Shown here in pieces: positions 1 through 64,000 of a DNA stretch of 64,000 nt (position 1 is its first letter; each line of letters begins with the position of its first letter). Source of the stretch: Mycolicibacter minnesotensis (lineage in GTDB: Bacteria; Actinomycetota; Actinomycetes; Mycobacteriales; Mycobacteriaceae); contig NZ_AP022589.1 of the NCBI RefSeq assembly GCF_010731755.1, forward strand, positions 1,364,001 through 1,428,000. The letters are read 5' to 3'. Below the pieces are notes generated by a model. The model was not told the origin of the DNA and searched no databases. It worked only from the letters and a program-made list of their open reading frames with translations. The position numbers and the translations under genes are program-made.

Positions 1-667
1 GCCTGTCCAGCAGCATGAATTCCACCACCCTGTTCGCGTCGAGTGCGCCGCGATAGGTGCGCAGATAGGTGTCATGAGCGCCCGCCGATCGCAACACCGT
101 GACCCAGGCCGGCGACCCGGATCGATCGCCGGCACGCGAGAGCAGCATTCGGACGGTCATGTCGACTCGCTCGACGGACCGTCCCAGCAGCAGGAAGCGG
201 TATCCGTCGTCGCGGCTCATGGTGGCGTCGGCCAGTCCGGCGAACATCGCCGACCGATTCTTCACGTACGACAGGTACTCATAGGGTCCCAGCCGACGGG
301 CAGCCCGTTCGGCTTCACTCAGGCCATTGAAGGTGGTGTTCAGGCACTCCCACATCTCACTGGATGTGACTTCCCTTGCACCACGGGCATTTTCACGCGC
401 GCGGGCAATACTGTCGGCAATCGATCCCGAGCCGGCACCGGCGTACGCGACACGCTCCGTCAACGTCCATACGTTCTGGGCCTGCCCGATTTCGGGTGGT
501 TCGAGTCCCAACACCTGCATCACCAGACGGCAGGTGCGGTCGGGATCCACCGTGGCGTCTTCGAGCAGCTGGTGCACCGCCACATCAAGGATGCGGGCGG
601 TGTCGTCGGCCCGCTCGACGTAGCGGCCGATCCAGAACAACGATTCGGCATTGCGGGCCAGCATCAT
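1..667 (-). CDS. Alpha-E domain protein (DUF403), 3' part cut by the window edge
   Basis: The frame runs from ATG at 667 off the left edge without a stop, so about 222 N-terminal residues are present. It begins MMLARNAESLFWIGRYVERA, the typical opening of alpha-helical DUF403/alpha-E proteins (Rv2410c family). These proteins are encoded next to circularly permuted ATP-grasp enzymes and are thought to act with them in making or modifying an unidentified peptide-like product. The start overlaps the stop of the upstream ATP-grasp gene in an ATGA arrangement, which implies translational coupling. The molecular function is unproven. Confidence 0.85.
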   Translation of the reverse strand, partial: MMLARNAESLFWIGRYVERADDTARILDVAVHQLLEDATVDPDRTCRLVMQVLGLEPPEIGQAQNVWTLTERVAYAGAGSGSIADSIARARENARGAREVTSSEMWECLNTTFNGLSEAERAARRLGPYEYLSYVKNRSAMFAGLADATMSRDDGYRFLLLGRSVERVDMTVRMLLSRAGDRSGSPAWVTVLRSAGAHDTYLRTYRGALDANRVVEFMLLDR

Positions 668-2316
668 CGGCAATCACCACCGTCAGCTTGCTGTTGCTGT
701 TGCTGTTGCTGTTGCAGCAGGTCGGTTCCGGGCAGCCCCGGGCCCTGATCGGCGGCGTTGTCGGTCGGCAGGTCTTGGTGGCGCACCAGCTGATCACCGG
801 ACAACTCGTGCTCCTTGTCCGCCCTGCGTGGCGCCAGCACCCAGGTGTCCTTGGAGCCACCGCCCTGGCTCGAGTTGACCACCATGGAACCCTCCGTCAG
901 CGCCACCCGAGTCAGGCCGCCGGGCAGTACCCAGACGTCCTCACCGTCGTTGACCGCGAACGGCCGCAGGTCGACATGCCTGGGGGCCAGGCGATCTCCC
1001 ACCTTGGTGGGGACGGTGGACAGCTGCACCACCGGCTGCGCGATCCAGTCCCGCGGACTTGCCTTGATCTTCTTGGCCAGCGCGTTGAGTTCCTTTCGGG
1101 TCGCCTGCGGACCGAACACGATTCCATACCCGCCCGATCCCTCGACGGGCTTGACCACCAATTCCTCAATACGGTCCAGGACTTCATCGCATTCTTCGTC
1201 CAGCCAGCAGCGCAGCGTATCGACGTTGGACAGAATCGGTTTTTCGCCCAGGTAGTACCTGATGATCTGAGGAACGTAGGTGTAGATGAGCTTGTCGTCA
1301 CCCACCCCATTGCCCACCGCACTACTGATCACCACATTGCCCGCGCGGGCCGCGTTGACCAGTCCGGGCACACCGAGCACCGAATCGGACCGGAATTGCA
1401 GCGGGTCCAGATACTCGTCGTCGATACGGCGGTAGATGACGTCGACGCGCTGCTCACCCTCAGTGGTGCTCATGTACACGATGTTGTCCCGGCAGAACAG
1501 GTCTCGTCCCTCGACCAACTCCACGCCCATCTGACGGGCCAGCAGTGAATGCTCGAAATAGGCCGAGTTGGACGCACCCGGAGTCATCACCGCCACCGTC
1601 GGGTCGGCCTCGTTGGACGCCGCAGCCGCCCGCAAAGCCCGCAACAGATGGCTGGCGTAGTCGCCGACCTGTCGCACCCGGTGCGAGGCGAACAGGTCTG
1701 GAAAGACCCGCGCCATGGTGCGACGGTTCTCCATCACATAGGACACACCAGACGGAGAGCGCAGATTGTCCTCGAGCACGCGGAACTCGCCCTGGTCGTC
1801 ACGCACCAGATCGATTCCGGCGACATGGATGCGAACCCCGTTGGGCGGCTTGATGCCGGCAGCCTGACGGTGGAAATGGGCGCACGAGGTGACCAGCCGC
1901 TTAGGCACCACGCCATCGCGCAGGATCTCCTGGTCGTCATAGATGTCGGCCAGAAAGCGCTCCAGGGCTCGCACCCGCTGCGCGATACCGCGCTCCAGCT
2001 TGGCCCACTCGCTGGCCGAAATCACCCGTGGCACAAGGTCAAGCGGAAAGGGTCGCTCCTGGCCCGACAGTGAGAAGGTGACACCCTGCTCGATGAATGC
2101 CCGCCCCAGTGCATCAACTCGGGCCTGCAGTTCCTCGTTGTCGGCGGGCGCCAGCGCTTTATGGATGCCCCGATAGGCGACCCGGGCGTTGCCGTTGTTG
2201 TCGAACATCTCGTCGAAGCTGTCGCCATAGCTGCCGCCGGCCCGCTGATAGTCCGAGAAGATCGATTTACCCACACGGGCCCGTCCACTTCGCGTTGATG
2301 CTGGCACAGCCTTCAC
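664..2316 (-). CDS. Circularly permuted ATP-grasp protein (DUF404/DUF407)
   Basis: This 550-residue protein matches the Rv2411c family of circularly permuted ATP-grasp ligases. Recognisable stretches are the opening SIFSDYQRAGGSYGDSFDEM, a middle VLEDNLRSPSGVSYVMENR and the glycine-rich VKPVEGSGGYGIVFGP nucleotide-binding region near residues 375-390. I chose the GTG at 2316 because it gives the usual family length; a start at 2391 would add 25 unconserved residues. The C terminus is odd: it ends in a run of nine or more glutamines from a CAG/CAA tract, just before the stop. It lies upstream of and overlaps the alpha-E gene. The substrate is unknown. Confidence 0.85.
   Translation of the reverse strand: MKAVPASTRSGRARVGKSIFSDYQRAGGSYGDSFDEMFDNNGNARVAYRGIHKALAPADNEELQARVDALGRAFIEQGVTFSLSGQERPFPLDLVPRVISASEWAKLERGIAQRVRALERFLADIYDDQEILRDGVVPKRLVTSCAHFHRQAAGIKPPNGVRIHVAGIDLVRDDQGEFRVLEDNLRSPSGVSYVMENRRTMARVFPDLFASHRVRQVGDYASHLLRALRAAAASNEADPTVAVMTPGASNSAYFEHSLLARQMGVELVEGRDLFCRDNIVYMSTTEGEQRVDVIYRRIDDEYLDPLQFRSDSVLGVPGLVNAARAGNVVISSAVGNGVGDDKLIYTYVPQIIRYYLGEKPILSNVDTLRCWLDEECDEVLDRIEELVVKPVEGSGGYGIVFGPQATRKELNALAKKIKASPRDWIAQPVVQLSTVPTKVGDRLAPRHVDLRPFAVNDGEDVWVLPGGLTRVALTEGSMVVNSSQGGGSKDTWVLAPRRADKEHELSGDQLVRHQDLPTDNAADQGPGLPGTDLLQQQQQQQQQADGGDCR
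688..720 (-). repeat. CAG/CAA glutamine microsatellite
   Basis: On the minus strand this is a run of alternating CAG and CAA codons built on a hexanucleotide repeated about five times. It encodes the polyglutamine tail of the ATP-grasp protein, eight codons before its stop. A length change of one unit keeps the frame and adds or removes two glutamines. Confidence 0.85.
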
Positions 2317-2487
2317 ACCTACCGATCCTGCTACAGATCCGCTACCGGGGCAGCCCGGAGCTCTGACCGCGGCATCGTTGGCGTGTCGCACGATCCTATC
2401 GGCACGCTGTCGATCAGCTCAGTCAGGGTTTGCCCGGCGACAGCAAACGCGTCGACGAATCGGTTGCGCCGAGGCGAAAATCGGCGC

Positions 2488-3114
2488 TCAGCCCTGATAA
2501 ACGCGCGGGTCCAAAGTGCCGATGTAGGGCAGGTCGCGGTAGCGCTCGGCGTAGTCCAGGCCGTAGCCGACCACGAAGTCGTTCGGGATGTCGAAGCCCA
2601 CGTAGGCGATGTCGACGTCGGCGCCCAGCGCGTCGGGTTTGCGCAGCAGGGTGCACACGCGCAGTGACCGGGGCCGTCGGGTCGCCAGGTTGCGCAGCAG
2701 CCACGACAGGGTCAGCCCGGAGTCGACGACATCCTCAACGATCAACACGTCGCGGTCGCTGATGTCGCGGTCGAGGTCTTTGAGGATGCGGACCACCCCC
2801 GACGACGACGTCGACGAACCGTAAGAACTGACCGCCATGAACTCGAACTGCGTTGGCAACGGGATGGCCCGGGCAAGGTCGGTCACAAACAGCACCGCGC
2901 CCTTGAGCACGGTGATCAGCACCAGGTCGCCACACTCGGCGCTGCTGTCGGCGTACTCGGCGGCGATCTGCGCAGCGAGTTCGGCCGTGCGGGTCTGGAT
3001 CTGCTCCTCGGTCAGCAAGACCGATTTGATGTCACCCGCATACAACTCGGGTTTTTCCCCCGGCAAGATCGCAGCCACCAGCACAGCGTGCCATGCCCGC
3101 CACGCGACAACCAA
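2488..3114 (-). CDS. hpt: Hypoxanthine-guanine phosphoribosyltransferase
   Basis: Purine salvage enzyme converting hypoxanthine or guanine plus PRPP to IMP or GMP. The PRPP-binding loop [15 protein letters not shown] and the conserved stretch [20 protein letters not shown] are present, and the C terminus [12 protein letters not shown] matches mycobacterial Hpt. The longest frame starts at a TTG (3114). GTG codons at 3084 and 3078 are alternative starts and give an N terminus closer to the M. tuberculosis protein; no clear ribosome site decides. It follows tilS with a gap of about 27 bases, as in M. tuberculosis (Rv3624c-Rv3625c). Confidence 0.93.
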
Positions 3115-3141
3115 CTGCAGCCGGCAATTGCCGCCCGACGC

Positions 3142-4104
3142 TCAGACCGGCTCGGCACGCAACTGCAACAGCCCCTCGCCGCGGACCACGAACAGCCGGT
3201 GTCCGGCCAGGTCAGAGGCGACCGCCACCCCGCCCTGCCCACGCCATGCGGTGACCAGCCGGTCCACCGCGCGAATCTGCAGGTCGCTCAGATCACGCCC
3301 GCCGCCGGTGAGTAGCCAACTCCGGATCACGGCACGGCGCACCGGTCCCGGCAACACCACCAGGGCGCCAACCTCCAACGGCGCGTCCCCGGCCGGTCCC
3401 GGCAGCGCCTGCTCGGCGAGTACATCGATCAGTTCGGTGTTTTCGCGCAGGGAGGTCGCGGTGCGGGCCAGGGCTTCGGCCACCCCGCCGCCCAATACGT
3501 CTTCGAGCAACGGCAGCACCTCGGTGCGAAGGCGCACCCGAGTGAATCTGCGGTCGTTGTTGTGCGGGTCGAGCCACGCCGTCAACCCGAGCTCGACGCA
3601 GGCCTGCCCGGTACGGGCACGTCGCACCCCCAGCAGCGGCCGGCACCACGGCGGGTCGTAGGGCCGCATACCGGCCATTGAGCGGGCCCCGGAACCCCGG
3701 CCGAGTCCCAGCAGCACCGTCTCGGCTTGGTCGTCGAGCGTATGGCCCAGTAGCACCGGCTGCCCGTCGCGGGCATCGGTCAACGCGGCGTAGCGGGCGG
3801 CGCGGGCCGCCGCCTCCGGACCGCCCGCAGCGCCGACGGTCACCGGAATAACCCGCGCATCAACGCATCCCAGTTCCACTGCCTGACGACGTGCAGCGTC
3901 GGCCACCTGGGCCGAACCGGCCTGTAGGCCGTGATCGACGATCAGTGCCGTCGTCGGCCGCAAGCGGGCAGCGACGGCGGTCAGCGCCAGCGAGTCCGGC
4001 CCACCGGACAGCGCGACCGCCCAGGTTCCCTCCGACGCCAGGTACTGCCCGGCGAACGCTCCCAGCGCGGTCCGCAGCTGGGCTACAGCACCCGGTCGAT
4101 CCAC
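3142..4104 (-). CDS. tilS: tRNA(Ile)-lysidine synthase
   Basis: Modifies C34 of the AUA-reading tRNA-Ile to lysidine, using ATP and lysine. The PP-loop SGGPDSLALTAVAARL lies near residue 33, followed by ALIVDHGLQ, LGHTLDDQAETVLLGLGRGSG and RPLLGVRR, all typical of TilS. I chose the GTG at 4104 because the protein then opens VDRPGAVAQLR, like the M. tuberculosis protein. This start lies inside the 3' end of the upstream metalloprotease gene (22-base overlap), which implies coupled translation. 320 residues. Confidence 0.93.
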   Translation of the reverse strand: MDRPGAVAQLRTALGAFAGQYLASEGTWAVALSGGPDSLALTAVAARLRPTTALIVDHGLQAGSAQVADAARRQAVELGCVDARVIPVTVGAAGGPEAAARAARYAALTDARDGQPVLLGHTLDDQAETVLLGLGRGSGARSMAGMRPYDPPWCRPLLGVRRARTGQACVELGLTAWLDPHNNDRRFTRVRLRTEVLPLLEDVLGGGVAEALARTATSLRENTELIDVLAEQALPGPAGDAPLEVGALVVLPGPVRRAVIRSWLLTGGGRDLSDLQIRAVDRLVTAWRGQGGVAVASDLAGHRLFVVRGEGLLQLRAEPV

Positions 4105-5135
4105 TTTTGCGGCTCTTCGATCTCGGCGGGCAGCGGCAGGGTCTGCGGGCCCGACCACACCGCGTTGAACCGGTCCATTCCGACGCGCTCGACAACGGCG
4201 TCGACGAAGGCCTTGCCTCGGGTGTATTGGCTCAGCTTGGCATCGAGACCCAGTAAGGCCCGCACCAGGCGCTGCAGGGGCGGTTGGCTGCGCTGGCGAC
4301 GTTCCTCAAACCGACTCCGAATGGTCTCCACCGAGGGCACCGCCAGTGGCCCGACCGCGTCCATCACGTGATCGGCGTGGCCTTCCAGCAGGGTGCCCAG
4401 CATCAGCAGCTGGTCCAGCGCGGTGCGCTGCTCCTCGGACTGCACCGCCCGCACCAGCCCCAGGATCCCCGACGGACCCGGCGCCTCGCTGTCGTCACCG
4501 CGGCCCCGCAGATGGTCGGCCAGCCGTCCCACCACCTGGTTGAGATCCGGGCCGCTGGAGCTGGTCAGGACCGCCAGCGCCTCCGCCATATAGCCCGTCA
4601 GCCACCGATTGACAGTGAACTGCACACGATGCGTCACCTCATGCAGGCATACCCAGAGCCGGAAGTCCGCCGGGGTCACCTGCAGCTGTCGCTCGACGGC
4701 AACCACATTGGGGTAGACCAACAGCAGCTGGCCTGCGCCGGTGGTGCTGTCGACGCAGAACGGGTCGTATTGGCCGAGGATCGCCGAGGAGACGAACGCC
4801 AAGACGGCACCGGTCTGCGCCCCGGTCAGACGGCTGCTGAGGAACCCCGCGGGCTGCTCAGAGCCGCCCATCATCACCCGCATCGATTCGGCAGCGGCAG
4901 CGATCCACTGGCGGCGGTCGATGACTCGGGCGTCGGGGACCGGGCCGTCGTCGCCGAGGCCGGTGACCTCGCGCACCAGGGGTTCGGCCGCGCGGGCACT
5001 GGTGTGCAGTTCCTCGACGACCTGGCGGCGGGTGTAGTCGGTCATCGCCGGCGCGGGGCGCGCCAGCCAGCCACCGACTGTCGCGGCGAACCCGAAGTCC
5101 ACCCCGCTCCCGACGTCGGATTCGCTCATCGGCAC
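4083..5135 (-). CDS. Zinc-dependent metalloprotease-like protein (Rv3626c family)
   Basis: 350 residues. The HEXXH motif sits in LHEVTHRVQF (around residues 166-175), in the protein family often labelled zinc-dependent metalloprotease or coenzyme F420 biosynthesis-associated protein. No signal peptide is visible. The start overlaps the end of dacB by about ten bases and the end overlaps tilS, so dacB, this gene, tilS and hpt look like one operon. Proteolytic activity and any F420 link are inferred from the family only. Confidence 0.85.
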   Translation of the reverse strand: MPMSESDVGSGVDFGFAATVGGWLARPAPAMTDYTRRQVVEELHTSARAAEPLVREVTGLGDDGPVPDARVIDRRQWIAAAAESMRVMMGGSEQPAGFLSSRLTGAQTGAVLAFVSSAILGQYDPFCVDSTTGAGQLLLVYPNVVAVERQLQVTPADFRLWVCLHEVTHRVQFTVNRWLTGYMAEALAVLTSSSGPDLNQVVGRLADHLRGRGDDSEAPGPSGILGLVRAVQSEEQRTALDQLLMLGTLLEGHADHVMDAVGPLAVPSVETIRSRFEERRQRSQPPLQRLVRALLGLDAKLSQYTRGKAFVDAVVERVGMDRFNAVWSGPQTLPLPAEIEEPQKWIDRVL

Positions 5136-6502
5136 CCGCAGGTTCGCAGCACAGCGGCCAACGCATCGATGGCGGTGCGACCGGTGGGACCGGCGTCGTT
5201 GGAGATGAACGCAAACGTCAGCACCCGCTGGTCGCGGTCGGTGACGATGCCGGCCAATGCGTTGGTGCGGGTCAGCGAGCCGGTCTTGGCCCGTAGCCAG
5301 CCCGCGGCACCACGCCCGGTCTTGGGGTTGAGGAATCGCTCGGAGAGCGTGCCACTGCCGCCGGCAACCGGCAGCATGTCCAGCAGCGGACGCAGCTCGG
5401 GCAAGTCCGGCCCGGCGGCCGCCTGCACCACCGACTCGAGCGTCCGCGCCGACAAACGGTCGTCGACCGACAAGCCGCTGGCGTCCTGCAGGGCGGCCCC
5501 GCTGACCGCGATGTGCGCGGTGGCCAGGCGGTTGGTCACCGCATCGACGGCACCGGCGAACGACCGTGGCCGGCCCATGGCCGCGGCGACCTCGCGGGCG
5601 ATGGACTCGGCCATGACGTTGTCGGAGGCATTCATCATCTCGCCGAGGCGGACCACCAGCGGTGCCGAGCGGACCGCACCAAGCTCACGGCCGGTGACTG
5701 ACGACGACACGATGCTCACCTGGTCGGGATCGACTCCCAGCTCCGCAGCCAGGGCCTTACCGGCGTCCAACGCCGGTGTCGTCGACCGCCGAGATTCGAC
5801 GGTGGTCGGCTGCACACGGCCACCGTCGACCATCACCGCCTCGATCGGGGCGATGTCGCCGCCTTCGATGTCGGCGGCGTCCCAGCCCTGGGCCATCGTC
5901 GGGCCGGTGAACGCCGACACGTCGACCTGGACCTCAGAGACCTCCACCCCACTGCGCCGAACCTGGTCGGCGAGGTCGCCGATGCGTGCAGCCTCGCGGT
6001 ACCAGGTGTCCTGACCGACCTCAGCCGTGGACAGGGTCGGATCGCCGTCGCCCACCAGCACCACCACCCCGGGCTGATCACTCGCCGTCACCCGCGTGGT
6101 AACCCGGGTACTGGGGTCCAGCGCCAGCAGGGCGGCGGCGGCGGTGAGCACCTTGTTGGTCGAGGCCGGCTGCATCGGCAGGTCTTCCTGCTGTGTCCAC
6201 AGGACCTTGCCGGTCAACGCGTCGGTGATCCGGCCGGCGAGACGGCCCAGGTTCGGGTCGGCCAACGCCGGGGCGAGGGCCGCGGCCAGTGCGCTGCCCA
6301 CCGGAACGGAGGCATCATCGGAGACCGGCACCACACCGGGCTTGACGGTCGCAACCGGGGCCGGCGACACGACGCGCGCCCCAGCGCCGGATTCGTCGGG
6401 GAGGACAACCACCGCCACGACCACCACCGCGGCGGCCAACGCCAGTACCGCACCAGCGATGCCCAGATGGGCGCCGCTGTGTCGCCACCGAGTGGGTTGC
6501 AT
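5126..6502 (-). CDS. dacB: D-alanyl-D-alanine carboxypeptidase / PBP4 family
   Basis: A 458-residue exported penicillin-binding protein of the S13 family (Rv3627c type), trimming peptidoglycan stem peptides outside the membrane. It has an N-terminal membrane anchor rich in Ala and Val, the SxxK motif in ASTNKVLTAAA, the SxN motif in MNASDNVMAES and the KTG motif in AKTGSLTRTNALAG. The ATG at 6502 is supported by GGAGG eight bases upstream. The frame stays open further upstream only because it runs antisense to ppa. It is divergent from ppa. Confidence 0.93.
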   Translation of the reverse strand: MQPTRWRHSGAHLGIAGAVLALAAAVVVVAVVVLPDESGAGARVVSPAPVATVKPGVVPVSDDASVPVGSALAAALAPALADPNLGRLAGRITDALTGKVLWTQQEDLPMQPASTNKVLTAAAALLALDPSTRVTTRVTASDQPGVVVLVGDGDPTLSTAEVGQDTWYREAARIGDLADQVRRSGVEVSEVQVDVSAFTGPTMAQGWDAADIEGGDIAPIEAVMVDGGRVQPTTVESRRSTTPALDAGKALAAELGVDPDQVSIVSSSVTGRELGAVRSAPLVVRLGEMMNASDNVMAESIAREVAAAMGRPRSFAGAVDAVTNRLATAHIAVSGAALQDASGLSVDDRLSARTLESVVQAAAGPDLPELRPLLDMLPVAGGSGTLSERFLNPKTGRGAAGWLRAKTGSLTRTNALAGIVTDRDQRVLTFAFISNDAGPTGRTAIDALAAVLRTCGCR

Positions 6503-6571
6503 GTCCTGTCCTCCCCTGTCAGCCGCAATTGTGCCGGACGGGCGCATTCCGGGCGTCAATCCGGGCCGCTC

Positions 6572-6577
6572 TAGACT
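6572..6577 (+). promoter_or_regulatory. Candidate -10 element of ppa (leaderless)
   Basis: The hexamer TAGACT ends six bases before the GTG start of ppa. No Shine-Dalgarno sequence lies in between. This geometry places the transcription start on the start codon, as in many mycobacterial leaderless genes. No clear -35 is visible. Confidence 0.5.
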
Positions 6578-6583
6578 GTCCCC

Positions 6584-7072
6584 GTGCAATTCGACGTGAC
6601 CATCGAAATCCCCAAGGGCCAGCGCAACAAGTACGAGGTCGACCACGCCACCGGGCGGGTCAAGCTCGACCGCTACCTCTACACACCGATGGGCTACCCC
6701 ACGGACTACGGCTTCATCGAGGACACCCTTGGCGAGGACGGCGACCCGCTGGACGCCATGGTGCTGCTGCCACAGTCGGTGTTCCCGGGTGTCTTGGTCG
6801 AGGCGCGTCCGGTCGGGATGTTCCAGATGACCGACGAGGCCGGCGGCGACGCCAAGGTGCTGTGTGTGCCGGCCGGCGACCACCGGTGGGATCACATCCA
6901 GGACATCAGCGACGTCCCCGCCTATGAGCTGGACGCGATCAAGCACTTCTTCGTGCACTACAAGGACCTGGAGCCGGGCAAGTTCGTCAAGGCCGCCGAC
7001 TGGGTGGACCGTGCCGAAGCCGAAGCCGAGATTGCCCGGTCGATCGACCGGTTCAAGGCCACCGGTCACTGA
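6584..7072 (+). CDS. ppa: Inorganic pyrophosphatase
   Basis: Family I soluble pyrophosphatase, 162 residues, hydrolysing PPi and pulling biosynthetic reactions forward. The metal-binding core [12 protein letters not shown] and the preceding [13 protein letters not shown] are intact. The start is GTG with no ribosome site, which fits the leaderless promoter upstream. It converges with the terC-like gene: the two stop codons are separated by about one base. Confidence 0.96.
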
Positions 7073-7073
7073 G

Positions 7074-8087
7074 TTAATCGTGCGGCTGCCGGTCTTCGCG
7101 CTGGGCTGAGGCGGACCCCCGAGTCCGGTACAGGCTGGCCGCAGTGGTCAGTGCCAACACGCCGGCCACCACTCCTAGGCTGATCGGGGTGGGTATTTCC
7201 GGGACATCGAGCGGGCGCCCGGAGTTGATGAACCCTAGGTCGTTGGTGTGCAGCGCGTGCAGCACCATTCGTACTCCGATGAATCCCAGGATGACCGCGA
7301 GTCCCTGGGACAGGTAGACGAATCGGCCCAGCAGCTTGCCCAGGATGAAGTACAGCTGGCGCAGTCCCATCAGCGCGAACACGTTGGCGGTGAACACCAG
7401 GTAGGGCTGACGGGTCAGTCCGTAGATGGCCGGAATCGAGTCCATCGCGAACACCACGTCGGTGGTGCCCAGCGCCAGACCCACCAGGAACATCGGGGTG
7501 ATAGCCCAGGAACCGCTGCCGTCCCGGACGAAGAACCGCACGCCTGACCAGCGGTCGGTGGCGTTGAAGTGGGTGCGGGCAAACCGCACCAGGAAGTTGT
7601 TGCCGCCCTCCCCCTCGCCCTCTCCGGTGGGGTCTTCGTGGCGCAGCAGTTTGATCGCGGTGTAGGCCATGAACGCACCGAACACGTAAAACGTCCACGA
7701 CAAGCGCTGGACCGCGACTCCACCCAGGGCGATGAACACCGCGCGGAATGACAGCGCCATGACGATCCCGACGAACAGCGCCTCCTGCCGGTATTTCTTG
7801 GGCACGTTGAAGCTGTTCATGATGATCACGAACACGAACAGGTTGTCGACCGACAGGCTGTATTCGGTCAACCACCCCGCGAAGAACTGCATGCCGTATT
7901 TGGGGCCGTGATAGGACCAGACCCAGATGCCGAACGCCACCGCCAGGCTGAGATAGAACGTCAGCCATCCGGCGATCTCGCGGAAGGAGGGCTCGCGGAC
8001 CCGGCGGCCGATGATGAGCAGGTCGAATCCGAGTACCGCAGCCAGCCCGGCGAAGGTCAGCAGCCATTCCAACAGCGACGGGTCCAA
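7074..8087 (-). CDS. TerC/Alx-family integral membrane protein
   Basis: 337 residues with about eight or nine hydrophobic segments and the TerC signatures EYSLSVDNLFVFVIIMNSF and LALGTTDVVFAMDSIPAIYG. Acidic residues in these segments are conserved in the family. TerC/Alx proteins are implicated in manganese efflux and metal loading of exported proteins. The TTG start at 8087 is chosen because GGAGG precedes it by seven bases. A GEGEGEGGN linker separates the two halves. The manganese role here is inference from the family. Confidence 0.9.
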   Translation of the reverse strand: MDPSLLEWLLTFAGLAAVLGFDLLIIGRRVREPSFREIAGWLTFYLSLAVAFGIWVWSYHGPKYGMQFFAGWLTEYSLSVDNLFVFVIIMNSFNVPKKYRQEALFVGIVMALSFRAVFIALGGVAVQRLSWTFYVFGAFMAYTAIKLLRHEDPTGEGEGEGGNNFLVRFARTHFNATDRWSGVRFFVRDGSGSWAITPMFLVGLALGTTDVVFAMDSIPAIYGLTRQPYLVFTANVFALMGLRQLYFILGKLLGRFVYLSQGLAVILGFIGVRMVLHALHTNDLGFINSGRPLDVPEIPTPISLGVVAGVLALTTAASLYRTRGSASAQREDRQPHD

Positions 8088-8149
8088 CGATGGGCCTCCG
8101 GTCGTCGAGTCAGTTCAGCGGGCTGCCCGACGGTACCCCGTCGCCCGCT

Positions 8150-8155
8150 TAGTAT
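8150..8155 (+). promoter_or_regulatory. Candidate -10 element of the Rv3630-like gene (leaderless)
   Basis: TAGTAT ends seven bases before the GTG at 8163, with no ribosome-binding sequence between. This fits leaderless transcription starting at the GTG. Confidence 0.45.
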
Positions 8156-8162
8156 TTTCGCC

Positions 8163-9440
8163 GTGGTGACCGATGTGGGTGGTACCGGATCCCCCGGGTT
8201 TCCCCGCGGGCTGGCCAGTGGCCCGGTTGCCCGGGCCAGCATGGCCCGGGTGGGCACTGCGACCCTGCTCAGCGCGCTCTGTGGCTACGCGGTGCTCTAC
8301 CTGGCCGCCCGTGACCTGGATCCGGCCGGTTTCTCGGTGTTCGGCGTGTTCTGGGGCGCGTTCGGATTGGTCAACGGTGCCGCCAACGGCCTGCTGCAGG
8401 AGACCACCCGCGAAGTCCGCTTCGCCCAGGATGCCGGGTCAGACCCCGCATCCACCCCGCATACCCGCCCCCTGCGGGTGGCCGGTCTGACCGGGCTGGC
8501 GGCGGCCGGGGTGCTCGCCGCCAGTTCCCCCCTGTGGAGCGGCCACGTGTTCGTTGAGGCGCGCTGGCTGTCGGTGGTGTTGCTCTGCTTCGGGCTGGCC
8601 AATTTCGCGGTACACGCCGCGCTGCTGGGCATGCTGGCCGGGGCCAACCGGTGGACGCAGTACGGCGCGCTGATGGTGACCGATGCGAGCATGCGGGTGG
8701 CCGTGGCCACCGCGACCTTCGTGATCGGCTGGGGCCTGGTCGGGTTCTTGTGGGCAACCGTGGCCGGCGCATTGGCCTGGCTGTTGCTGCTGGCTGCCTC
8801 CCCGGCGGCCCGCTCGACCGCCCGACTGCTCACCCCGGTGCGGACAGTCCAGTTCCTCCGTGGCGCGGCGCATTCGATCACCGCCGCCGGGGCCAGCGCG
8901 ATACTGGTGATGGGTTTTCCGGTGCTGCTGCAGGCCACCTACGGCGAGCTGGGCGCCGCGGGCGGTGTGGTGATCCTGGCGGTGACGGTGACCCGGGCAC
9001 CGCTACTGGTGCCACTGACCGCCATGCAGGGCAATCTGATCGCGCACTTCGTCGACCAGCGCGGTCGCCGGCTGCGGGCGCTGGGCACCCCGGCGGCCGC
9101 CGTCGCCGCGCTGGGGACGGTGGGCGCCGTGGCGGCGGGCCTGCTGGGCCCGTGGCTGCTGCGCACGGTGTTCGGCCCGGACTACCGAGCCGAGGGTCTG
9201 CTGTTGGCCGGACTGACCACGGCGGCCACCGCGATCGCCTTGCTGACGCTGACCGGCGCCGCGACGGTCGCCGCCGCGCTGCATCGTGCCTACGCGCTGG
9301 GCTGGGTGGGCGCCACGGTGGTCTCCACCCTGCTCCTGCTGCTCCCGTTGGAACTGCCGACCAGAACCGTGGTGGCCCTGATGTGTGGCCCGCTCGTGGG
9401 TATCGCGGTGCATCTGACAGCGTTGCGCACCGATTCGTAG
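8163..9440 (+). CDS. Polytopic membrane protein, polysaccharide-export/flippase-like (Rv3630 type)
   Basis: 425 residues with about a dozen hydrophobic segments. The pattern resembles MATE/Wzx-type polysaccharide transporters, and the position matches Rv3630, next to a GT2 glycosyltransferase and a DUF2304 protein. I chose GTG at 8163 for its leaderless promoter and for matching family length. The three-gene neighbourhood suggests a role in moving or assembling a cell-envelope glycan, which is inferred. Confidence 0.8.
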   Translation: MVTDVGGTGSPGFPRGLASGPVARASMARVGTATLLSALCGYAVLYLAARDLDPAGFSVFGVFWGAFGLVNGAANGLLQETTREVRFAQDAGSDPASTPHTRPLRVAGLTGLAAAGVLAASSPLWSGHVFVEARWLSVVLLCFGLANFAVHAALLGMLAGANRWTQYGALMVTDASMRVAVATATFVIGWGLVGFLWATVAGALAWLLLLAASPAARSTARLLTPVRTVQFLRGAAHSITAAGASAILVMGFPVLLQATYGELGAAGGVVILAVTVTRAPLLVPLTAMQGNLIAHFVDQRGRRLRALGTPAAAVAALGTVGAVAAGLLGPWLLRTVFGPDYRAEGLLLAGLTTAATAIALLTLTGAATVAAALHRAYALGWVGATVVSTLLLLLPLELPTRTVVALMCGPLVGIAVHLTALRTDS

Positions 9441-9467
9441 TCGCATCGAGCGTGTACTTTCTAGAAC

Positions 9468-10166
9468 ATCGACACCCGCTACCCCGATGTCTGGATCATC
9501 GTTCCGGCGTTCAACGAGGCGACCGTCATCGGTGACGTGATCGCCGGGATCCGTTCGGTATTCGACTCGGTGGTCTGCGTGGACGACGGCAGCTCTGATG
9601 ACACCGCTGCCCTGGCCCGAGCGGCGGGGGCCTACGTGGTGCGTCATCCGGTCAATCTCGGTCAAGGCGCGGCGATCCAGACCGGGGTCGAGTTCGCCCG
9701 CCATCGGCCCGCTGCGCGCCTGTTCGCCACCTTCGACGCTGACGGCCAGCACCGGGTTGCCGACCTGGTGCGCATGATCGATCGTCTTGACACCGACGAC
9801 CTCGACATCGTCATCGGCACTCGATTCGGCACCCCCGCGGCCACCGCGTCGGTACCGGTGCTCAAACGCCTGGTGCTGCGGGCCGCGGTGGGTCTGAACC
9901 CACGGATTCGCCGCCTCGGACTCTCGGACGCCCACAACGGCCTGCGGGTGTTCAACCACCGGGTAGCCGACCGTCTCGACCTCACCATGAACGGGATGAG
10001 CCATGCCGGGGAGTTCATCGCCCTGATCGCCGAAAACCGCTGGCGGGTGGGAGAAGAGCCAGTCGAAGTGCTCTACACCGAGTACTCCAAGGCCAAGGGG
10101 CAGCCGCTGCTCAACGGGGTCAACATCTTGTTCGACGGGTTGCTGCGCAAGCGGATGTCCCGATGA
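9468..10166 (+). CDS. Family 2 glycosyltransferase (Rv3631 type), start codon unclear
   Basis: The GT-A fold core is complete: DVWIIVPAFNEATVIGDVI, VVCVDDGSSDDT, NLGQGAAIQTGVE, FATFDADGQHRVADL and the downstream NNGLRVFNHRVAD-like and TEYSKAKGQPLLNG stretches. Dolichol-phosphate-mannose-synthase-like enzymes of this type add sugar to polyprenyl phosphate. The conserved frame begins at DTRYPDVW (9471), yet no ATG, GTG or TTG exists between an in-frame TAG (9462) and GTG at 9537. Starting at 9537 would delete the first beta-strand of the fold. I start at the ATC at 9468 as the only possible near-cognate codon; a one-base assembly error is equally possible. Confidence 0.8.
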   Translation: MDTRYPDVWIIVPAFNEATVIGDVIAGIRSVFDSVVCVDDGSSDDTAALARAAGAYVVRHPVNLGQGAAIQTGVEFARHRPAARLFATFDADGQHRVADLVRMIDRLDTDDLDIVIGTRFGTPAATASVPVLKRLVLRAAVGLNPRIRRLGLSDAHNGLRVFNHRVADRLDLTMNGMSHAGEFIALIAENRWRVGEEPVEVLYTEYSKAKGQPLLNGVNILFDGLLRKRMSR

Positions 10167-10197
10167 GCGACGGTGCCGGAATGAAGAGGGGCCTTCG

Positions 10198-10734
10198 TTG
10201 AACTGGATCAAAGTCCTCCTGATCGCGGCGGTTTTAGCGCTGCTGATCTACCTGCTGTTGTCCCGGGGCTCGGCCCAGTCGAGGGCCTGGGTGAAGGTCG
10301 GCTACCTGGTGTTCGTGGTGGCCGGTATCTATGCGGTGCTGCGCCCCGACGACACCACCGTCGTGGCCAACTGGCTCGGGGTGCGTCGCGGCACCGATCT
10401 GATGCTGTACGTGCTGGTCATGGTGTTCGCATTCACCACGCTGAGCACCTATATGCGATTCCGCGACCTGGAACTGCGCTATGCCCGGCTGGCGAGGGTG
10501 ATCGCACTGGCGCACGCCCAACCCCCTGAAACCGGCGGTTCAGCGAGGCTCGACGCAGGAGAGCCGAAGCTGGAACCGCCGCATGAACCGGGCGGTTCAG
10601 CGAGGCTCGACGCAGGAGAGCCGAAGCTGGAACCGCCGCATGAACCGGGCGGTTCAGCGAGGCTCGACGCAGGAGAGCCGAAGCTGGAACCGCCGCATGA
10701 ACCGGGCGGTTCAGCGACGCTGGAACCACAGTAA
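10198..10734 (+). CDS. DUF2304 membrane protein with repeat-derived tail (Rv3632 type)
   Basis: 178 residues, TTG start behind GAGGGG. Residues 1-105 hold three hydrophobic segments and the conserved RAWVKVGYLVFVVAGIYAVL and YMRFRDLELRYARLAR of DUF2304 proteins, partners of GT2 enzymes. From about residue 113 the protein is a tandem array of a 19-residue unit opening GGSARLDAGEPKLEPPHEP, three full copies plus a collapsed fourth. The M. tuberculosis homologue ends before this. The tail is encoded by inserted palindromic repeats whose 57-base period keeps the frame open. Confidence 0.88.
   Translation: MNWIKVLLIAAVLALLIYLLLSRGSAQSRAWVKVGYLVFVVAGIYAVLRPDDTTVVANWLGVRRGTDLMLYVLVMVFAFTTLSTYMRFRDLELRYARLARVIALAHAQPPETGGSARLDAGEPKLEPPHEPGGSARLDAGEPKLEPPHEPGGSARLDAGEPKLEPPHEPGGSATLEPQ
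10534..10733 (+). repeat. Three 57-base tandem palindromic (REP-like) units plus a collapsed copy
   Basis: Full units begin at 10534, 10591 and 10648, with a shortened fourth at 10705. Each unit has a 47-base core with terminal arms GGCGGTTC and GAACCGCC and inner arms GGCTC and GAGCC around a short loop, then a ten-base spacer. A diverged copy of the same element lies 33 kb away at 43312. Because 57 is divisible by three, the array is translated as part of the DUF2304 protein. Confidence 0.9.
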
Positions 10735-10806
10735 TTCGGCAACAGTTGTCCCAGCGGTAACAGCGGGTTTGCCGCTCGGCCCCTTCGAACCTGCACCGTG
10801 TTAGTT

Positions 10807-10977
10807 ATGAGGGCCACCGAAGTCCTGGCAGAACCCCTGGCCGACGTGACAGGGGCACTGCTGACAGTTCCGATGATTGAGTTGTATGCGCTGGCCTGGC
10901 GTGCCGGCCTGCTTGAGGCTCGACTTCCCGCATCCAAGCGGACCCTCGCGCCGGTGCCGGTGCGTCAGCCGGCGTAA
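10807..10977 (+). CDS. Possible small protein, unknown
   Basis: A 56-codon frame opening MRATEVLAEPLADVTGALLT and ending in a proline-rich tail. Codon choice is GC-biased at third positions and it fills the gap between the DUF2304 gene and the convergent ATPase gene. No ribosome site or recognised domain supports it, and a cysteine-rich frame exists on the opposite strand, so this is only a candidate. It may be non-coding. Confidence 0.3.
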   Translation: MRATEVLAEPLADVTGALLTVPMIELYALAWRAGLLEARLPASKRTLAPVPVRQPA

Positions 10978-10987
10978 CGAGTCGACC

Positions 10988-13900
10988 TCAGCGCACCAGC
11001 TCCAGTTTCGCCGAAGACTTCTTCGCGGCGGCCTTCTTGACCGGGGCCTTCTTGACCGGGGCCTTCTCGGCCGGCGTGGCCTTCTTCGCAGCGGGAGTCT
11101 TCTTCGCCGCCGTCGCCTTCTTGACCGTCGCCTTCTTGACCGGGGCCTTCTTGACCGGGGCCGCCTTCTTCGCAGCCGGAGCCCTCTTCGCCGGCGCGGA
11201 CTTCTCTGCGGCCGGGGTCTTCGTCGGGGGGACCGTGGCGATCTCCACGACGGGGGCCGTGGTCTGCGCACTGGGTGCCGCGAGCTCCTTGGTCGGGGCC
11301 GAGAACCGACTCGCCACGGCGACTGCGGCGGTGGCCGCCGCGGCCGTGCCGAGGCCCTGTGCCCAGCCGATCGGGCCGACCGGTGTGCACCCCAACAGTT
11401 GACTGACCCCGGGCGTGGAGACGATGCCCGCGAACAGTGCAAACGATCCGGCCGCGGTGGCCAACACCATCGGCGCCCGCGAATCGACCACGGTCTGACC
11501 GAGTTCGGTGGTCACCAGGGAGATCAGCGCCACCGTGGCAGCCCGCTGCGGCAGACCCGTTACCGAGGCCATCGCCCAGGCCGCCGTGCCCGCTGCAGCA
11601 GTCACACCGCCGCGGAACGCCACCGCGCGCCACAGTTTGCGCTCATCGAGGCCGGGCACCGCGTCACCGATCGGCCCGGCCGGTGTGCTCACCGCCACGG
11701 CGGTGGCGGGCAGCGCGTCGGTCAGGGTGTTCATCAACAGCAGCTGCCGGGTGTTCAGCGGAGAGTTTCCGGTGATGGCCGTGCCGATGACGGAGAACAT
11801 CACCTCGCCGGCATTGCCACCCAGCAGCCCGGAGATCGCCAATTGCACGCCGCGCCACAGTCGCCGGCCCTCGTCGATCGCGTCGACCAGCGCACCGATC
11901 CGACCGTCGGTCAGCACTACGTCAGCGGTGGCATGGGCTGAGTCGCTGCCGTGTGCGACGACGCCCAGTCCGACCGTGGCAGCCCGGATCGCGGCGGCAT
12001 CGTTGGCGCCGTCGCCCACCATCGCCGACACCCGGCCGGCGCGCTCGAGCGTCTGGACGATCTGCACCTTGTTCTCCGGCGACATCCGAGCGAAGATCAC
12101 CCGATCACAGACCACGCGCTCTTGTTCCTTGCGGTTCAAGGCATTCCATTCCGAGCCGGTGATGACCTGCTCCGGGGCGACGGTCACACCCATCTCGGCG
12201 GCGATCGCGGTGGCGGTGATCGGGTGGTCACCGGTGATCATCCGGATGTCGACGCCGCGGGCGGCCAGATCGGCCAGCAGTTGCGGAGCGTCGGCCCGGG
12301 GGGTGTCGGCCAAGCCGAGGAACCCGATCAGCGTGAGTCCGGCCGCGCTCACCTCGGTGATCCGGTCGGAATCGTCGCACACCTGGCGCACCTGAGCGGC
12401 GGTCAGCGCGCCGTGCGCGACCGCGATCACCCGCAGCCCCTGGGCTGCCATCTCGGCCACCTGCTGCTCGACCTCGGCGCCGGCGTTCTTGCAGGCCCCC
12501 AGCACCACTTCCGGTGCGCCCTTGACCAGCAGCTCCGATCCCAGCACCGAGGCCGAGAAGGCGCGGCCGGAACGGAACGGCAGGTGCGCGTCGGGTTCGA
12601 TCCACGCCCGGGCACCGGCTGCGGCCGCCGCTCCCTCGACGATGGCCTGGTCGGTGGCGTGCGCGTGCGCCGCACCATCGGGGGCCGGCGCCGCCTGCGC
12701 TGCGGTACCGAGCACGTCGTCGTCGGAATAGCCCGCCAGCGGGCGCACCGTGGCGACCCGTAGCCGGTTCTCGCTGAGCGTCCCGGTCTTGTCGAAGCAG
12801 ACCACGTCGACCCGTCCGAGAGCCTCCACCGACCGCGGAATCCGCACCAGCGCACCGGTTTTGCTCAACCGCTGCGACGATGCGTGCTGGGCCAGGGTGG
12901 CCATCAGCGGCATGCCCTCCGGAACCGCGGCGATCGCGACGGCGATCGCGTTGCCGAGTGCCACCCGCAGCCCGCCCTGGCGGAGCAGACCGAGCGCACC
13001 GACCGCCACGCCGCCGGCGGCGCTGTAGGGGAAGGTCCGGTACATCAGCTGGGACAGGTGGTGCTGCAGGCCGACCTCGGGCAGGTCCCCCGAGGCCAGT
13101 TCGGAGGCCCGGCGGGCCTGGGTGTCGGCGCCCACCGCAGTCACCATCGCCAGCGCCTTGCCGGCGATCACCGTGGTTCCCGCGTAAAGCATGGAGCTGC
13201 GCTCCGCCAATTCGGCGCCGGGAGTCGGGTCCAGCTGCTTGCCGACCGACAGCGATTCGCCGGTCAGTGAGGACTCGTCGACCTCGACGTCGGCCACCTC
13301 GATGACGCGGGCATCCGCGGGCACCACCTCGTTGCTGCGAACCTCGATCAGGTCGCCGGGCAGCAGCTGTTCAGCGGCGATCTCGTGGTAGCTCGGGGCA
13401 CCGTCGGCACCTATCGACACGACCCGAGCCGGTGGGGCCTGCTGAGCCAGCAATGTGTTCAGCCGGCTCTCGGCCCGCAGCCGCTGATAAGCGGCCAGCA
13501 TGGCGTTGCCGGTGAGCACCGTACCCACCATCACCGCGTCGATCGGCGAGCCCAGCATGGCCGTCGCCGCCGAGCACAACGCCAGAATCGGCGTCATCGG
13601 GTCGGACAACTCCTCACGCACAGCGTGGAAGTACGGCCAGAACATGCCCTGGTCTTGGGCGTCTAGAGGAGCGCGTTGGGCAAGCGGCAGCACCGCGTCG
13701 GGCATCAAGAGCTCCCGCGCCTGCTCCACCGTCATGGCGTGCCACTCGTAGGCCGGGGCCGGCTTGGGCGCGTGCGCCCGCAGCACGCGGCGCGCGAGCA
13801 GGTAGCCCGACAGCATTCCGGCGCCGGCACCGACGGTCACCGGGCCGGGACCGCGGCTTGGGGCCGGCCCGACGCCGGGGATGGTCGCCCGTACCCCGCG

Positions 13901-15565
13901 GACCAGCAGCAGTCCGGCGATCGACGAGGCCCCAATCGAGATCGCGACCCCACGCTCGGCGGCCGTCCGGGCGGCCGGCAGCGCGCGCAGCAGCTGCCAC
14001 GCACCGGCCAGGTCGGCCAACAGCAGGTCGGCATAAAAAGGCGGCGCGGTGTCGGCATGCTCGCTTGTGGGCATGACACCCAACGCCAGATCCGCTGCGG
14101 CCAGGGCCCGCGCTGCCACGGTGGACAGCACCGCAACGGTGCGTCCTGCCTGCTGCAGATCGGTCACGGCGGCGGCCAGGGCGCCGTCGATGTCGTCACC
14201 GGAGAACGAGCGGACTTCGTCGAATCCGGGCCGCAGTTCGCCGAGGATCTCGATGTCCACGGTGACCAATTCCGCGCCGGAGGAACGACCTTCGAGCACC
14301 ACCGCGGAGGCCAGCGCATGGTGGGCGGGCAGGATCAGCGCATCCACCGGCTCCTTGCGGGTCGACCCACGCACCGCCATCCCGGGAACCCGATGCCAGC
14401 CCGGGCGCAGTCCGGTCTTGTCGAGCAGACCCTGTGCGTTGTTCCATGCCTTCGGCAGCTCGTGCTCGCTCGCACCGCGGATCTGCACGACTCGGCGTTG
14501 TTCGCCGGTCAGCACCCGCGGGTCGATGACCACGGCGTCGATCTTGTTGAGACGGCGCAGGCTGTCCGGCCGCAGTGGCAGCACCCCGTGCGCGTCCGCC
14601 AAACCGTGCCCCAGCGTCGCAGCAAACGATTCGCAACTGGTGCGCACCGCTTTGGGCGACGTGGCCAGGATCGCACTCGAGGTCATGTCCAGGTTGCGGG
14701 TCAGGGCGCCCACCACCCCGGCACTGACCACCTGCGCTACCGCGGTGCCCTTCAGATAACGCTCGGCGACACCCTCGGGCCGCGGAACAGGCCGCTCGGT
14801 GGTGTGCACGTCCGGGTGTTCTGCGTATCGAGCCAGCTGCGGCTCGTAGCGATTCCACGCCAGCGCACCAGCGCGGGTCTCGGAGGCCTTGAGGCCCTCC
14901 ACCATCATGTCCACCGCCAGGATCGCCGGGGACATGGTGATCACGTGCGACCCGAGTGAGACCAGCGAGAGCACCCTGTCGGTCTTTGCCGGGCCGATCT
15001 GGCTTGCCAGCGCGTTGCGGACCAGCGGCTGATAGCGGGCCACCGATGCCGCCGCGTCGAAGATCTTGGGTGCGGCCGGCCACCGCAGCAGGCTGCCTGC
15101 AGTGGCGATAGCCAGGCCCACCGCGTTGGCGCCCACCATCGCGCCTTTGGTGGCCAGCAGCAGCCCGTCGCCCGGCAGCGCCGCGGCCTCGGCGGCAGTC
15201 AGTTCGACGCCCTTTTCGACGGCTTCCACCGTGGCGCATAGGTCGGCCAGCGAAACATCGTCGCCGATCTCCACGATCACTCGGGACAGCGGCCGGTTCA
15301 GCCGCACCGAGGTGACACCGGGCTTGGCTTGCAGGGCGTCCAGAATCTCGGCTCCGATATCGGGACCGTCGGGGTCGTCGAGGCCACGCACGTCGATCCA
15401 GGCCCGCCCGGCACCGCGCCAGCTACGCCGACTGGTCAGATCGGAGCTCTGACCAGCCAGAATCTTGGCGCCTTCGCGCAACGGGATGGCAGCGAGATCG
15501 AGGCTCGCCGATGCGACGGCGCCGACGGTGTCCAGGCCAAAACGACCGATTGCGAAAACATCCAT
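10988..15565 (-). CDS. ctpI: CtpI-like P-type cation-transporting ATPase, riboswitch-controlled
   Basis: A giant P-type ATPase, 1525 residues, similar in scale to M. tuberculosis CtpI (Rv0107c). The C-terminal half holds the canonical core: TGES (near residue 767), PEGMPL in a membrane helix, the phosphorylation site CFDKTGTLSENR (Asp near 925), MITGDHPITATAIAAEMG and VGDGANDAAAIRAA (near 1181). The N-terminal half of about 650 residues has HMA-like and membrane segments. The last 75 or so residues are a Lys/Ala/Pro histone-like tail. ATG at 15565 has GGAGG six bases upstream. That site is paired in a hairpin behind a yybP-ykoY aptamer, so the ion is probably Mn2+, which is inference. Confidence 0.9.
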   Translation of the reverse strand: MDVFAIGRFGLDTVGAVASASLDLAAIPLREGAKILAGQSSDLTSRRSWRGAGRAWIDVRGLDDPDGPDIGAEILDALQAKPGVTSVRLNRPLSRVIVEIGDDVSLADLCATVEAVEKGVELTAAEAAALPGDGLLLATKGAMVGANAVGLAIATAGSLLRWPAAPKIFDAAASVARYQPLVRNALASQIGPAKTDRVLSLVSLGSHVITMSPAILAVDMMVEGLKASETRAGALAWNRYEPQLARYAEHPDVHTTERPVPRPEGVAERYLKGTAVAQVVSAGVVGALTRNLDMTSSAILATSPKAVRTSCESFAATLGHGLADAHGVLPLRPDSLRRLNKIDAVVIDPRVLTGEQRRVVQIRGASEHELPKAWNNAQGLLDKTGLRPGWHRVPGMAVRGSTRKEPVDALILPAHHALASAVVLEGRSSGAELVTVDIEILGELRPGFDEVRSFSGDDIDGALAAAVTDLQQAGRTVAVLSTVAARALAAADLALGVMPTSEHADTAPPFYADLLLADLAGAWQLLRALPAARTAAERGVAISIGASSIAGLLLVRGVRATIPGVGPAPSRGPGPVTVGAGAGMLSGYLLARRVLRAHAPKPAPAYEWHAMTVEQARELLMPDAVLPLAQRAPLDAQDQGMFWPYFHAVREELSDPMTPILALCSAATAMLGSPIDAVMVGTVLTGNAMLAAYQRLRAESRLNTLLAQQAPPARVVSIGADGAPSYHEIAAEQLLPGDLIEVRSNEVVPADARVIEVADVEVDESSLTGESLSVGKQLDPTPGAELAERSSMLYAGTTVIAGKALAMVTAVGADTQARRASELASGDLPEVGLQHHLSQLMYRTFPYSAAGGVAVGALGLLRQGGLRVALGNAIAVAIAAVPEGMPLMATLAQHASSQRLSKTGALVRIPRSVEALGRVDVVCFDKTGTLSENRLRVATVRPLAGYSDDDVLGTAAQAAPAPDGAAHAHATDQAIVEGAAAAAGARAWIEPDAHLPFRSGRAFSASVLGSELLVKGAPEVVLGACKNAGAEVEQQVAEMAAQGLRVIAVAHGALTAAQVRQVCDDSDRITEVSAAGLTLIGFLGLADTPRADAPQLLADLAARGVDIRMITGDHPITATAIAAEMGVTVAPEQVITGSEWNALNRKEQERVVCDRVIFARMSPENKVQIVQTLERAGRVSAMVGDGANDAAAIRAATVGLGVVAHGSDSAHATADVVLTDGRIGALVDAIDEGRRLWRGVQLAISGLLGGNAGEVMFSVIGTAITGNSPLNTRQLLLMNTLTDALPATAVAVSTPAGPIGDAVPGLDERKLWRAVAFRGGVTAAAGTAAWAMASVTGLPQRAATVALISLVTTELGQTVVDSRAPMVLATAAGSFALFAGIVSTPGVSQLLGCTPVGPIGWAQGLGTAAAATAAVAVASRFSAPTKELAAPSAQTTAPVVEIATVPPTKTPAAEKSAPAKRAPAAKKAAPVKKAPVKKATVKKATAAKKTPAAKKATPAEKAPVKKAPVKKAAAKKSSAKLELVR

Positions 15566-15571
15566 GGATTG

Positions 15572-15692
15572 CCTCCAGCGTCTTTGGTGCGCTGGAGGTC
15601 TCTTCCGCCGGTCGCCCGGCCCACAGCCCCGGTCACCCGATGACGGGCGACGTGATGACGACACTGCGAATTGGGGAATACTCCCCTCCGAC
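15572..15692 (-). promoter_or_regulatory. yybP-ykoY (Mn2+) riboswitch with SD-sequestering platform
   Basis: Read on the minus strand, the leader has GGAGG followed by the family's hallmark GGGGAGTA (15686-15679). Next come GTCATCACGTC, a central helical region, and the second conserved strand GAGACC (15603-15597), closing with CCTCC that can pair with the opening GGAGG (P1, 15689-15685 with 15598-15594). That same CCTCCAGCG (15598-15590) is complementary to CGCTGGAGG (15580-15572), which contains the ribosome site of the ATPase gene. Ligand-stabilised P1 would free the ribosome site and switch translation on. A CATACT hexamer just upstream is a possible -10. Confidence 0.82.
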
Positions 15693-15713
15693 CGGCCAGT
15701 ATGCCACAGAAAT

Positions 15714-18484
<2,771 letters not shown>

Positions 18485-18539
18485 GTCACGCTCATCTCGT
18501 GACAGTTTCCCCTGGTCTCGACCGCGGGAGACGGCTACG

Positions 18540-19265
18540 GTGACGCGCATGCCGACACGCCTTGCCCACACCGCCGAGCCGCACGGGGGCTCGTTGACGG
18601 CAAAGCTCAACTGGCTGCGCGCCGGGGTGCTGGGCGCCAACGACGGCATCGTGTCGGTGGCCGGCATCGTGGTCGGCGTCGCCGCGGCGACCGTGCAGCG
18701 CGGTCCGATCTTCACCGCCGGCATCGCGGGCGTGGCCGCCGGCGCGGTATCGATGGCGTTGGGCGAATACGTCTCGGTGAGTACTCAGCGTGACACCGAG
18801 CGGGCCGTGCTTCACGAAGAACGCCGTGAACTGCAACAAGATCCCGCCGCCGAGCTCGAAGAACTTGCGGGTCTCTACCAGGAGAAAGGGCTATCGGCGG
18901 CGACCGCCCGGCTGGTGGCCCAGGAGCTGACCCAACACGATGCATTCGCCGCACACGCCGAGGTGGAACTGGGCATCGACCCCGACGATCTGACCAACCC
19001 GTGGCAGGCCGCCGCGGCCTCGGCCCTGGCGTTCACCCTCGGGGCACTGCTTCCCATGGTGGCGATCCTGGCACCGCCGACCGCGTGGCGGGTCCCGGTC
19101 ACGGTCGTGGTGGTACTGCTGGCCCTGATGCTCACCGGCGTGGTCTCGGCCCGCCTTGGCGGGGCAGAAGTACGAAAGGCGTTGCTCCGCAACACTACCG
19201 GCGGTGCGCTTGCGCTGGCGACCACGTACCTGATCGGCCACCTGGTCGGTCAGACAATCAGCTAG
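18540..19265 (+). CDS. VIT1/CCC1-family divalent metal transporter
   Basis: 241 residues. The hallmark first segment LRAGVLGANDGIVSVAGIVVGVAAA and the MALGEYVSVSTQRDTE region of vacuolar iron transporter-like proteins are present, with five hydrophobic segments overall. The central amphipathic acidic region (residues 85-140) corresponds to the metal-binding domain of the family. Members move Fe2+ or Mn2+. GTG at 18540 or the in-frame ATG at 18549 could be the start. It opens the accessory block that continues to 34.8 kb. Confidence 0.88.
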   Translation: MTRMPTRLAHTAEPHGGSLTAKLNWLRAGVLGANDGIVSVAGIVVGVAAATVQRGPIFTAGIAGVAAGAVSMALGEYVSVSTQRDTERAVLHEERRELQQDPAAELEELAGLYQEKGLSAATARLVAQELTQHDAFAAHAEVELGIDPDDLTNPWQAAAASALAFTLGALLPMVAILAPPTAWRVPVTVVVVLLALMLTGVVSARLGGAEVRKALLRNTTGGALALATTYLIGHLVGQTIS

Positions 19266-19280
19266 GGCGGGTCCGCAGCG

Positions 19281-20549
19281 ATGACGGAGCCTGACGGAGG
19301 GAGGCCGCCGCTGCGCCGACAGCTGGGCATGTTCGACGCAGTGACGATCGGGCTTGCCGCGATGATCGGCGCCGGCATTTTCGTGGCGCTGGGGCCGGCC
19401 GCACGAGCCGCAGGCCGCGCGATGCTGATCAGTCTGGCGGTGGCCGCCGTCATCGCTTACTGCAATGCGACGTCCTCGGCGCGGCTGGCCGCCCGATATC
19501 CGACCTCCGGCGGCACCTACGTCTACGGCCGCGAACGCCTGGGCCCGTTCTTCGGCTACCTGGCGGGGTGGGGATTCATCGTCGGCAAAACAGCGTCGTG
19601 CGCGGCGATGGCGCTGACGGTCGGGCTCTACGCCTGGCCCGCGCACGGGCACACGATCGCCGTGGCCGCGGTGCTGGGACTCACCACGGTCAACGTGATG
19701 GGCGTCCAGAAGTCAGCGTGGCTCACCCGGGCCATCGTGGCTGCGGTACTGGCGGTACTGGCAGCGGTGGTGTGCAGTGCGCTGGGCGCCAAAGGAGTTG
19801 CACCTCTGGAATCCTCCGACTCGCCTGCGTCGGTGCCGGGGGCGCTCCAGGCTGCGGGCCTGCTGTTCTTTGCGTTCGCCGGCTACGCCCGCATCGCCAC
19901 TTTGGGTGAGGAGGTTCGGGACCCGGCGCGCACCATCCCGCGCGCCATCCCGATCGCGCTGGGGATCACGCTGGCGGTCTACGCACTGGTGGCGTCCGCG
20001 GCCCTGAAGGTCCTCGGCCCGCAAGGCCTCGCCGACGCACCCGCACCTCTGGTGCAGGTCGTCACCGTCGCCGGGGCCGGCAGGCTGGCCGTAGCGGTGC
20101 AGATCGGGGCGATTTTGGCGGCCGGCGGATCGCTACTGGCCCTGATTCTCGGGGTGTCACGCACCACTCTGGCGATGGCCCGGGACGGGTATCTGCCCAC
20201 GTACCTGACCGCGGTACATCCCCGGTTCGGCGTACCGCATCGCGCCGAGATCACCGTAGGCCTGGTGGTCGCAATCCTGGCCGCCACCGCCGATATCCGC
20301 GGCGCCATAGGTTTTTCCTCGTTCGCGGTCCTGGTCTACTACGCCGTGGCCAACGCCGCGGCCTGGACCCTGACGCCCGCCGAGGGCCGACCGCCGCGCC
20401 TGATCCCGCTTGTCGGCCTGCTCGGCTGCACCGTTGTGGCGTTCGCCTTGCCGTTGGCCTCGGTCCTGGCCGGGCTCGTGGTCTTCGCTCTCGGCGTCGT
20501 CGCCTACGGCGCCCACGGGCGGATCGCGCGGCTGCGCGCAACCCCGTAG
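19281..20549 (+). CDS. APC-superfamily amino acid permease
   Basis: 422 residues, about twelve membrane segments. The first helix has the unwound substrate-site signature IGLAAMIGAGIFVALG, followed by YPTSGGTYVYGRERLG, both typical of APC amino acid transporters. It follows the VIT gene by 15 bases and precedes the NRPS-like gene by about 93 bases on the same strand. It might feed or export for that synthetase; the substrate cannot be read from the sequence. Confidence 0.88.
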   Translation: MTEPDGGRPPLRRQLGMFDAVTIGLAAMIGAGIFVALGPAARAAGRAMLISLAVAAVIAYCNATSSARLAARYPTSGGTYVYGRERLGPFFGYLAGWGFIVGKTASCAAMALTVGLYAWPAHGHTIAVAAVLGLTTVNVMGVQKSAWLTRAIVAAVLAVLAAVVCSALGAKGVAPLESSDSPASVPGALQAAGLLFFAFAGYARIATLGEEVRDPARTIPRAIPIALGITLAVYALVASAALKVLGPQGLADAPAPLVQVVTVAGAGRLAVAVQIGAILAAGGSLLALILGVSRTTLAMARDGYLPTYLTAVHPRFGVPHRAEITVGLVVAILAATADIRGAIGFSSFAVLVYYAVANAAAWTLTPAEGRPPRLIPLVGLLGCTVVAFALPLASVLAGLVVFALGVVAYGAHGRIARLRATP

Positions 20550-20628
20550 ACCCAGCACCTGAACGGTGGAGCGGACCTCCAACGCGCCGAGGTGCCGACG
20601 GCGCGCTGCGCACCCGGACCCTGCTCGG

Positions 20629-20634
20629 TACGTT
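20629..20634 (+). promoter_or_regulatory. Candidate -10 element of the Pls-like gene (leaderless)
   Basis: TACGTT ends eight bases before the GTG chosen as the start of the synthetase gene. No ribosome site is seen between them. It would give a leaderless or near-leaderless mRNA. The assignment rests on spacing only. Confidence 0.35.
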
Positions 20635-20642
20635 CTACAGTC

Positions 20643-23600
20643 GTGCCCTCACCGCATGTCCCCGCGCAGTATCTGCGCGCCTCCTCGGCGGCGCAGGCCC
20701 GCACCCTGATCGACATTCTGCAAGAGACCGCGGCCCGCTTCCCCGACGCTCCGGCGATCGACGACGGCAACGTGGTGCTGACCTACGCGGAGCTGATCGA
20801 GGACATCGCCGACAGCGTCGCGTGGCTGGCCGCACGAGGTCTGGGCCGCGGCGACCGTATCGGTATCCGGTTGCCGTCGGGGAACTACGCGCTCTACGTC
20901 GCGATCCTGTCCACCTTGGCCACCGGCGCGGCGTATGTACCGGTGGACGCCGACGATCCCCCCGAGCGCGCCGAGCTGGTGTTCAACGAGGCCCAAGTGG
21001 CGGCGGTGATCACCGATCAGGGCTTGATCCGCGGACCCGGGACGTCGCGCGGCTGGCAGGCAGGCGCGCCCCAGACCGATGACGATGCCTGGATCATCTT
21101 CACCTCGGGATCCACCGGCACCCCAAAAGGCGTCGCGATCACCCACCGCAACGCGGCCGCGTTCGTCGACGCCGAAGCGCAACTGTTTTTGCAGGACAAC
21201 CCGATCGGTCCGGGTGACCGGGTGCTGGCCGGGCTGTCGGTGGCATTCGATGCGTCCTGCGAGGAGATGTGGCTGGCATGGCGCTACGGTGCGTGCCTGG
21301 TACCCGCACCCCGGTCGCTAGTGCGCAGCGGTATGGATCTGGGGCCATGGCTGGTGGCGCGCGACGTGACGGTGGTGTCCACCGTGCCCACCCTGGCGGC
21401 CCTGTGGCCGGCCGAGGCCCTAGAGGCGGTGCGACTGCTGATCTTCGGCGGCGAGGCCTGCCCGCCCGAGTTGGTGGCCCGGCTGGCCGTCGACGGCCGC
21501 GAGGTGTGGAACACCTACGGCCCCACGGAGACCACCGTCGTGGCCTGCGCGGCACAGCTCGACGGCACCGGCCCGATTCAGATCGGGTTGCCGTTGGCGG
21601 GCTGGGACCTGGCAGTGCTCGGCTCCAACGGGGAACCCGTGGCCGCCGGCGAGGTCGGGGAACTCGTCATAGGTGGTGTCGGGCTAGGCCGCTACCTGGA
21701 CCCCGACCGGGACGCCGAGAAGTACGCGCCGCTGCCCACGCTGGATTGGCCGCGGGCCTACCGCAGCGGCGACCTGGTACGTCTGGACGCAGACGGGCTG
21801 ATCTTCTGCGGCCGCGCCGATGACCAGGTCAAGGTGGGCGGCCGGCGCATCGAACTGGGCGAGGTGGACAGTGCTCTGGTGACACTGCCCGGAGTCAGCG
21901 GAGCAGCGGCGGCGGTGCGCACCAGCGCCGCCGGCACCGCGCTGCTGGTCGGATACCTGGTCAGCGCCGACCCGGATTTCGACCTCGTTGCCGCGCGCGC
22001 CGAGCTGAGCCGGCGGCTGCCCGCCGCACTGGTGCCCCGGCTGGTGCTGGTCGATGAGCTGCCCACCCGCACCTCGGGCAAGGTGGACCGCGATGCGTTG
22101 CCATGGCCGGTGGGGCCTGAGTCCGGGGACGCAAACCTGGTCGGCGCCGACGATCCCGACAGCACCCTGGGCTGGCTGGCCGGCCTGTGGCGTGACGTGC
22201 TGGGCGCCCCGATCCACGACGAGCAGGCCGACTTCTTCGCCCTGGGCGGTGGATCGCTGCAAGCCGCGCAGCTGGTGGCCGCGGTGCGCCGGCGGTACCC
22301 GCAGACCACCGTCGCGCAGCTCTACGACCGGCCCCGGCTGGGTTCCCTGGCCAGTTTCCTCGACGACCTGGACCGCAGCGAGCCCGACAGTACGGCGGCC
22401 CGCTCGGTGGCGCCCACCCCTTGGGTGGCCCAGGCCGCGCAGGTGCTGCTGTCGGTGCCGCTGGCCACGCTGACCGGATTGCAGTGGGTGAGTTGGCTGG
22501 CACTTATCAACAACACGGTGTCGGCTATCCACCCGCTGCCCTGGCTGGTGCGTGTGGACTGGTGGTGGGTGATCGCCGCCTTCGTGCTGTTCGTCACGCC
22601 GCTGGGGCGGATGGGGATCGCCACCCTGGGCGCCCGCGCCCTCCTGGCCAATCTGGCCCCGGGAACCTATCGACGCGGCGGTCCCGAGCACCTGCGGGTC
22701 TGGATCGCCGAACGACTTGCAAGCGCCAGTGGCGCCGAGAATCTTTCAGGCGCCCCGTGGTTGGTGTATTACGCACGCGCGCTGGGTAACAAGATCGGCG
22801 AGGGCGTGGACCTGCATTCCGCCCCGCCGGTGACCGGAATGTTGACCCTGGGCCATCGCTGCTCCATCGAACCGGAGGTGGACCTGACCGGGCATTGGAT
22901 CGACGGCGACGAGTTCCACGTCGGCCCGATCACGGTCGGCAACGATGCCACGATCGGTGCCCGCACCACCCTGGCGCCCGGGGCTTCAGTCGGCAAGGAC
23001 GCCGACGTCGCTCCCGGTTCCGGGGTCATCGGCGAGGTCAAGAAAGGCCAGTACTGGACCGGTTCACCTGCGGTGAAATCCGGTAAGGCGCACCACCCCT
23101 GGCCGGATCACCGGCCGCCGGCGCGACCGGCGTGGGCCGCGGTCTACGGGTTGACGTCCCTGTTTCTCGGTGGCCTGCCACTGCTGGCGCTGGGCGCTGG
23201 CCTGGCGGTGCTGGGCTGGGCGGTTCGGGACTGCCAGACCCTGGCCGATGCCCTCCGGCCCGCCGCGCTGGCGACCCCGCCCGCCGCCTTGGTGGCGATG
23301 TTCAGCTACGCCGCCGTGACCGCGATCGCCGTCCGAGTGTTGTCGATCGGGCTACGCGACGGCTACCACCCGGTGCGGAGCCGGGTGGGCTGGCAGTTAT
23401 GGGCAACCGAACGGCTGATGGACGCTGCGCGCGACTACCTGTTCCCGCTCTACGCCGGGCTGATCACCCCGTGGTGGCTGCGGCTGTTGGGCGCGAAAGT
23501 CGGTAAAGGCGCCGAGATCTCCACCGCGCTGATGATCCCGAAGTACACCGTGATCGCTGACGGCGCGTTCCTGGCCGACGACACCATGGTCGCCTCCTAC

Positions 23601-24563
23601 GAGCTCGGCGGCGGCTGGATTCACGTCGCGCCGGCCACCATCGGCAAACGCGCGTTCCTGGGCAATTCCGGGATCACCCAGCCGGGCCGGCGAGTGCCCG
23701 ACAATTCCCTGGTGGCGGTGCTGTCCACCGCACCGCACAAAGCCAAGACAGGTTCGTCGTGGCTGGGCAGCCCGCCGGTCAGGTTGCGCCGCAAGGCCGC
23801 CGACCTCGATGCCGAGCGTACGTTCCACCCGCCGCGAAGGCTGTGGGTGATGCGCGCTGTGGTGGAGACCTTCCGGCTGGTTCCCGTCATGGTGACCTTC
23901 GCGATCGGTGTCGGGGTGCTCGGCGCCCTGCAATGGGTAGCGCTGCGATTCGGCTACGGCTGGGCTGCTCTGGTCAGCGGTGTGACATTACTGGCCGCGG
24001 GCGCGGTGGCCGGGGGCAGCGCAGTGGTGGCGAAGTGGTTGATCGTCGGCCGGATCCGGGCGACCCAGCGCCCGCTGTGGTCGTCGTTCGTGTGGCGCAA
24101 CGAAGTCGCCGATGCCTTTGTCGAGACGGTTGCCGCGCCGTGGTTCGCCCGCGCCGCGACCGGCACCCCGGTGATGAACCTATGGCTGCGTGCGCTGGGC
24201 GCCACGATCGGCCGCGGGGTGTGGTGCGAGACGTACTGGCTGCCCGAGGCCGACCTGGTGACACTGGAGAACGGCTCTACCGTGAATCGCGGGTGCGTGG
24301 TGCAGACGCACCTGTTCCATGACCGGATCATGCAGATGGACACCGTCACGCTGGAGGCGGGAGCCACCCTGGGCCCCAACTGCGTGGCGTTGCCCGCCGC
24401 CCGGCTGGGCACCGGCGCGACCGTCGGGCCGGCCTCCCTGGTGATGCGCGGCGACGAGGTGCCGCCGGCGACCCGCTGGCAGGGCAACCCGATCGCACCG
24501 TGGTTGGAGTCGGGCAAGAAGCGCGGATCATCGGGTTCCACCAGGCAGGAGCCCGCGGCATGA
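20643..24563 (+). CDS. Poly-lysine-synthetase-like NRPS (A-T-membrane-3xC)
   Basis: 1306 residues with the layout of epsilon-poly-L-lysine synthetase (Pls). An adenylation domain (about 40-480) has the ATP motif IIFTSGSTGTPKGVAITH, YGPTETT and the catalytic Lys in RTSGKVDRDALP. A thiolation domain follows with GGGSLQAAQL (Ser near 538). The rest holds paired membrane helices separating three left-handed beta-helix/acyltransferase-like domains (TIGR02353 type). There is no classical condensation or thioesterase domain. Aligning to GrsA, the ten specificity residues read D A E S I G T V V K, close to known lysine codes. The predicted product is a lysine or related amino acid polymer or isopeptide. 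The stop overlaps the next gene (ATGA). Confidence 0.88.
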   Translation: MPSPHVPAQYLRASSAAQARTLIDILQETAARFPDAPAIDDGNVVLTYAELIEDIADSVAWLAARGLGRGDRIGIRLPSGNYALYVAILSTLATGAAYVPVDADDPPERAELVFNEAQVAAVITDQGLIRGPGTSRGWQAGAPQTDDDAWIIFTSGSTGTPKGVAITHRNAAAFVDAEAQLFLQDNPIGPGDRVLAGLSVAFDASCEEMWLAWRYGACLVPAPRSLVRSGMDLGPWLVARDVTVVSTVPTLAALWPAEALEAVRLLIFGGEACPPELVARLAVDGREVWNTYGPTETTVVACAAQLDGTGPIQIGLPLAGWDLAVLGSNGEPVAAGEVGELVIGGVGLGRYLDPDRDAEKYAPLPTLDWPRAYRSGDLVRLDADGLIFCGRADDQVKVGGRRIELGEVDSALVTLPGVSGAAAAVRTSAAGTALLVGYLVSADPDFDLVAARAELSRRLPAALVPRLVLVDELPTRTSGKVDRDALPWPVGPESGDANLVGADDPDSTLGWLAGLWRDVLGAPIHDEQADFFALGGGSLQAAQLVAAVRRRYPQTTVAQLYDRPRLGSLASFLDDLDRSEPDSTAARSVAPTPWVAQAAQVLLSVPLATLTGLQWVSWLALINNTVSAIHPLPWLVRVDWWWVIAAFVLFVTPLGRMGIATLGARALLANLAPGTYRRGGPEHLRVWIAERLASASGAENLSGAPWLVYYARALGNKIGEGVDLHSAPPVTGMLTLGHRCSIEPEVDLTGHWIDGDEFHVGPITVGNDATIGARTTLAPGASVGKDADVAPGSGVIGEVKKGQYWTGSPAVKSGKAHHPWPDHRPPARPAWAAVYGLTSLFLGGLPLLALGAGLAVLGWAVRDCQTLADALRPAALATPPAALVAMFSYAAVTAIAVRVLSIGLRDGYHPVRSRVGWQLWATERLMDAARDYLFPLYAGLITPWWLRLLGAKVGKGAEISTALMIPKYTVIADGAFLADDTMVASYELGGGWIHVAPATIGKRAFLGNSGITQPGRRVPDNSLVAVLSTAPHKAKTGSSWLGSPPVRLRRKAADLDAERTFHPPRRLWVMRAVVETFRLVPVMVTFAIGVGVLGALQWVALRFGYGWAALVSGVTLLAAGAVAGGSAVVAKWLIVGRIRATQRPLWSSFVWRNEVADAFVETVAAPWFARAATGTPVMNLWLRALGATIGRGVWCETYWLPEADLVTLENGSTVNRGCVVQTHLFHDRIMQMDTVTLEAGATLGPNCVALPAARLGTGATVGPASLVMRGDEVPPATRWQGNPIAPWLESGKKRGSSGSTRQEPAA

Positions 24564-25915
24564 GCAAGCCCACGAAGGCGTCCGCCAAGTCGGCCAAGGC
24601 TCCGGCTCCAGTCCTCGACCCCTACCTGCCCGACAGTGGCAACACCGGTTATCGGGTCTCGCGCTACGAGCTCGATCTGGAGTACAAGGTCAGCAGCAAC
24701 CGGTTGTCGGGCACCGCAACCATCACCGCGGTGGCGCTCTACCCGCTGCGCGAAGTCACCCTCGACCTTGCCGGCACGTTGTCGGTGGCCAAGGTGTGGG
24801 TCAACGGTCGGCCCCCGGCCCGATTCGCCACGTCGTCGGCGAAGCTGCGGATCTCCCTGGCCACCACCGTGCCGACCGGTGCCGCCCTGGTGATCGCAGT
24901 CCGTTACTCGGGATCACCACGCCCCAGCGAAACACTTTGGGGTGAAGTCGGTTTCGAGGAATTATCGGACGGCGCCCTAGTCTCCGGACAGCCGAACGGC
25001 GCGCCGTCGTGGTTCCCTTGTGACGATCATCCCTACGCCAAGGCCAGCTACCGGATCCAGATCAGCACCGACAGTCCCTATTACACGGTCGCCAACGGCG
25101 AGCTGATGTCGCGGAGGGTCCGGGCAACCCGGACCACCTGGACTTATGAGCTGCCCGAGCCGACACCGACCTACCTGGTGACCCTCCAGATCGGGCGGTA
25201 TGTGACGCGCCGCGTGCCGGGGTCGGCAGTGGCGATCAGGGCGGTGCTGCCCGAGCGCCTGCAGTCCGAGTTCGAACGGGATTTCGCACACCAGTCGCAG
25301 ATGATGGAGCTGTTTGTGCGACTGTTCGGCCCCTACCCGCTGTCATCCGGCTACACCGTGCTGGTCACCGATGACAACCTGGAAATTCCCCTTGAAGCAC
25401 AGGGGATCTCGATCTTCGGAGCCAACCATTGCGACGGGACCGGAAGATCTGAGCGATTGATCGCTCACGAGCTGGCCCACCAGTGGTTCGGAAACAGTGT
25501 CACGGTGCGGCGCTGGAGCGACATCTGGCTGCATGAGGGGTTCGCCTGCTATGCCGAATGGCTGTGGTCGGAGCACTCCGGTGGGCCCACTGCCGACCAG
25601 CTGGCGCGGCGCTACCATCGGCAACTGGCCGGTCTGCCACAAGATCTGCTGTTGGCCGATCCTGGACCGGCCGACATGTTCGACGACCGGGTCTACAAGC
25701 GCGGTGCTATCACCCTGCATCTGCTGCGCGACATCCTCGGCGACGACGCCTTCTTCGCCCTGTTACGGGATTGGACGTCGCGCCACCGCCACGGCAACGC
25801 CGGCACCGAAGACTTCACCGCGCTGGCTGCCGGCTACGCCACAGGACCGCTGCAGCCGCTGTGGCAGGCCTGGTTGTATTCCACGGCTGTTCCCCCACTG
25901 TCGGCGCCGGGCTGA
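24560..25915 (+). CDS. M1-family zinc metallopeptidase
   Basis: 451 residues with the gluzincin site HELAHQWFGN (near 303) and the third zinc ligand in WLHEGFACYAEW about 18 residues on. The upstream exopeptidase loop reads LEIPLEAQG instead of the usual GAMEN. There is no signal peptide; residues 2-20 are Lys/Ala-rich. It is fused to the synthetase gene by an ATGA overlap, so the two proteins are made together. A peptidase coupled to a poly-amino-acid synthetase suggests trimming or degradation of its product. That is inference. Confidence 0.88.
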   Translation: MSKPTKASAKSAKAPAPVLDPYLPDSGNTGYRVSRYELDLEYKVSSNRLSGTATITAVALYPLREVTLDLAGTLSVAKVWVNGRPPARFATSSAKLRISLATTVPTGAALVIAVRYSGSPRPSETLWGEVGFEELSDGALVSGQPNGAPSWFPCDDHPYAKASYRIQISTDSPYYTVANGELMSRRVRATRTTWTYELPEPTPTYLVTLQIGRYVTRRVPGSAVAIRAVLPERLQSEFERDFAHQSQMMELFVRLFGPYPLSSGYTVLVTDDNLEIPLEAQGISIFGANHCDGTGRSERLIAHELAHQWFGNSVTVRRWSDIWLHEGFACYAEWLWSEHSGGPTADQLARRYHRQLAGLPQDLLLADPGPADMFDDRVYKRGAITLHLLRDILGDDAFFALLRDWTSRHRHGNAGTEDFTALAAGYATGPLQPLWQAWLYSTAVPPLSAPG

Positions 25916-25931
25916 CCGGTCTCGCACCGCA

Positions 25932-27224
25932 CTAGGCGGATCGGGCTGCCGACCTCGTCCGCCGCGACCGGTGCGGCAAGGCCCGCGGTGTCGACCAGCG
26001 CAGGTGAAAGTCGACGACCAGGGCGGCCGGAACCGCCAGTGCCACCGGGGTGAACATCGGTGACTGGCCATCACCAGCAATGCCGGTGAGAACCCGGCCG
26101 CCGTAGCCGTCCTCGGTACCGGGCACCGTGACGCGCACCCGCGCCGACCCCGCGCCAGGCTGCGGCCGGAGGTAGAAGACACCGCCCGGCTCTACCGGGC
26201 CGGTCAGCTTGTTGCCCTCGGCGTCCAAGAGCTCGGCGCCCTCGGCGCTCAATGCGGCGGAGTCGGCAACCGAAAGCTGCAGCGGTCCCACCACTCCGTC
26301 GGCCAGGACCGCCGTCGCGACGTTGAGGCCCGGGGCGGTGGTACGCGCCCGTGCGGCACCGTCGAGCAGGTATCGGTAGAGCATCACGATGCGATCGGCA
26401 TTGCGATAGGTGCTGGTGCCGTTGAGCCAGAAGTCGACATCGCCGATAGTCGCAGGCTTACCGGGCCCGGCCACCGACAGACGGTAGAAGCGGTGGCCCC
26501 CGACCGTGGCCCCCACTCCGAGCGCCTTACGCTGCGTGCCGGAGGCACCGGCAAACAGCAGCGAGGACGGAACTTCTCGCCAGGTCCGGCCGTCATCGGA
26601 TTTGTGCAGGGTCACCGTGACCGACTCCGAGGCGACCAGTTCCAGGGTGTATCCGCCCAACTCCAGAGCCTCGTCGAACTCCACGGTCACACCGTCTCCG
26701 TCGCGGCGCACCCGGACCGGCTCCGTGCGGGCACGGGTGTCCAGTTCCAAGCCGTTGGTCAGCCGCCAGATCGCGGCCTGAGTGGCGGCAATCGCCTCGT
26801 GCTCGGAGATGTTGCCCCGGCCCGACAGGTGTCCGGCCTCCCGCAGCCGACGGCTCAGCTCGACGGTGCTCAATCGCGGTACGGAGTTGCGCAGGATCCA
26901 GTCGACCTGCACCTCGCGGGGGTCACGGGAACGCAGGTGAGGCACCGCCGACCAGGTGTCGATCCGATACGACGACGGGCGAGTGGGAGCGATGCCGTGG
27001 AAATCCAGCGAATACGCCGCGATCCCTGGGTTGAGCCGGATCAGATCGGTGCGCGCGCTCGTCCCGTCGGTGAACACGATGCGGTCGACGGTGTGCGAGT
27101 ACGTGCCACCGTGGTACCGCGTCATCCGGTCGATGTCGACGGCCGGGCGGGGTTGCACTCTGCGGCGGACGACCACTGCGGGAGCGGTGTGGCGAAGAGG
27201 AAGAACGGAGGTGGAATCGGTCAT
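25932..27224 (-). CDS. Thioester-domain (TQXA)-like protein lacking the cysteine
   Basis: 430 residues. The TQXA motif ATQAAIWRLTNG is present (Gln149). In thioester domains this Gln is bonded to a Cys that lies in a [YF]-C-x-D context about 77 residues earlier. Here that position reads AYSLDFHG (Ser72), so the classical Cys-Gln thioester cannot form. The rest looks like Ig-like beta-sandwich domains. There is no signal peptide at the ATG at 27224, no sortase motif and no C-terminal anchor, so export is uncertain. It converges with the M1 peptidase gene. Confidence 0.7.
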   Translation of the reverse strand: MTDSTSVLPLRHTAPAVVVRRRVQPRPAVDIDRMTRYHGGTYSHTVDRIVFTDGTSARTDLIRLNPGIAAYSLDFHGIAPTRPSSYRIDTWSAVPHLRSRDPREVQVDWILRNSVPRLSTVELSRRLREAGHLSGRGNISEHEAIAATQAAIWRLTNGLELDTRARTEPVRVRRDGDGVTVEFDEALELGGYTLELVASESVTVTLHKSDDGRTWREVPSSLLFAGASGTQRKALGVGATVGGHRFYRLSVAGPGKPATIGDVDFWLNGTSTYRNADRIVMLYRYLLDGAARARTTAPGLNVATAVLADGVVGPLQLSVADSAALSAEGAELLDAEGNKLTGPVEPGGVFYLRPQPGAGSARVRVTVPGTEDGYGGRVLTGIAGDGQSPMFTPVALAVPAALVVDFHLRWSTPRALPHRSRRTRSAARSA

Positions 27225-27510
27225 GCCGAGTCGACTTTCTGGTCTGAAGCGCGCACGGCAGCACCTCGCCGAGATAGGGGCGGGCTGCGACGCTAAGGAA
27301 TCAGGGCGTCAGAGAATCAACAACAACAACACGCGGCGCGGCGGCACAAAGCGTGCGGCTGTGGCAGCGTGATGTTCGACATAGACATACCCTACGACAT
27401 GTACCGCAGCCGCGCGACTTGCGAGGTATTCAATTCGCCATGAGCGCAACTGGTGGGCAAACCGGGACGATGGTCCATGATTGGCGCCGTCACTCATCAG
27501 GAGGAAAGCA

Positions 27511-28434
27511 ATGACGTCCGCTCAGAACGAATCTCAGGCGCTCGGGGACCTGGCTGCACGGCAACTCGCCAATGCGACCAAGACTGTCCCGCAGCTGGCC
27601 ACCATCACGCCGCGCTGGCTGTTGCACCTGCTGAACTGGGTCCCGGTGGAGGCCGGTATTTACCGGGTCAACCGGGTGGTCAACCCCGGCCAGGTCGCCA
27701 TTGCCGCTGAGCAGGGCGCCGGTTCGACCGAACCGCTGCCGCAGACGTTTGTGGACTACGAGACCAGCCCGCGGGAGTACACCCTGCGTTCGATCTCCAC
27801 GATTCTCGACGTGCACACCCGGGTCTCCGACCTGTACTCCAGCCCGCACGACCAAGTGGCTCAGCAGCTGCGCCTGACAATCGAGACCATCAAGGAGCGC
27901 CAGGAGTTCGAGCTGGTGAACAACCCGGAGTACGGCCTGTTGGCGCAGGCCACGCCCGAGCAGACCATCTCCACCCTGACCGGCCCGCCCACTCCCGACG
28001 ACCTGGATTCGCTGATCACCAAGGTGTGGAAGACGCCCGGCTTCTTCCTGACCCACCCGCTGGGTGTGGCCGCCTTCGGCCGCGAAGCCACTCGCCGCGG
28101 CGTGCCGCCGGTGGTGGTGAACCTGTTCGGCGCCCAGTTCATCACCTGGCGCGGCATCCCGATCATCCCCAGCGACAAGGTGCCGGTGGAGGACTCCAAG
28201 ACCAAGTTCCTGCTGGTGCGCACCGGCGAGGAGCGTCAGGGCGTCGTCGGACTGTTCCAGCCGGGCCTGGTCGGCGAGCAGGCGCCGGGCCTATCGGTGC
28301 GGTTCACGGGCATCAACCGGTCGGCGATCGCGTCCTACCTGGTCACGCTGTACAACTCACTGGCCGTGCTCACCGATGATGCGCTCGCTGTGCTCGACGA
28401 CGTCTCGGTGGACCGTTTCCATGAGTACAAGTGA
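27511..28434 (+). CDS. Family 2A encapsulin shell protein (MMP-I / SrpI type)
   Basis: 307 residues, the length of M. leprae major membrane protein I. The sequence matches the family 2A encapsulin shell through NATKTVPQLATITPRWLLHLL, TLRSISTILDVHTRVSDLYS, LVNNPEYGLLAQATP and TRRGVPPVVVNLFGAQFITW. It forms a T=1-type protein nanocompartment with an HK97 fold. ATG at 27511 has GGAGG six bases upstream, whereas earlier starts do not. Its last 14 bases overlap the start of the cysteine desulfurase gene, the known cargo of this encapsulin class. Confidence 0.93.
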   Translation: MTSAQNESQALGDLAARQLANATKTVPQLATITPRWLLHLLNWVPVEAGIYRVNRVVNPGQVAIAAEQGAGSTEPLPQTFVDYETSPREYTLRSISTILDVHTRVSDLYSSPHDQVAQQLRLTIETIKERQEFELVNNPEYGLLAQATPEQTISTLTGPPTPDDLDSLITKVWKTPGFFLTHPLGVAAFGREATRRGVPPVVVNLFGAQFITWRGIPIIPSDKVPVEDSKTKFLLVRTGEERQGVVGLFQPGLVGEQAPGLSVRFTGINRSAIASYLVTLYNSLAVLTDDALAVLDDVSVDRFHEYK

Positions 28435-30073
28435 TCCCAGGCCGGTAGACCCGCCGGTCAGCGTCGCTGAGCTGGAGGCGCTGGCCAACCAGCTGTATGC
28501 CGCCCGGCCCGGTCCCGACTCTCCGCCGCAGACCACGGCGGTGGCACCCCGAGGCGGCGTCCCGACCCCGTCCGGACTGCTGCCGCCGGGGTTGGCAGAC
28601 CTCTCCGCGTTCGCGGTGCCCAGCGGGATCGTGCCGACCGCGCCCGGGGTGCTGGCCGGTTCCCCAGCCGGGACTGTTCCGGTTGCACCGCGCGGATCGG
28701 CCCCCAGCTGGCCCGGCGGGGTGCCGACGGTTCCACACCTGGGTTGGCATGACGCCCCCGCGCCGGCCACGGGCGGCGACGAGGCGAACTACGCCTTCTT
28801 GTCCCGCTCCGTCCCGGCCGCCGAACCGGCTCCCACGGTGCCCGACTCGCATGAGGTGTTCGACGTCAACGCGGTGCGCGCTGACTTTCCGATCCTGCGC
28901 GAGACCGTCAACGGCAAGCCGTTGATCTGGTTCGACAACGCCGCCACCACGCAGAAGCCGCAAGCCGTGATCGACCGGCTGTCGTACTTCTACGCCCACG
29001 AGAACTCCAATATCCACCGGGCCGCACACGAACTCGCAGCGCGGGCCACCGACGCCTACGAGGACGCTCGCGACACCGTGCGGCGATTCCTGGGGGCACC
29101 GCGTAGCGAGGACATCGTCTTTGTGCGCGGTACCACCGAGGCGATCAACCTGGTGGCCTACGCGTGGGGCGGCAAGCACCTGGGCCCCGGCGATGAGATC
29201 GTCATCACACACCTAGAGCACCACGCGAATATCGTTCCTTGGCAATTGATCTCGAAGAAAACCGGGGCGATCCTGAAGGTTGCCCCGGTAGATGACGCGG
29301 GCAACCTGCTGCTGGGTGAGTTCGAAGACCTGTTGGGTCCCCGCACCAAACTGGTCGCCGCAACCCACGTCTCCAATGCACTCGGCACCGTCACCCCGGT
29401 GCATAAGATCGTCGAACTCGGGCACCGCTACGGCGCCCGAGTGCTCATCGATGGGGCGCAGTCCATCCCCCATATCCCGATCGATGTGCAATCACTGGGC
29501 GCGGACTTCTTCGTGTTCTCCGGGCACAAGATCTTCGGCCCCACCGGGATCGGAGCGCTCTACGGCACCGCCGAAGCGCTGGCCGAGACGCCGCCGTGGC
29601 AGGGTGGAGGCAACATGATCGCCGACGTCACCCTGGAACGCTCACTGTTTCAAGAACCGCCCAACAAGTTCGAGGCGGGTACCGGAAACATCGCCGACGC
29701 GGTCGGCCTGGGCGAAGCCCTGCGCTACGTGGAGCGGGTGGGTGTCGAACGCATCGCCGCCTACGAGCACGCCCTGCTGGAGTACGCCACGCCACGCCTG
29801 GCCGAGATCCCGGGAGTGCGAATCATCGGCACAGCCGACGAAAAGGCCAGCGTGTTGTCCTTCGTGCTGGCCGGCCACGATCCGGTCGAGGTCGGCAAAG
29901 CGCTCAACTCCGAGGGCATCGCGGTGCGCGCCGGGCATCACTGCGCGCAGCCGATCCTGCGCCGCTATGGCCTGGAGGCCACCGTGCGACCGTCGTTCGC
30001 GTTCTACAACACTTTCGAAGAGATCGACGTCTTCATCAAGGCCGTGCGGCGCATCGCCGAAGGGAGCGCCTAG
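28421..30073 (+). CDS. Encapsulated cysteine desulfurase (SufS type) with disordered N terminus
   Basis: 550 residues. Residues 1-145 are a Pro/Gly/Ala-rich disordered extension, the region that targets this enzyme to family 2A encapsulins. The PLP domain follows with the lysine in [16 protein letters not shown] and the catalytic cysteine in [15 protein letters not shown], a group II (SufS-like) arrangement. It takes sulfur from cysteine as a persulfide, and in related systems the shell stores sulfur. The ATG at 28421 lies inside the end of the encapsulin gene. It heads into cysK and cysE. Confidence 0.93.
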
Positions 30074-30107
30074 CACCTATGGCGGCCTTGGTAGGAAAGG
30101 GCATTTG

Positions 30108-31043
30108 ATGGGCAGGATCTACGACAACGTCACCGAGCTGATCGGCCATACCCCGCTGGTGCGGCTCAACCGTCTGACCAAGGGTCTGGGTGCCCAAGTG
30201 GTGGCCAAACTCGAGTTCTACAACCCCGCCAACAGCGTCAAGGACCGTATCGGCGTCGCGATCATCGATGCCGCCGAGAACTCCGGCCAGCTGCGCCCGG
30301 GCGGAACCATTGTCGAAGCCACCAGCGGGAACACCGGTATCGCCCTGGCGATGGTCGGCGCCGCCCGCGGCTACAAGGTGATCCTGACCATGCCGGACAC
30401 CATGTCCACCGAGCGGCGGGTCATGCTGCGCGCCTACGGCGCGGAGATCGTGCTGACCCCCGGCTCTGAGGGCATGGCCGGTGCGGTGGCCAAGGCCAAG
30501 CAGATCGTCGCCGACACCCACAACGCCCTGTCTGCCAACCAATTCGCCAATCCGGCCAACCCGGCCATTCACGAGCGGACCACCGGCGAGGAGGTGTGGA
30601 AGGACACCGGCGGCGCGGTCGACATCTTCGTCGCCGGCATCGGTACCGGCGGCACGCTGACCGGTGTGTCACACACCCTCAAAGCTCACAAGCCTGAGGT
30701 TCAGATCGTCGGTGTGGAGCCCAAGGACTCCGCGATCCTGCATGGCGCCGACCCCGGACCGCACAAGATCCAGGGCCTTGGGGCCAACTTCGTACCCGAG
30801 GTGCTCGACCGCGACTGCTATGACGAGATCATCGACGCCCAGTTCGACGACGCGATCCGCGTGGCGCGGGCGCTGGGCACCGAGGAAGGGATCCTCGGCG
30901 GAATCTCGGCCGGCGCCAATGTCTGGGCCGCCCTGGAACTGGCAAAACGACCCGAAAATGCCGGGAAGCTGATCGTGGTGGTGGTCCCGGACTTCGGCGA
31001 GCGCTACATCTCCACGGCGCTGTTCGAGCACATTCGGGAATGA
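30108..31043 (+). CDS. cysK: Cysteine synthase (O-acetylserine sulfhydrylase)
   Basis: 311-residue PLP enzyme making cysteine from O-acetylserine and sulfide. PLP lysine in [11 protein letters not shown], the substrate loop [17 protein letters not shown] and the phosphate loop [11 protein letters not shown] are intact. A ribosome site (AGGAAAGG) precedes ATG 30108. Its stop overlaps the cysE start (ATGA), so substrate supply and synthesis are co-translated, all downstream of the desulfurase encapsulin. Confidence 0.95.
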
Positions 31044-31639
31044 TCACGCCGATGTGGGGTGTGTGGGCGACAGTGCGCGAGGACCTGCGCAACGCGCGCA
31101 ACCATGATCCCGCCGCGCGTGGGGACTTCGAGAACGCCTTGGTCTACTCGGGCCTGCATGCGATCTGGTCGTATCGGGTGGCGCACCGCCTGTGGGCCAA
31201 GCCCGCCCTGCGTGGGGTTGCTCGTGTGTTGGCCCAGGCCACCCGATTCGCTACCGGTATCGAGATTCACCCGGGCGCAAGCATCGGCCGGAGGTTTTTC
31301 ATCGACCACGGCCTGGGTGTGGTGATCGGTGAGACCACCGAGATCGGCGATGACGTCATGGTCTACCACGGCGTCACGCTCGGCGGTCGCTCACTGAGTC
31401 ACGGCAAGCGCCACCCGACCATCGGCAACGGTGTCACGGTGGGCGCCGGCGCCAAGGTTCTCGGTCCCATAACTATCGGCGATGGCAGCGCTATCGGCGC
31501 CAATGCCGTTGTTACTCAAAATGTTCCGGCAGACTGCATCGCCACCGGAATCCCGGCCGCGGTGCGCCATCGCACCGAGAAGCAGCGGGAACCGCTGGTG
31601 GATCCGACCACCTACATCGACCCGGCTATGTATATCTGA
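31040..31639 (+). CDS. cysE: Serine O-acetyltransferase
   Basis: 199 residues, a short (EpsC-type) CysE with the left-handed beta-helix acyltransferase signature [43 protein letters not shown] and [14 protein letters not shown]. It makes O-acetylserine from serine and acetyl-CoA. It ends in IDPAMYI, consistent with the C-terminal isoleucine by which CysE docks into CysK. An ATG at 31052 is an alternative start. Confidence 0.94.
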
Positions 31640-31643
31640 GGGG

Positions 31644-32429
31644 TCAAGACGCGGGTTCCACGGCGACCACATAGTCGTGGCCGTGCCGCAGACCGCCGTC
31701 GCGCGCAAGGACGAGCAGTGCTCGCAGCCGCAGTTCTTCGACATAGTGCAGCATCGAGTTGCCGAGCGGGACGGAGCCGAAACGCTCTAAGCGCCTGCGG
31801 CACATATCAAGCTGGCCGTTGACGTGGCGGGCACCGTAGCGGATCGGAAATCGCCGACTTTCCAGAATCCGGAACCCAGCCCGCTCCAGGTGCCGCAACA
31901 CCCAGTCCAGGGGAAATTCCCGATAGGTGCGCTCACCGGCCAACAGCAGGCATGCATCGCGCACCCTGCCGATCTCCCAGATGATGCGGCCGCTGTCGGT
32001 GGTGGGCTCGTACTGAACGTAGGGCTCCAGCCCGGTGACATAGAGACGGCCGCCGTCGGCGACCAGGGGGCGCAGCCTTTCGAATACCTGGCCTTGCCAG
32101 TACGGGGCAAAGCCCTCGATCGCGCCGACAAGGTAGTCCACCAGGACGGTGTCGAATGTCTCTCCGGCGAGCAGACTTTCATCGATCCAGTTGCCCACCA
32201 CCAACCGGTCTTGCGGCCGGATCCCGTCGCCCAGTGCCGCGCGCGTCGCCTCGGCCATGCTGGGCGCGGCGGTGACGGCCGTCCAACTGTCGGTCGACAG
32301 AGCCTGAATCCACTGCAGCGATTTCACCCCCGCGCCGGCATCCAACACGGCACCCCAGGGCCGGTCGCCGTGCACGGCCTCGACGTGCCGAAAGAGCGCC
32401 GAGACGGCGGGTTTGGGATCGGCGTACAA
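31644..32429 (-). CDS. Class I SAM-dependent methyltransferase-like protein
   Basis: 261 residues with a Rossmann motif I, AVLDAGAGVKSLQWIQAL, and a spermidine-synthase-like acidic strand FDTVLVDYLVGAIEGF. The start is TTG at 32429, the first possible after an in-frame stop, with only a weak ribosome site. It converges with cysE. A Zur-like palindrome lies about 60 bases upstream. The substrate is unknown. Confidence 0.78.
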   Translation of the reverse strand: MYADPKPAVSALFRHVEAVHGDRPWGAVLDAGAGVKSLQWIQALSTDSWTAVTAAPSMAEATRAALGDGIRPQDRLVVGNWIDESLLAGETFDTVLVDYLVGAIEGFAPYWQGQVFERLRPLVADGGRLYVTGLEPYVQYEPTTDSGRIIWEIGRVRDACLLLAGERTYREFPLDWVLRHLERAGFRILESRRFPIRYGARHVNGQLDMCRRRLERFGSVPLGNSMLHYVEELRLRALLVLARDGGLRHGHDYVVAVEPAS

Positions 32430-32485
32430 GAATCACTCACTTCGGCCAGGGACATGCGCGAAGTCAGGGTAACCCGATCCCCCAC

Positions 32486-32508
32486 TTATTGACAATCGTT
32501 TCCAATAA
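32486..32508. promoter_or_regulatory. Candidate Zur/Fur-family operator
   Basis: A 23-base imperfect palindrome with TTATTG and CAATAA ends around ACAATCGTTTC. Seventeen central bases differ at three positions from the mycobacterial Zur-box pattern TTGAAAATCATTTTCAA. It lies between the methyltransferase start and the 3' end of the TetR gene, so the methyltransferase is the likely target. Confidence 0.4.
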
Positions 32509-32517
32509 GGCGGGCGG

Positions 32518-33153
32518 TTAGCCGATGTGAGTTCGGATGCCGGCCAGCAGCAGGTCGAGGGCGCCGGCGAATTCTTCGGTCGCGCTCGAGCGCTGGCTGA
32601 CCCTGCTCAGGGCCGCGATGTGCCGATGCTCGTCGCCGGCCAATTCGCTGATCCGTCCGGCGATCTCACGCTGCGATTGGTCACGATCACCACCGGATGC
32701 CGGCCCGGCCAACTCCACTTGCGCACTGCCCATCACCAGACTCAGCACGGCCCGGAACGCAACCAGCAGCCTGCCCTCAGACAGTCCGCCACGACTCAGT
32801 GCATCGATCAGGTACTCGGCCGTCGGGTAACTCGAAGGCGAGATCGTCCGGCGGGTCAGGACCAGCGGAATCGCGTTGGGGTGGCTGCGGACTGCCTGCC
32901 ACATCGCCGTCGCGATCGACCGCACGTCATCTGCCCACCCGGCACTCGCCGGCGGAATCTCGACCCCGGCGATCACCGCCTCGGCAACCAGATCCTCCAG
33001 CCCCTCGCGGTTGGGCACGTAGTTATAGAGCGTCATCGGGCCGGTGCCCAACGCCGCGGCCAGCGACCGCATGCTCAGGCCGGATAAGCCCTCGCCATCA
33101 ACAATGCGCAGCGCCGCCGCCTGAACTTCGGCCAGCGTGAATCGGGGCCGCAT
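32518..33153 (-). CDS. TetR-family transcriptional repressor
   Basis: 211 residues. The N-terminal helix-turn-helix reads FTLAEVQAAALRIVDGEGLS, then MRSLAAALGTGPMTLYNYVP, followed by a ligand-binding domain of the TetR_C type. ATG at 33153 is chosen for the GAGGAAGG sequence just upstream. It is divergent from a hydrolase gene, and two matching palindromes in the shared gap are its likely operators, giving autoregulation. Confidence 0.92.
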   Translation of the reverse strand: MRPRFTLAEVQAAALRIVDGEGLSGLSMRSLAAALGTGPMTLYNYVPNREGLEDLVAEAVIAGVEIPPASAGWADDVRSIATAMWQAVRSHPNAIPLVLTRRTISPSSYPTAEYLIDALSRGGLSEGRLLVAFRAVLSLVMGSAQVELAGPASGGDRDQSQREIAGRISELAGDEHRHIAALSRVSQRSSATEEFAGALDLLLAGIRTHIG

Positions 33154-33171
33154 CGCCACCTTCCTCTTGAC

Positions 33172-33211
33172 ACGTACGTTGTACGTAATATACAACACGT
33201 ACATCGTACGT
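33172..33211. promoter_or_regulatory. Twin palindromic operators in the TetR-hydrolase gap
   Basis: Two copies of ACGTAC-NNN-GTACGT lie at 33172-33186 and 33197-33211, with centres 25 bases apart and AT-rich promoter-like sequence between. The second ends at the hydrolase leader. Each half-site is perfect in both copies. This is the expected layout for a TetR repressor controlling both divergent genes. Confidence 0.8.
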
Positions 33212-33226
33212 ATGAAAGGAATTCGC

Positions 33227-34123
33227 ATGGTTCCGCACACCATCAACACGGAGTTCAGCTCGCAGGGCACGCGGTGCGCCGCGTGGCTCACCCTTCCGCC
33301 GCGACCGGGGCCGCATCCGGTGGTCGTTCTGGCCCACGGATTCGGGGCAAACCACACCATGTCGCTCGCCCAGTACGAGCACCACTTCGCCGGGTCCGGT
33401 ATCGCGACGCTGGCGTTCGACTACCGCCACACCGGCGACTCCTGCGGGCTTCCCCGGCAGCGCCTGAGCCTGCGCAGTCACCGTCGGGACATCCGCGCAG
33501 CGATCGACTTCGCCCGTCGCCGGCCCGAATTGGACTCCACCCGGATCGCATTGTGGGGCACCAGCCTGGGCGCGATGCACGCGCTCAAGGTCGCCGCCGG
33601 GCGGCACGACCTGGCCGCTGTCGTGGTGCAGTGCCCCATCGTCGACGGACCGGCGACGCTGCGCCAACTCGGGACAGGCGCAGCTCTGCGGCTCGGTCCG
33701 GCGATACTCGCCGATACGGCCCGGCGCCTGGTCGGCGCCACCCCGCACTACGTTCCCATCGTGGGCCCACCAGGTAGCACGGCCGCGGTCACGGCCGCCG
33801 GCGCCCTGCAGGGGTGGAACGGCGTGGTCTCGCCCGGCGGATCATTCGACAACAGGGTGGGCGCCTCGGATGTACTCGGTATCGCGTTCACCAGCGCCCT
33901 GCGGTCGGCCCGCGAGATCGCCGCACCGTTGCTGGTGTGCGTGTCTCAGCGCGACAACCTGATGGACCCACGGCACGCCCTCACCGTGGCACAGCGCGCC
34001 CCTCGCGGACAGGCCCGCCACTACGACAGTGATCACTTCGAGGTCTACCACCCGCCGCTGCTGGACAGGCTTCTGATTGATCAGACCGATTTCCTGCAGG
34101 GATGCTTCAATGCAATCGCATAA
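33227..34123 (+). CDS. Alpha/beta hydrolase
   Basis: 298 residues. It has the oxyanion-side HGFGANHTM, the nucleophile elbow ALWGTSLGAMHAL (Ser in GxSxG) and a late acid/histidine pair in RDNLMD and SDHFEVYHPP. I chose ATG 33227 because AAGGA lies six bases upstream; ATG 33212 is an alternative. The TetR repressor beside it and the following DinB-like gene (14-base overlap) suggest an inducible detoxification or catabolic unit. The substrate is unknown. Confidence 0.88.
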   Translation: MVPHTINTEFSSQGTRCAAWLTLPPRPGPHPVVVLAHGFGANHTMSLAQYEHHFAGSGIATLAFDYRHTGDSCGLPRQRLSLRSHRRDIRAAIDFARRRPELDSTRIALWGTSLGAMHALKVAAGRHDLAAVVVQCPIVDGPATLRQLGTGAALRLGPAILADTARRLVGATPHYVPIVGPPGSTAAVTAAGALQGWNGVVSPGGSFDNRVGASDVLGIAFTSALRSAREIAAPLLVCVSQRDNLMDPRHALTVAQRAPRGQARHYDSDHFEVYHPPLLDRLLIDQTDFLQGCFNAIA

Positions 34124-34757
34124 GTTGCTGTACGACAACGACATCCGGTTTCTCGCAGCAGCCGGGGAATGGACACCGGCACAGTGGGCGCAGCCGAGTC
34201 TGTGTACGCATTGGACCAACCACGATGTGTTGGCGCATCTGGCACTGGGCTATCGCGCCTCAGGCACACAGATGGGGTTGGAGACGCTGCGTCGTGGCTG
34301 GTCGTTCGACCGGGCCAATGCCGTTCTTGCGCAACGACTTGCCCAACGTCGATCACCGGCGGAGCTGCTCGAGGACTTTGCCGCCGGGATGTCGGCACCG
34401 CGCGGCTTGGGCAGAATCTTCCCACGGCGGCTACTCCTGGGCGATCACGTGATCCACGAGTTGGACATCCGCTTTGCCTCAGGCCTGGACTCTACCGCCG
34501 GGCCGGCACAGCTGATCGCCGTACTGGCCGCCCAGGTGCATCTGCCGAACCCGTTCATCCCGTCTAGGGCATGGGCTCGCGGTCTGTCGTTGCGCGCCGA
34601 CGACGTCGGGTGGACGCACGGATCCGGCCCCTGCGTCCGCGGAGCCGCGGCACACCTGGCCTCGGTTTTAGCGGGCCGCCCGTGGGCGCTGCGGCATCTC
34701 GATGGAGACGGCGTGGACGTGCTGCGAGAACGGTTGGCCCGAGCTCACACGGCCTGA
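34110..34757 (+). CDS. Maleylpyruvate isomerase / DinB-superfamily protein
   Basis: 215 residues of the mycothiol-dependent maleylpyruvate isomerase N-terminal type, a four-helix bundle. Metal-ligand-type histidines are in THWTNHDVLAHLALG and GDHVIHELDIRF. It overlaps the hydrolase stop by 14 bases. Its last codon and stop (GCCTGA) form the left end of the direct repeat bounding the tRNA-linked element, so the element inserted right at its stop codon. Confidence 0.8.
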   Translation: MQSHKLLYDNDIRFLAAAGEWTPAQWAQPSLCTHWTNHDVLAHLALGYRASGTQMGLETLRRGWSFDRANAVLAQRLAQRRSPAELLEDFAAGMSAPRGLGRIFPRRLLLGDHVIHELDIRFASGLDSTAGPAQLIAVLAAQVHLPNPFIPSRAWARGLSLRADDVGWTHGSGPCVRGAAAHLASVLAGRPWALRHLDGDGVDVLRERLARAHTA

Positions 34758-34788
34758 ACTGCAAAAACACCGGAGCCACCTAGGAGAA
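34752..34788. repeat. Left attachment-site repeat (copy of tRNA-Thr 3' end)
   Basis: GGAGCCACCTAGGAGAA at 34772-34788 is identical to the 3' end of the tRNA-Thr gene at 36102-36118. Twelve further bases (GCCTGAACTGCA) are shared upstream, at 34752 and 36085. This is the expected footprint of integration at a tRNA 3' end. Confidence 0.75.
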
Positions 34789-35007
34789 ACGCGACCAGGC
34801 GTTTCTCAGAACTCAGGGATTTCAGGTTGGCGCAGTTCAGGGGATCGATTACATGTTCGAATATGTCTCTGCGTGCAGGCACGCGCAGGGTTTCCGTGCC
34901 CTATCCGCGCCCCAACGACGTGTTTTCGCGCCTCGAAAGCACACGCTGCGCAGCCACACAGAAGCGGCCGAATCCATGCCCGAGCAGGAGCCGGTGCCGG
35001 TGTGCGA

Positions 35008-35646
35008 TCAGAAGTCGTACGCGGGCTCAGGGTCGAGGATCTTCGTGAACATCGCGACCAGGCCCACGAGATCGGACTCGGCACGTGCCGAGTGACAAGC
35101 GCCGTACAACTCGTCCCGGTCCGCCTTCTCCCAGTCGAGCCCAGAGCCTCGCTCCGACAACAGGAGATCGAAGAATTCACGCGTTGAGCGACCGTTGCCC
35201 TCGCGGAACGGGTGGGCATAGTTAACGTAGTCGTATAGGTATGCGACCTTGCCAGCGAGATCGCCGTCATCGACTGCCCTGAGCCGGTCGAGTCGGTAAG
35301 TCTCTGCGGCGACATGCTCCATGGGCCAGCTAATACTGTCCGGCGGGCAGAAAGACTCGCCCTTCTTCTCAATGCCGACCGTCCGCAGGTCGCCCGCCCA
35401 GACATAAACATCCTGGAATAACTGGCGGTGAATCGCCCGCAGATATGCGAGATCGTAAGTGCGGTCGCCTAGCAGATCAGGGTCTTCGCGGAGTTCGATC
35501 ACCCGGGCCTCAACAAGATCGTTCTCGGCATCAGCCAGTTCGGCACGCGTTCGCGCGCCGACCCGATTCCTCAAGACGGAGGTACCTGGGATGAAGTAGC
35601 CCTGCCAGTTCCGTTGGTGATCGCCGGTGTCCCAGGGATGCGGCAC
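35008..35646 (-). CDS. fic: Fic-domain toxin (AMP/UMP-transferase)
   Basis: 212 residues. The Fic active-site motif HPFREGNGRSTREF is complete, preceded by the FVWAGDLRTVGI-like flap and substrate loop (DVYVWAGDLRTVGIEKKGESF). Fic enzymes modify targets with AMP or another phosphate-containing group; intact motifs predict activity. The protein has no N-terminal inhibitory helix of its own, so the separate upstream 65-residue protein is its likely antitoxin. Counterpart of Rv3641c. Confidence 0.92.
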   Translation of the reverse strand: MPHPWDTGDHQRNWQGYFIPGTSVLRNRVGARTRAELADAENDLVEARVIELREDPDLLGDRTYDLAYLRAIHRQLFQDVYVWAGDLRTVGIEKKGESFCPPDSISWPMEHVAAETYRLDRLRAVDDGDLAGKVAYLYDYVNYAHPFREGNGRSTREFFDLLLSERGSGLDWEKADRDELYGACHSARAESDLVGLVAMFTKILDPEPAYDF

Positions 35647-35657
35647 TCGAGGCCCGA

Positions 35658-35855
35658 TTACTGGATGCTGTACCGGCGACGGACGCGCTCCCCCAACTCA
35701 GCTGCGGTGATCTTCCCGCTGGCGTAGTCGTCCTGATCGGCACGGGTGGCCGCGGTGCTGCGGGCGCCCTCCAACTCGGTGTTGCGGCGGGTTGCCCTGA
35801 CAGTCCTGATGCGCCGCTTCGCCGCCTTCTGCAACTCGGTCACCTGGACAAACAC
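35658..35855 (-). CDS. Fic-associated antitoxin, VbhA-like
   Basis: 65 residues, directly upstream of fic (11-base gap). The C-terminal half DDYASGKITAAELGERVRRR matches the VbhA-type antitoxin helix pair. An ELEG near residue 30 looks like the Glu-Gly of the inhibitory helix, but the expected Ser/Thr is three residues before the Glu (T-E-L-E) rather than four. It should bind Fic and block the ATP site. Counterpart of Rv3642c. Confidence 0.75.
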   Translation of the reverse strand: MFVQVTELQKAAKRRIRTVRATRRNTELEGARSTAATRADQDDYASGKITAAELGERVRRRYSIQ

Positions 35856-35919
35856 CTCATCTCATCTCATTTGGCGGGTCCGACCAGGATAGTCGACAAA
35901 GGTGACATTGTAGGGAGGC

Positions 35920-36090
35920 TTGACCGTCAAGCAACAGGCCAGGCACAGCAGCAGCGAGATCACCCGGCGGCACCACGTCGAGCGGTCTGTGACGGTGCCC
36001 GACTACACCGCCGCACTGGACGAGGATTCGCGCCCTATCCGCGCCCTACAGGCCGTCAAAGAGGAACAGGCGGGTAGTTACCCCGCCTGA
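35920..36090 (+). pseudogene. C-terminal remnant of a phage-type tyrosine integrase
   Basis: A 56-codon frame, TTG to TGA, reads ARHSSSEITRRHHVER then TVPDYTAALDE. This resembles the last 60 residues of actinophage integrases, around and after the box II HxxR region, with the rest of the enzyme gone. It points toward and ends in the attachment repeat next to tRNA-Thr, the normal place of an integrase gene. Its position matches Rv3643. Confidence 0.6.
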
Positions 36091-36118
36091 ACTGCACGTT
36101 TGGAGCCACCTAGGAGAA
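36085..36118. repeat. Right attachment-site repeat at the tRNA-Thr 3' end
   Basis: The 17-base core 36102-36118 covers CCA, the acceptor 3' strand and part of the T arm of the tRNA gene. It is identical to 34772-34788. The flanking GCCTGAACTGCA is also duplicated. Confidence 0.75.
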
Positions 36119-36176
36119 TCGAACTCCTGACCTATTCATTACGAGTGAATTGCTCTACCGACTGAGCTAAGGTGGC
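36101..36176 (-). tRNA. tRNA-Thr (anticodon CGT)
   Basis: The minus strand gives a full cloverleaf: acceptor GCCACCT paired with AGGTGGC, D arm TAGCTCAGTCGGTAGAGCA, anticodon stem ATTCA/TGAAT with loop CTCGTAA (anticodon CGT), T arm with GTTCGATTC, and an encoded CCA at 36103-36101. It reads ACG threonine codons. Its 3' end is the integration site of the Fic element. Confidence 0.95.
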
Positions 36177-36205
36177 GCGCCCGCCGTAAACCGGGCCGGA
36201 TCAGT

Positions 36206-37432
36206 CTACAGGCCGTCGCGCAGGGCTTGTCCGACGGTGGCCACCATGGCGCCGACAGCGAATCGGGGCTTGACGTTGGCAGCCAGCGCGTCGCGGCATT
36301 CGAGCACCGCTTCGATGCAGCGCAGCAGCCGGTCCGGCGACGCGTGGGAGGCCATCGCCGCCACCGCATCGGTCATGTCCGGGTGATTGGGGCGGGCGAC
36401 ACCGGCGGGCGCGGCAGCGGCCAACAGGGCATCGCGAAAATAGGTGGCCAGATCAATCAGGGCCCGGTCCAGGGCATCACGTGAGGCCCGGGTCTGGCGC
36501 GACTTCTGCCGGCGCTCCAGGTCCTTGATCACCCCGGCAGTGCCCCTCAGGGTCCCGGCGGTGCCCTTTCCGGTTCCGCCGGCACCCAGTGCGGTGCGCA
36601 GTTCCTCGGTCTCGATCTCCGCGCGCTCGGAGGTCAGGTCCCGGGCTTCGGATTCCGCTGCGGCCACCAATTCGTCGACCGCGGTGAACGCCCGCGACGG
36701 GGTGGCCGCCTCACGCGCCAGCGACAGCGCCCGCTGGCGGCGCTGGCGGGCCTCCGGGTCGGTGGCCAACCTGCGGGCTCTACCCACGTGGCCACCGCTC
36801 ACCGCTGCCGCCCAGTCCGCCGTCTCGCGATCGAGCCCGTCGGCCTCGATCAGCACCTGGGCGATTGCTTCAGGAGGCGGTGTCACCAGGGCCACATGGC
36901 GGCACCTCGACCGCAGCGTGATCGCGATGTCTTCGGGGTCGACCGACGGGGCACACAACAAGAACACCGTCGACGGCGGCGGTTCCTCGACGACCTTCAA
37001 CAGCGCATTGGCCGCGCCTTCGGTAAGCCTGTCGGCATCCTCGACCACCACAATCTGCCAGCGGCCGGTGCCGGGGCGCCGCGACGCGGTCTGCACGATG
37101 GCCCGCATCTCGTCGACCCCGATGGACAGCCCCTCCGGTACCACCCGCCGCACATCCGCGTGGGTACCGGCCATCGTGGTGGTGCATGCCCGGCAATGAC
37201 CGCAGCCGGGTCCGCCGTCGGAATCGTCGGCGCTGCACTGCAACGCCGCGGCGAAACACACCGCCGCGATCGACCGACCCGATCCGGGCGGTCCGGTGAT
37301 CAGCCAGGCATGTGACATACCGCCCGCCGTCATGCCGCTGTGAGCCGAATCATGTCTGGCGGCCCGTGCTGCGGCCAGCAGCTCGGCTTCCACCGTCTGC
37401 TGACCCACCAAGCGCGCGAAAACCCCGGACAT
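36206..37432 (-). CDS. holB: DNA polymerase III delta' subunit
   Basis: 408-residue clamp-loader subunit. It has WLITGPPGSGRSIAAVCFAAAL (Walker A-like), the zinc-binding Cys cluster CGHCRAC, IVVVEDADRLTEGAANALLKVVEEPP (Walker B-like) and the SRC motif in LRSRCRHVAL. Consecutive ATGs at 37435 and 37432 are the likely starts. It is divergent from the adenylate cyclase gene, as Rv3644c is from Rv3645. Confidence 0.93.
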   Translation of the reverse strand: MSGVFARLVGQQTVEAELLAAARAARHDSAHSGMTAGGMSHAWLITGPPGSGRSIAAVCFAAALQCSADDSDGGPGCGHCRACTTTMAGTHADVRRVVPEGLSIGVDEMRAIVQTASRRPGTGRWQIVVVEDADRLTEGAANALLKVVEEPPPSTVFLLCAPSVDPEDIAITLRSRCRHVALVTPPPEAIAQVLIEADGLDRETADWAAAVSGGHVGRARRLATDPEARQRRQRALSLAREAATPSRAFTAVDELVAAAESEARDLTSERAEIETEELRTALGAGGTGKGTAGTLRGTAGVIKDLERRQKSRQTRASRDALDRALIDLATYFRDALLAAAAPAGVARPNHPDMTDAVAAMASHASPDRLLRCIEAVLECRDALAANVKPRFAVGAMVATVGQALRDGL

Positions 37433-37498
37433 CATCGGCCACAGTAGTGGCTTGACCGGACAATTGGACTCGGGCTTTGTCGTCTCGCCCGATACGGT

Positions 37499-39157
37499 GT
37501 GCTGGTGAGCACCACGACCCTGGTCGGGCGGATCAACCGATTCGTCCGCTGGGTCGTGCGCACACCCTGGCCAGTCTTCACGCTGAGCATGCTGCAGGCC
37601 GACATCATCGGCTCGCTGTTCGTGTTCGGTTTCCTGCGGTTCGGCCTGCCCGACGAGGACCGCATCAACCTGCAGGACCTGCCTCGCCTGAACCTGGCGC
37701 TCTTCGGCGTGGTGCTGTTTTTCCTGTTCGCCTTCGGCTTTTCCATCAGCACCGCACTCCTGATGCCGGTGTTCCGGTGGCAACGCCGTGAGGCGCTGCT
37801 CACCGACTTGGAGACCAACGGCGACTCCGACCCCGCAGATACCGAACTGGCGCGATCACGGGCGCTGCGAATGCCGTTCTACCGCTCGCTGATCAGCATC
37901 TGCTACTGGGCCGTGGGCGGGGTGGTGTTCGTCGCGATCAGCTGGCAAGTGGTCCACGACGTGGTACCGGTTGTGGTGACCGCGACCGCCCTGGGCGCGG
38001 CCGCCACCGCGATCATCGGCTACCTGCAGTCCGAGCGGGTGCTGCGGCCGGTGGCCGTCGCCGCGCTGCGCGACGGCACCCCGGAAAACCTGCGAGCCCC
38101 CGGAGTCATCCTGCGCCAGCTGTTGACCTGGCTGCTGTCGACCGGGGTGCCGGTGCTGGCGATCGTGCTGTCGGTACTGGCCGGCAAGGCATCGTTGCTC
38201 AACGCCTCACCGGACAAGCTGTTCACCCCGATCCTGCTGATGGCATTGGCCGCACTGGTCATCGGTCTGGCCGGCACAGTGCTGGTCTCCATGTCGATCG
38301 CCGACCCGCTGCGCCAGTTGCGCTGGGCACTGGGCGAGGTGCAACGCGGCAATTACAACGCCCACATGCAGATCTACGACGCCAGCGAACTGGGCCTGCT
38401 GCAGGCCGGGTTCAACGACATGGTGCGCGACCTGGCCGAGCGGCAGCGGCTACGCGACCTGTTCGGCCGCTACGTCGGCGAAGACGTGGCCCGGCGGGCA
38501 CTGGAGCGCGGCACCGAGCTGGGCGGCCAGGAACGCGACGTAGCGGTGCTCTTCATCGACCTGGTGGGCTCAACCCAGCTGGCCGCCACGCGCCCGCCCA
38601 GCGAGGTCGTCAACGTGCTTAACGAGTTCTTCCGGGTGGTGGTCGAGGCCGTCGGGCGGCATGGCGGTTTCGTCAACAAATTCCAGGGTGACGCGGCGCT
38701 GGCCATCTTCGGGGCACCCATCGAGCACCCGGACGCTTCCAGCGCGGCCTTGGCGGCCGCCCGCGAACTGCATGACGGTCTGCTTCCGGTGCTCGGTTCC
38801 GAGGAGTTCGGCATCGGGGTGTCGGCCGGCCGCGCCATCGCCGGCCACATCGGCGCCCGGGCCCGCTTCGAGTACACCGTGATCGGTGACCCGGTCAACG
38901 AGGCCGCCCGGCTCACCGAGCTGGCCAAGCTGGAGGCAGGCCACGTGCTGGCCTCGGCCGTCGCGGTCAGCGGTGCGGTGGACGCCGAAGCGCTGTGCTG
39001 GGAGGTCGGCGAGATCGTCGAACTGCGTGGGCGCACTGCATTCACTCAGCTCGCGCGGCCGTTGCACCTCGCCTCGCTCGAAGAGGCGATCTCCCCCGAG
39101 AGCACCGAGGCCGCCGAGGAGACCCCGTCCGCTGCGACCTCAGCCGCAACGGACTGA
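37499..39157 (+). CDS. Membrane-anchored class III adenylate cyclase with HAMP (Rv3645 type)
   Basis: 552 residues: six membrane segments, a HAMP domain (ADPLRQLRWALGEVQRGNYN, near 265-320) and a C-terminal cyclase domain. Catalytic residues are intact: metal Asp in FIDLVGST and FQGDAAL, the adenine-selecting Lys in FVNKFQGD and Asp in VIGDPVNEAARL, and the transition-state Arg. It makes cAMP, the ligand of the Crp encoded at 62.3 kb. TACGGT at 37493-37498 would make GTG 37505 a leaderless start, so the true start may be there. It converges with topA with one base between stops. Confidence 0.93.
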   Translation: MLVSTTTLVGRINRFVRWVVRTPWPVFTLSMLQADIIGSLFVFGFLRFGLPDEDRINLQDLPRLNLALFGVVLFFLFAFGFSISTALLMPVFRWQRREALLTDLETNGDSDPADTELARSRALRMPFYRSLISICYWAVGGVVFVAISWQVVHDVVPVVVTATALGAAATAIIGYLQSERVLRPVAVAALRDGTPENLRAPGVILRQLLTWLLSTGVPVLAIVLSVLAGKASLLNASPDKLFTPILLMALAALVIGLAGTVLVSMSIADPLRQLRWALGEVQRGNYNAHMQIYDASELGLLQAGFNDMVRDLAERQRLRDLFGRYVGEDVARRALERGTELGGQERDVAVLFIDLVGSTQLAATRPPSEVVNVLNEFFRVVVEAVGRHGGFVNKFQGDAALAIFGAPIEHPDASSAALAAARELHDGLLPVLGSEEFGIGVSAGRAIAGHIGARARFEYTVIGDPVNEAARLTELAKLEAGHVLASAVAVSGAVDAEALCWEVGEIVELRGRTAFTQLARPLHLASLEEAISPESTEAAEETPSAATSAATD

Positions 39158-39158
39158 C

Positions 39159-41960
<2,802 letters not shown>

Positions 41961-42077
41961 CTTGCGTTTACCACTCCACTTCTTGTCTGCACCGCCAGGT
42001 CATGCTGGCGGTGGACAACTGACAATCTCGCACTCACGACCGCGCCGACGCAAACCGGCGTTCAGCAGTGCATTCTG

Positions 42078-42689
42078 TCAAAGCCCATCCCCATGACCCG
42101 GGATCGAGGCTCCGACACGCGGCCATTGCCTCAACGCTTCGGGGTCAGCAGGTGATTCCCCGACGTTTTCCACCAGCCGCGACAGCCTGCGCCGGCCGGT
42201 GATCCGCAGCGCCGGGTGGCTCCCCCGGGTACCGATCAGGGTAGGCGCGATGCCTGCCCGCATCATGGCCGAGGCCAGCGGCTCGAACGTGTCCGGTGCA
42301 TGGGGGTCGAGCCCGAGCAGATACCGGTCGTCCTCGGCCGTCCCGGCCGCAAGCGTCCAGGCGCGCAGCTCGCGTGGGCCGGGCAGCCATTGCGGCGGCA
42401 CCGTCTTGACCGCGCCGCGCGTCCACGCCTGAGCCAGGGGACGCAGCCGTGCGTCGACGGCCGTCCGCACCAGCGGGGTGTCCTCCTCGGTGCGGGTCAC
42501 TTCGGGCACCAGGCCGGCCTCTTCGATCAGCTCAGCGAGCGCCACGGCGCGCCACTGGGCATCGACAACGACCGACAGTCGCGCTGCGTCACCCACCACA
42601 ACTGCCTGGCCCGGGCCGGCCAGCACCCCGGCGAGGTCGGCAACGCTGGGCGGCACCGACTCGGCCGAAAAGAAGGAAAGCTGGCTCAC
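42078..42689 (-). CDS. Conserved hypothetical protein (Rv3647c type)
   Basis: 203 residues opening VSQLSFFSAESVPPSVADLA, a conserved opening of the Rv3647c family found between topA and cspA in mycobacteria. I see no catalytic motif, signal peptide or membrane segment. GTG at 42689 is chosen for this match; an upstream start at 42716 would add nine residues. Function unknown. Confidence 0.8.
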   Translation of the reverse strand: MSQLSFFSAESVPPSVADLAGVLAGPGQAVVVGDAARLSVVVDAQWRAVALAELIEEAGLVPEVTRTEEDTPLVRTAVDARLRPLAQAWTRGAVKTVPPQWLPGPRELRAWTLAAGTAEDDRYLLGLDPHAPDTFEPLASAMMRAGIAPTLIGTRGSHPALRITGRRRLSRLVENVGESPADPEALRQWPRVGASIPGHGDGL

Positions 42690-42756
42690 GTCACCGACAG
42701 TAAGCCGGTGCACCATCCGGCGGCGCCCGGGGCGGCCTTACCCGCCCGAAACGAAA

Positions 42757-42796
42757 CCCCCCGGATGAGCTCCATTGGCGGGAGCTGCCCGGGGGG
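42757..42796 (-). terminator. Terminator of cspA
   Basis: On the minus strand CCCCCCGG (42796-42789) and an inner AGCTCC pair with GGAGCT and CCGGGGGG (42764-42757). TTTCGTTT follows. It lies 20 bases past the cspA stop and should end its transcript. Confidence 0.75.
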
Positions 42797-42815
42797 TGAC
42801 GTCAAATTCCGTGGC

Positions 42816-43019
42816 TCAGACGGCGCGGACGCCCGTGGCCTGGGGGCCCTTGGGGCTCTGCCCAACCTCGAACTCCACCCGCTGGTTCTCCTCAAGGGTG
42901 CGAAAGCCGCTTCCCTGGATCTCCGTGTAGTGGACAAACACGTCAGCCGAGCCGTCCTCTGGTGCGATGAAGCCGAAGCCCTTTTCCGCGTTGAACCACT
43001 TCACAGTTCCCTGTGGCAT
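42816..43019 (-). CDS. cspA: Cold-shock protein
   Basis: 67 residues, a single CSD fold with RNP1 [10 protein letters not shown] and RNP2 DVFVHYTEI, binding single-stranded RNA and DNA as a chaperone. ATG 43019 follows AAGGAAAG. The upstream gap to 43387 leaves room for a long 5' leader, usual for cold-shock genes. Counterpart of Rv3648c. Confidence 0.95.
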
Positions 43020-43311
43020 TTGTCGATCTTTCCTTACTCTTCTTGCTCGGTGCGGGGCACCGTTGTTCGGGGCACCGCATTTCGCTGCCCCGGGCCTGTT
43101 CCGACCGCCGTACCCTTGCGGTCGGCCGGTGTTGCCACCCAACCAATCCCCCGCGGGCACTGCGGCCGCAACCACAGATCCTGCGAAGGCTTAACACGAA
43201 CACAGAAGCTACGACCGCCATCAGTCAACCATGTTCATGGCGCTGAGGACAGACTGCGGTGTCGAAATCTCGGCCGAGGGGTGAACAATACGGCGGCGGG
43301 CTTTCAAGGCC
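43020..43311. other. Gene-free leader region upstream of cspA
   Basis: No gene is visible. It contains a short hairpin GGTGC-GGG-GCACC near 43050-43062, close to cspA. A TTGACT on the minus strand at 43228-43223 could be a -35, but no matching -10 is clear. The rest is probably cspA leader and promoter. Confidence 0.5.
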
Positions 43312-43372
43312 GGCGGTTCAGCGAGACTCGACGTAGGAGAGGCGAAGCTGGGACCGCCGCATAAACCAGGCA
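43312..43372 (+). repeat. Dispersed copy of the REP-like palindromic element
   Basis: The 47-base core (43312-43358) and its spacer match the units at 10534-10704 with a handful of substitutions, including the terminal arms GGCGGTTC and GACCGCC. It lies just before the GAGGA ribosome site of the helicase gene, so the hairpin would be in its mRNA leader or promoter. Confidence 0.85.
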
Positions 43373-43387
43373 ATTGAGGACGGATGA

Positions 43388-45754
43388 ATGACGGCGAATT
43401 TCGGTGGCGAATTGCTGGCCGCCGCGCTCGCCGGGGTAGACACCGGTGAAGATCCCCTGCGTCATGTCGCCGACCTGCCGGCCTCTGCAGGCCGCGTGGG
43501 CGCCTGGCCCGCCTGGGCCGATCACGACGTGATCAGTGCCTTCACCGGGCGCGGAATCCAGGCCCCGTGGTCGCATCAGCTGGCCGCCGCCGAACTGGCG
43601 TACGCCGGTCGTCACGTGGTGATCAGCACCGGCACGGCGTCCGGAAAATCGCTGGCCTACCAGCTTCCGGTGCTGCAGGCCCTGGCGGCTGATCCCCGGG
43701 CCCGAGCGCTCTACCTGTCACCGACCAAGGCATTGGGACACGACCAGCTGCGCGCGGCGCACAGCCTGAGTGCCGCGGTTCCGCGCCTGGCCGGAGCGGC
43801 CGGCGCGGCGGCACCCACCGCCTACGACGGCGATACTGCCGCTGAGATCCGCAGGTTCGCCCGGGAGCGATCACGCTGGGTTTTCTCCAATCCCGACATG
43901 ATCCACCTTTCACTGCTGCGCAATCACGCCCGGTGGGCGGTCTTTTTGCGCGGGCTGCGTTTTGTGGTCGTCGACGAATGCCACTACTACCGGGGGATCT
44001 TCGGTTCGCACGTGGCAATGGTGCTGCGACGGCTGCTGCGACTCTGTGAGCGTTATGCGGGACCTGAATCACCCGGACCGACGGTGATCTTCGCCAGTGC
44101 CACCACCGCGTCGCCGGGCGCCAGCGCGTCGGCGCTGATCGGACAGCCCGTCACGGAAGTCACCGAGGACGGATCGCCGCATGGCGCGCGGACGGTGGCC
44201 TTGTGGGAGCCCGCCCTGCGCACCGACGTGACCGGCGAGCACGGCGCGCCTGTTCGACGCGCCGCCGGCACCGAAGCGGCCCGGGTAATGGCAGACCTGA
44301 TCGCCGAGGGGGCGCGCACCCTGACCTTCGTGCGGTCACGGCGCGGCGCGGAGCTCACCGCACTGGCCGCTCGAACCCGGTTGGAATCAGTCGCGCCGAC
44401 CCTGGTGGACAAGGTCGCCTCCTACCGGGCTGGATATCTGGCCGAGGACCGTCGCGCCCTGGAGCGTGCGCTCGCCGACGGCCAGCTCTACGGGCTGGCC
44501 ACCACCAACGCGCTGGAACTCGGCGTGGACATCGCCGGCTTGGATGCCGTCGTGATCGCCGGGTTTCCCGGCACCGTGACCTCGTTCTGGCAGCAGGCCG
44601 GCCGGTCGGGCCGGCGCGGGCAGACCGCGCTGATCGTGCTGGTTGCTCGCGACGACCCGCTGGACACCTATTTGGTTCATCACCCCGAGGCACTGCTGGA
44701 CAAGCCGATCGAGCAGGTGGTGATCGACCCGGTCAACCCCTACGTGTTAGGGCCGCAGCTGCTGTGCGCGGCAGCCGAACTGCCGCTGACCACCGCCGAG
44801 GTGACGCAGCTGGGCGCAGAGCAGGTAGCCGCAGACCTGGTCGGCGATGGATTGCTACGGCGGCGCGCCGAGAGATACTTCCCGGCGCCGGGACTCGATC
44901 CGCACGCCACGGTGGACATCCGCGGATCGGCCGGCGGGCAGGTGGTGATCGTCGAAGCCGACACCGGGCGACTGCTGGGCAGCGTCGACGCCGGCCGCGC
45001 GGCGGCCACGGTACACACCGGCGCGGTGTATTTGCATCAGGGTGAGAGTTACCTGGTCGATTCACTGGACCCTGAACGCCAGATCGCCTTCGTCCACGCC
45101 GAGGATCCCGGGTACGCCACGTTCGCGCGTGAGATCACCGCCATCGAGGTGACCGGCGAGGGTGAACGCGCCTGGTTCGGCCCGGTCTGTCTTGGCCTGG
45201 TACCGGTGACAGTGACCCACCAGATCGTCGGTTACCTGCGGCGGCTGCCGACCGGTGAAGTCCTGGACTTCGTCGATTTGGAGGTGCCTCCAGCGACGCT
45301 GCCCACCATGGCGGTGGTCTACACCGTGACCGCTGAGGCACTGGCTGAGTGCGGGGTCGACGAGCCCGCCATCCCCGGCGCCTTGCATGCCGCCGAGCAT
45401 GCGGCGATCGGCCTGCTGCCGCTGGTAGCCAGCTGCGATCGGGGCGACATCGGCGGCCTGTCCACCGCGGTGGGCCCCGACGAGCTGGGCGGTATGCCCA
45501 GTGTCTTTGTCTATGACGGCCACCCTGGCGGCGCAGGTTTCGCAGAGCGCGGCTTCCGGGCCGCGACCACCTGGCTGACCGCGACGGCGGAGACGATCGA
45601 ATCCTGCGAATGCCCACAGGGCTGTCCCTCATGTGTGCAGTCACCCAAATGTGGCAACGGCAATGAACCGCTGCACAAGGACGGTGCGGTGCGGGTGCTG
45701 CGACTGGTACTCGGCAGGCTCGACGGCTCGCACGAAGCGGCCCCACGGAGCTGA
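43388..45754 (+). CDS. SF2 DNA helicase, SftH/MrfA type
   Basis: 788 residues, counterpart of Rv3649. Motif I STGTASGKSLAY, DECHYY (motif II), SAT-like FASATT, and motif VI QQAGRSGRRGQ are present. A C-terminal domain holds four cysteines, CECPQGCPSCVQSPKC, the metal-binding signature of SftH/MrfA/Hrq1-like helicases active in DNA repair such as crosslink repair. ATG 43388 follows GAGGA by seven bases. Confidence 0.92.
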   Translation: MTANFGGELLAAALAGVDTGEDPLRHVADLPASAGRVGAWPAWADHDVISAFTGRGIQAPWSHQLAAAELAYAGRHVVISTGTASGKSLAYQLPVLQALAADPRARALYLSPTKALGHDQLRAAHSLSAAVPRLAGAAGAAAPTAYDGDTAAEIRRFARERSRWVFSNPDMIHLSLLRNHARWAVFLRGLRFVVVDECHYYRGIFGSHVAMVLRRLLRLCERYAGPESPGPTVIFASATTASPGASASALIGQPVTEVTEDGSPHGARTVALWEPALRTDVTGEHGAPVRRAAGTEAARVMADLIAEGARTLTFVRSRRGAELTALAARTRLESVAPTLVDKVASYRAGYLAEDRRALERALADGQLYGLATTNALELGVDIAGLDAVVIAGFPGTVTSFWQQAGRSGRRGQTALIVLVARDDPLDTYLVHHPEALLDKPIEQVVIDPVNPYVLGPQLLCAAAELPLTTAEVTQLGAEQVAADLVGDGLLRRRAERYFPAPGLDPHATVDIRGSAGGQVVIVEADTGRLLGSVDAGRAAATVHTGAVYLHQGESYLVDSLDPERQIAFVHAEDPGYATFAREITAIEVTGEGERAWFGPVCLGLVPVTVTHQIVGYLRRLPTGEVLDFVDLEVPPATLPTMAVVYTVTAEALAECGVDEPAIPGALHAAEHAAIGLLPLVASCDRGDIGGLSTAVGPDELGGMPSVFVYDGHPGGAGFAERGFRAATTWLTATAETIESCECPQGCPSCVQSPKCGNGNEPLHKDGAVRVLRLVLGRLDGSHEAAPRS

Positions 45755-45763
45755 GATAACTGC

Positions 45764-45797
45764 GGGAGTCGGCCGACCCCCCGAACGGCCGACTCCC
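45764..45797 (+). terminator. Hairpin terminator after the helicase gene
   Basis: Perfect 11-base arms GGGAGTCGGCC and GGCCGACTCCC flank a 12-base C-rich loop, ten bases after the helicase stop. No U-run follows. From here to 46040 no gene is seen. Confidence 0.65.
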
Positions 45798-46040
45798 CCG
45801 AGCCCTTACCCCGCCAGCTGTATCGCAGCGACGGGCGTCTGCGCGCAGAGAACACGCGGGACAGTAAGACGAACGGTCGAGAGATGCGATCCGTTCCCAA
45901 TCCGATACAGGACCGGATGCGGCCGTAAGTTACCGGCTAGACCGGATCCTTCGCAACTCGGCGGATCGTCCGCCTGTGCGCAATCCGCCCTGATTCCGGC
46001 AAATTATTCACTGTTAATGCTGGTAGACGGCCACTAGCCG

Positions 46041-46046
46041 TAATAT
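46041..46046 (+). promoter_or_regulatory. Candidate -10 of the Rv3651-like gene
   Basis: TAATAT, a near-perfect -10, ends nine bases before ATG 46056, with no ribosome site between. The mRNA would have a leader of about zero to three bases. Confidence 0.5.
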
Positions 46047-46055
46047 CGACGAATT

Positions 46056-47087
46056 ATGACGCACGACTGGTTGCTGGTGGAGACACTCGGTGGTGAATCA
46101 GCAGTCGTCGCGCAAGGCCGTCAGCTGAAGAATCTGGTGCCGCTTGCGCAGTTTCTGCGACGCAGCCCACACCTAGCGGCGATCCAGACGGCGGTCGCGG
46201 AGTCGGTGCGCTCCGGGCAGGCCCTGGCCAGCATCACAACGCGCCGTGATCGCGTGATCCGCACCGAACCGGTGGTGATGTCCGACGGTCGGGTGCACGG
46301 CGTGCACGTCTGGACCGGCCCGGCCGATATGGAGCCGCCCGAGCGGCCCATCCCGGGCCCGTTGAAGTGGGACCTGACCCTGGGGGTGGCCACCGACACC
46401 CGAGAGTCGCTGGCCAACAGCGGTAAAGACCCGGAAGTGGAGGCCACCCACGGCCGGGCGTTCGTCGAGGAATTGCCGGCCCGCGAGTTCACCCCCAACG
46501 AGAACAAGGTCCTGGCCCTGGCGATCCGGCCCGAACCTGGCCAGACCATTTGCAGTAGCTGGGACGTCACCGATTTTCACGGCGAGGTGATCCGGGTGGG
46601 TTTCGTGGTGCGCACAGCGCGTGAGCCCGTTGCCGGTGGGCGGGAACATCTGGTGTCGCGCGGCATGAACTGGCGCGGCCAGTTCGAGGGCGCGGCTGCT
46701 CGGCCCGATTTCCTGGCGCAGCAGATCCTGCACGCGCTGGCTCAGCCGGGCGTGTACCGGGCCATGGGCGACCTGGCCAATCGGCGACTGCTGAAGTGGC
46801 TGGATGGGCCGTGCCCGCTCTACGACTGGCGCAGCCCGGCGGCATCGCGAGTTCACCCGGACGACCAGGCGCAGGCCGCCCGGATGGAGACCGACATGGC
46901 TCGCTCGCGGGCGCCGGTCAGCGGCGTGCTGCGGCTGCGCCAGAAGGACGGCGGCTGGGCGCCGGTCCACGTAACCGTCACCCAGGTGGAACTCGACGAG
47001 GGGACCATGGCCGGGCTGGTGGCGCTCCGCATGCCCACCGAGGCCGAGGTCACCGGGGCGGGCTGGGCCGTCGGCGAAGCGCCTTAG
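46056..47087 (+). CDS. PAS-like conserved protein (Rv3651 type)
   Basis: 343 residues. The family (DUF5593/Rv3651) has an N-terminal unique region, a GAF/PAS-like middle and a C-terminal PAS-like part ending VHPDDQAQAARMETDMAR...VPVHVTVTQVEL-type sheet. No kinase or output domain is visible, so it may be a sensor without its own enzyme. Soluble, with no signal peptide. It converges with the Flp/Tad cluster, overlapping by four bases. Confidence 0.8.
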   Translation: MTHDWLLVETLGGESAVVAQGRQLKNLVPLAQFLRRSPHLAAIQTAVAESVRSGQALASITTRRDRVIRTEPVVMSDGRVHGVHVWTGPADMEPPERPIPGPLKWDLTLGVATDTRESLANSGKDPEVEATHGRAFVEELPAREFTPNENKVLALAIRPEPGQTICSSWDVTDFHGEVIRVGFVVRTAREPVAGGREHLVSRGMNWRGQFEGAAARPDFLAQQILHALAQPGVYRAMGDLANRRLLKWLDGPCPLYDWRSPAASRVHPDDQAQAARMETDMARSRAPVSGVLRLRQKDGGWAPVHVTVTQVELDEGTMAGLVALRMPTEAEVTGAGWAVGEAP

Positions 47088-47395
47088 CCAACAGGGCCGG
47101 CTCGCGCCGCCGCCCGAGCGGGGCCGAGCCGCCAGCCGGGCACGGGCATCGCCACGGTGACCACCACATCGAGCCCATCGACCGTGCAGTTGAATTCGCT
47201 CCCGTGCATCCGCGAGCTCAGCACTGAGGCTTGCGCGCACGCGCTCGCGGGTCCAGCGGGGACCCTGCCGGCGCCGGCCAGTGCCGCCAGGTCGGCGACG
47301 GCCTGTGCACGGTGCCGTGCGATCACCGCGGTGCCGAGCAGGAATCCGCCGCCGGTCAGGCTCAGCAATGCGGCGATCATTGCCGCGGCGGCCAC
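47084..47395 (-). CDS. TadE/TadG-like pilus-neighbourhood protein (Rv3654c type)
   Basis: 103 residues with a single N-terminal hydrophobic segment (MIAALLSLTGGGFLLG) followed by RHRAQAVADLAALAGA, the Rv3654c signature. GTG 47395 is chosen because GGAG lies just upstream, 17 bases after the preceding gene's stop. It is a probable minor pseudopilin or membrane protein of the Flp/Tad system, and last gene of its operon. Confidence 0.85.
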   Translation of the reverse strand: MAAAAMIAALLSLTGGGFLLGTAVIARHRAQAVADLAALAGAGRVPAGPASACAQASVLSSRMHGSEFNCTVDGLDVVVTVAMPVPGWRLGPARAAARAGPVG

Positions 47396-47411
47396 CGTGG
47401 CTCCGCCCTCC

Positions 47412-47759
47412 TCATCCCTGCGGCTCGGCCGCCGAGACGGCCTCGGCTGCGATAGCCAAGCCGGGCAACAGAATAGGTCGAGCGGTGACCCGAGCCACCA
47501 CCATGGCGCCTTCGGAATGCAGACGCACCGTCGCGCCGGCCGGCGCGATCTGCCGCACCACGACTGTGACCGCCGAGACATCTCCGCGCGCTGCCAGCCG
47601 AGCCGCTTCCCGCGCTGCGTCGATACAGCGGATTTGGGCAGAGACTGCGCTGATGCCGGCCAGACAGAGCACGAGCACCGAGACCAGCGCCGCCAAAGCG
47701 AACGCCGCCTCGACGGTGCTGGCGCCGGCGTCGTCGGCGTAGTTCTCACGGCCGGACAT
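47412..47759 (-). CDS. TadE-family minor pilin (Rv3655c type)
   Basis: 115 residues. The prepilin-like segment DDAGASTVEAAFALAALVSV has the small residue plus TVE pattern (Glu at +5-like position) before a hydrophobic helix, then CIDAAREAARLAARGD, both typical of TadE. It follows the pilin gene by six bases. Confidence 0.88.
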   Translation of the reverse strand: MSGRENYADDAGASTVEAAFALAALVSVLVLCLAGISAVSAQIRCIDAAREAARLAARGDVSAVTVVVRQIAPAGATVRLHSEGAMVVARVTARPILLPGLAIAAEAVSAAEPQG

Positions 47760-47765
47760 CGCCTG

Positions 47766-47987
47766 TCAGACTTTGGTACTCAGCGCGCGGCCGATTACCC
47801 GATTCAACGCTGCCACGATCGAATCCCCGGTGACTACCGTGTACAAGATCGCACCGAACGCCGCTGCAGCGATGGTGCCGATCGCGTATTCAACCGTGGA
47901 CATCCCGGATTCGTCGGAAGCGAATAGCACCAGCTTCAGACCGATTCCTCGAAACAGGTTGCGCACCTGTGGAATAACACTTTTCAT
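47766..47987 (-). CDS. flp: DUF4244 Flp-type pilin (Rv3656c type)
   Basis: 73 residues; ESGMSTVEYAIGTIAAAAFGA is a class of Flp pilin with Glu five residues into the mature helix. This is the probable major subunit of the pilus. ATG 47987 follows AAGGAG by five bases, the strongest ribosome site in this cluster, consistent with high expression. Confidence 0.88.
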   Translation of the reverse strand: MKSVIPQVRNLFRGIGLKLVLFASDESGMSTVEYAIGTIAAAAFGAILYTVVTGDSIVAALNRVIGRALSTKV

Positions 47988-48048
47988 AGCGACTCCTTGA
48001 TCAACACCCATTGGGTTCTCGCGGCCGGTCCGCGAAGCATCGGCGCGA

Positions 48049-48639
48049 TCACAGCAGACCCGACCGCAGGACATCGCCGGCCAGTCCGGCCACCACCGGG
48101 ACGATGCCCAGGCACACGAAGGCAGGCAGGAAGCACAACCCCAGCGGCCCGGCGATCAGAACCCCGGCCCGCTCCGCGGCAGCCGTGGCCCTGTCCGCAG
48201 CCTCGGATCGGTATTGAACGGCGAGTTCGCCGAGGCCCGCAGCCAACGCCACGCCGGAGGACCCCGATCTCCGGGCCAAGCGCAGCACCGCGCTGGTCAT
48301 TGGGTCGGCGGCGCCGCCGGCGCGCACGTGAGGCTCCGACCACGCGATTCCCGGTTCGGCACCGAGCGCCAACAGATCCGAGCCGCGGCGCAGGGCACCC
48401 GCCAGCTGCGGCGGCGCATGCCGGGCGGTGGCCGCGGCCGCGCCCGACACCGACATTCCCGCATTCAGACACAGCGCGAAGACCTCCAGGTCCGCGGCCA
48501 GCGTCAGTGCGTCGGCCCCCGGATCGGCCCGACGCGGCGACGGGGGCTGCGCCCGAGGTGATCCAGCCCGTGACCGGACCGTCGACGGTCCTGCAGCGGC
48601 GAGCACCGCGACCGCCAGCAACAGCGCAGCGCCACTCAC
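48049..48639 (-). CDS. tadC: Type II secretion F-domain protein, TadC-like (Rv3657c type)
   Basis: 196 residues. Membrane segments lie at residues 1-18 and 155-190, with a T2SF core (LEVFALCLNAGMSVSGAAAAT, ERAGVLIAGPLGLCFLPAFV). It forms the inner-membrane platform with the TadB-like partner. GTG 48639 overlaps the previous stop (GTGA). Confidence 0.87.
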   Translation of the reverse strand: MSGAALLLAVAVLAAAGPSTVRSRAGSPRAQPPSPRRADPGADALTLAADLEVFALCLNAGMSVSGAAAATARHAPPQLAGALRRGSDLLALGAEPGIAWSEPHVRAGGAADPMTSAVLRLARRSGSSGVALAAGLGELAVQYRSEAADRATAAAERAGVLIAGPLGLCFLPAFVCLGIVPVVAGLAGDVLRSGLL

Positions 48640-49448
48640 GCGGCACCGCCCAACCGGGTGGTGATCCGGTCGGACCACAACAGGCCCGAGCAGACCAGGC
48701 TCATCCCGATCAGCGCCAACACCCCACCCGATTCGCTGAGCAGGAAGAGGACCGGGCGCGCGCCGATCAATTGGCCCAGCAGTACACCGAGCACCGGCAA
48801 CCCGGCCAACAGTGCCGCTGACGCACGAGCACCGGCCATCCCGGCCGCGGTGCGCTCCGAGAATCTGCGCCGGGCAGCGATGTCGTTGTGCGCGGCCTGC
48901 ATCAGGCTGGCGATCGCCAAGCCGTGCCGTCCCCCGAGCTCCCAGTAGGCCGCGAGCCGCTCCCACTGTGCGGGCATCGCCGAGTAGTGCGCCGCGTCAC
49001 GCAGACCGTGTGCGACGTCGGCGCCCAGGCGGGCACGAGCGGCAACGCCGCCCAGTCCTGCCGCGATCCCGGGGTGGGTGGATTCGGCGGCCGCGATGGT
49101 GAAGGCCCGCAACGGGTGTGCCCCGACACGCAGCTCACTGACGAGGACCTCCAGTGCGGCTTCCCAGGCGCGTGACTCCGCGTCCGCCCGTCTACGCCGA
49201 AGGCCGCGCCGCCGCCGTACCGCAGCCGTGGCCGCCACCACCAGCCCGGACAGCCAGGCGCCGAGCGGTAGAGCCAGCCCAGCCAGCGCAACCCCGCCGA
49301 TCGCCACGACGAGCAGACTCCATCGACCGGCCCGTCGGTCACCCCTTCCGGCGCGCGGGCGGCTGTCAGACACGAGTCGCCCACGCGGTGAAGCTCCCAG
49401 CAGCAGCGCCGCGGCCAACGCCAGCGCGGCGACCGCCGAGCCAATCAT
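48636..49448 (-). CDS. tadB: TadB-like inner-membrane platform protein (Rv3658c type)
   Basis: 270 residues. Hydrophobic segments at the N terminus and C terminus surround a cytoplasmic T2SF domain (WEAALEVLVSELRVGAHPLRAF...RLAAYWELGGRHGLAIASLM). ATG 49448 overlaps the tadA stop (ATGA), so the platform is co-translated with the ATPase. Confidence 0.88.
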   Translation of the reverse strand: MIGSAVAALALAAALLLGASPRGRLVSDSRPRAGRGDRRAGRWSLLVVAIGGVALAGLALPLGAWLSGLVVAATAAVRRRRGLRRRRADAESRAWEAALEVLVSELRVGAHPLRAFTIAAAESTHPGIAAGLGGVAARARLGADVAHGLRDAAHYSAMPAQWERLAAYWELGGRHGLAIASLMQAAHNDIAARRRFSERTAAGMAGARASAALLAGLPVLGVLLGQLIGARPVLFLLSESGGVLALIGMSLVCSGLLWSDRITTRLGGAA

Positions 49449-50620
49449 GCGGGCAGCCGATCGCGCAGCAGGTCGCGCAGTTCGCCGATATGGCCAGCCG
49501 GACCGCGTCCGGCCTGCCACACCGGTGCCGCCTCAACCTGCCAGGAATCGGTACGGCGAAGCAGTGAGATGTCGGTGAGTCGGCGCCTGCCGTCTCGCCC
49601 CCGCGCGACGTGCACCAGAACTTGGACCGCCGCAGCCAGTTGACTGTGCAGTCCGGCACGGTCCAGACCACCCAGTGCGGCAAGCGCTTCGAGCCGGGCA
49701 GGTACTTCGGCGGGGTTGTTGGCGTGCACTGTTCCGGCACCACCGTCATGGCCGGTGTTCAAGGCGGCGAGCAGGTCGACCACTTCGGCGCCTCGGACCT
49801 CACCGACCACCAGCCGATCCGGTCGCATCCGCAGGGCCTGCCGGACCAGGTCCCGCAATCCCACTGCGCCGGCGCCTTCGACGTTGGCCCCGCGCGCCAC
49901 CAGTCGGACCAGGTGCGGGTGGCTGGGTTGCAGTTCTGCGGCATCCTCGACGCAAACCAGCCGCTCCTGCTTGTCGACCGCACCGAGCAGTGCGGACAGC
50001 AGCGTCGTCTTGCCGGCCCCGGTCCCACCGGAGACCAGAAACGCCAGTCGCGCGGCGATGACGTCGGACAGCAACTCCGCGGCCACGGGCGCGATCGCGC
50101 CCGTGGCGATCAGCGCGGCAAGATCCTGGGTGGCCGGCCTCAACACCCGCAACGACAGACAGGTCCCGTCGGCGGCGATGGGCGGCAGGATCGCATGCAG
50201 GCGCACGGTGAATTCGCCGGTGCCGATGCCGCGCAGCTGTCCGTCCACCCAGGGTTGAGCATCGTCGAGCCGGCGCCCCGCGGCTACCGCCAGCCGCTGG
50301 GCCAGCCGCCGCACCGCGGCCTCATCGGAGAAGCGGATCTCGGTACGCCGCAGCCCGCCGCCGTCGTCGACCCACACCGCATCCGGCGCGGTGACCAGCA
50401 CGTCGGTGGTGCCTGCCGCACACAACAGGGGCTCCAACACTCCGGCGCCGGTCAGCTCGGTCTGCAGCACCCGAAGATTGGACAGCATCTCGGTATCGCC
50501 CAGGACACCGCCGGATTCGGCGCGGATAGCGGCGGCCACCGTCTGCGGGCCCAGCTCCGACGGCTGCCCCGACTGCGCCGCGAGGCGCTCCCGGACCCGG
50601 TCGATCAGCGAATCCCTCAT
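49445..50620 (-). CDS. tadA: TadA/CpaF secretion ATPase (Rv3659c type)
   Basis: 391 residues, a hexameric VirB11-like ATPase powering pilus assembly. Walker A VSGGTGAGKTTLLSALL, Asp box ERLVCVEDAAEL, Walker B PDRLVVGEVRGAEVVDLL and the His box TGHDGGAGTVHANNP are intact. The start overlaps the ssd stop (ATGA). Confidence 0.94.
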   Translation of the reverse strand: MRDSLIDRVRERLAAQSGQPSELGPQTVAAAIRAESGGVLGDTEMLSNLRVLQTELTGAGVLEPLLCAAGTTDVLVTAPDAVWVDDGGGLRRTEIRFSDEAAVRRLAQRLAVAAGRRLDDAQPWVDGQLRGIGTGEFTVRLHAILPPIAADGTCLSLRVLRPATQDLAALIATGAIAPVAAELLSDVIAARLAFLVSGGTGAGKTTLLSALLGAVDKQERLVCVEDAAELQPSHPHLVRLVARGANVEGAGAVGLRDLVRQALRMRPDRLVVGEVRGAEVVDLLAALNTGHDGGAGTVHANNPAEVPARLEALAALGGLDRAGLHSQLAAAVQVLVHVARGRDGRRRLTDISLLRRTDSWQVEAAPVWQAGRGPAGHIGELRDLLRDRLPA

Positions 50621-51699
50621 GACACCAGGGCTTTCCGCTCAGGCAGTACAGCAAGGACCCGACCGGCCGCCAACGCCAGCGGGGCACGCCGGTGCAACCT
50701 CAGACCTGCGTATTCCAGTCGCTGAGCCAGCCGCGGGTCGGCCCGAAGCGAGGACAGCAGGGGAAGCCCGACGATCTCGGCCACTTCCGCAGCACGCAGT
50801 CCGCCCGGGGCCGGTCCACGCGCCACGAGGCCGACATTGGGGTTCAGCGCCCGAAGTCGTGGCGCAATCGTGGCGCCCGCCGCACACGAACGCACGTCGC
50901 AGGGACTGACGAGCACCGCTAAGTCGGCGGTGCCCAACGCTGCCTCGACCGGATCGATCCACGCTCGCGGTAAGTCGCAGATCACCGTGATCCCGCCGCG
51001 ACGGGCCGCATCTACGACCGCTTCGACAGTGCCGCTGTCGATGTCGGGAACCTCAGCCTCTGGGGGGCCGCTCGACGCGCCCGACAGGACACTCACTCCG
51101 CGCTGGCGGGGCAGGGCGTCGCGCAACGCCGGCCAGGTCAGTCGCCCGCTGCGCTGCGTCAGGTCACTCCAACGCAGGCCGGTGGCACGTTCGGTTCCGA
51201 CCAGTAGATCGATGCCACCGCCCCAGGCATCCAGGTCCACCAGTAGTGCGTCTCCAGCGCTCTGCGCCAGCGCTGCGGCCAGCAGCGAGGCCCCCGCTCC
51301 TCCGCGGGCGCCGATCACCGCGATGACATCACCCCGGCGGCCGCCATCCCGCACCGACTCGCAGGCCTCGGCCAGCTCAGCCACCAGCTCGTTGGCATCG
51401 GCGGGCAGCGCCAGCACGCGTTGCGCGCCCACCGCTACCCCGGCTTGCCAGGCGACCGCAGTGGGCGAAACGCTGGTGAGCACCACGACATGGGAGCGGC
51501 GCGGCAGCCGGTCCGGACCGCAGCGAGTGGCGGCTTCCTGGTCAAGCACCACGGCCGAAGCCGCCGACCAGGCCCTGCGGCTGGGCATGGCGGCACCGAG
51601 GTGGACCACGCGCACACCGACCGCGGCAGCCACCCGGTCCACTTCGTCACGCAGTACCGCTTGGGTGACGAGGGACAACAGGCCGGCGGCTGCGTTCAC
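50617..51699 (-). CDS. ssd: CpaE/MinD-like septum-site protein Ssd (Rv3660c)
   Basis: 360 residues. The N-terminal receiver-like region is followed by a deviant Walker A, AVIGARGGAGASLLAAALAQS, and DALLVDLDAWGGGIDLLVG. The invariant lysine of Walker A is missing (GGAGAS), as in the mycobacterial Ssd group. It likely positions the Tad machine; in M. tuberculosis Ssd also affects cell division. First gene of the seven-gene Tad operon. Confidence 0.9.
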   Translation of the reverse strand: MNAAAGLLSLVTQAVLRDEVDRVAAAVGVRVVHLGAAMPSRRAWSAASAVVLDQEAATRCGPDRLPRRSHVVVLTSVSPTAVAWQAGVAVGAQRVLALPADANELVAELAEACESVRDGGRRGDVIAVIGARGGAGASLLAAALAQSAGDALLVDLDAWGGGIDLLVGTERATGLRWSDLTQRSGRLTWPALRDALPRQRGVSVLSGASSGPPEAEVPDIDSGTVEAVVDAARRGGITVICDLPRAWIDPVEAALGTADLAVLVSPCDVRSCAAGATIAPRLRALNPNVGLVARGPAPGGLRAAEVAEIVGLPLLSSLRADPRLAQRLEYAGLRLHRRAPLALAAGRVLAVLPERKALVS

Positions 51700-51883
51700 C
51701 GTCTCACCGTGACCCGGCGCCGCCCATCACGCTATCCGATATGGCCAACTGTGGATGAAATTCGCGTTTGTGGATAACTCAAAGTCGGTTACTGCCAGAA
51801 AAACCAGACTTTTAGTATGTAAAGCCGGATCTGTAACACGTTTCAGTCGACGTGGAGACGTTCCGGCGAACTTTTTACCGGTT

Positions 51884-51978
51884 AAAAAAGACGACCCCCG
51901 CCAGGGGGGGAGGAGGCGGAGGTCGTCGCGTATCAACCCCGGGGGGTCGGGCCGATACACCCTCGGCATAAGCCGAGT
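51884..51978 (-). ncRNA. 6C small RNA (B11 homologue)
   Basis: About 94 bases on the minus strand. It begins with a CTCGGC-TTAT-GCCGAG hairpin, then a GTATC/GATAC stem whose loop carries six Cs, then a strong GACGACCTCCGCC/GGCGGGGGTCGTC stem with a seven-C loop and a T6 tail (terminator). Two C-rich loops define the 6C family. The place, between Rv3660c and Rv3661 homologues, and the length match M. tuberculosis B11, a regulator that pairs with G-rich mRNA sites. Confidence 0.85.
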
Positions 51979-51984
51979 GATGCC

Positions 51985-51990
51985 ACTATA
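51985..51990 (-). promoter_or_regulatory. -10 element of the 6C RNA
   Basis: TATAGT on the minus strand, seven bases before the inferred RNA 5' end at 51978. TTGCGC at 52015-52010 is a possible -35 (19-base spacing). In the remainder of this 416-base gap I see only a plus-strand TTACTG-18-TAGTAT pair at 51789-51818 of unclear target. Confidence 0.6.
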
Positions 51991-52103
51991 CACATGACTG
52001 GGCGGTCGGGCGCAAGTGTTACGTCAAATGCACGCCGGCCGTTCCCCACTGTGCGTGAGGTGCTCTTTCGGGCGTAGCACCCGCTTGGTTGAGACCCCCG
52101 ACC

Positions 52104-52109
52104 TATGCT
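52104..52109 (+). promoter_or_regulatory. Candidate -10 of the HAD hydrolase gene (leaderless)
   Basis: TATGCT ends six bases before GTG 52116, so transcription should begin on the start codon. Confidence 0.55.
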
Positions 52110-52115
52110 GAACCG

Positions 52116-52982
52116 GTGACCGCCTCCACACCGCAGCCGCAGTCACCACCCACGCCATCAGCGGCCCCCACCGACCCTTCCGGGTCGCCCAGAACCCGTA
52201 CCGCAGCCTTTCTGGACCTCGACCAGACGGTGATTGCGAAGTCCAGCGCGCTGGCCTTCAGCAAACCCTTTATGGACCAGGGACTGATCAATCGCCGCAC
52301 GGTGCTCAAGTCGAGCTACGCGCAATTTCTCATGCTGCTGTCCGGCGCCGACCATGACCAGATGGAGCGGATGCGGGCCCACCTGACCAACATGTGCACC
52401 GGCTGGAATGTGGAACAGGTCAAGGCCATCGTCAACGAGACGATTCACGACGTCGTCACGCCCCTGATCTTCGCCGAGGCCGCCGAACTGATCGCCGACC
52501 ACAAACTCTGCGGCCGCGACGTCGTGGTGGTGTCGGCCTCCGGCGAGGAGATCGTGGCGCCCATCGCCCGCGCGCTGGGGGCGACGCACGCCATGGCGAC
52601 CAGGATGGTTGTCGCCGACGGCAAGTACACCGGCGAGATCGCGTTCTACTGCTACGGCGAAGGCAAGGTGCAGGCCATCCGCGAGCTGGCCGCTCGCGAG
52701 GGGTACCCGCTGGAGCACTGCTATGCCTACTCGGACTCCATCACCGACCTGCCCATGCTGCAGGTGGTCGGACACCCGTCGGCGGTCAACCCCGATCGCG
52801 CGCTGCGCAAGGAAGCGATCGCCCACGGTTGGCCGATACTGACCTTCTCGCGTCCGGTGTCGCTGCGCGACCGGATCCCGGCCCCGTCTGGCGCCGCGCT
52901 GGCGACCACCGCAGCCGTCGGAATCAGCGCACTGGCCGCCGGGGCCCTCACCTACTCCGTGCTGCGCCGATTAGCACCCTGA
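52116..52982 (+). CDS. HAD-IB family hydrolase (Rv3661 type)
   Basis: 288 residues. Motif I AAFLDLDQTVIAKSS (DxDxT), motif II VVVVSASGEEIV, and motif III/IV AYSDSITDLPMLQVVG belong to SerB-like HAD-IB phosphatases. A C-terminal hydrophobic segment (TTAAVGISALAAGALTYSVL) suggests a membrane-tethered tail. The N-terminal 25 residues are Pro/Ser/Thr-rich. Substrate unknown; phosphoserine-like molecules or lipid phosphates are possible. Confidence 0.9.
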   Translation: MTASTPQPQSPPTPSAAPTDPSGSPRTRTAAFLDLDQTVIAKSSALAFSKPFMDQGLINRRTVLKSSYAQFLMLLSGADHDQMERMRAHLTNMCTGWNVEQVKAIVNETIHDVVTPLIFAEAAELIADHKLCGRDVVVVSASGEEIVAPIARALGATHAMATRMVVADGKYTGEIAFYCYGEGKVQAIRELAAREGYPLEHCYAYSDSITDLPMLQVVGHPSAVNPDRALRKEAIAHGWPILTFSRPVSLRDRIPAPSGAALATTAAVGISALAAGALTYSVLRRLAP

Positions 52983-53084
52983 ATTGCGTTCCAGCAAACA
53001 TCACTGATCACAATCCGATGACACGGCACGCGCCGTGCGCGATTGACCCTTGCTGTGGCGTGCATCACGTAGTACAAAGGAAGC

Positions 53085-53380
53085 ACGGAAGCCGGCAAGG
53101 CCAGGGTCGACCCGGAAGAGAAGGATCGATCTCCCGAGCCGCACTTCCCAGTACGGAGAGCGGTACCCACGCGGAGCCACAGCCGCGAAGATGGCAGAAG
53201 TGTTGCGGGCCTGCGTAATTGCGGAACGTGATCGGTGTCAGCAGACCCTTGGGTGGGAATGCAGCCGAAGAACACCGCAGGAGCGCCGAGGCCACCCACG
53301 CAGCCCACGTTGGACGCTTGGTAACCGTGTACCGTACTAGCGGGCGGCGAGCCGAATCCCTTCGGATCGCCGCCCGCTTC
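53085..53380 (+). ncRNA. Probable Ms1/MTS2823 RNA (RNA polymerase-binding)
   Basis: The gap between the HAD gene and the convergent Rv3662c-type gene has no credible protein but an apparent 300-base transcription unit. It has TTGCTG-17-TACAAA (53050-53078), a start near 53085, GC-rich sequence able to fold, and an end hairpin at 53340-53377. Place, strand and length match the abundant M. tuberculosis MTS2823 (ncRv13661), homologue of M. smegmatis Ms1, which binds core RNA polymerase. I assign it by position and layout, not by base-for-base recall. Confidence 0.6.
53340..53377. terminator. Long hairpin ending the Ms1-like RNA
   Basis: Perfect arms GCGGGCGGCGA and TCGCCGCCCGC enclose a second stem CCGAA/TTCGG with loop TCCC. 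It lies 31 bases from the stop of the convergent gene, so it could stop transcription from both sides. Confidence 0.75.
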
Positions 53381-53408
53381 GTACGTTCTGCAGCGTCGCC
53401 GCAGGCGC

Positions 53409-54155
53409 TTAGCGACCCGCCTCAGCAATCCCCAGAGCATCAAGGGCACCAGTGCGCATGGCGCCGCAACACAACAGCAGCCACGCCGTGACGCCTTGCG
53501 CCGAACCGCTCGCGAACTCCTTCGCAGCCCGCCGGTAGTCCCGCACCTGGCGCATCCAGGTCACCTCGGGCACGCCCAGCCCGTGACGGTCCAATCCGCT
53601 GGCGATCGTGACGAGCCGGGCCGCGGCTCGGGCCACCACGCCGTCGGCACTGCCGAACGGCGCCAGCGTCAGCAGTTCGCCGTGTACCACCGCGGCGAAT
53701 ACCGGCGCAGCCACCGAGGTGCCCCCGGTGGCAAGGTCGGCCAGCATCTCCAGCCTTCGGCCTACGGCCGCGCCGCCCTCGGGCCGACCAAGGCGTTCCT
53801 CCTCGACGAGGTCCGCGGCGGCCAACACGTGCAGCCGAGCCAAGGCCTGCAACGGCGCCCGCCGCCAGACCTCGACCAACGTGGTCTCTCCGCCCTCCAA
53901 CGCCTGGGCCACCCGCAGGGCACCGGCGAACACCGGATCAGACGTCGCCGCGGCATCCACCGCCGCGGGCCCACCGTCGAGCACCGATGACGCCCGCGCC
54001 GCCCGCAGGGAAGCCTCCGCTGCGCTGACCGGCCAGCCCCGCATGTTGGTCTTATGCCGGTGCACCCGCGCCAACTCGTCGCGGACCTGCTCACTGGCCT
54101 CGGCGACACCGGGCAACGCCAATAACGGGGCGAGTGGATCCCGGGCAGTGGTCAC
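53409..54155 (-). CDS. Conserved hypothetical protein (Rv3662c type)
   Basis: 248 residues, Ala/Arg-rich and helical, with [33 protein letters not shown] near the N terminus. No signal peptide, membrane segment or known catalytic motif is visible; the [14 protein letters not shown] stretch vaguely recalls Fic N-terminal domains but no Fic motif follows. It is divergent from acs with about 40 bases between starts. Confidence 0.82.
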
Positions 54156-54183
54156 GGGCTATAGACACTACCGTCGCGGTGAT

Positions 54184-54189
54184 TAGGCT
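54184..54189 (+). promoter_or_regulatory. Candidate -10 of acs (leaderless)
   Basis: TAGGCT ends seven bases before GTG 54197 with no ribosome site, giving a predicted leaderless mRNA. Confidence 0.5.
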
Positions 54190-54196
54190 CCTGACG

Positions 54197-56170
54197 GTGA
54201 GCAGCAACTCAGACACCTCCCCCGCCCCTGCAACGCCGACGTACCCGCCGTCGGCAGAGTTCGCCGCGCAGGCCAACGCAGGTCCCGAGTTGTACCGTGC
54301 AGCCGAGTCCGATCGCCTCGGATTCTGGGCCGAGCAGGCCAACCGGCTGAGCTGGGCAACACCGTTCACCGAGGTACTCGATTACGCAGACGCCCCCTTC
54401 GCGCGTTGGTTCGCCGACGGCAGGCTCAACGTCGCCTACAACTGCGTGGATCGCCACGTGGAACAAGGCCACGGTGACCGGGTGGCGATCCACTGGGAGG
54501 GTGAGCCCCAAGGCGACACCCGCACCATCACCTACGCCGATCTGCTGGCCGAGGTCTCCCGCGCCGCCAATGCGCTGGCCGGGCTCGGCCTGGTCGCCGG
54601 TGACCGGGTGGCGATCTACCTGCCGATGATCCCCGAAGCCGTCATCGCGATGCTCGCGTGCGCGCGGCTGGGCGTCTTGCACACCGTGGTGTTCGCCGGG
54701 TTCTCCGCGCACGCGCTGCGCTCCCGGATCGACGACGCCCAGGCGAAGGTGGTCATCACTTCCGACGGGCAGTTCCGTCGCGGCCAGCCGGCACCGCTGA
54801 AGCCCGCGGTCGACGAGGCTTTGGGCGCGGCCGCCCAAGACAGCAGTGTCGAGCACGTGCTCGTGGTGCGCCGCACCGGCGGCGACGTTTCGTGGAACCC
54901 CGATCGCGACCTGTGGTGGCACGACGTGGTGGAGCCCGCCGAATCTCAGCACACCCCCGAAGCGTTCGAATCCGAGCAGCCGCTGTTCCTGCTCTACACC
55001 TCGGGAACCACCGGCAAGCCGAAGGGGATCGTGCACACCAGCGGCGGTTACCTGACCCAGGCCGCGTACACCCACCACTACGTCTTCGATCTCAAGGCCG
55101 ACTCCGACGTCTTCTGGTGCACTGCCGACGTCGGATGGGTCACCGGCCACACCTACGCGGTGTACGGGCCGCTGGCCAATGGCGCCACCGAGGTGATCTA
55201 CGAGGGAACTCCCGATTTCCCGGACCACCACCGGCATTTCCAGATCATCGAAAAGTACGGTGTGACAATCTATTACACCGCACCTACGCTGATCCGCACG
55301 TTTATGAAGTGGGGCCGCGAGGTGCCCGATGCCCACGACCTGTCCAGCCTGCGCCTGCTGGGTTCCGTCGGCGAACCGATCAACCCCGAAGCCTGGCGCT
55401 GGTACCGACGGGTGATCGGCGCCGATGCGGTGCCGGTGGTCGACACCTGGTGGCAGACCGAGACCGGTGCGGCGATGATCACCCCGCTGCCGGGGGTGGC
55501 CGCGGCCAAGCCGGGTGCCGCGATGACCCCGCTGCCCGGGATCTCCGCCCGCATCGTCGACGATCACGGTGACCTGCTGGCTCCCGATCAATCGGCCGGG
55601 GAACCGGTCTCGGGATACCTCGTGATCGACCAGCCGTGGCCGTCGATGACCCGCGGTATCTGGGGTGACCGGCAACGCTTCATCGACACCTACTGGTCGC
55701 GATTCGCCGAGCAGGGTTGGTATTTCGCCGGTGACGGCGCCCGCTACGACGCGGACGGCGACATCTGGGTGCTGGGCCGCATCGACGACGTCATGAACGT
55801 GTCGGGACACCGCATCTCCACCGCCGAGGTGGAGTCCGCCTTGGTCAGCCATGAGGCGGTGGCCGAGGCCGCCGTGGTGGGCGCCATCGACGAGCAGACC
55901 GGCCAACGGATCTGCGCGTTCGTGGTGCTCGCCGCGTCCCACAGCAGGCTGGGCAATTCGATCGTCGACGAACTGCGCGAGCGCGTCGCGATAGAGATCT
56001 CGCCGATCGCCAAGCCCCGCAACGTCCACGTGGTGCCGGAGCTGCCCAAGACCCGCAGCGGCAAGATCATGCGTCGACTGCTGCGCGACGTGGCCGATGG
56101 ACGTGACCTCGGGGATACCTCAACCCTCGTGGACCCCAGCGTGTTCGACGCGATTCGGGCAGCCGACTAG
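54197..56170 (+). CDS. acs: Acetyl-CoA synthetase
   Basis: 657-residue AMP-forming enzyme converting acetate to acetyl-CoA. P-loop [31 protein letters not shown], and [15 protein letters not shown] are intact. The C-terminal [13 protein letters not shown] carries the catalytic lysine that is acetylated by cAMP-dependent acetyltransferase in mycobacteria. GTG 54197 is chosen for its leaderless promoter and M. tuberculosis-like length (Rv3667). The dpp operon that lies beside it in M. tuberculosis is absent. Confidence 0.95.
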
Positions 56171-56194
56171 CCCCGTAGGGCAACCGGCATTCGG

Positions 56195-56911
56195 TCAACC
56201 GATCGGGACGAAACCCGCGCCCGGCCGGTCGTTGGCGTTGATGTCGCCCAGGACGGCGTTGATCGAGACCACGACCGCAGGCGTGTGCAACGGGATGTAC
56301 TTGATCACGCAGGTCGGCAGGGCGTCACTGAACGCCCCGTGGATCATGCCCACCAGCATGTTGTTCACCACCACGGGCCCGCCGGAGTCGCCGGGCCGTC
56401 CGCAGACCTGCATCACGATGGTGCCCGGGTCTTGGCCCGGTCCCCAGGTCATCCCGCAGGAGTTGCCGGTGGTGCGGCCCTGTTTGCAGGCGATCTGGCC
56501 GACCGAGGGGTCCGGCCCGATGCCGCCGATCACGAACCCGCCGAAGTTGGGTACCGGCGTCACCTTGTTCGGGTCGAACTCGATCACCGCGTAGTCCAGG
56601 CCGTCATTGCCGGCCACCATGTGACCGATGGTGCCGGCGCCTTCTGAACCCTCGGCTGCCACCTGGGCGCCCGGGCCACCGCAGTGCGCTGAGGTGAAAC
56701 CGATCAGGGCACCGGTCTTGTCATGTCCGATCGCGGTCAGCGTGCACAGCGTGTCCTCGTCGACGACGATGCCGGCGCCCCCGCCCATCACAACCTTGTC
56801 ATCGGCGGCCACCTGGGCCGCCGGTGCTGCAACCGTGGTCACGGCGGCACACGCCGCCCAGACCACTAGTGCCGCTGCGGCACGCAGCATCCAGCGGTGC
56901 GCGATCTGCAC
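56195..56911 (-). CDS. Exported trypsin-like serine protease (Rv3668c type)
   Basis: 238 residues. A signal peptide (RWMLRAAAALVVWAACAAV, then AAPA) precedes an S1-fold domain with His in GFTSAHCGG, Asp in DYAVIEFD and the nucleophile in GRPGDSGGPV. Two cysteine pairs are likely disulfides. GTG 56911 is chosen because GGGAGA lies six bases upstream; an upstream GTG at 56938 is possible. It acts outside the membrane; substrate unknown. Confidence 0.9.
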   Translation of the reverse strand: MQIAHRWMLRAAAALVVWAACAAVTTVAAPAAQVAADDKVVMGGGAGIVVDEDTLCTLTAIGHDKTGALIGFTSAHCGGPGAQVAAEGSEGAGTIGHMVAGNDGLDYAVIEFDPNKVTPVPNFGGFVIGGIGPDPSVGQIACKQGRTTGNSCGMTWGPGQDPGTIVMQVCGRPGDSGGPVVVNNMLVGMIHGAFSDALPTCVIKYIPLHTPAVVVSINAVLGDINANDRPGAGFVPIG

Positions 56912-57095
56912 AGCGGTTCTCCCGTCGATCAACCCCACCCCCGGTGGTAAACACCAGCCTAGCGGCGGCGGGCGACGCGGCGGGGCTGGGCACGCCGCAG
57001 CCCGCAGCCATCAGGGGGCTTTACCGGGGCCGCTCGTCGGGTCGGCCACCGCATGGCAACATTAAGCCGCGACGACGGCGAACGGAGGACAGCCA

Positions 57096-57662
57096 GTGAG
57101 CAAGGCCGATCGCAGGAACGCATCCCGCGCCTCGAACAGCTCGGCCAAGGCGGACCGCAACGGCGTGCCGAACACCGTGGCGACCATCCCGCTGGCAGAC
57201 CCACACGCACTGCCTGCCGACCCATCCCTGGGTGACCTGGTCAAGGACGCCACGGCGCAGATATCGACGCTGGTACGCGCCGAGGTCGAGCTGGCCCGCT
57301 CCGAGATCACCCGGGACGTCAAAAGGGGCCTGACCGGCAGCGTGTTCTTCATCGCGGCCCTGGTCGTGTTGTTCTACAGCACCTTCTTTTTCTTCTTCTT
57401 CGTCGCCGAACTACTGAACATGTGGCTGCAGGACTGGGCGGCCTACCTGATCGTGTTCGGGATCATGCTGGTGGTGACGGTGGCCTTGGCAGTGGTCGGC
57501 TTCCTGCGGGTCCGGCGCATCCGCGGTCCCCGCCAGACCATCGAGTCGGTTCGCGAGACCCGCGACGCATTGCGCCCCGACCCGTCCCGCCTGCACGGCA
57601 AGTCGCCTGCAGCGGCGGGATCGCACGAGGGCAAGCCGACCACCGACCCGTCAGGCTGGTAG
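57096..57662 (+). CDS. Actinobacterial holin-X/DUF1469 membrane protein (Rv3669 type)
   Basis: 188 residues. A charged N terminus with an amphipathic helix (LVKDATAQISTLVRAEVELARSE) is followed by two membrane segments rich in Phe and Val (near 86-110 and 115-140), and a basic tail. This is the phage holin-like family, usually of unknown function in mycobacteria. The start is GTG. It overlaps the next gene by one base. Confidence 0.85.
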   Translation: MSKADRRNASRASNSSAKADRNGVPNTVATIPLADPHALPADPSLGDLVKDATAQISTLVRAEVELARSEITRDVKRGLTGSVFFIAALVVLFYSTFFFFFFVAELLNMWLQDWAAYLIVFGIMLVVTVALAVVGFLRVRRIRGPRQTIESVRETRDALRPDPSRLHGKSPAAAGSHEGKPTTDPSGW

Positions 57663-58615
57663 TGCCGCCACCGGATCCGTCGAGCACTCGCATCGACGGC
57701 CCGTGGCGCCACTGGGACATCCACGCCAACGGCATTCGCTTCCATGTCGTCGAGGCGGTGCCGGTCGGCGGCACCGGCACCGACGTCTCACCCACCGCAC
57801 TGCCGCTGGTGATGCTGCTGCACGGGTTCGGTTCGTTCTGGTGGACGTGGCGTCATCAGCTGCGCGGACTGAGCGGTGTGCGCGTCGTCGCGGTCGACCT
57901 GCGTGGCTACGGAGGCAGCGACAAACCTCCCCGCGGCTATGACGGCTGGACGCTGGCCGGCGACACCGCCGGCTTGATCCGGGCCCTGGGGCACTCGTCG
58001 GCGACCCTGGTAGGCCATGCCGACGGCGGCCTGGTGTGTTGGGCCACCGCGCTGCTGCACCCCCGCCTGGTGCGCGACATCGCCGTGATCAGCTCACCGC
58101 ATCCGGCGGCGCTGCGGCGTTCGGCGCTGACCCACACCGACCAGGGCCGCGCCCTGTTGCCGTGGCTGCTGCGCTATCAGGTGCCGTTCTGGCCGGAGCG
58201 CAACCTGACCCGCCATGGCGGCGCCGAACTCGAACGCCTGGTGCGCAGCAGAGCGGGGGCCAACTGGCAGGCCAGCGACGATTTCGCCGAGACCATCGGG
58301 CACCTGCGCACCGCGGTGCGGATTCCGTCTGCGGCGCACTGCGCGCTGGAGTACCAGCGCTGGGCAGTGCGCAGTCAGCTGCGCGCCGAGGGCCGCCGGT
58401 TCATGAAGGCACTGGACCTGCGTACGGTCACCACTCCGCTGCTGCATCTGCGGGGGGACGACGATCCCTATGTGCTGGCGGACCCGGTCGAGAAGACCCG
58501 TCGGTATGCGCCGCACGGCCAGTACGTGTCAGTGCCCGGGGCGGGACATTTCGCCCACGAAGAGGCGCCCGCGGTGGTCAACGATCACCTGATGCGGTTT
58601 TTGCAGCGGGACTAG
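57662..58615 (+). CDS. ephE: Epoxide hydrolase-like alpha/beta hydrolase (EphE type)
   Basis: 317 residues. Oxyanion motif LLHGFGSFWWTW and nucleophile elbow LVGHADGGLVCW with Asp rather than Ser, as in epoxide hydrolases; acid and base are in RGDDDPYVL and GAGHFAHEE. GTG 57662 shares its G with the previous stop. Counterpart of Rv3670. Confidence 0.88.
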   Translation: MPPPDPSSTRIDGPWRHWDIHANGIRFHVVEAVPVGGTGTDVSPTALPLVMLLHGFGSFWWTWRHQLRGLSGVRVVAVDLRGYGGSDKPPRGYDGWTLAGDTAGLIRALGHSSATLVGHADGGLVCWATALLHPRLVRDIAVISSPHPAALRRSALTHTDQGRALLPWLLRYQVPFWPERNLTRHGGAELERLVRSRAGANWQASDDFAETIGHLRTAVRIPSAAHCALEYQRWAVRSQLRAEGRRFMKALDLRTVTTPLLHLRGDDDPYVLADPVEKTRRYAPHGQYVSVPGAGHFAHEEAPAVVNDHLMRFLQRD

Positions 58616-58623
58616 CCGGCGGA

Positions 58624-59817
58624 TTACTCCGAGCCCACGCAGGTCTGGGTCGGCACCGGCTGTGTGTCGCCGACGCGGGCAAGCTGTCCGGTCACCTCGT
58701 CGGCCGTCATGACGAACCCGGTGTCGGCGTCGTCGACCGCAGCGCCGAACACCACGCCGAGCACTCGGCCGTTCATGTCGATCATCGGACCGCCGGAGTT
58801 GCCTTGCTGGACAGTGCCCCTGATCGTGTACACCTGGCGGGTGACCGTCGCGTTGCGGTAGATGTCCGGGCCCTCGAGGTTGATGACGTCACGAATTCGG
58901 GCCGGCGTGGCCTCGAAGACACCGCCACCGGGGTAGCCCAGCACCAGCGCGTCGGTGTCAGCCTCAGCCAGAGCGGAGGCAAACACCAATGGGGGCAGGG
59001 GCAGATCGGGTACGGCCAGGATCGCGATGTCTTCCTTGGGGTCGAAGGAGATCACCGCGGCCTCGAAGGACTTGGCGCCGCTCTCCACCGTCACACTGTC
59101 TGCGCCGGCGACCACGTGCGCATTCGTCATCACCCGAGTAGGTGCGATCACGAATCCGGTGCCCTCCAGCACTTTCTGGCAGTTGGGTGCCACTCCCCGG
59201 ATCCGCAGCACACTGGGTGCAGTGGCCTCCACCACGGGGTTGGCGGCCAACTCCGGGTCCGGAGCATCCACGGCGGCGATCGGGGCGCGGTTGAAGGGTT
59301 CGAGCACGGAGGGAAGGCCGGAATCGTCGAGCACCGCCGACAACCGCCGCGGCACGTTCTTGAGCCAACGCGGCGCGACATCGTCAACCTGGCGCAGCAC
59401 ACGCGAATCGTTGACGGCGGCGGCCAGGCTCGGTTGGTCGGAGGCGGTCAGCGGGGTGGCCAGCAGCCAGGCCGCGATCAGCACCACCACCAGCTGCAGC
59501 GCCACTCCGATGACGGAGTCCACGCCACGGACGCCCGGGTTGCGGATCGCTCCGCGCACCGCCCGGCCCAGCACCACTCCGGCGACCTCACCGATGACGA
59601 CCATGGCCAGGATCAGAAAGAGTGCGGCGAACAGCTTCAGCCGGGCACCAGAGACACTCTCGATCAGGTGCGGGGCCAACAACACTCCGGCCATTGCGCC
59701 CAGAGCAACACCGACGAAGGACAGTAGGGAACCCAGCGCGCCGGAGCGCCAGCCGGAAACCGCGGCAACGAAGGCGATCGCGAGCACGGCGATGTCCAGC
59801 CACTGTGACGACGTCAT
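58624..59817 (-). CDS. marP: Membrane serine protease MarP (acid resistance)
   Basis: 397 residues, the same length as Rv3671c. Four N-terminal membrane helices precede a periplasmic chymotrypsin-like domain with His in VMTNAHVVAG (near 235), Asp in FDPKEDIAILAV and Ser in QQGNSGGPMID. The redox-sensitive cysteine pair seen in MarP corresponds to Cys in GVAPNCQKVL and QTCVGSE. It is needed for acid and oxidative survival in M. tuberculosis. ATGA overlap with the Nudix gene. Confidence 0.95.
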   Translation of the reverse strand: MTSSQWLDIAVLAIAFVAAVSGWRSGALGSLLSFVGVALGAMAGVLLAPHLIESVSGARLKLFAALFLILAMVVIGEVAGVVLGRAVRGAIRNPGVRGVDSVIGVALQLVVVLIAAWLLATPLTASDQPSLAAAVNDSRVLRQVDDVAPRWLKNVPRRLSAVLDDSGLPSVLEPFNRAPIAAVDAPDPELAANPVVEATAPSVLRIRGVAPNCQKVLEGTGFVIAPTRVMTNAHVVAGADSVTVESGAKSFEAAVISFDPKEDIAILAVPDLPLPPLVFASALAEADTDALVLGYPGGGVFEATPARIRDVINLEGPDIYRNATVTRQVYTIRGTVQQGNSGGPMIDMNGRVLGVVFGAAVDDADTGFVMTADEVTGQLARVGDTQPVPTQTCVGSE

Positions 59818-60578
59818 ATTTCGCCTTCTCCTCCAACCTGCGCCATGGCCTCGTCCAGCCCGAGCACCTCGGTGGTGTCCCAGGGCTGAGCCCAGCCGGC
59901 CACATCCAACATCGCCGAGATCACCTGGGCGGTGAATCCCCAGACCAGCATCTGGTTGAGCCGGAACGCCGGCATGGCCCAACGCCGACTGCGCGCATCA
60001 CGGTAAACCATCAACCGGTTCTCGGGGTTGATGAATGCCCGGACTGGAACGCGCGCGACGATCGCGGTCTCTCCTGGATCCACCGCGGTCACCGGCCCGG
60101 GGTCCTCGGAGTAGGCCAGCACCGGCACCACCTGGAACCCCGAGGGCGCAATGAAGATCTTCTCCAACGCGACCAGCGGGTGAACGCGGACCGGATCGAT
60201 GCCCGTCTCCTCGTTGGCCTCCCGCAGCGCAGTGGAGACCGGACCGGCGTCACCAGGATCGACCGCCCCACCCGGGAAGGCTGCCTGCCCGGCGTGATGA
60301 CGCAGCGTGGAGGCCCGCACCGTGACCAGCAGGTCAGCCGATTCGGGGATGGCAGCCGTGGGGCCGGCCGGCGGTCCGGAGAACAGCACCAGGACCGCCG
60401 CATCGCGCCGGTTCCCGGTGATGCTGGCTTTGGCGTTGGCCGCTGTGATCATCGCGCGGACGTCGGCGGGCAAGCGCTGCACATAGGCCGAAGGCACCTT
60501 CTCGACGTTGTCGATCAGGGGGCGCAGCCAGGACGGTGCACGGGACGGGACCCAGGGCTGGGACTCGCCAGCGCTCAC
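59814..60578 (-). CDS. Nudix hydrolase, CoA pyrophosphatase type
   Basis: 254 residues. The Nudix box GGAVDPGDAGPVSTALREAN continuing to EETGI is intact, and a LRHHAGQAAFPGG lead-in marks the CoA-pyrophosphatase (NudL/CTR) subgroup. Counterpart of Rv3672c. GTG 60578 follows GAGGGAGA. Confidence 0.92.
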   Translation of the reverse strand: MSAGESQPWVPSRAPSWLRPLIDNVEKVPSAYVQRLPADVRAMITAANAKASITGNRRDAAVLVLFSGPPAGPTAAIPESADLLVTVRASTLRHHAGQAAFPGGAVDPGDAGPVSTALREANEETGIDPVRVHPLVALEKIFIAPSGFQVVPVLAYSEDPGPVTAVDPGETAIVARVPVRAFINPENRLMVYRDARSRRWAMPAFRLNQMLVWGFTAQVISAMLDVAGWAQPWDTTEVLGLDEAMAQVGGEGEI

Positions 60579-60615
60579 CGCGTCTCCCTCTTCGCCGGAT
60601 CCTGATCGCCCCACA

Positions 60616-61239
60616 TCAGCGACCGCTGTTCTCGACGGCGGCGGCGATCTCCTCGGCATTGGCGAAGGGCTGCGGCAGGATGCGGGCAACGCTACCGTCC
60701 GCGGCCAGGACCACCGTCGCGGGCATCACGTTGGGCACCCGCAATGCGGCAGCAATCTGACGTCTGCCGTCTTGCACGGTGGGCAGGTGCACGCCCAGCT
60801 CCGCCAGCAGCGCCAGCCCCGCTGCTTGGTTGTCGTCTTGATGCACCGTCACCACAGTCACGCCCGCCCCGGCCCGACGTTGGTATTCCGCGAAGACGCG
60901 CAGCTCGTCGCGGCAGGGCCCGCACCAGTACGCCCAAAGATTCAGCACCACCGTGCGGTCGGCGACCATGGCAGCCACATCAACCGGGGCGCCGTCGGCT
61001 GCGCACTCGACCGTGACGCCGCGTAGTGCGCTGGGGCCGGCGCCGGGCGACCCCACCGGGCAGGGCGACAGGGCGGCGCGCGCCCGCAGCATGGACAGGT
61101 CCTGCTCGGCGCCGGGCGCGACGGTGCCGCGGCCGTGCTGTACCGGCGCCGGTTCACGGCGCAGCTCGGCGACCAATCCGGTGAGCAGGGCGGCCACCAC
61201 GGCCAATACTGCGAGGGTCCATCGGGTCGACGTGCTCAT
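60616..61239 (-). CDS. Membrane-anchored thioredoxin-like (TlpA/ResA) protein
   Basis: 207 residues: an N-terminal anchor (LAVLAVVAALLTGLV), then a thioredoxin fold with WAYWCGPCRDELRVFAEYQ and the cis-Pro loop VPNVMPATVVL. It faces the outside and likely reduces or exchanges disulfides. An extra Cys pair (SPCPVGS, VECAAD) lies in the linker. It sits in the Rv3671c-3674c order between nudix and nth. Confidence 0.91.
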   Translation of the reverse strand: MSTSTRWTLAVLAVVAALLTGLVAELRREPAPVQHGRGTVAPGAEQDLSMLRARAALSPCPVGSPGAGPSALRGVTVECAADGAPVDVAAMVADRTVVLNLWAYWCGPCRDELRVFAEYQRRAGAGVTVVTVHQDDNQAAGLALLAELGVHLPTVQDGRRQIAAALRVPNVMPATVVLAADGSVARILPQPFANAEEIAAAVENSGR

Positions 61240-61253
61240 CGGCGCGGCAACCG

Positions 61254-62000
61254 CTACAGCCCGGCCAGGGCCAGCAGGTGTTCGGTCTCGGGACCCTTGA
61301 CCAGCGCGGCGGCCTCCGCCGGGTTGGTGGGGCCGAGCCCGAATGAGGGGCAGTCCTTGGCCAGCAGGCACACCCCGCAGGCCGGCTTTCGGGCGTGGCA
61401 TACCCGCCGGCCGTGGAAGATCACCCGGTGGCTCAGCAGGGTCCAGTCCTTGCGTTCGATCAGCTCACCGACCGCATGCTCGACCTTGACCGGGTCCTCC
61501 TCAGAGGTCCAGGCCCAGCGCCGCACCAGCCGGCCGAAGTGGGTGTCGACGGTGATCCCCGGGACGTCGAACGCGTTGCCCAGAATCACGTTGGCGGTCT
61601 TGCGTCCCACTCCGGGCAGGCTGACCAGTTCTTCCATGGTGCGGGGCAGCTCCCCGTCGAATCGCTCGACCAGCGTCTGGCCCAGTTTGGTCAGGGCCGC
61701 CGCCTTGTTGCGGTAGAAGCCGGTGGGCCGAATGAGCTCCTCCAGCTCGGTGCGGTCGGCTTGGGCGTAATCCAGTGCTGTGGGGTAGCGGGCGAACAAC
61801 GCCGGTGTCGTCAGGTTCACGCGCACGTCGGTGCACTGGGCCGAGAGCACCGTCGCCACCGCGAGCTCCAGCGGCGTAGTGAAGTCCAACTCGCAATGGG
61901 CGTCGGGAAAGGCCTGCGCCAGAGTCCGATTCATCCGACGGGCGCGCCGCACCAGTCCGGTCCGGGTTTCCGTCCGCGCGGCGCGGGAGGCTTTGTCCAC
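61254..62000 (-). CDS. nth: Endonuclease III
   Basis: 248-residue DNA glycosylase/AP lyase for oxidised pyrimidines. The helix-hairpin-helix [14 protein letters not shown] holds the catalytic Lys, VDTHFGRL the catalytic Asp, and [17 protein letters not shown] the 4Fe-4S cluster. GTG 62000 is chosen because GGAGG lies five bases upstream; an earlier start at 62051 is less likely. Confidence 0.95.
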
Positions 62001-62066
62001 TGTCACCTCCGACAGGGTACTAATTTGTGACCCCAACGAGACCTTGCCCATGTTTACTGACGACTT

Positions 62067-62207
62067 GTGTCCTGGTTGTTGATCACCGCTATCCCGACGC
62101 TGCTGATGCTCTCAGCGGTCGGGCTGGAACGCATCGAAACCGGGTTGAGTCGGGTAGAGCAGGCGAATCCGCAGTTTCCCCCGAATCGCCATGCCAATCG
62201 TGTGTAG
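62067..62207 (+). CDS. Small membrane protein, possibly Rv3675-like
   Basis: 46 codons from GTG to TAG, reading [20 protein letters not shown] and then an acidic/basic tail. One membrane helix fills the N-terminal half. It lies exactly between nth and crp, where M. tuberculosis has Rv3675, a small membrane protein. No ribosome site precedes it, but TTTACT lies eight bases upstream and may be a -10 of a leaderless mRNA. Confidence 0.55.
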
Positions 62208-62313
62208 CGTTGTAACGTCGCTTGACGCCTGGCTCTAGACTCAGGTGGCTGGCCGGGATTCGGCTGGTGCTTACGATTACAAAAACCTTCATCAAAAACA
62301 TTTAAGGGGCATC

Positions 62314-62988
62314 GTGGACGAGATCCTGGCGAGGGCCGGAATCTTCCAGGGAGTTGAGCCCAGCGCCGTGGCGGCGCTGACCAAGCAGCTTCAGCCCGTG
62401 GACTTTCCGCGCGGACACACCGTGTTCGCCGAAGGAGAGCCCGGCGACCGGTTGTACATCATCGTCTCCGGGAAAGTGAAGATCGGCCGGCGGTCTCCCG
62501 ACGGCCGGGAGAACCTCCTGACCATCATGGGTCCCTCGGACATGTTCGGCGAACTCTCGATCTTCGACCCCGGCCCCCGGACCTCCGGCGCGACCACCAT
62601 CACCGAGGTGCGCGCCGTCTCGATGGACCGTGACGCGCTCCGGTCGTGGATCTCCGACCGGCCCGAGATCGCCGAGCAGTTGCTGCGCGTGCTGGCCCGC
62701 CGGCTGCGGCGTACCAACAACAACCTGGCCGACCTGATCTTCACCGACGTGCCCGGCCGTGTCGCCAAGCAGCTGCTGCAGCTGGCGCAGCGGTTCGGCA
62801 CTCAGGAAGGCGGGGCCCTGCGGGTCACCCACGACCTGACTCAGGAAGAGATCGCCCAGCTGGTCGGTGCGTCGCGGGAGACGGTGAACAAGGCGCTGGC
62901 CGACTTCGCCCACCGCGGATGGATCCGCCTTGAGGGCAAGAGCGTATTGATCTCCGACTCCGAGCGACTGGCTCGCCGAGCGAGGTAA
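62314..62988 (+). CDS. crp: cAMP receptor protein
   Basis: 224 residues, nearly identical to M. tuberculosis CRP (Rv3676). The cyclic-nucleotide site [21 protein letters not shown] holds the Arg and Glu that bind cAMP, and the C-terminal winged helix has [20 protein letters not shown]. The start is GTG 62314 with AAGGGG before it. It is paired functionally with the adenylate cyclase at 37.5 kb. Confidence 0.96.
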
Positions 62989-63003
62989 GCAGTCTCGCCG
63001 AAC

Positions 63004-63050
63004 CCGACGTTTTGCAGATGTCTACTCGTACTTTCTCTGCAGAACGTCGG
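63004..63050. terminator. Palindrome between convergent crp and MBL genes
   Basis: Arms CCGACGTTTTGCAGA (63004) and TCTGCAGAACGTCGG (63036) match at 14 of 15 positions, the mismatch being a G-T wobble, around a 17-base loop. Placed between two converging stops, it suits a two-way terminator. Confidence 0.6.
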
Positions 63051-63064
63051 TTTCGAGCCGCCGG

Positions 63065-63841
63065 TCAGCCCCTCAGATAGTTCAACTGGGCCTGAACCGA
63101 GTGTTCGGCCGCACCCCACAGCTCCTCGGCAACGTCGGTGTAGACGTGTTCCACGACCTGACGAGCGGTGGCGTCGTCGCCTAACGCGGCAAGCGCGGAG
63201 CGCACCTGGTCGAGCCGTTGTTCGCGGTGAGCCAGATACCCGTCGGCCACTGCTTCGATATTCGGCAGTTCTGGGCCGTGCCCGGGCAGCACGGTGCGTC
63301 CGCCCAACCCGCGCAGTCGCCGTAGCGAGTCCATATAGCGCGTCAGGTCGCCGTCTTCGGAGTCGATGACGGTGGTGCCACGGCCCAGCACGGTGTCGGC
63401 GGTCAGGACAGCGTCGTCCAGCACGAACGAGAGCGAGTCAGCGGTGTGCCCCGGGGTGGCGAACACCGTGATGCGTAAACCGGCGGCATCGATCACCTGA
63501 CCGTCAGTCAGGCCGCCGCCGAGCCGGCGCTGAAATCCGCTGCCCGCCGAATACACCGGCACCCCGACCGCGTCCACCAGCTTGTCGATGCCCTCGGTGT
63601 GGTCGAAGTGCCGATGGCTGATGAGCACCAAGGCGATCTTGCCGATCTCGGCGAGCCGACCGATGTGCTCATCGTCTTCGGGCCCCGGGTCGACGATCAC
63701 CACCTCGTCACTGCCGGGCCCGCGCAGCACCCAGGTGTTAGTGCCCTCCAGGGTCATCAGCCCAGGGTTGTCGGCCAACAACACCGACGCGGTCTCGGTG
63801 ACCGGCCGCAGCCGACCGTAGGCGGGATGACTGGCCGACAC
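63065..63841 (-). CDS. Metallo-beta-lactamase-fold hydrolase (Rv3677c type)
   Basis: 258 residues with the zinc motif [10 protein letters not shown], further ligands in [10 protein letters not shown] and TADTVLG, and a C-terminal helical part. It belongs to the glyoxalase II/lactonase-like group; substrate unknown. GTG 63841; it lies a few bases downstream of ridA and may be co-transcribed. Confidence 0.9.
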
Positions 63842-63847
63842 CGCGGT

Positions 63848-64000
63848 CTACTCCGCCGCTGCCTTCAGCTCGACGATCAGCTCGACTTCGACCGGTGCAT
63901 CCAGCGGCAGTTCGGAAACCCCCACCGCCGAGCGGGCGTGCTTGCCGGCATCCCCGAACACCTCGCCCAACAGCTCGGAGGCGCCGTTGACCACGGCGGG
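63848..64000 (-). CDS. RidA-family protein, 5' part beyond the window
   Basis: The 50 C-terminal residues are present, reading [20 protein letters not shown], then [20 protein letters not shown] to the stop. This is the conserved end of RidA enamine/imine deaminases, including the usual Arg in ARSAVG. Counterpart of Rv3678c. The start is outside the window. Confidence 0.9.

Follow-up and report, generated by a model that had tools for sequence, protein, structure and literature searches.

A predicted epsilon-poly-L-lysine synthetase gene and its overlapping M1 peptidase gene in Mycolicibacter minnesotensis

Described synthetase-peptidase operons and the mycobacterial locus

In Streptomyces albulus, the epsilon-poly-L-lysine synthetase gene pls forms one operon with pldII, the main degradase gene, which overlaps it by 4 bp (PMC4361855). 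PldII is described as an aminopeptidase whose gene is translationally coupled to pls, and S. albulus strains in which pldII is repressed are reported to be harmed at lower polymer concentrations (PMC9223678). PldII activity has been located at the cell surface (PMC9205021). A pls-peptidase operon is also on record for Corynebacterium variabile: its pls gene, when expressed in S. coelicolor, led to epsilon-poly-L-lysine, while neither the polymer nor the Pls protein was detected in C. variabile itself (PMC8117764). Pls has further been predicted in Nocardia (PMC4035055). A related enzyme, PosA, is the delta-poly-L-ornithine synthetase of Acinetobacter baumannii and is described as the product of a single-gene operon (PMC10522769).

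In the window (the whole 64,000-nucleotide stretch of Mycolicibacter minnesotensis DNA analyzed here), we find two genes of this kind, whose features are collected in Table 1. As described for S. albulus Pls and PldII, a synthetase built of an adenylation (A) domain, a thiolation (T) domain and three repeats, each with two paired helices and a unit, is encoded next to a peptidase gene that shares 4 bp with it (PMC4361855), but the host is here a mycobacterium. Compared by description, the C. variabile enzyme has the same architecture and operon type and differs in coming from another genus (PMC8117764); PosA shares the synthetase family and architecture. The novelty that the original prediction implied for the pair does not hold, since the pls-pldII operon (PMC4361855, PMC9223678), the C. 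variabile operon (PMC8117764) and a Nocardia Pls (PMC4035055) have already been described. The pairing is thus a known one, although we found no study of its product for this group.

Table 1. Features of the synthetase and peptidase genes in the window
Feature	Position	Strand	Details
Pls-type NRPS	20592..24563	+	1323 aa from GTG 20592, or 1306 aa from GTG 20643
Adenylation domain core	20781..21908	+	TIGR01733 match, residues 64-439
Thiolation (carrier) domain	22173..22361	+	Residues 528-590; PF00550, 42.7 bits
Pls/PosA terminal domain	22437..24494	+	Residues 616-1301; threefold repeat of paired helices and a beta-helix (hexapeptide-type) unit
Motif QTHLFHDR	24303..24326	+	Residues 1238-1245, third unit; candidate condensation site
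M1 family zinc peptidase, PldII-like	24560..25915	+	451 aa; PF01433 and PF17900
HELAH zinc site of M1 peptidase	25466..25480	+	H303, E304, H307
Third zinc ligand E326 of M1 peptidase	25535-25537	+	

We estimate at roughly 85% the probability that the two genes correspond, in a mycobacterium, to the pls-pldII operon of Streptomyces, by which a polymer is made and cut. The A domain would adenylate L-lysine and then load the T domain. Bond formation would fall to the terminal domain, bound to the membrane, where the thioester-linked lysyl group would be joined to the epsilon-amine of either free lysine or the growing chain. The product would be epsilon-poly-L-lysine, which enzymes of the Pls kind make in chains of about 25-35 units. 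The overlapping M1 gene would be co-translated with the synthetase, and its product would cut the polymer and protect the producer. At the sequence level one can read all the domains, a predicted lysine pocket, an intact zinc site, the ATGA shared by the two genes, and their strict occurrence together and side by side; production of the polymer by this host is suggested. Were the genes expressed, mycobacteria would be added to the organisms known to make this antimicrobial polymer, which finds use in food preservation. In the literature we searched, most subscription journals being outside its scope, no mycobacterium is reported to make epsilon-poly-L-lysine. C. variabile carries pls without detectable polymer; therefore, the window gene may be silent too.

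Judged by its sequence, the reading frame ending at 24563 is predicted to encode a complete Pls. The terminal half of the protein scores 736.3 bits against TIGR02353, the NCBIfam model of the Pls/PosA family, for a cut-off of 423.1, which agrees with the family assignment proposed beforehand. Pfam models recognize solely AMP-binding, PP-binding and two hexapeptide families, one of them below its cut-off: by this measure the synthetase is a single A-T module with no condensation or thioesterase domain. The thiolation domain contains LGGGS, presumably the phosphopantetheine site, and the host genome has two matches to PF01648, the ACPS/phosphopantetheinyl transferase family. The open reading frame begins at GTG 20592, and GTG 20643 is an equally plausible start according to tblastn match starts in 80 relatives (the best 80 of at least 587). 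Counted in residues of the longer reading, 41 of the 80 matches start at 18-28, 20 start at 1-17, 16 start at 29-38, and 3 start further on.

The M1 peptidase and its pairing with the synthetase

The peptidase gene starts at ATG 24560, so that the ATGA at 24560-24563 is made of the last four bases of the synthetase frame, stop codon included. What had been called an 'ATGA fusion' is therefore a genuine 4-bp overlap and not a fusion: the two reading frames are separate. Translational coupling of the two genes appears likely. The zinc-binding HELAH motif and E326 are invariant in 80 alignment rows, representing the window and 79 of 80 loci (L057 was left out). The nearest solved chain, PDB 6a8z / 6iff, matches residues 18-450 with 152 bits; it is a distant relative, an M1 zinc metalloprotease that we take to be from Deinococcus. 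We liken the M1 protein to S. albulus PldII by gene order and zinc peptidase class, by way of published descriptions.

A Pls gene lies upstream on the same strand in all 80 M1 relatives (the best 80 of at least 587), some of these being cut by contig ends. The exact 4-bp overlap is seen in 39 of the 80 pairs by a rule that takes the start codon nearest to the stop and thus favors overlaps. At one locus (L066) the two genes are 531 bases apart, and another (L108) is an outlier in this count because its synthetase match contains a stop. This locus set, being the best 80 of at least 587 confirmed relatives, leans to close relatives; the closest is Mycolicibacter engbaekii, with 88% identity for the synthetase and 86% for the M1 protein. 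Nineteen of the loci are titled Streptomyces, S. albulus not among them, with identities of 57-61% and 52-54%, respectively. One record, titled as a Bifidobacterium breve MAG (L055), has a 75% identical synthetase and two further mycobacteria-like neighbors, and is probably mislabelled or mixed.

We then asked how often the genes occur together in 100 genomes, comprising the host's own and 99 relatives. TIGR02353 is matched above its cut-off in 61 genomes and the M1 protein, at 1e-60, in 70. Ten of the 70 M1 matches are distant (at most 42% identity) and occur in genomes with no TIGR02353 match above cut-off. In all 60 genomes with a close M1 gene, a synthetase match is adjacent; the distance to the domain match is at most 164 bases in 59 cases and 579 bases in a fragmented genome (G090). 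We therefore reject the idea that an arbitrary M1 peptidase serves as the partner. Of 60 genomes from the genus, 46 contain both genes and 14 have neither at the thresholds used, three of the 14 (G005, G025 and G052) being less than 90% complete. In a sample of 296 genomes from the phylum, a synthetase is matched at 1e-100 in 14. Exactly these 14 also carry an adjoining M1 gene, with at least 50% identity and at most 352 bases from the synthetase; one further genome has a 41% M1 match alone. This search scored two synthetase candidates per genome and may therefore miss divergent synthetases. As the pair recurs across Actinomycetota, we consider it more than a chance association: the original prediction of a synthetase gene paired with a zinc peptidase gene is supported, with M1 as the regular partner of Pls across relatives.

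Two cases break a strict pairing rule. The genome G095, the sole one with a synthetase but no close M1 gene (none at 1e-60), has a weaker Pls scoring 568 bits against TIGR02353, and the genome G030 has a second Pls copy (L136), 72% identical, with no M1 match on its 10-kb contig. We also observed two divergent Pls paralogues (L134 and L135; 33-34% identity) in other genomes of the order. Their pocket, read by eye, is DFECLGTVTK, with Phe at the second position, and no M1 match is present in the 17-20 kb fetched around them. Tight synthetase-M1 pairing may mark the lysine branch of the Pls/PosA family.

The M1 protein has no hydrophobic N-terminus by hydropathy, a point that weighs against its likeness to S. 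albulus PldII, whose activity is at the cell surface: even when the upstream reading is included, only 2 of 81 proteins have a hydropathy window above 1.6, and such a segment is likewise missing from the Streptomyces M1 rows listed. With no export signal seen by hydropathy, the enzyme may act inside the cell. This, together with the persistence of the M1 gene beside the synthetase gene across the phylum sample, would suit an enzyme whose main task is to bring the polymer to its working length or to recycle lysine, and not to protect the producer. We regard such a role as rather unlikely, given the harm that S. albulus is described to suffer at lower polymer concentrations when pldII is repressed (PMC9223678) and the reported activity of PldII at the cell surface (PMC9205021). 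Polymer degradation, probably in self-protection, is a better reading of the M1 peptidase than polymer maturation, and the window protein may well degrade the polymer. More tentatively, we may hypothesize that mycobacteria are unrecognized epsilon-poly-L-lysine producers: most of the genus would have kept an old gene pair, and the polycation, checked by an intracellular-looking M1 enzyme, might have a role in the envelope instead of being secreted as an antibiotic. We see this as possible, with the odds against it.

Terminal domain and lysine pocket

An AlphaFold2 model of the terminal domain, built from 47 sequences (mean pLDDT 89.5, pTM 0.90), contains three repeats, each combining two paired helices with a unit made up of short strands, for a total of six membrane helices and three soluble units. 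Five of these helix regions are picked up by hydropathy with a cut-off of 1.5; the first of the six (residues 611-646) peaks at 1.45. The A-T layout followed by three membrane and condensation-like repeats, as initially proposed, is thus recovered both by family models and by the three helix pairs of the structural model. Profile and structure searches of the terminal domain lead to hexapeptide acyltransferases, among them maltose and galactoside O-acetyltransferases and CysE, with structure matches that stay below Z 8 in the repeat search and lie mainly over the first unit. These matches agree with a published description of three acetyltransferase-related domains (PMC8117764).

The motif QTHLFHDR of the third unit is invariant in all 47 aligned proteins and takes the form QTHLFEDR in the two divergent paralogues. 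In the window protein, the first and second units lack it at the aligned positions. We infer that the third unit holds the condensation site. In hexapeptide acyltransferases, a histidine acts on the acceptor amine, and by analogy the histidine of unit three may do the same. A mutational study in print, cited as reference 63 of PMC9205021, reportedly covers the three domains, and we therefore claim no novelty for this site. The fully conserved motif offers a concrete set of residues with which to probe how a peptide bond is formed without a classical condensation domain.

Many positions of the terminal domain are common to the window protein and its Streptomyces homologues. This conservation, which extends to the domains and the pocket, argues against a mycobacterial enzyme that would no longer make a secreted polymer and would instead form short lysyl isopeptides or decorate the envelope. 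Such a change of product would fit a gene retained in most genomes of the genus even though its product is absent from the literature searched, but we consider it improbable.

The solved protein nearest to the A domain is PDB 7wew, an epsilon-poly-L-lysine synthase that we take to be the S. albulus protein; it matches residues 14-507 with 630 bits, compared with 205 bits for 8g95, the A domain of PosA. The specificity pocket reads DAESIGTVVK, composed of D220, A221, E224, S263, I284, G286, T308, V316, V317 and K497, the last of which sits downstream of the TIGR01733 core. Among 81 aligned proteins (the window protein and those of the best 80 of at least 587 relatives), two loci are truncated ahead of the pocket and hence unreadable; the same ten residues are present in all 79 readable proteins, comprising the window protein and 78 others. 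They also occur in 7wew, as read off the alignment by eye, and it is by way of this structure that the window pocket resembles that of S. albulus Pls. The code is the one initially derived for this gene, which the alignments with these proteins and with 7wew reproduce. By comparison, the pocket of PosA, the ornithine enzyme, is DMEHNGTVSK, and lysine enzymes are described as having Ala in place of PosA Met218, the second pocket position (PMC10522769). The sequence evidence supports DAESIGTVVK as a lysine pocket, and L-lysine is the likely substrate of the window synthetase.

That the same machinery would polymerize another diamino acid (ornithine, diaminobutyrate, diaminopropionate or beta-lysine) is conceivable in that the Pls/PosA family includes such enzymes and pocket codes merely predict specificity (PMC10522769), but we hold this very unlikely, as all ten pocket residues equal those of the lysine enzyme 7wew, and the divergent paralogues combine a different pocket with the lack of a neighboring M1 match.

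Genes flanking the pair

Genes of the VIT1 and amino-acid permease families occupy positions 18540-20549, between a gene for a 597-aa protein with no family match and the synthetase gene. A wider gene cluster including them was considered and ruled out, as they are not conserved with the pair: neither has a tblastn match at 1e-10 in the best 80 of at least 587 loci, within up to 10 kb on each side. Among three neighbors from the genus, the permease occurs in none, and VIT1 is found in L131 only, both genes being absent from L132 and L054. We also surveyed stop-to-stop reading frames of at least 150 aa lying no further than about 3.5 kb from the pair in the 59 loci longer than 21 kb; at the coarse BLAST settings used, no family of flanking frames was present in more than 8 of the 59.

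Downstream of the pair, a gene for a thioester-domain (TQXA/TED) protein lies on the reverse strand at 25932-27224, convergent with the M1 gene. The stretch 27481-30073 contains a Family 2A encapsulin shell gene (502 bits) and, in the same orientation and overlapping it, a gene that we take from its translation to be cysteine-desulfurase-like. A relative of the cysteine-desulfurase-like protein (32-36%) was observed upstream of the synthetase gene, on the opposite strand, in L056, L058, L064, L068, L070, L071, L072 and L076.
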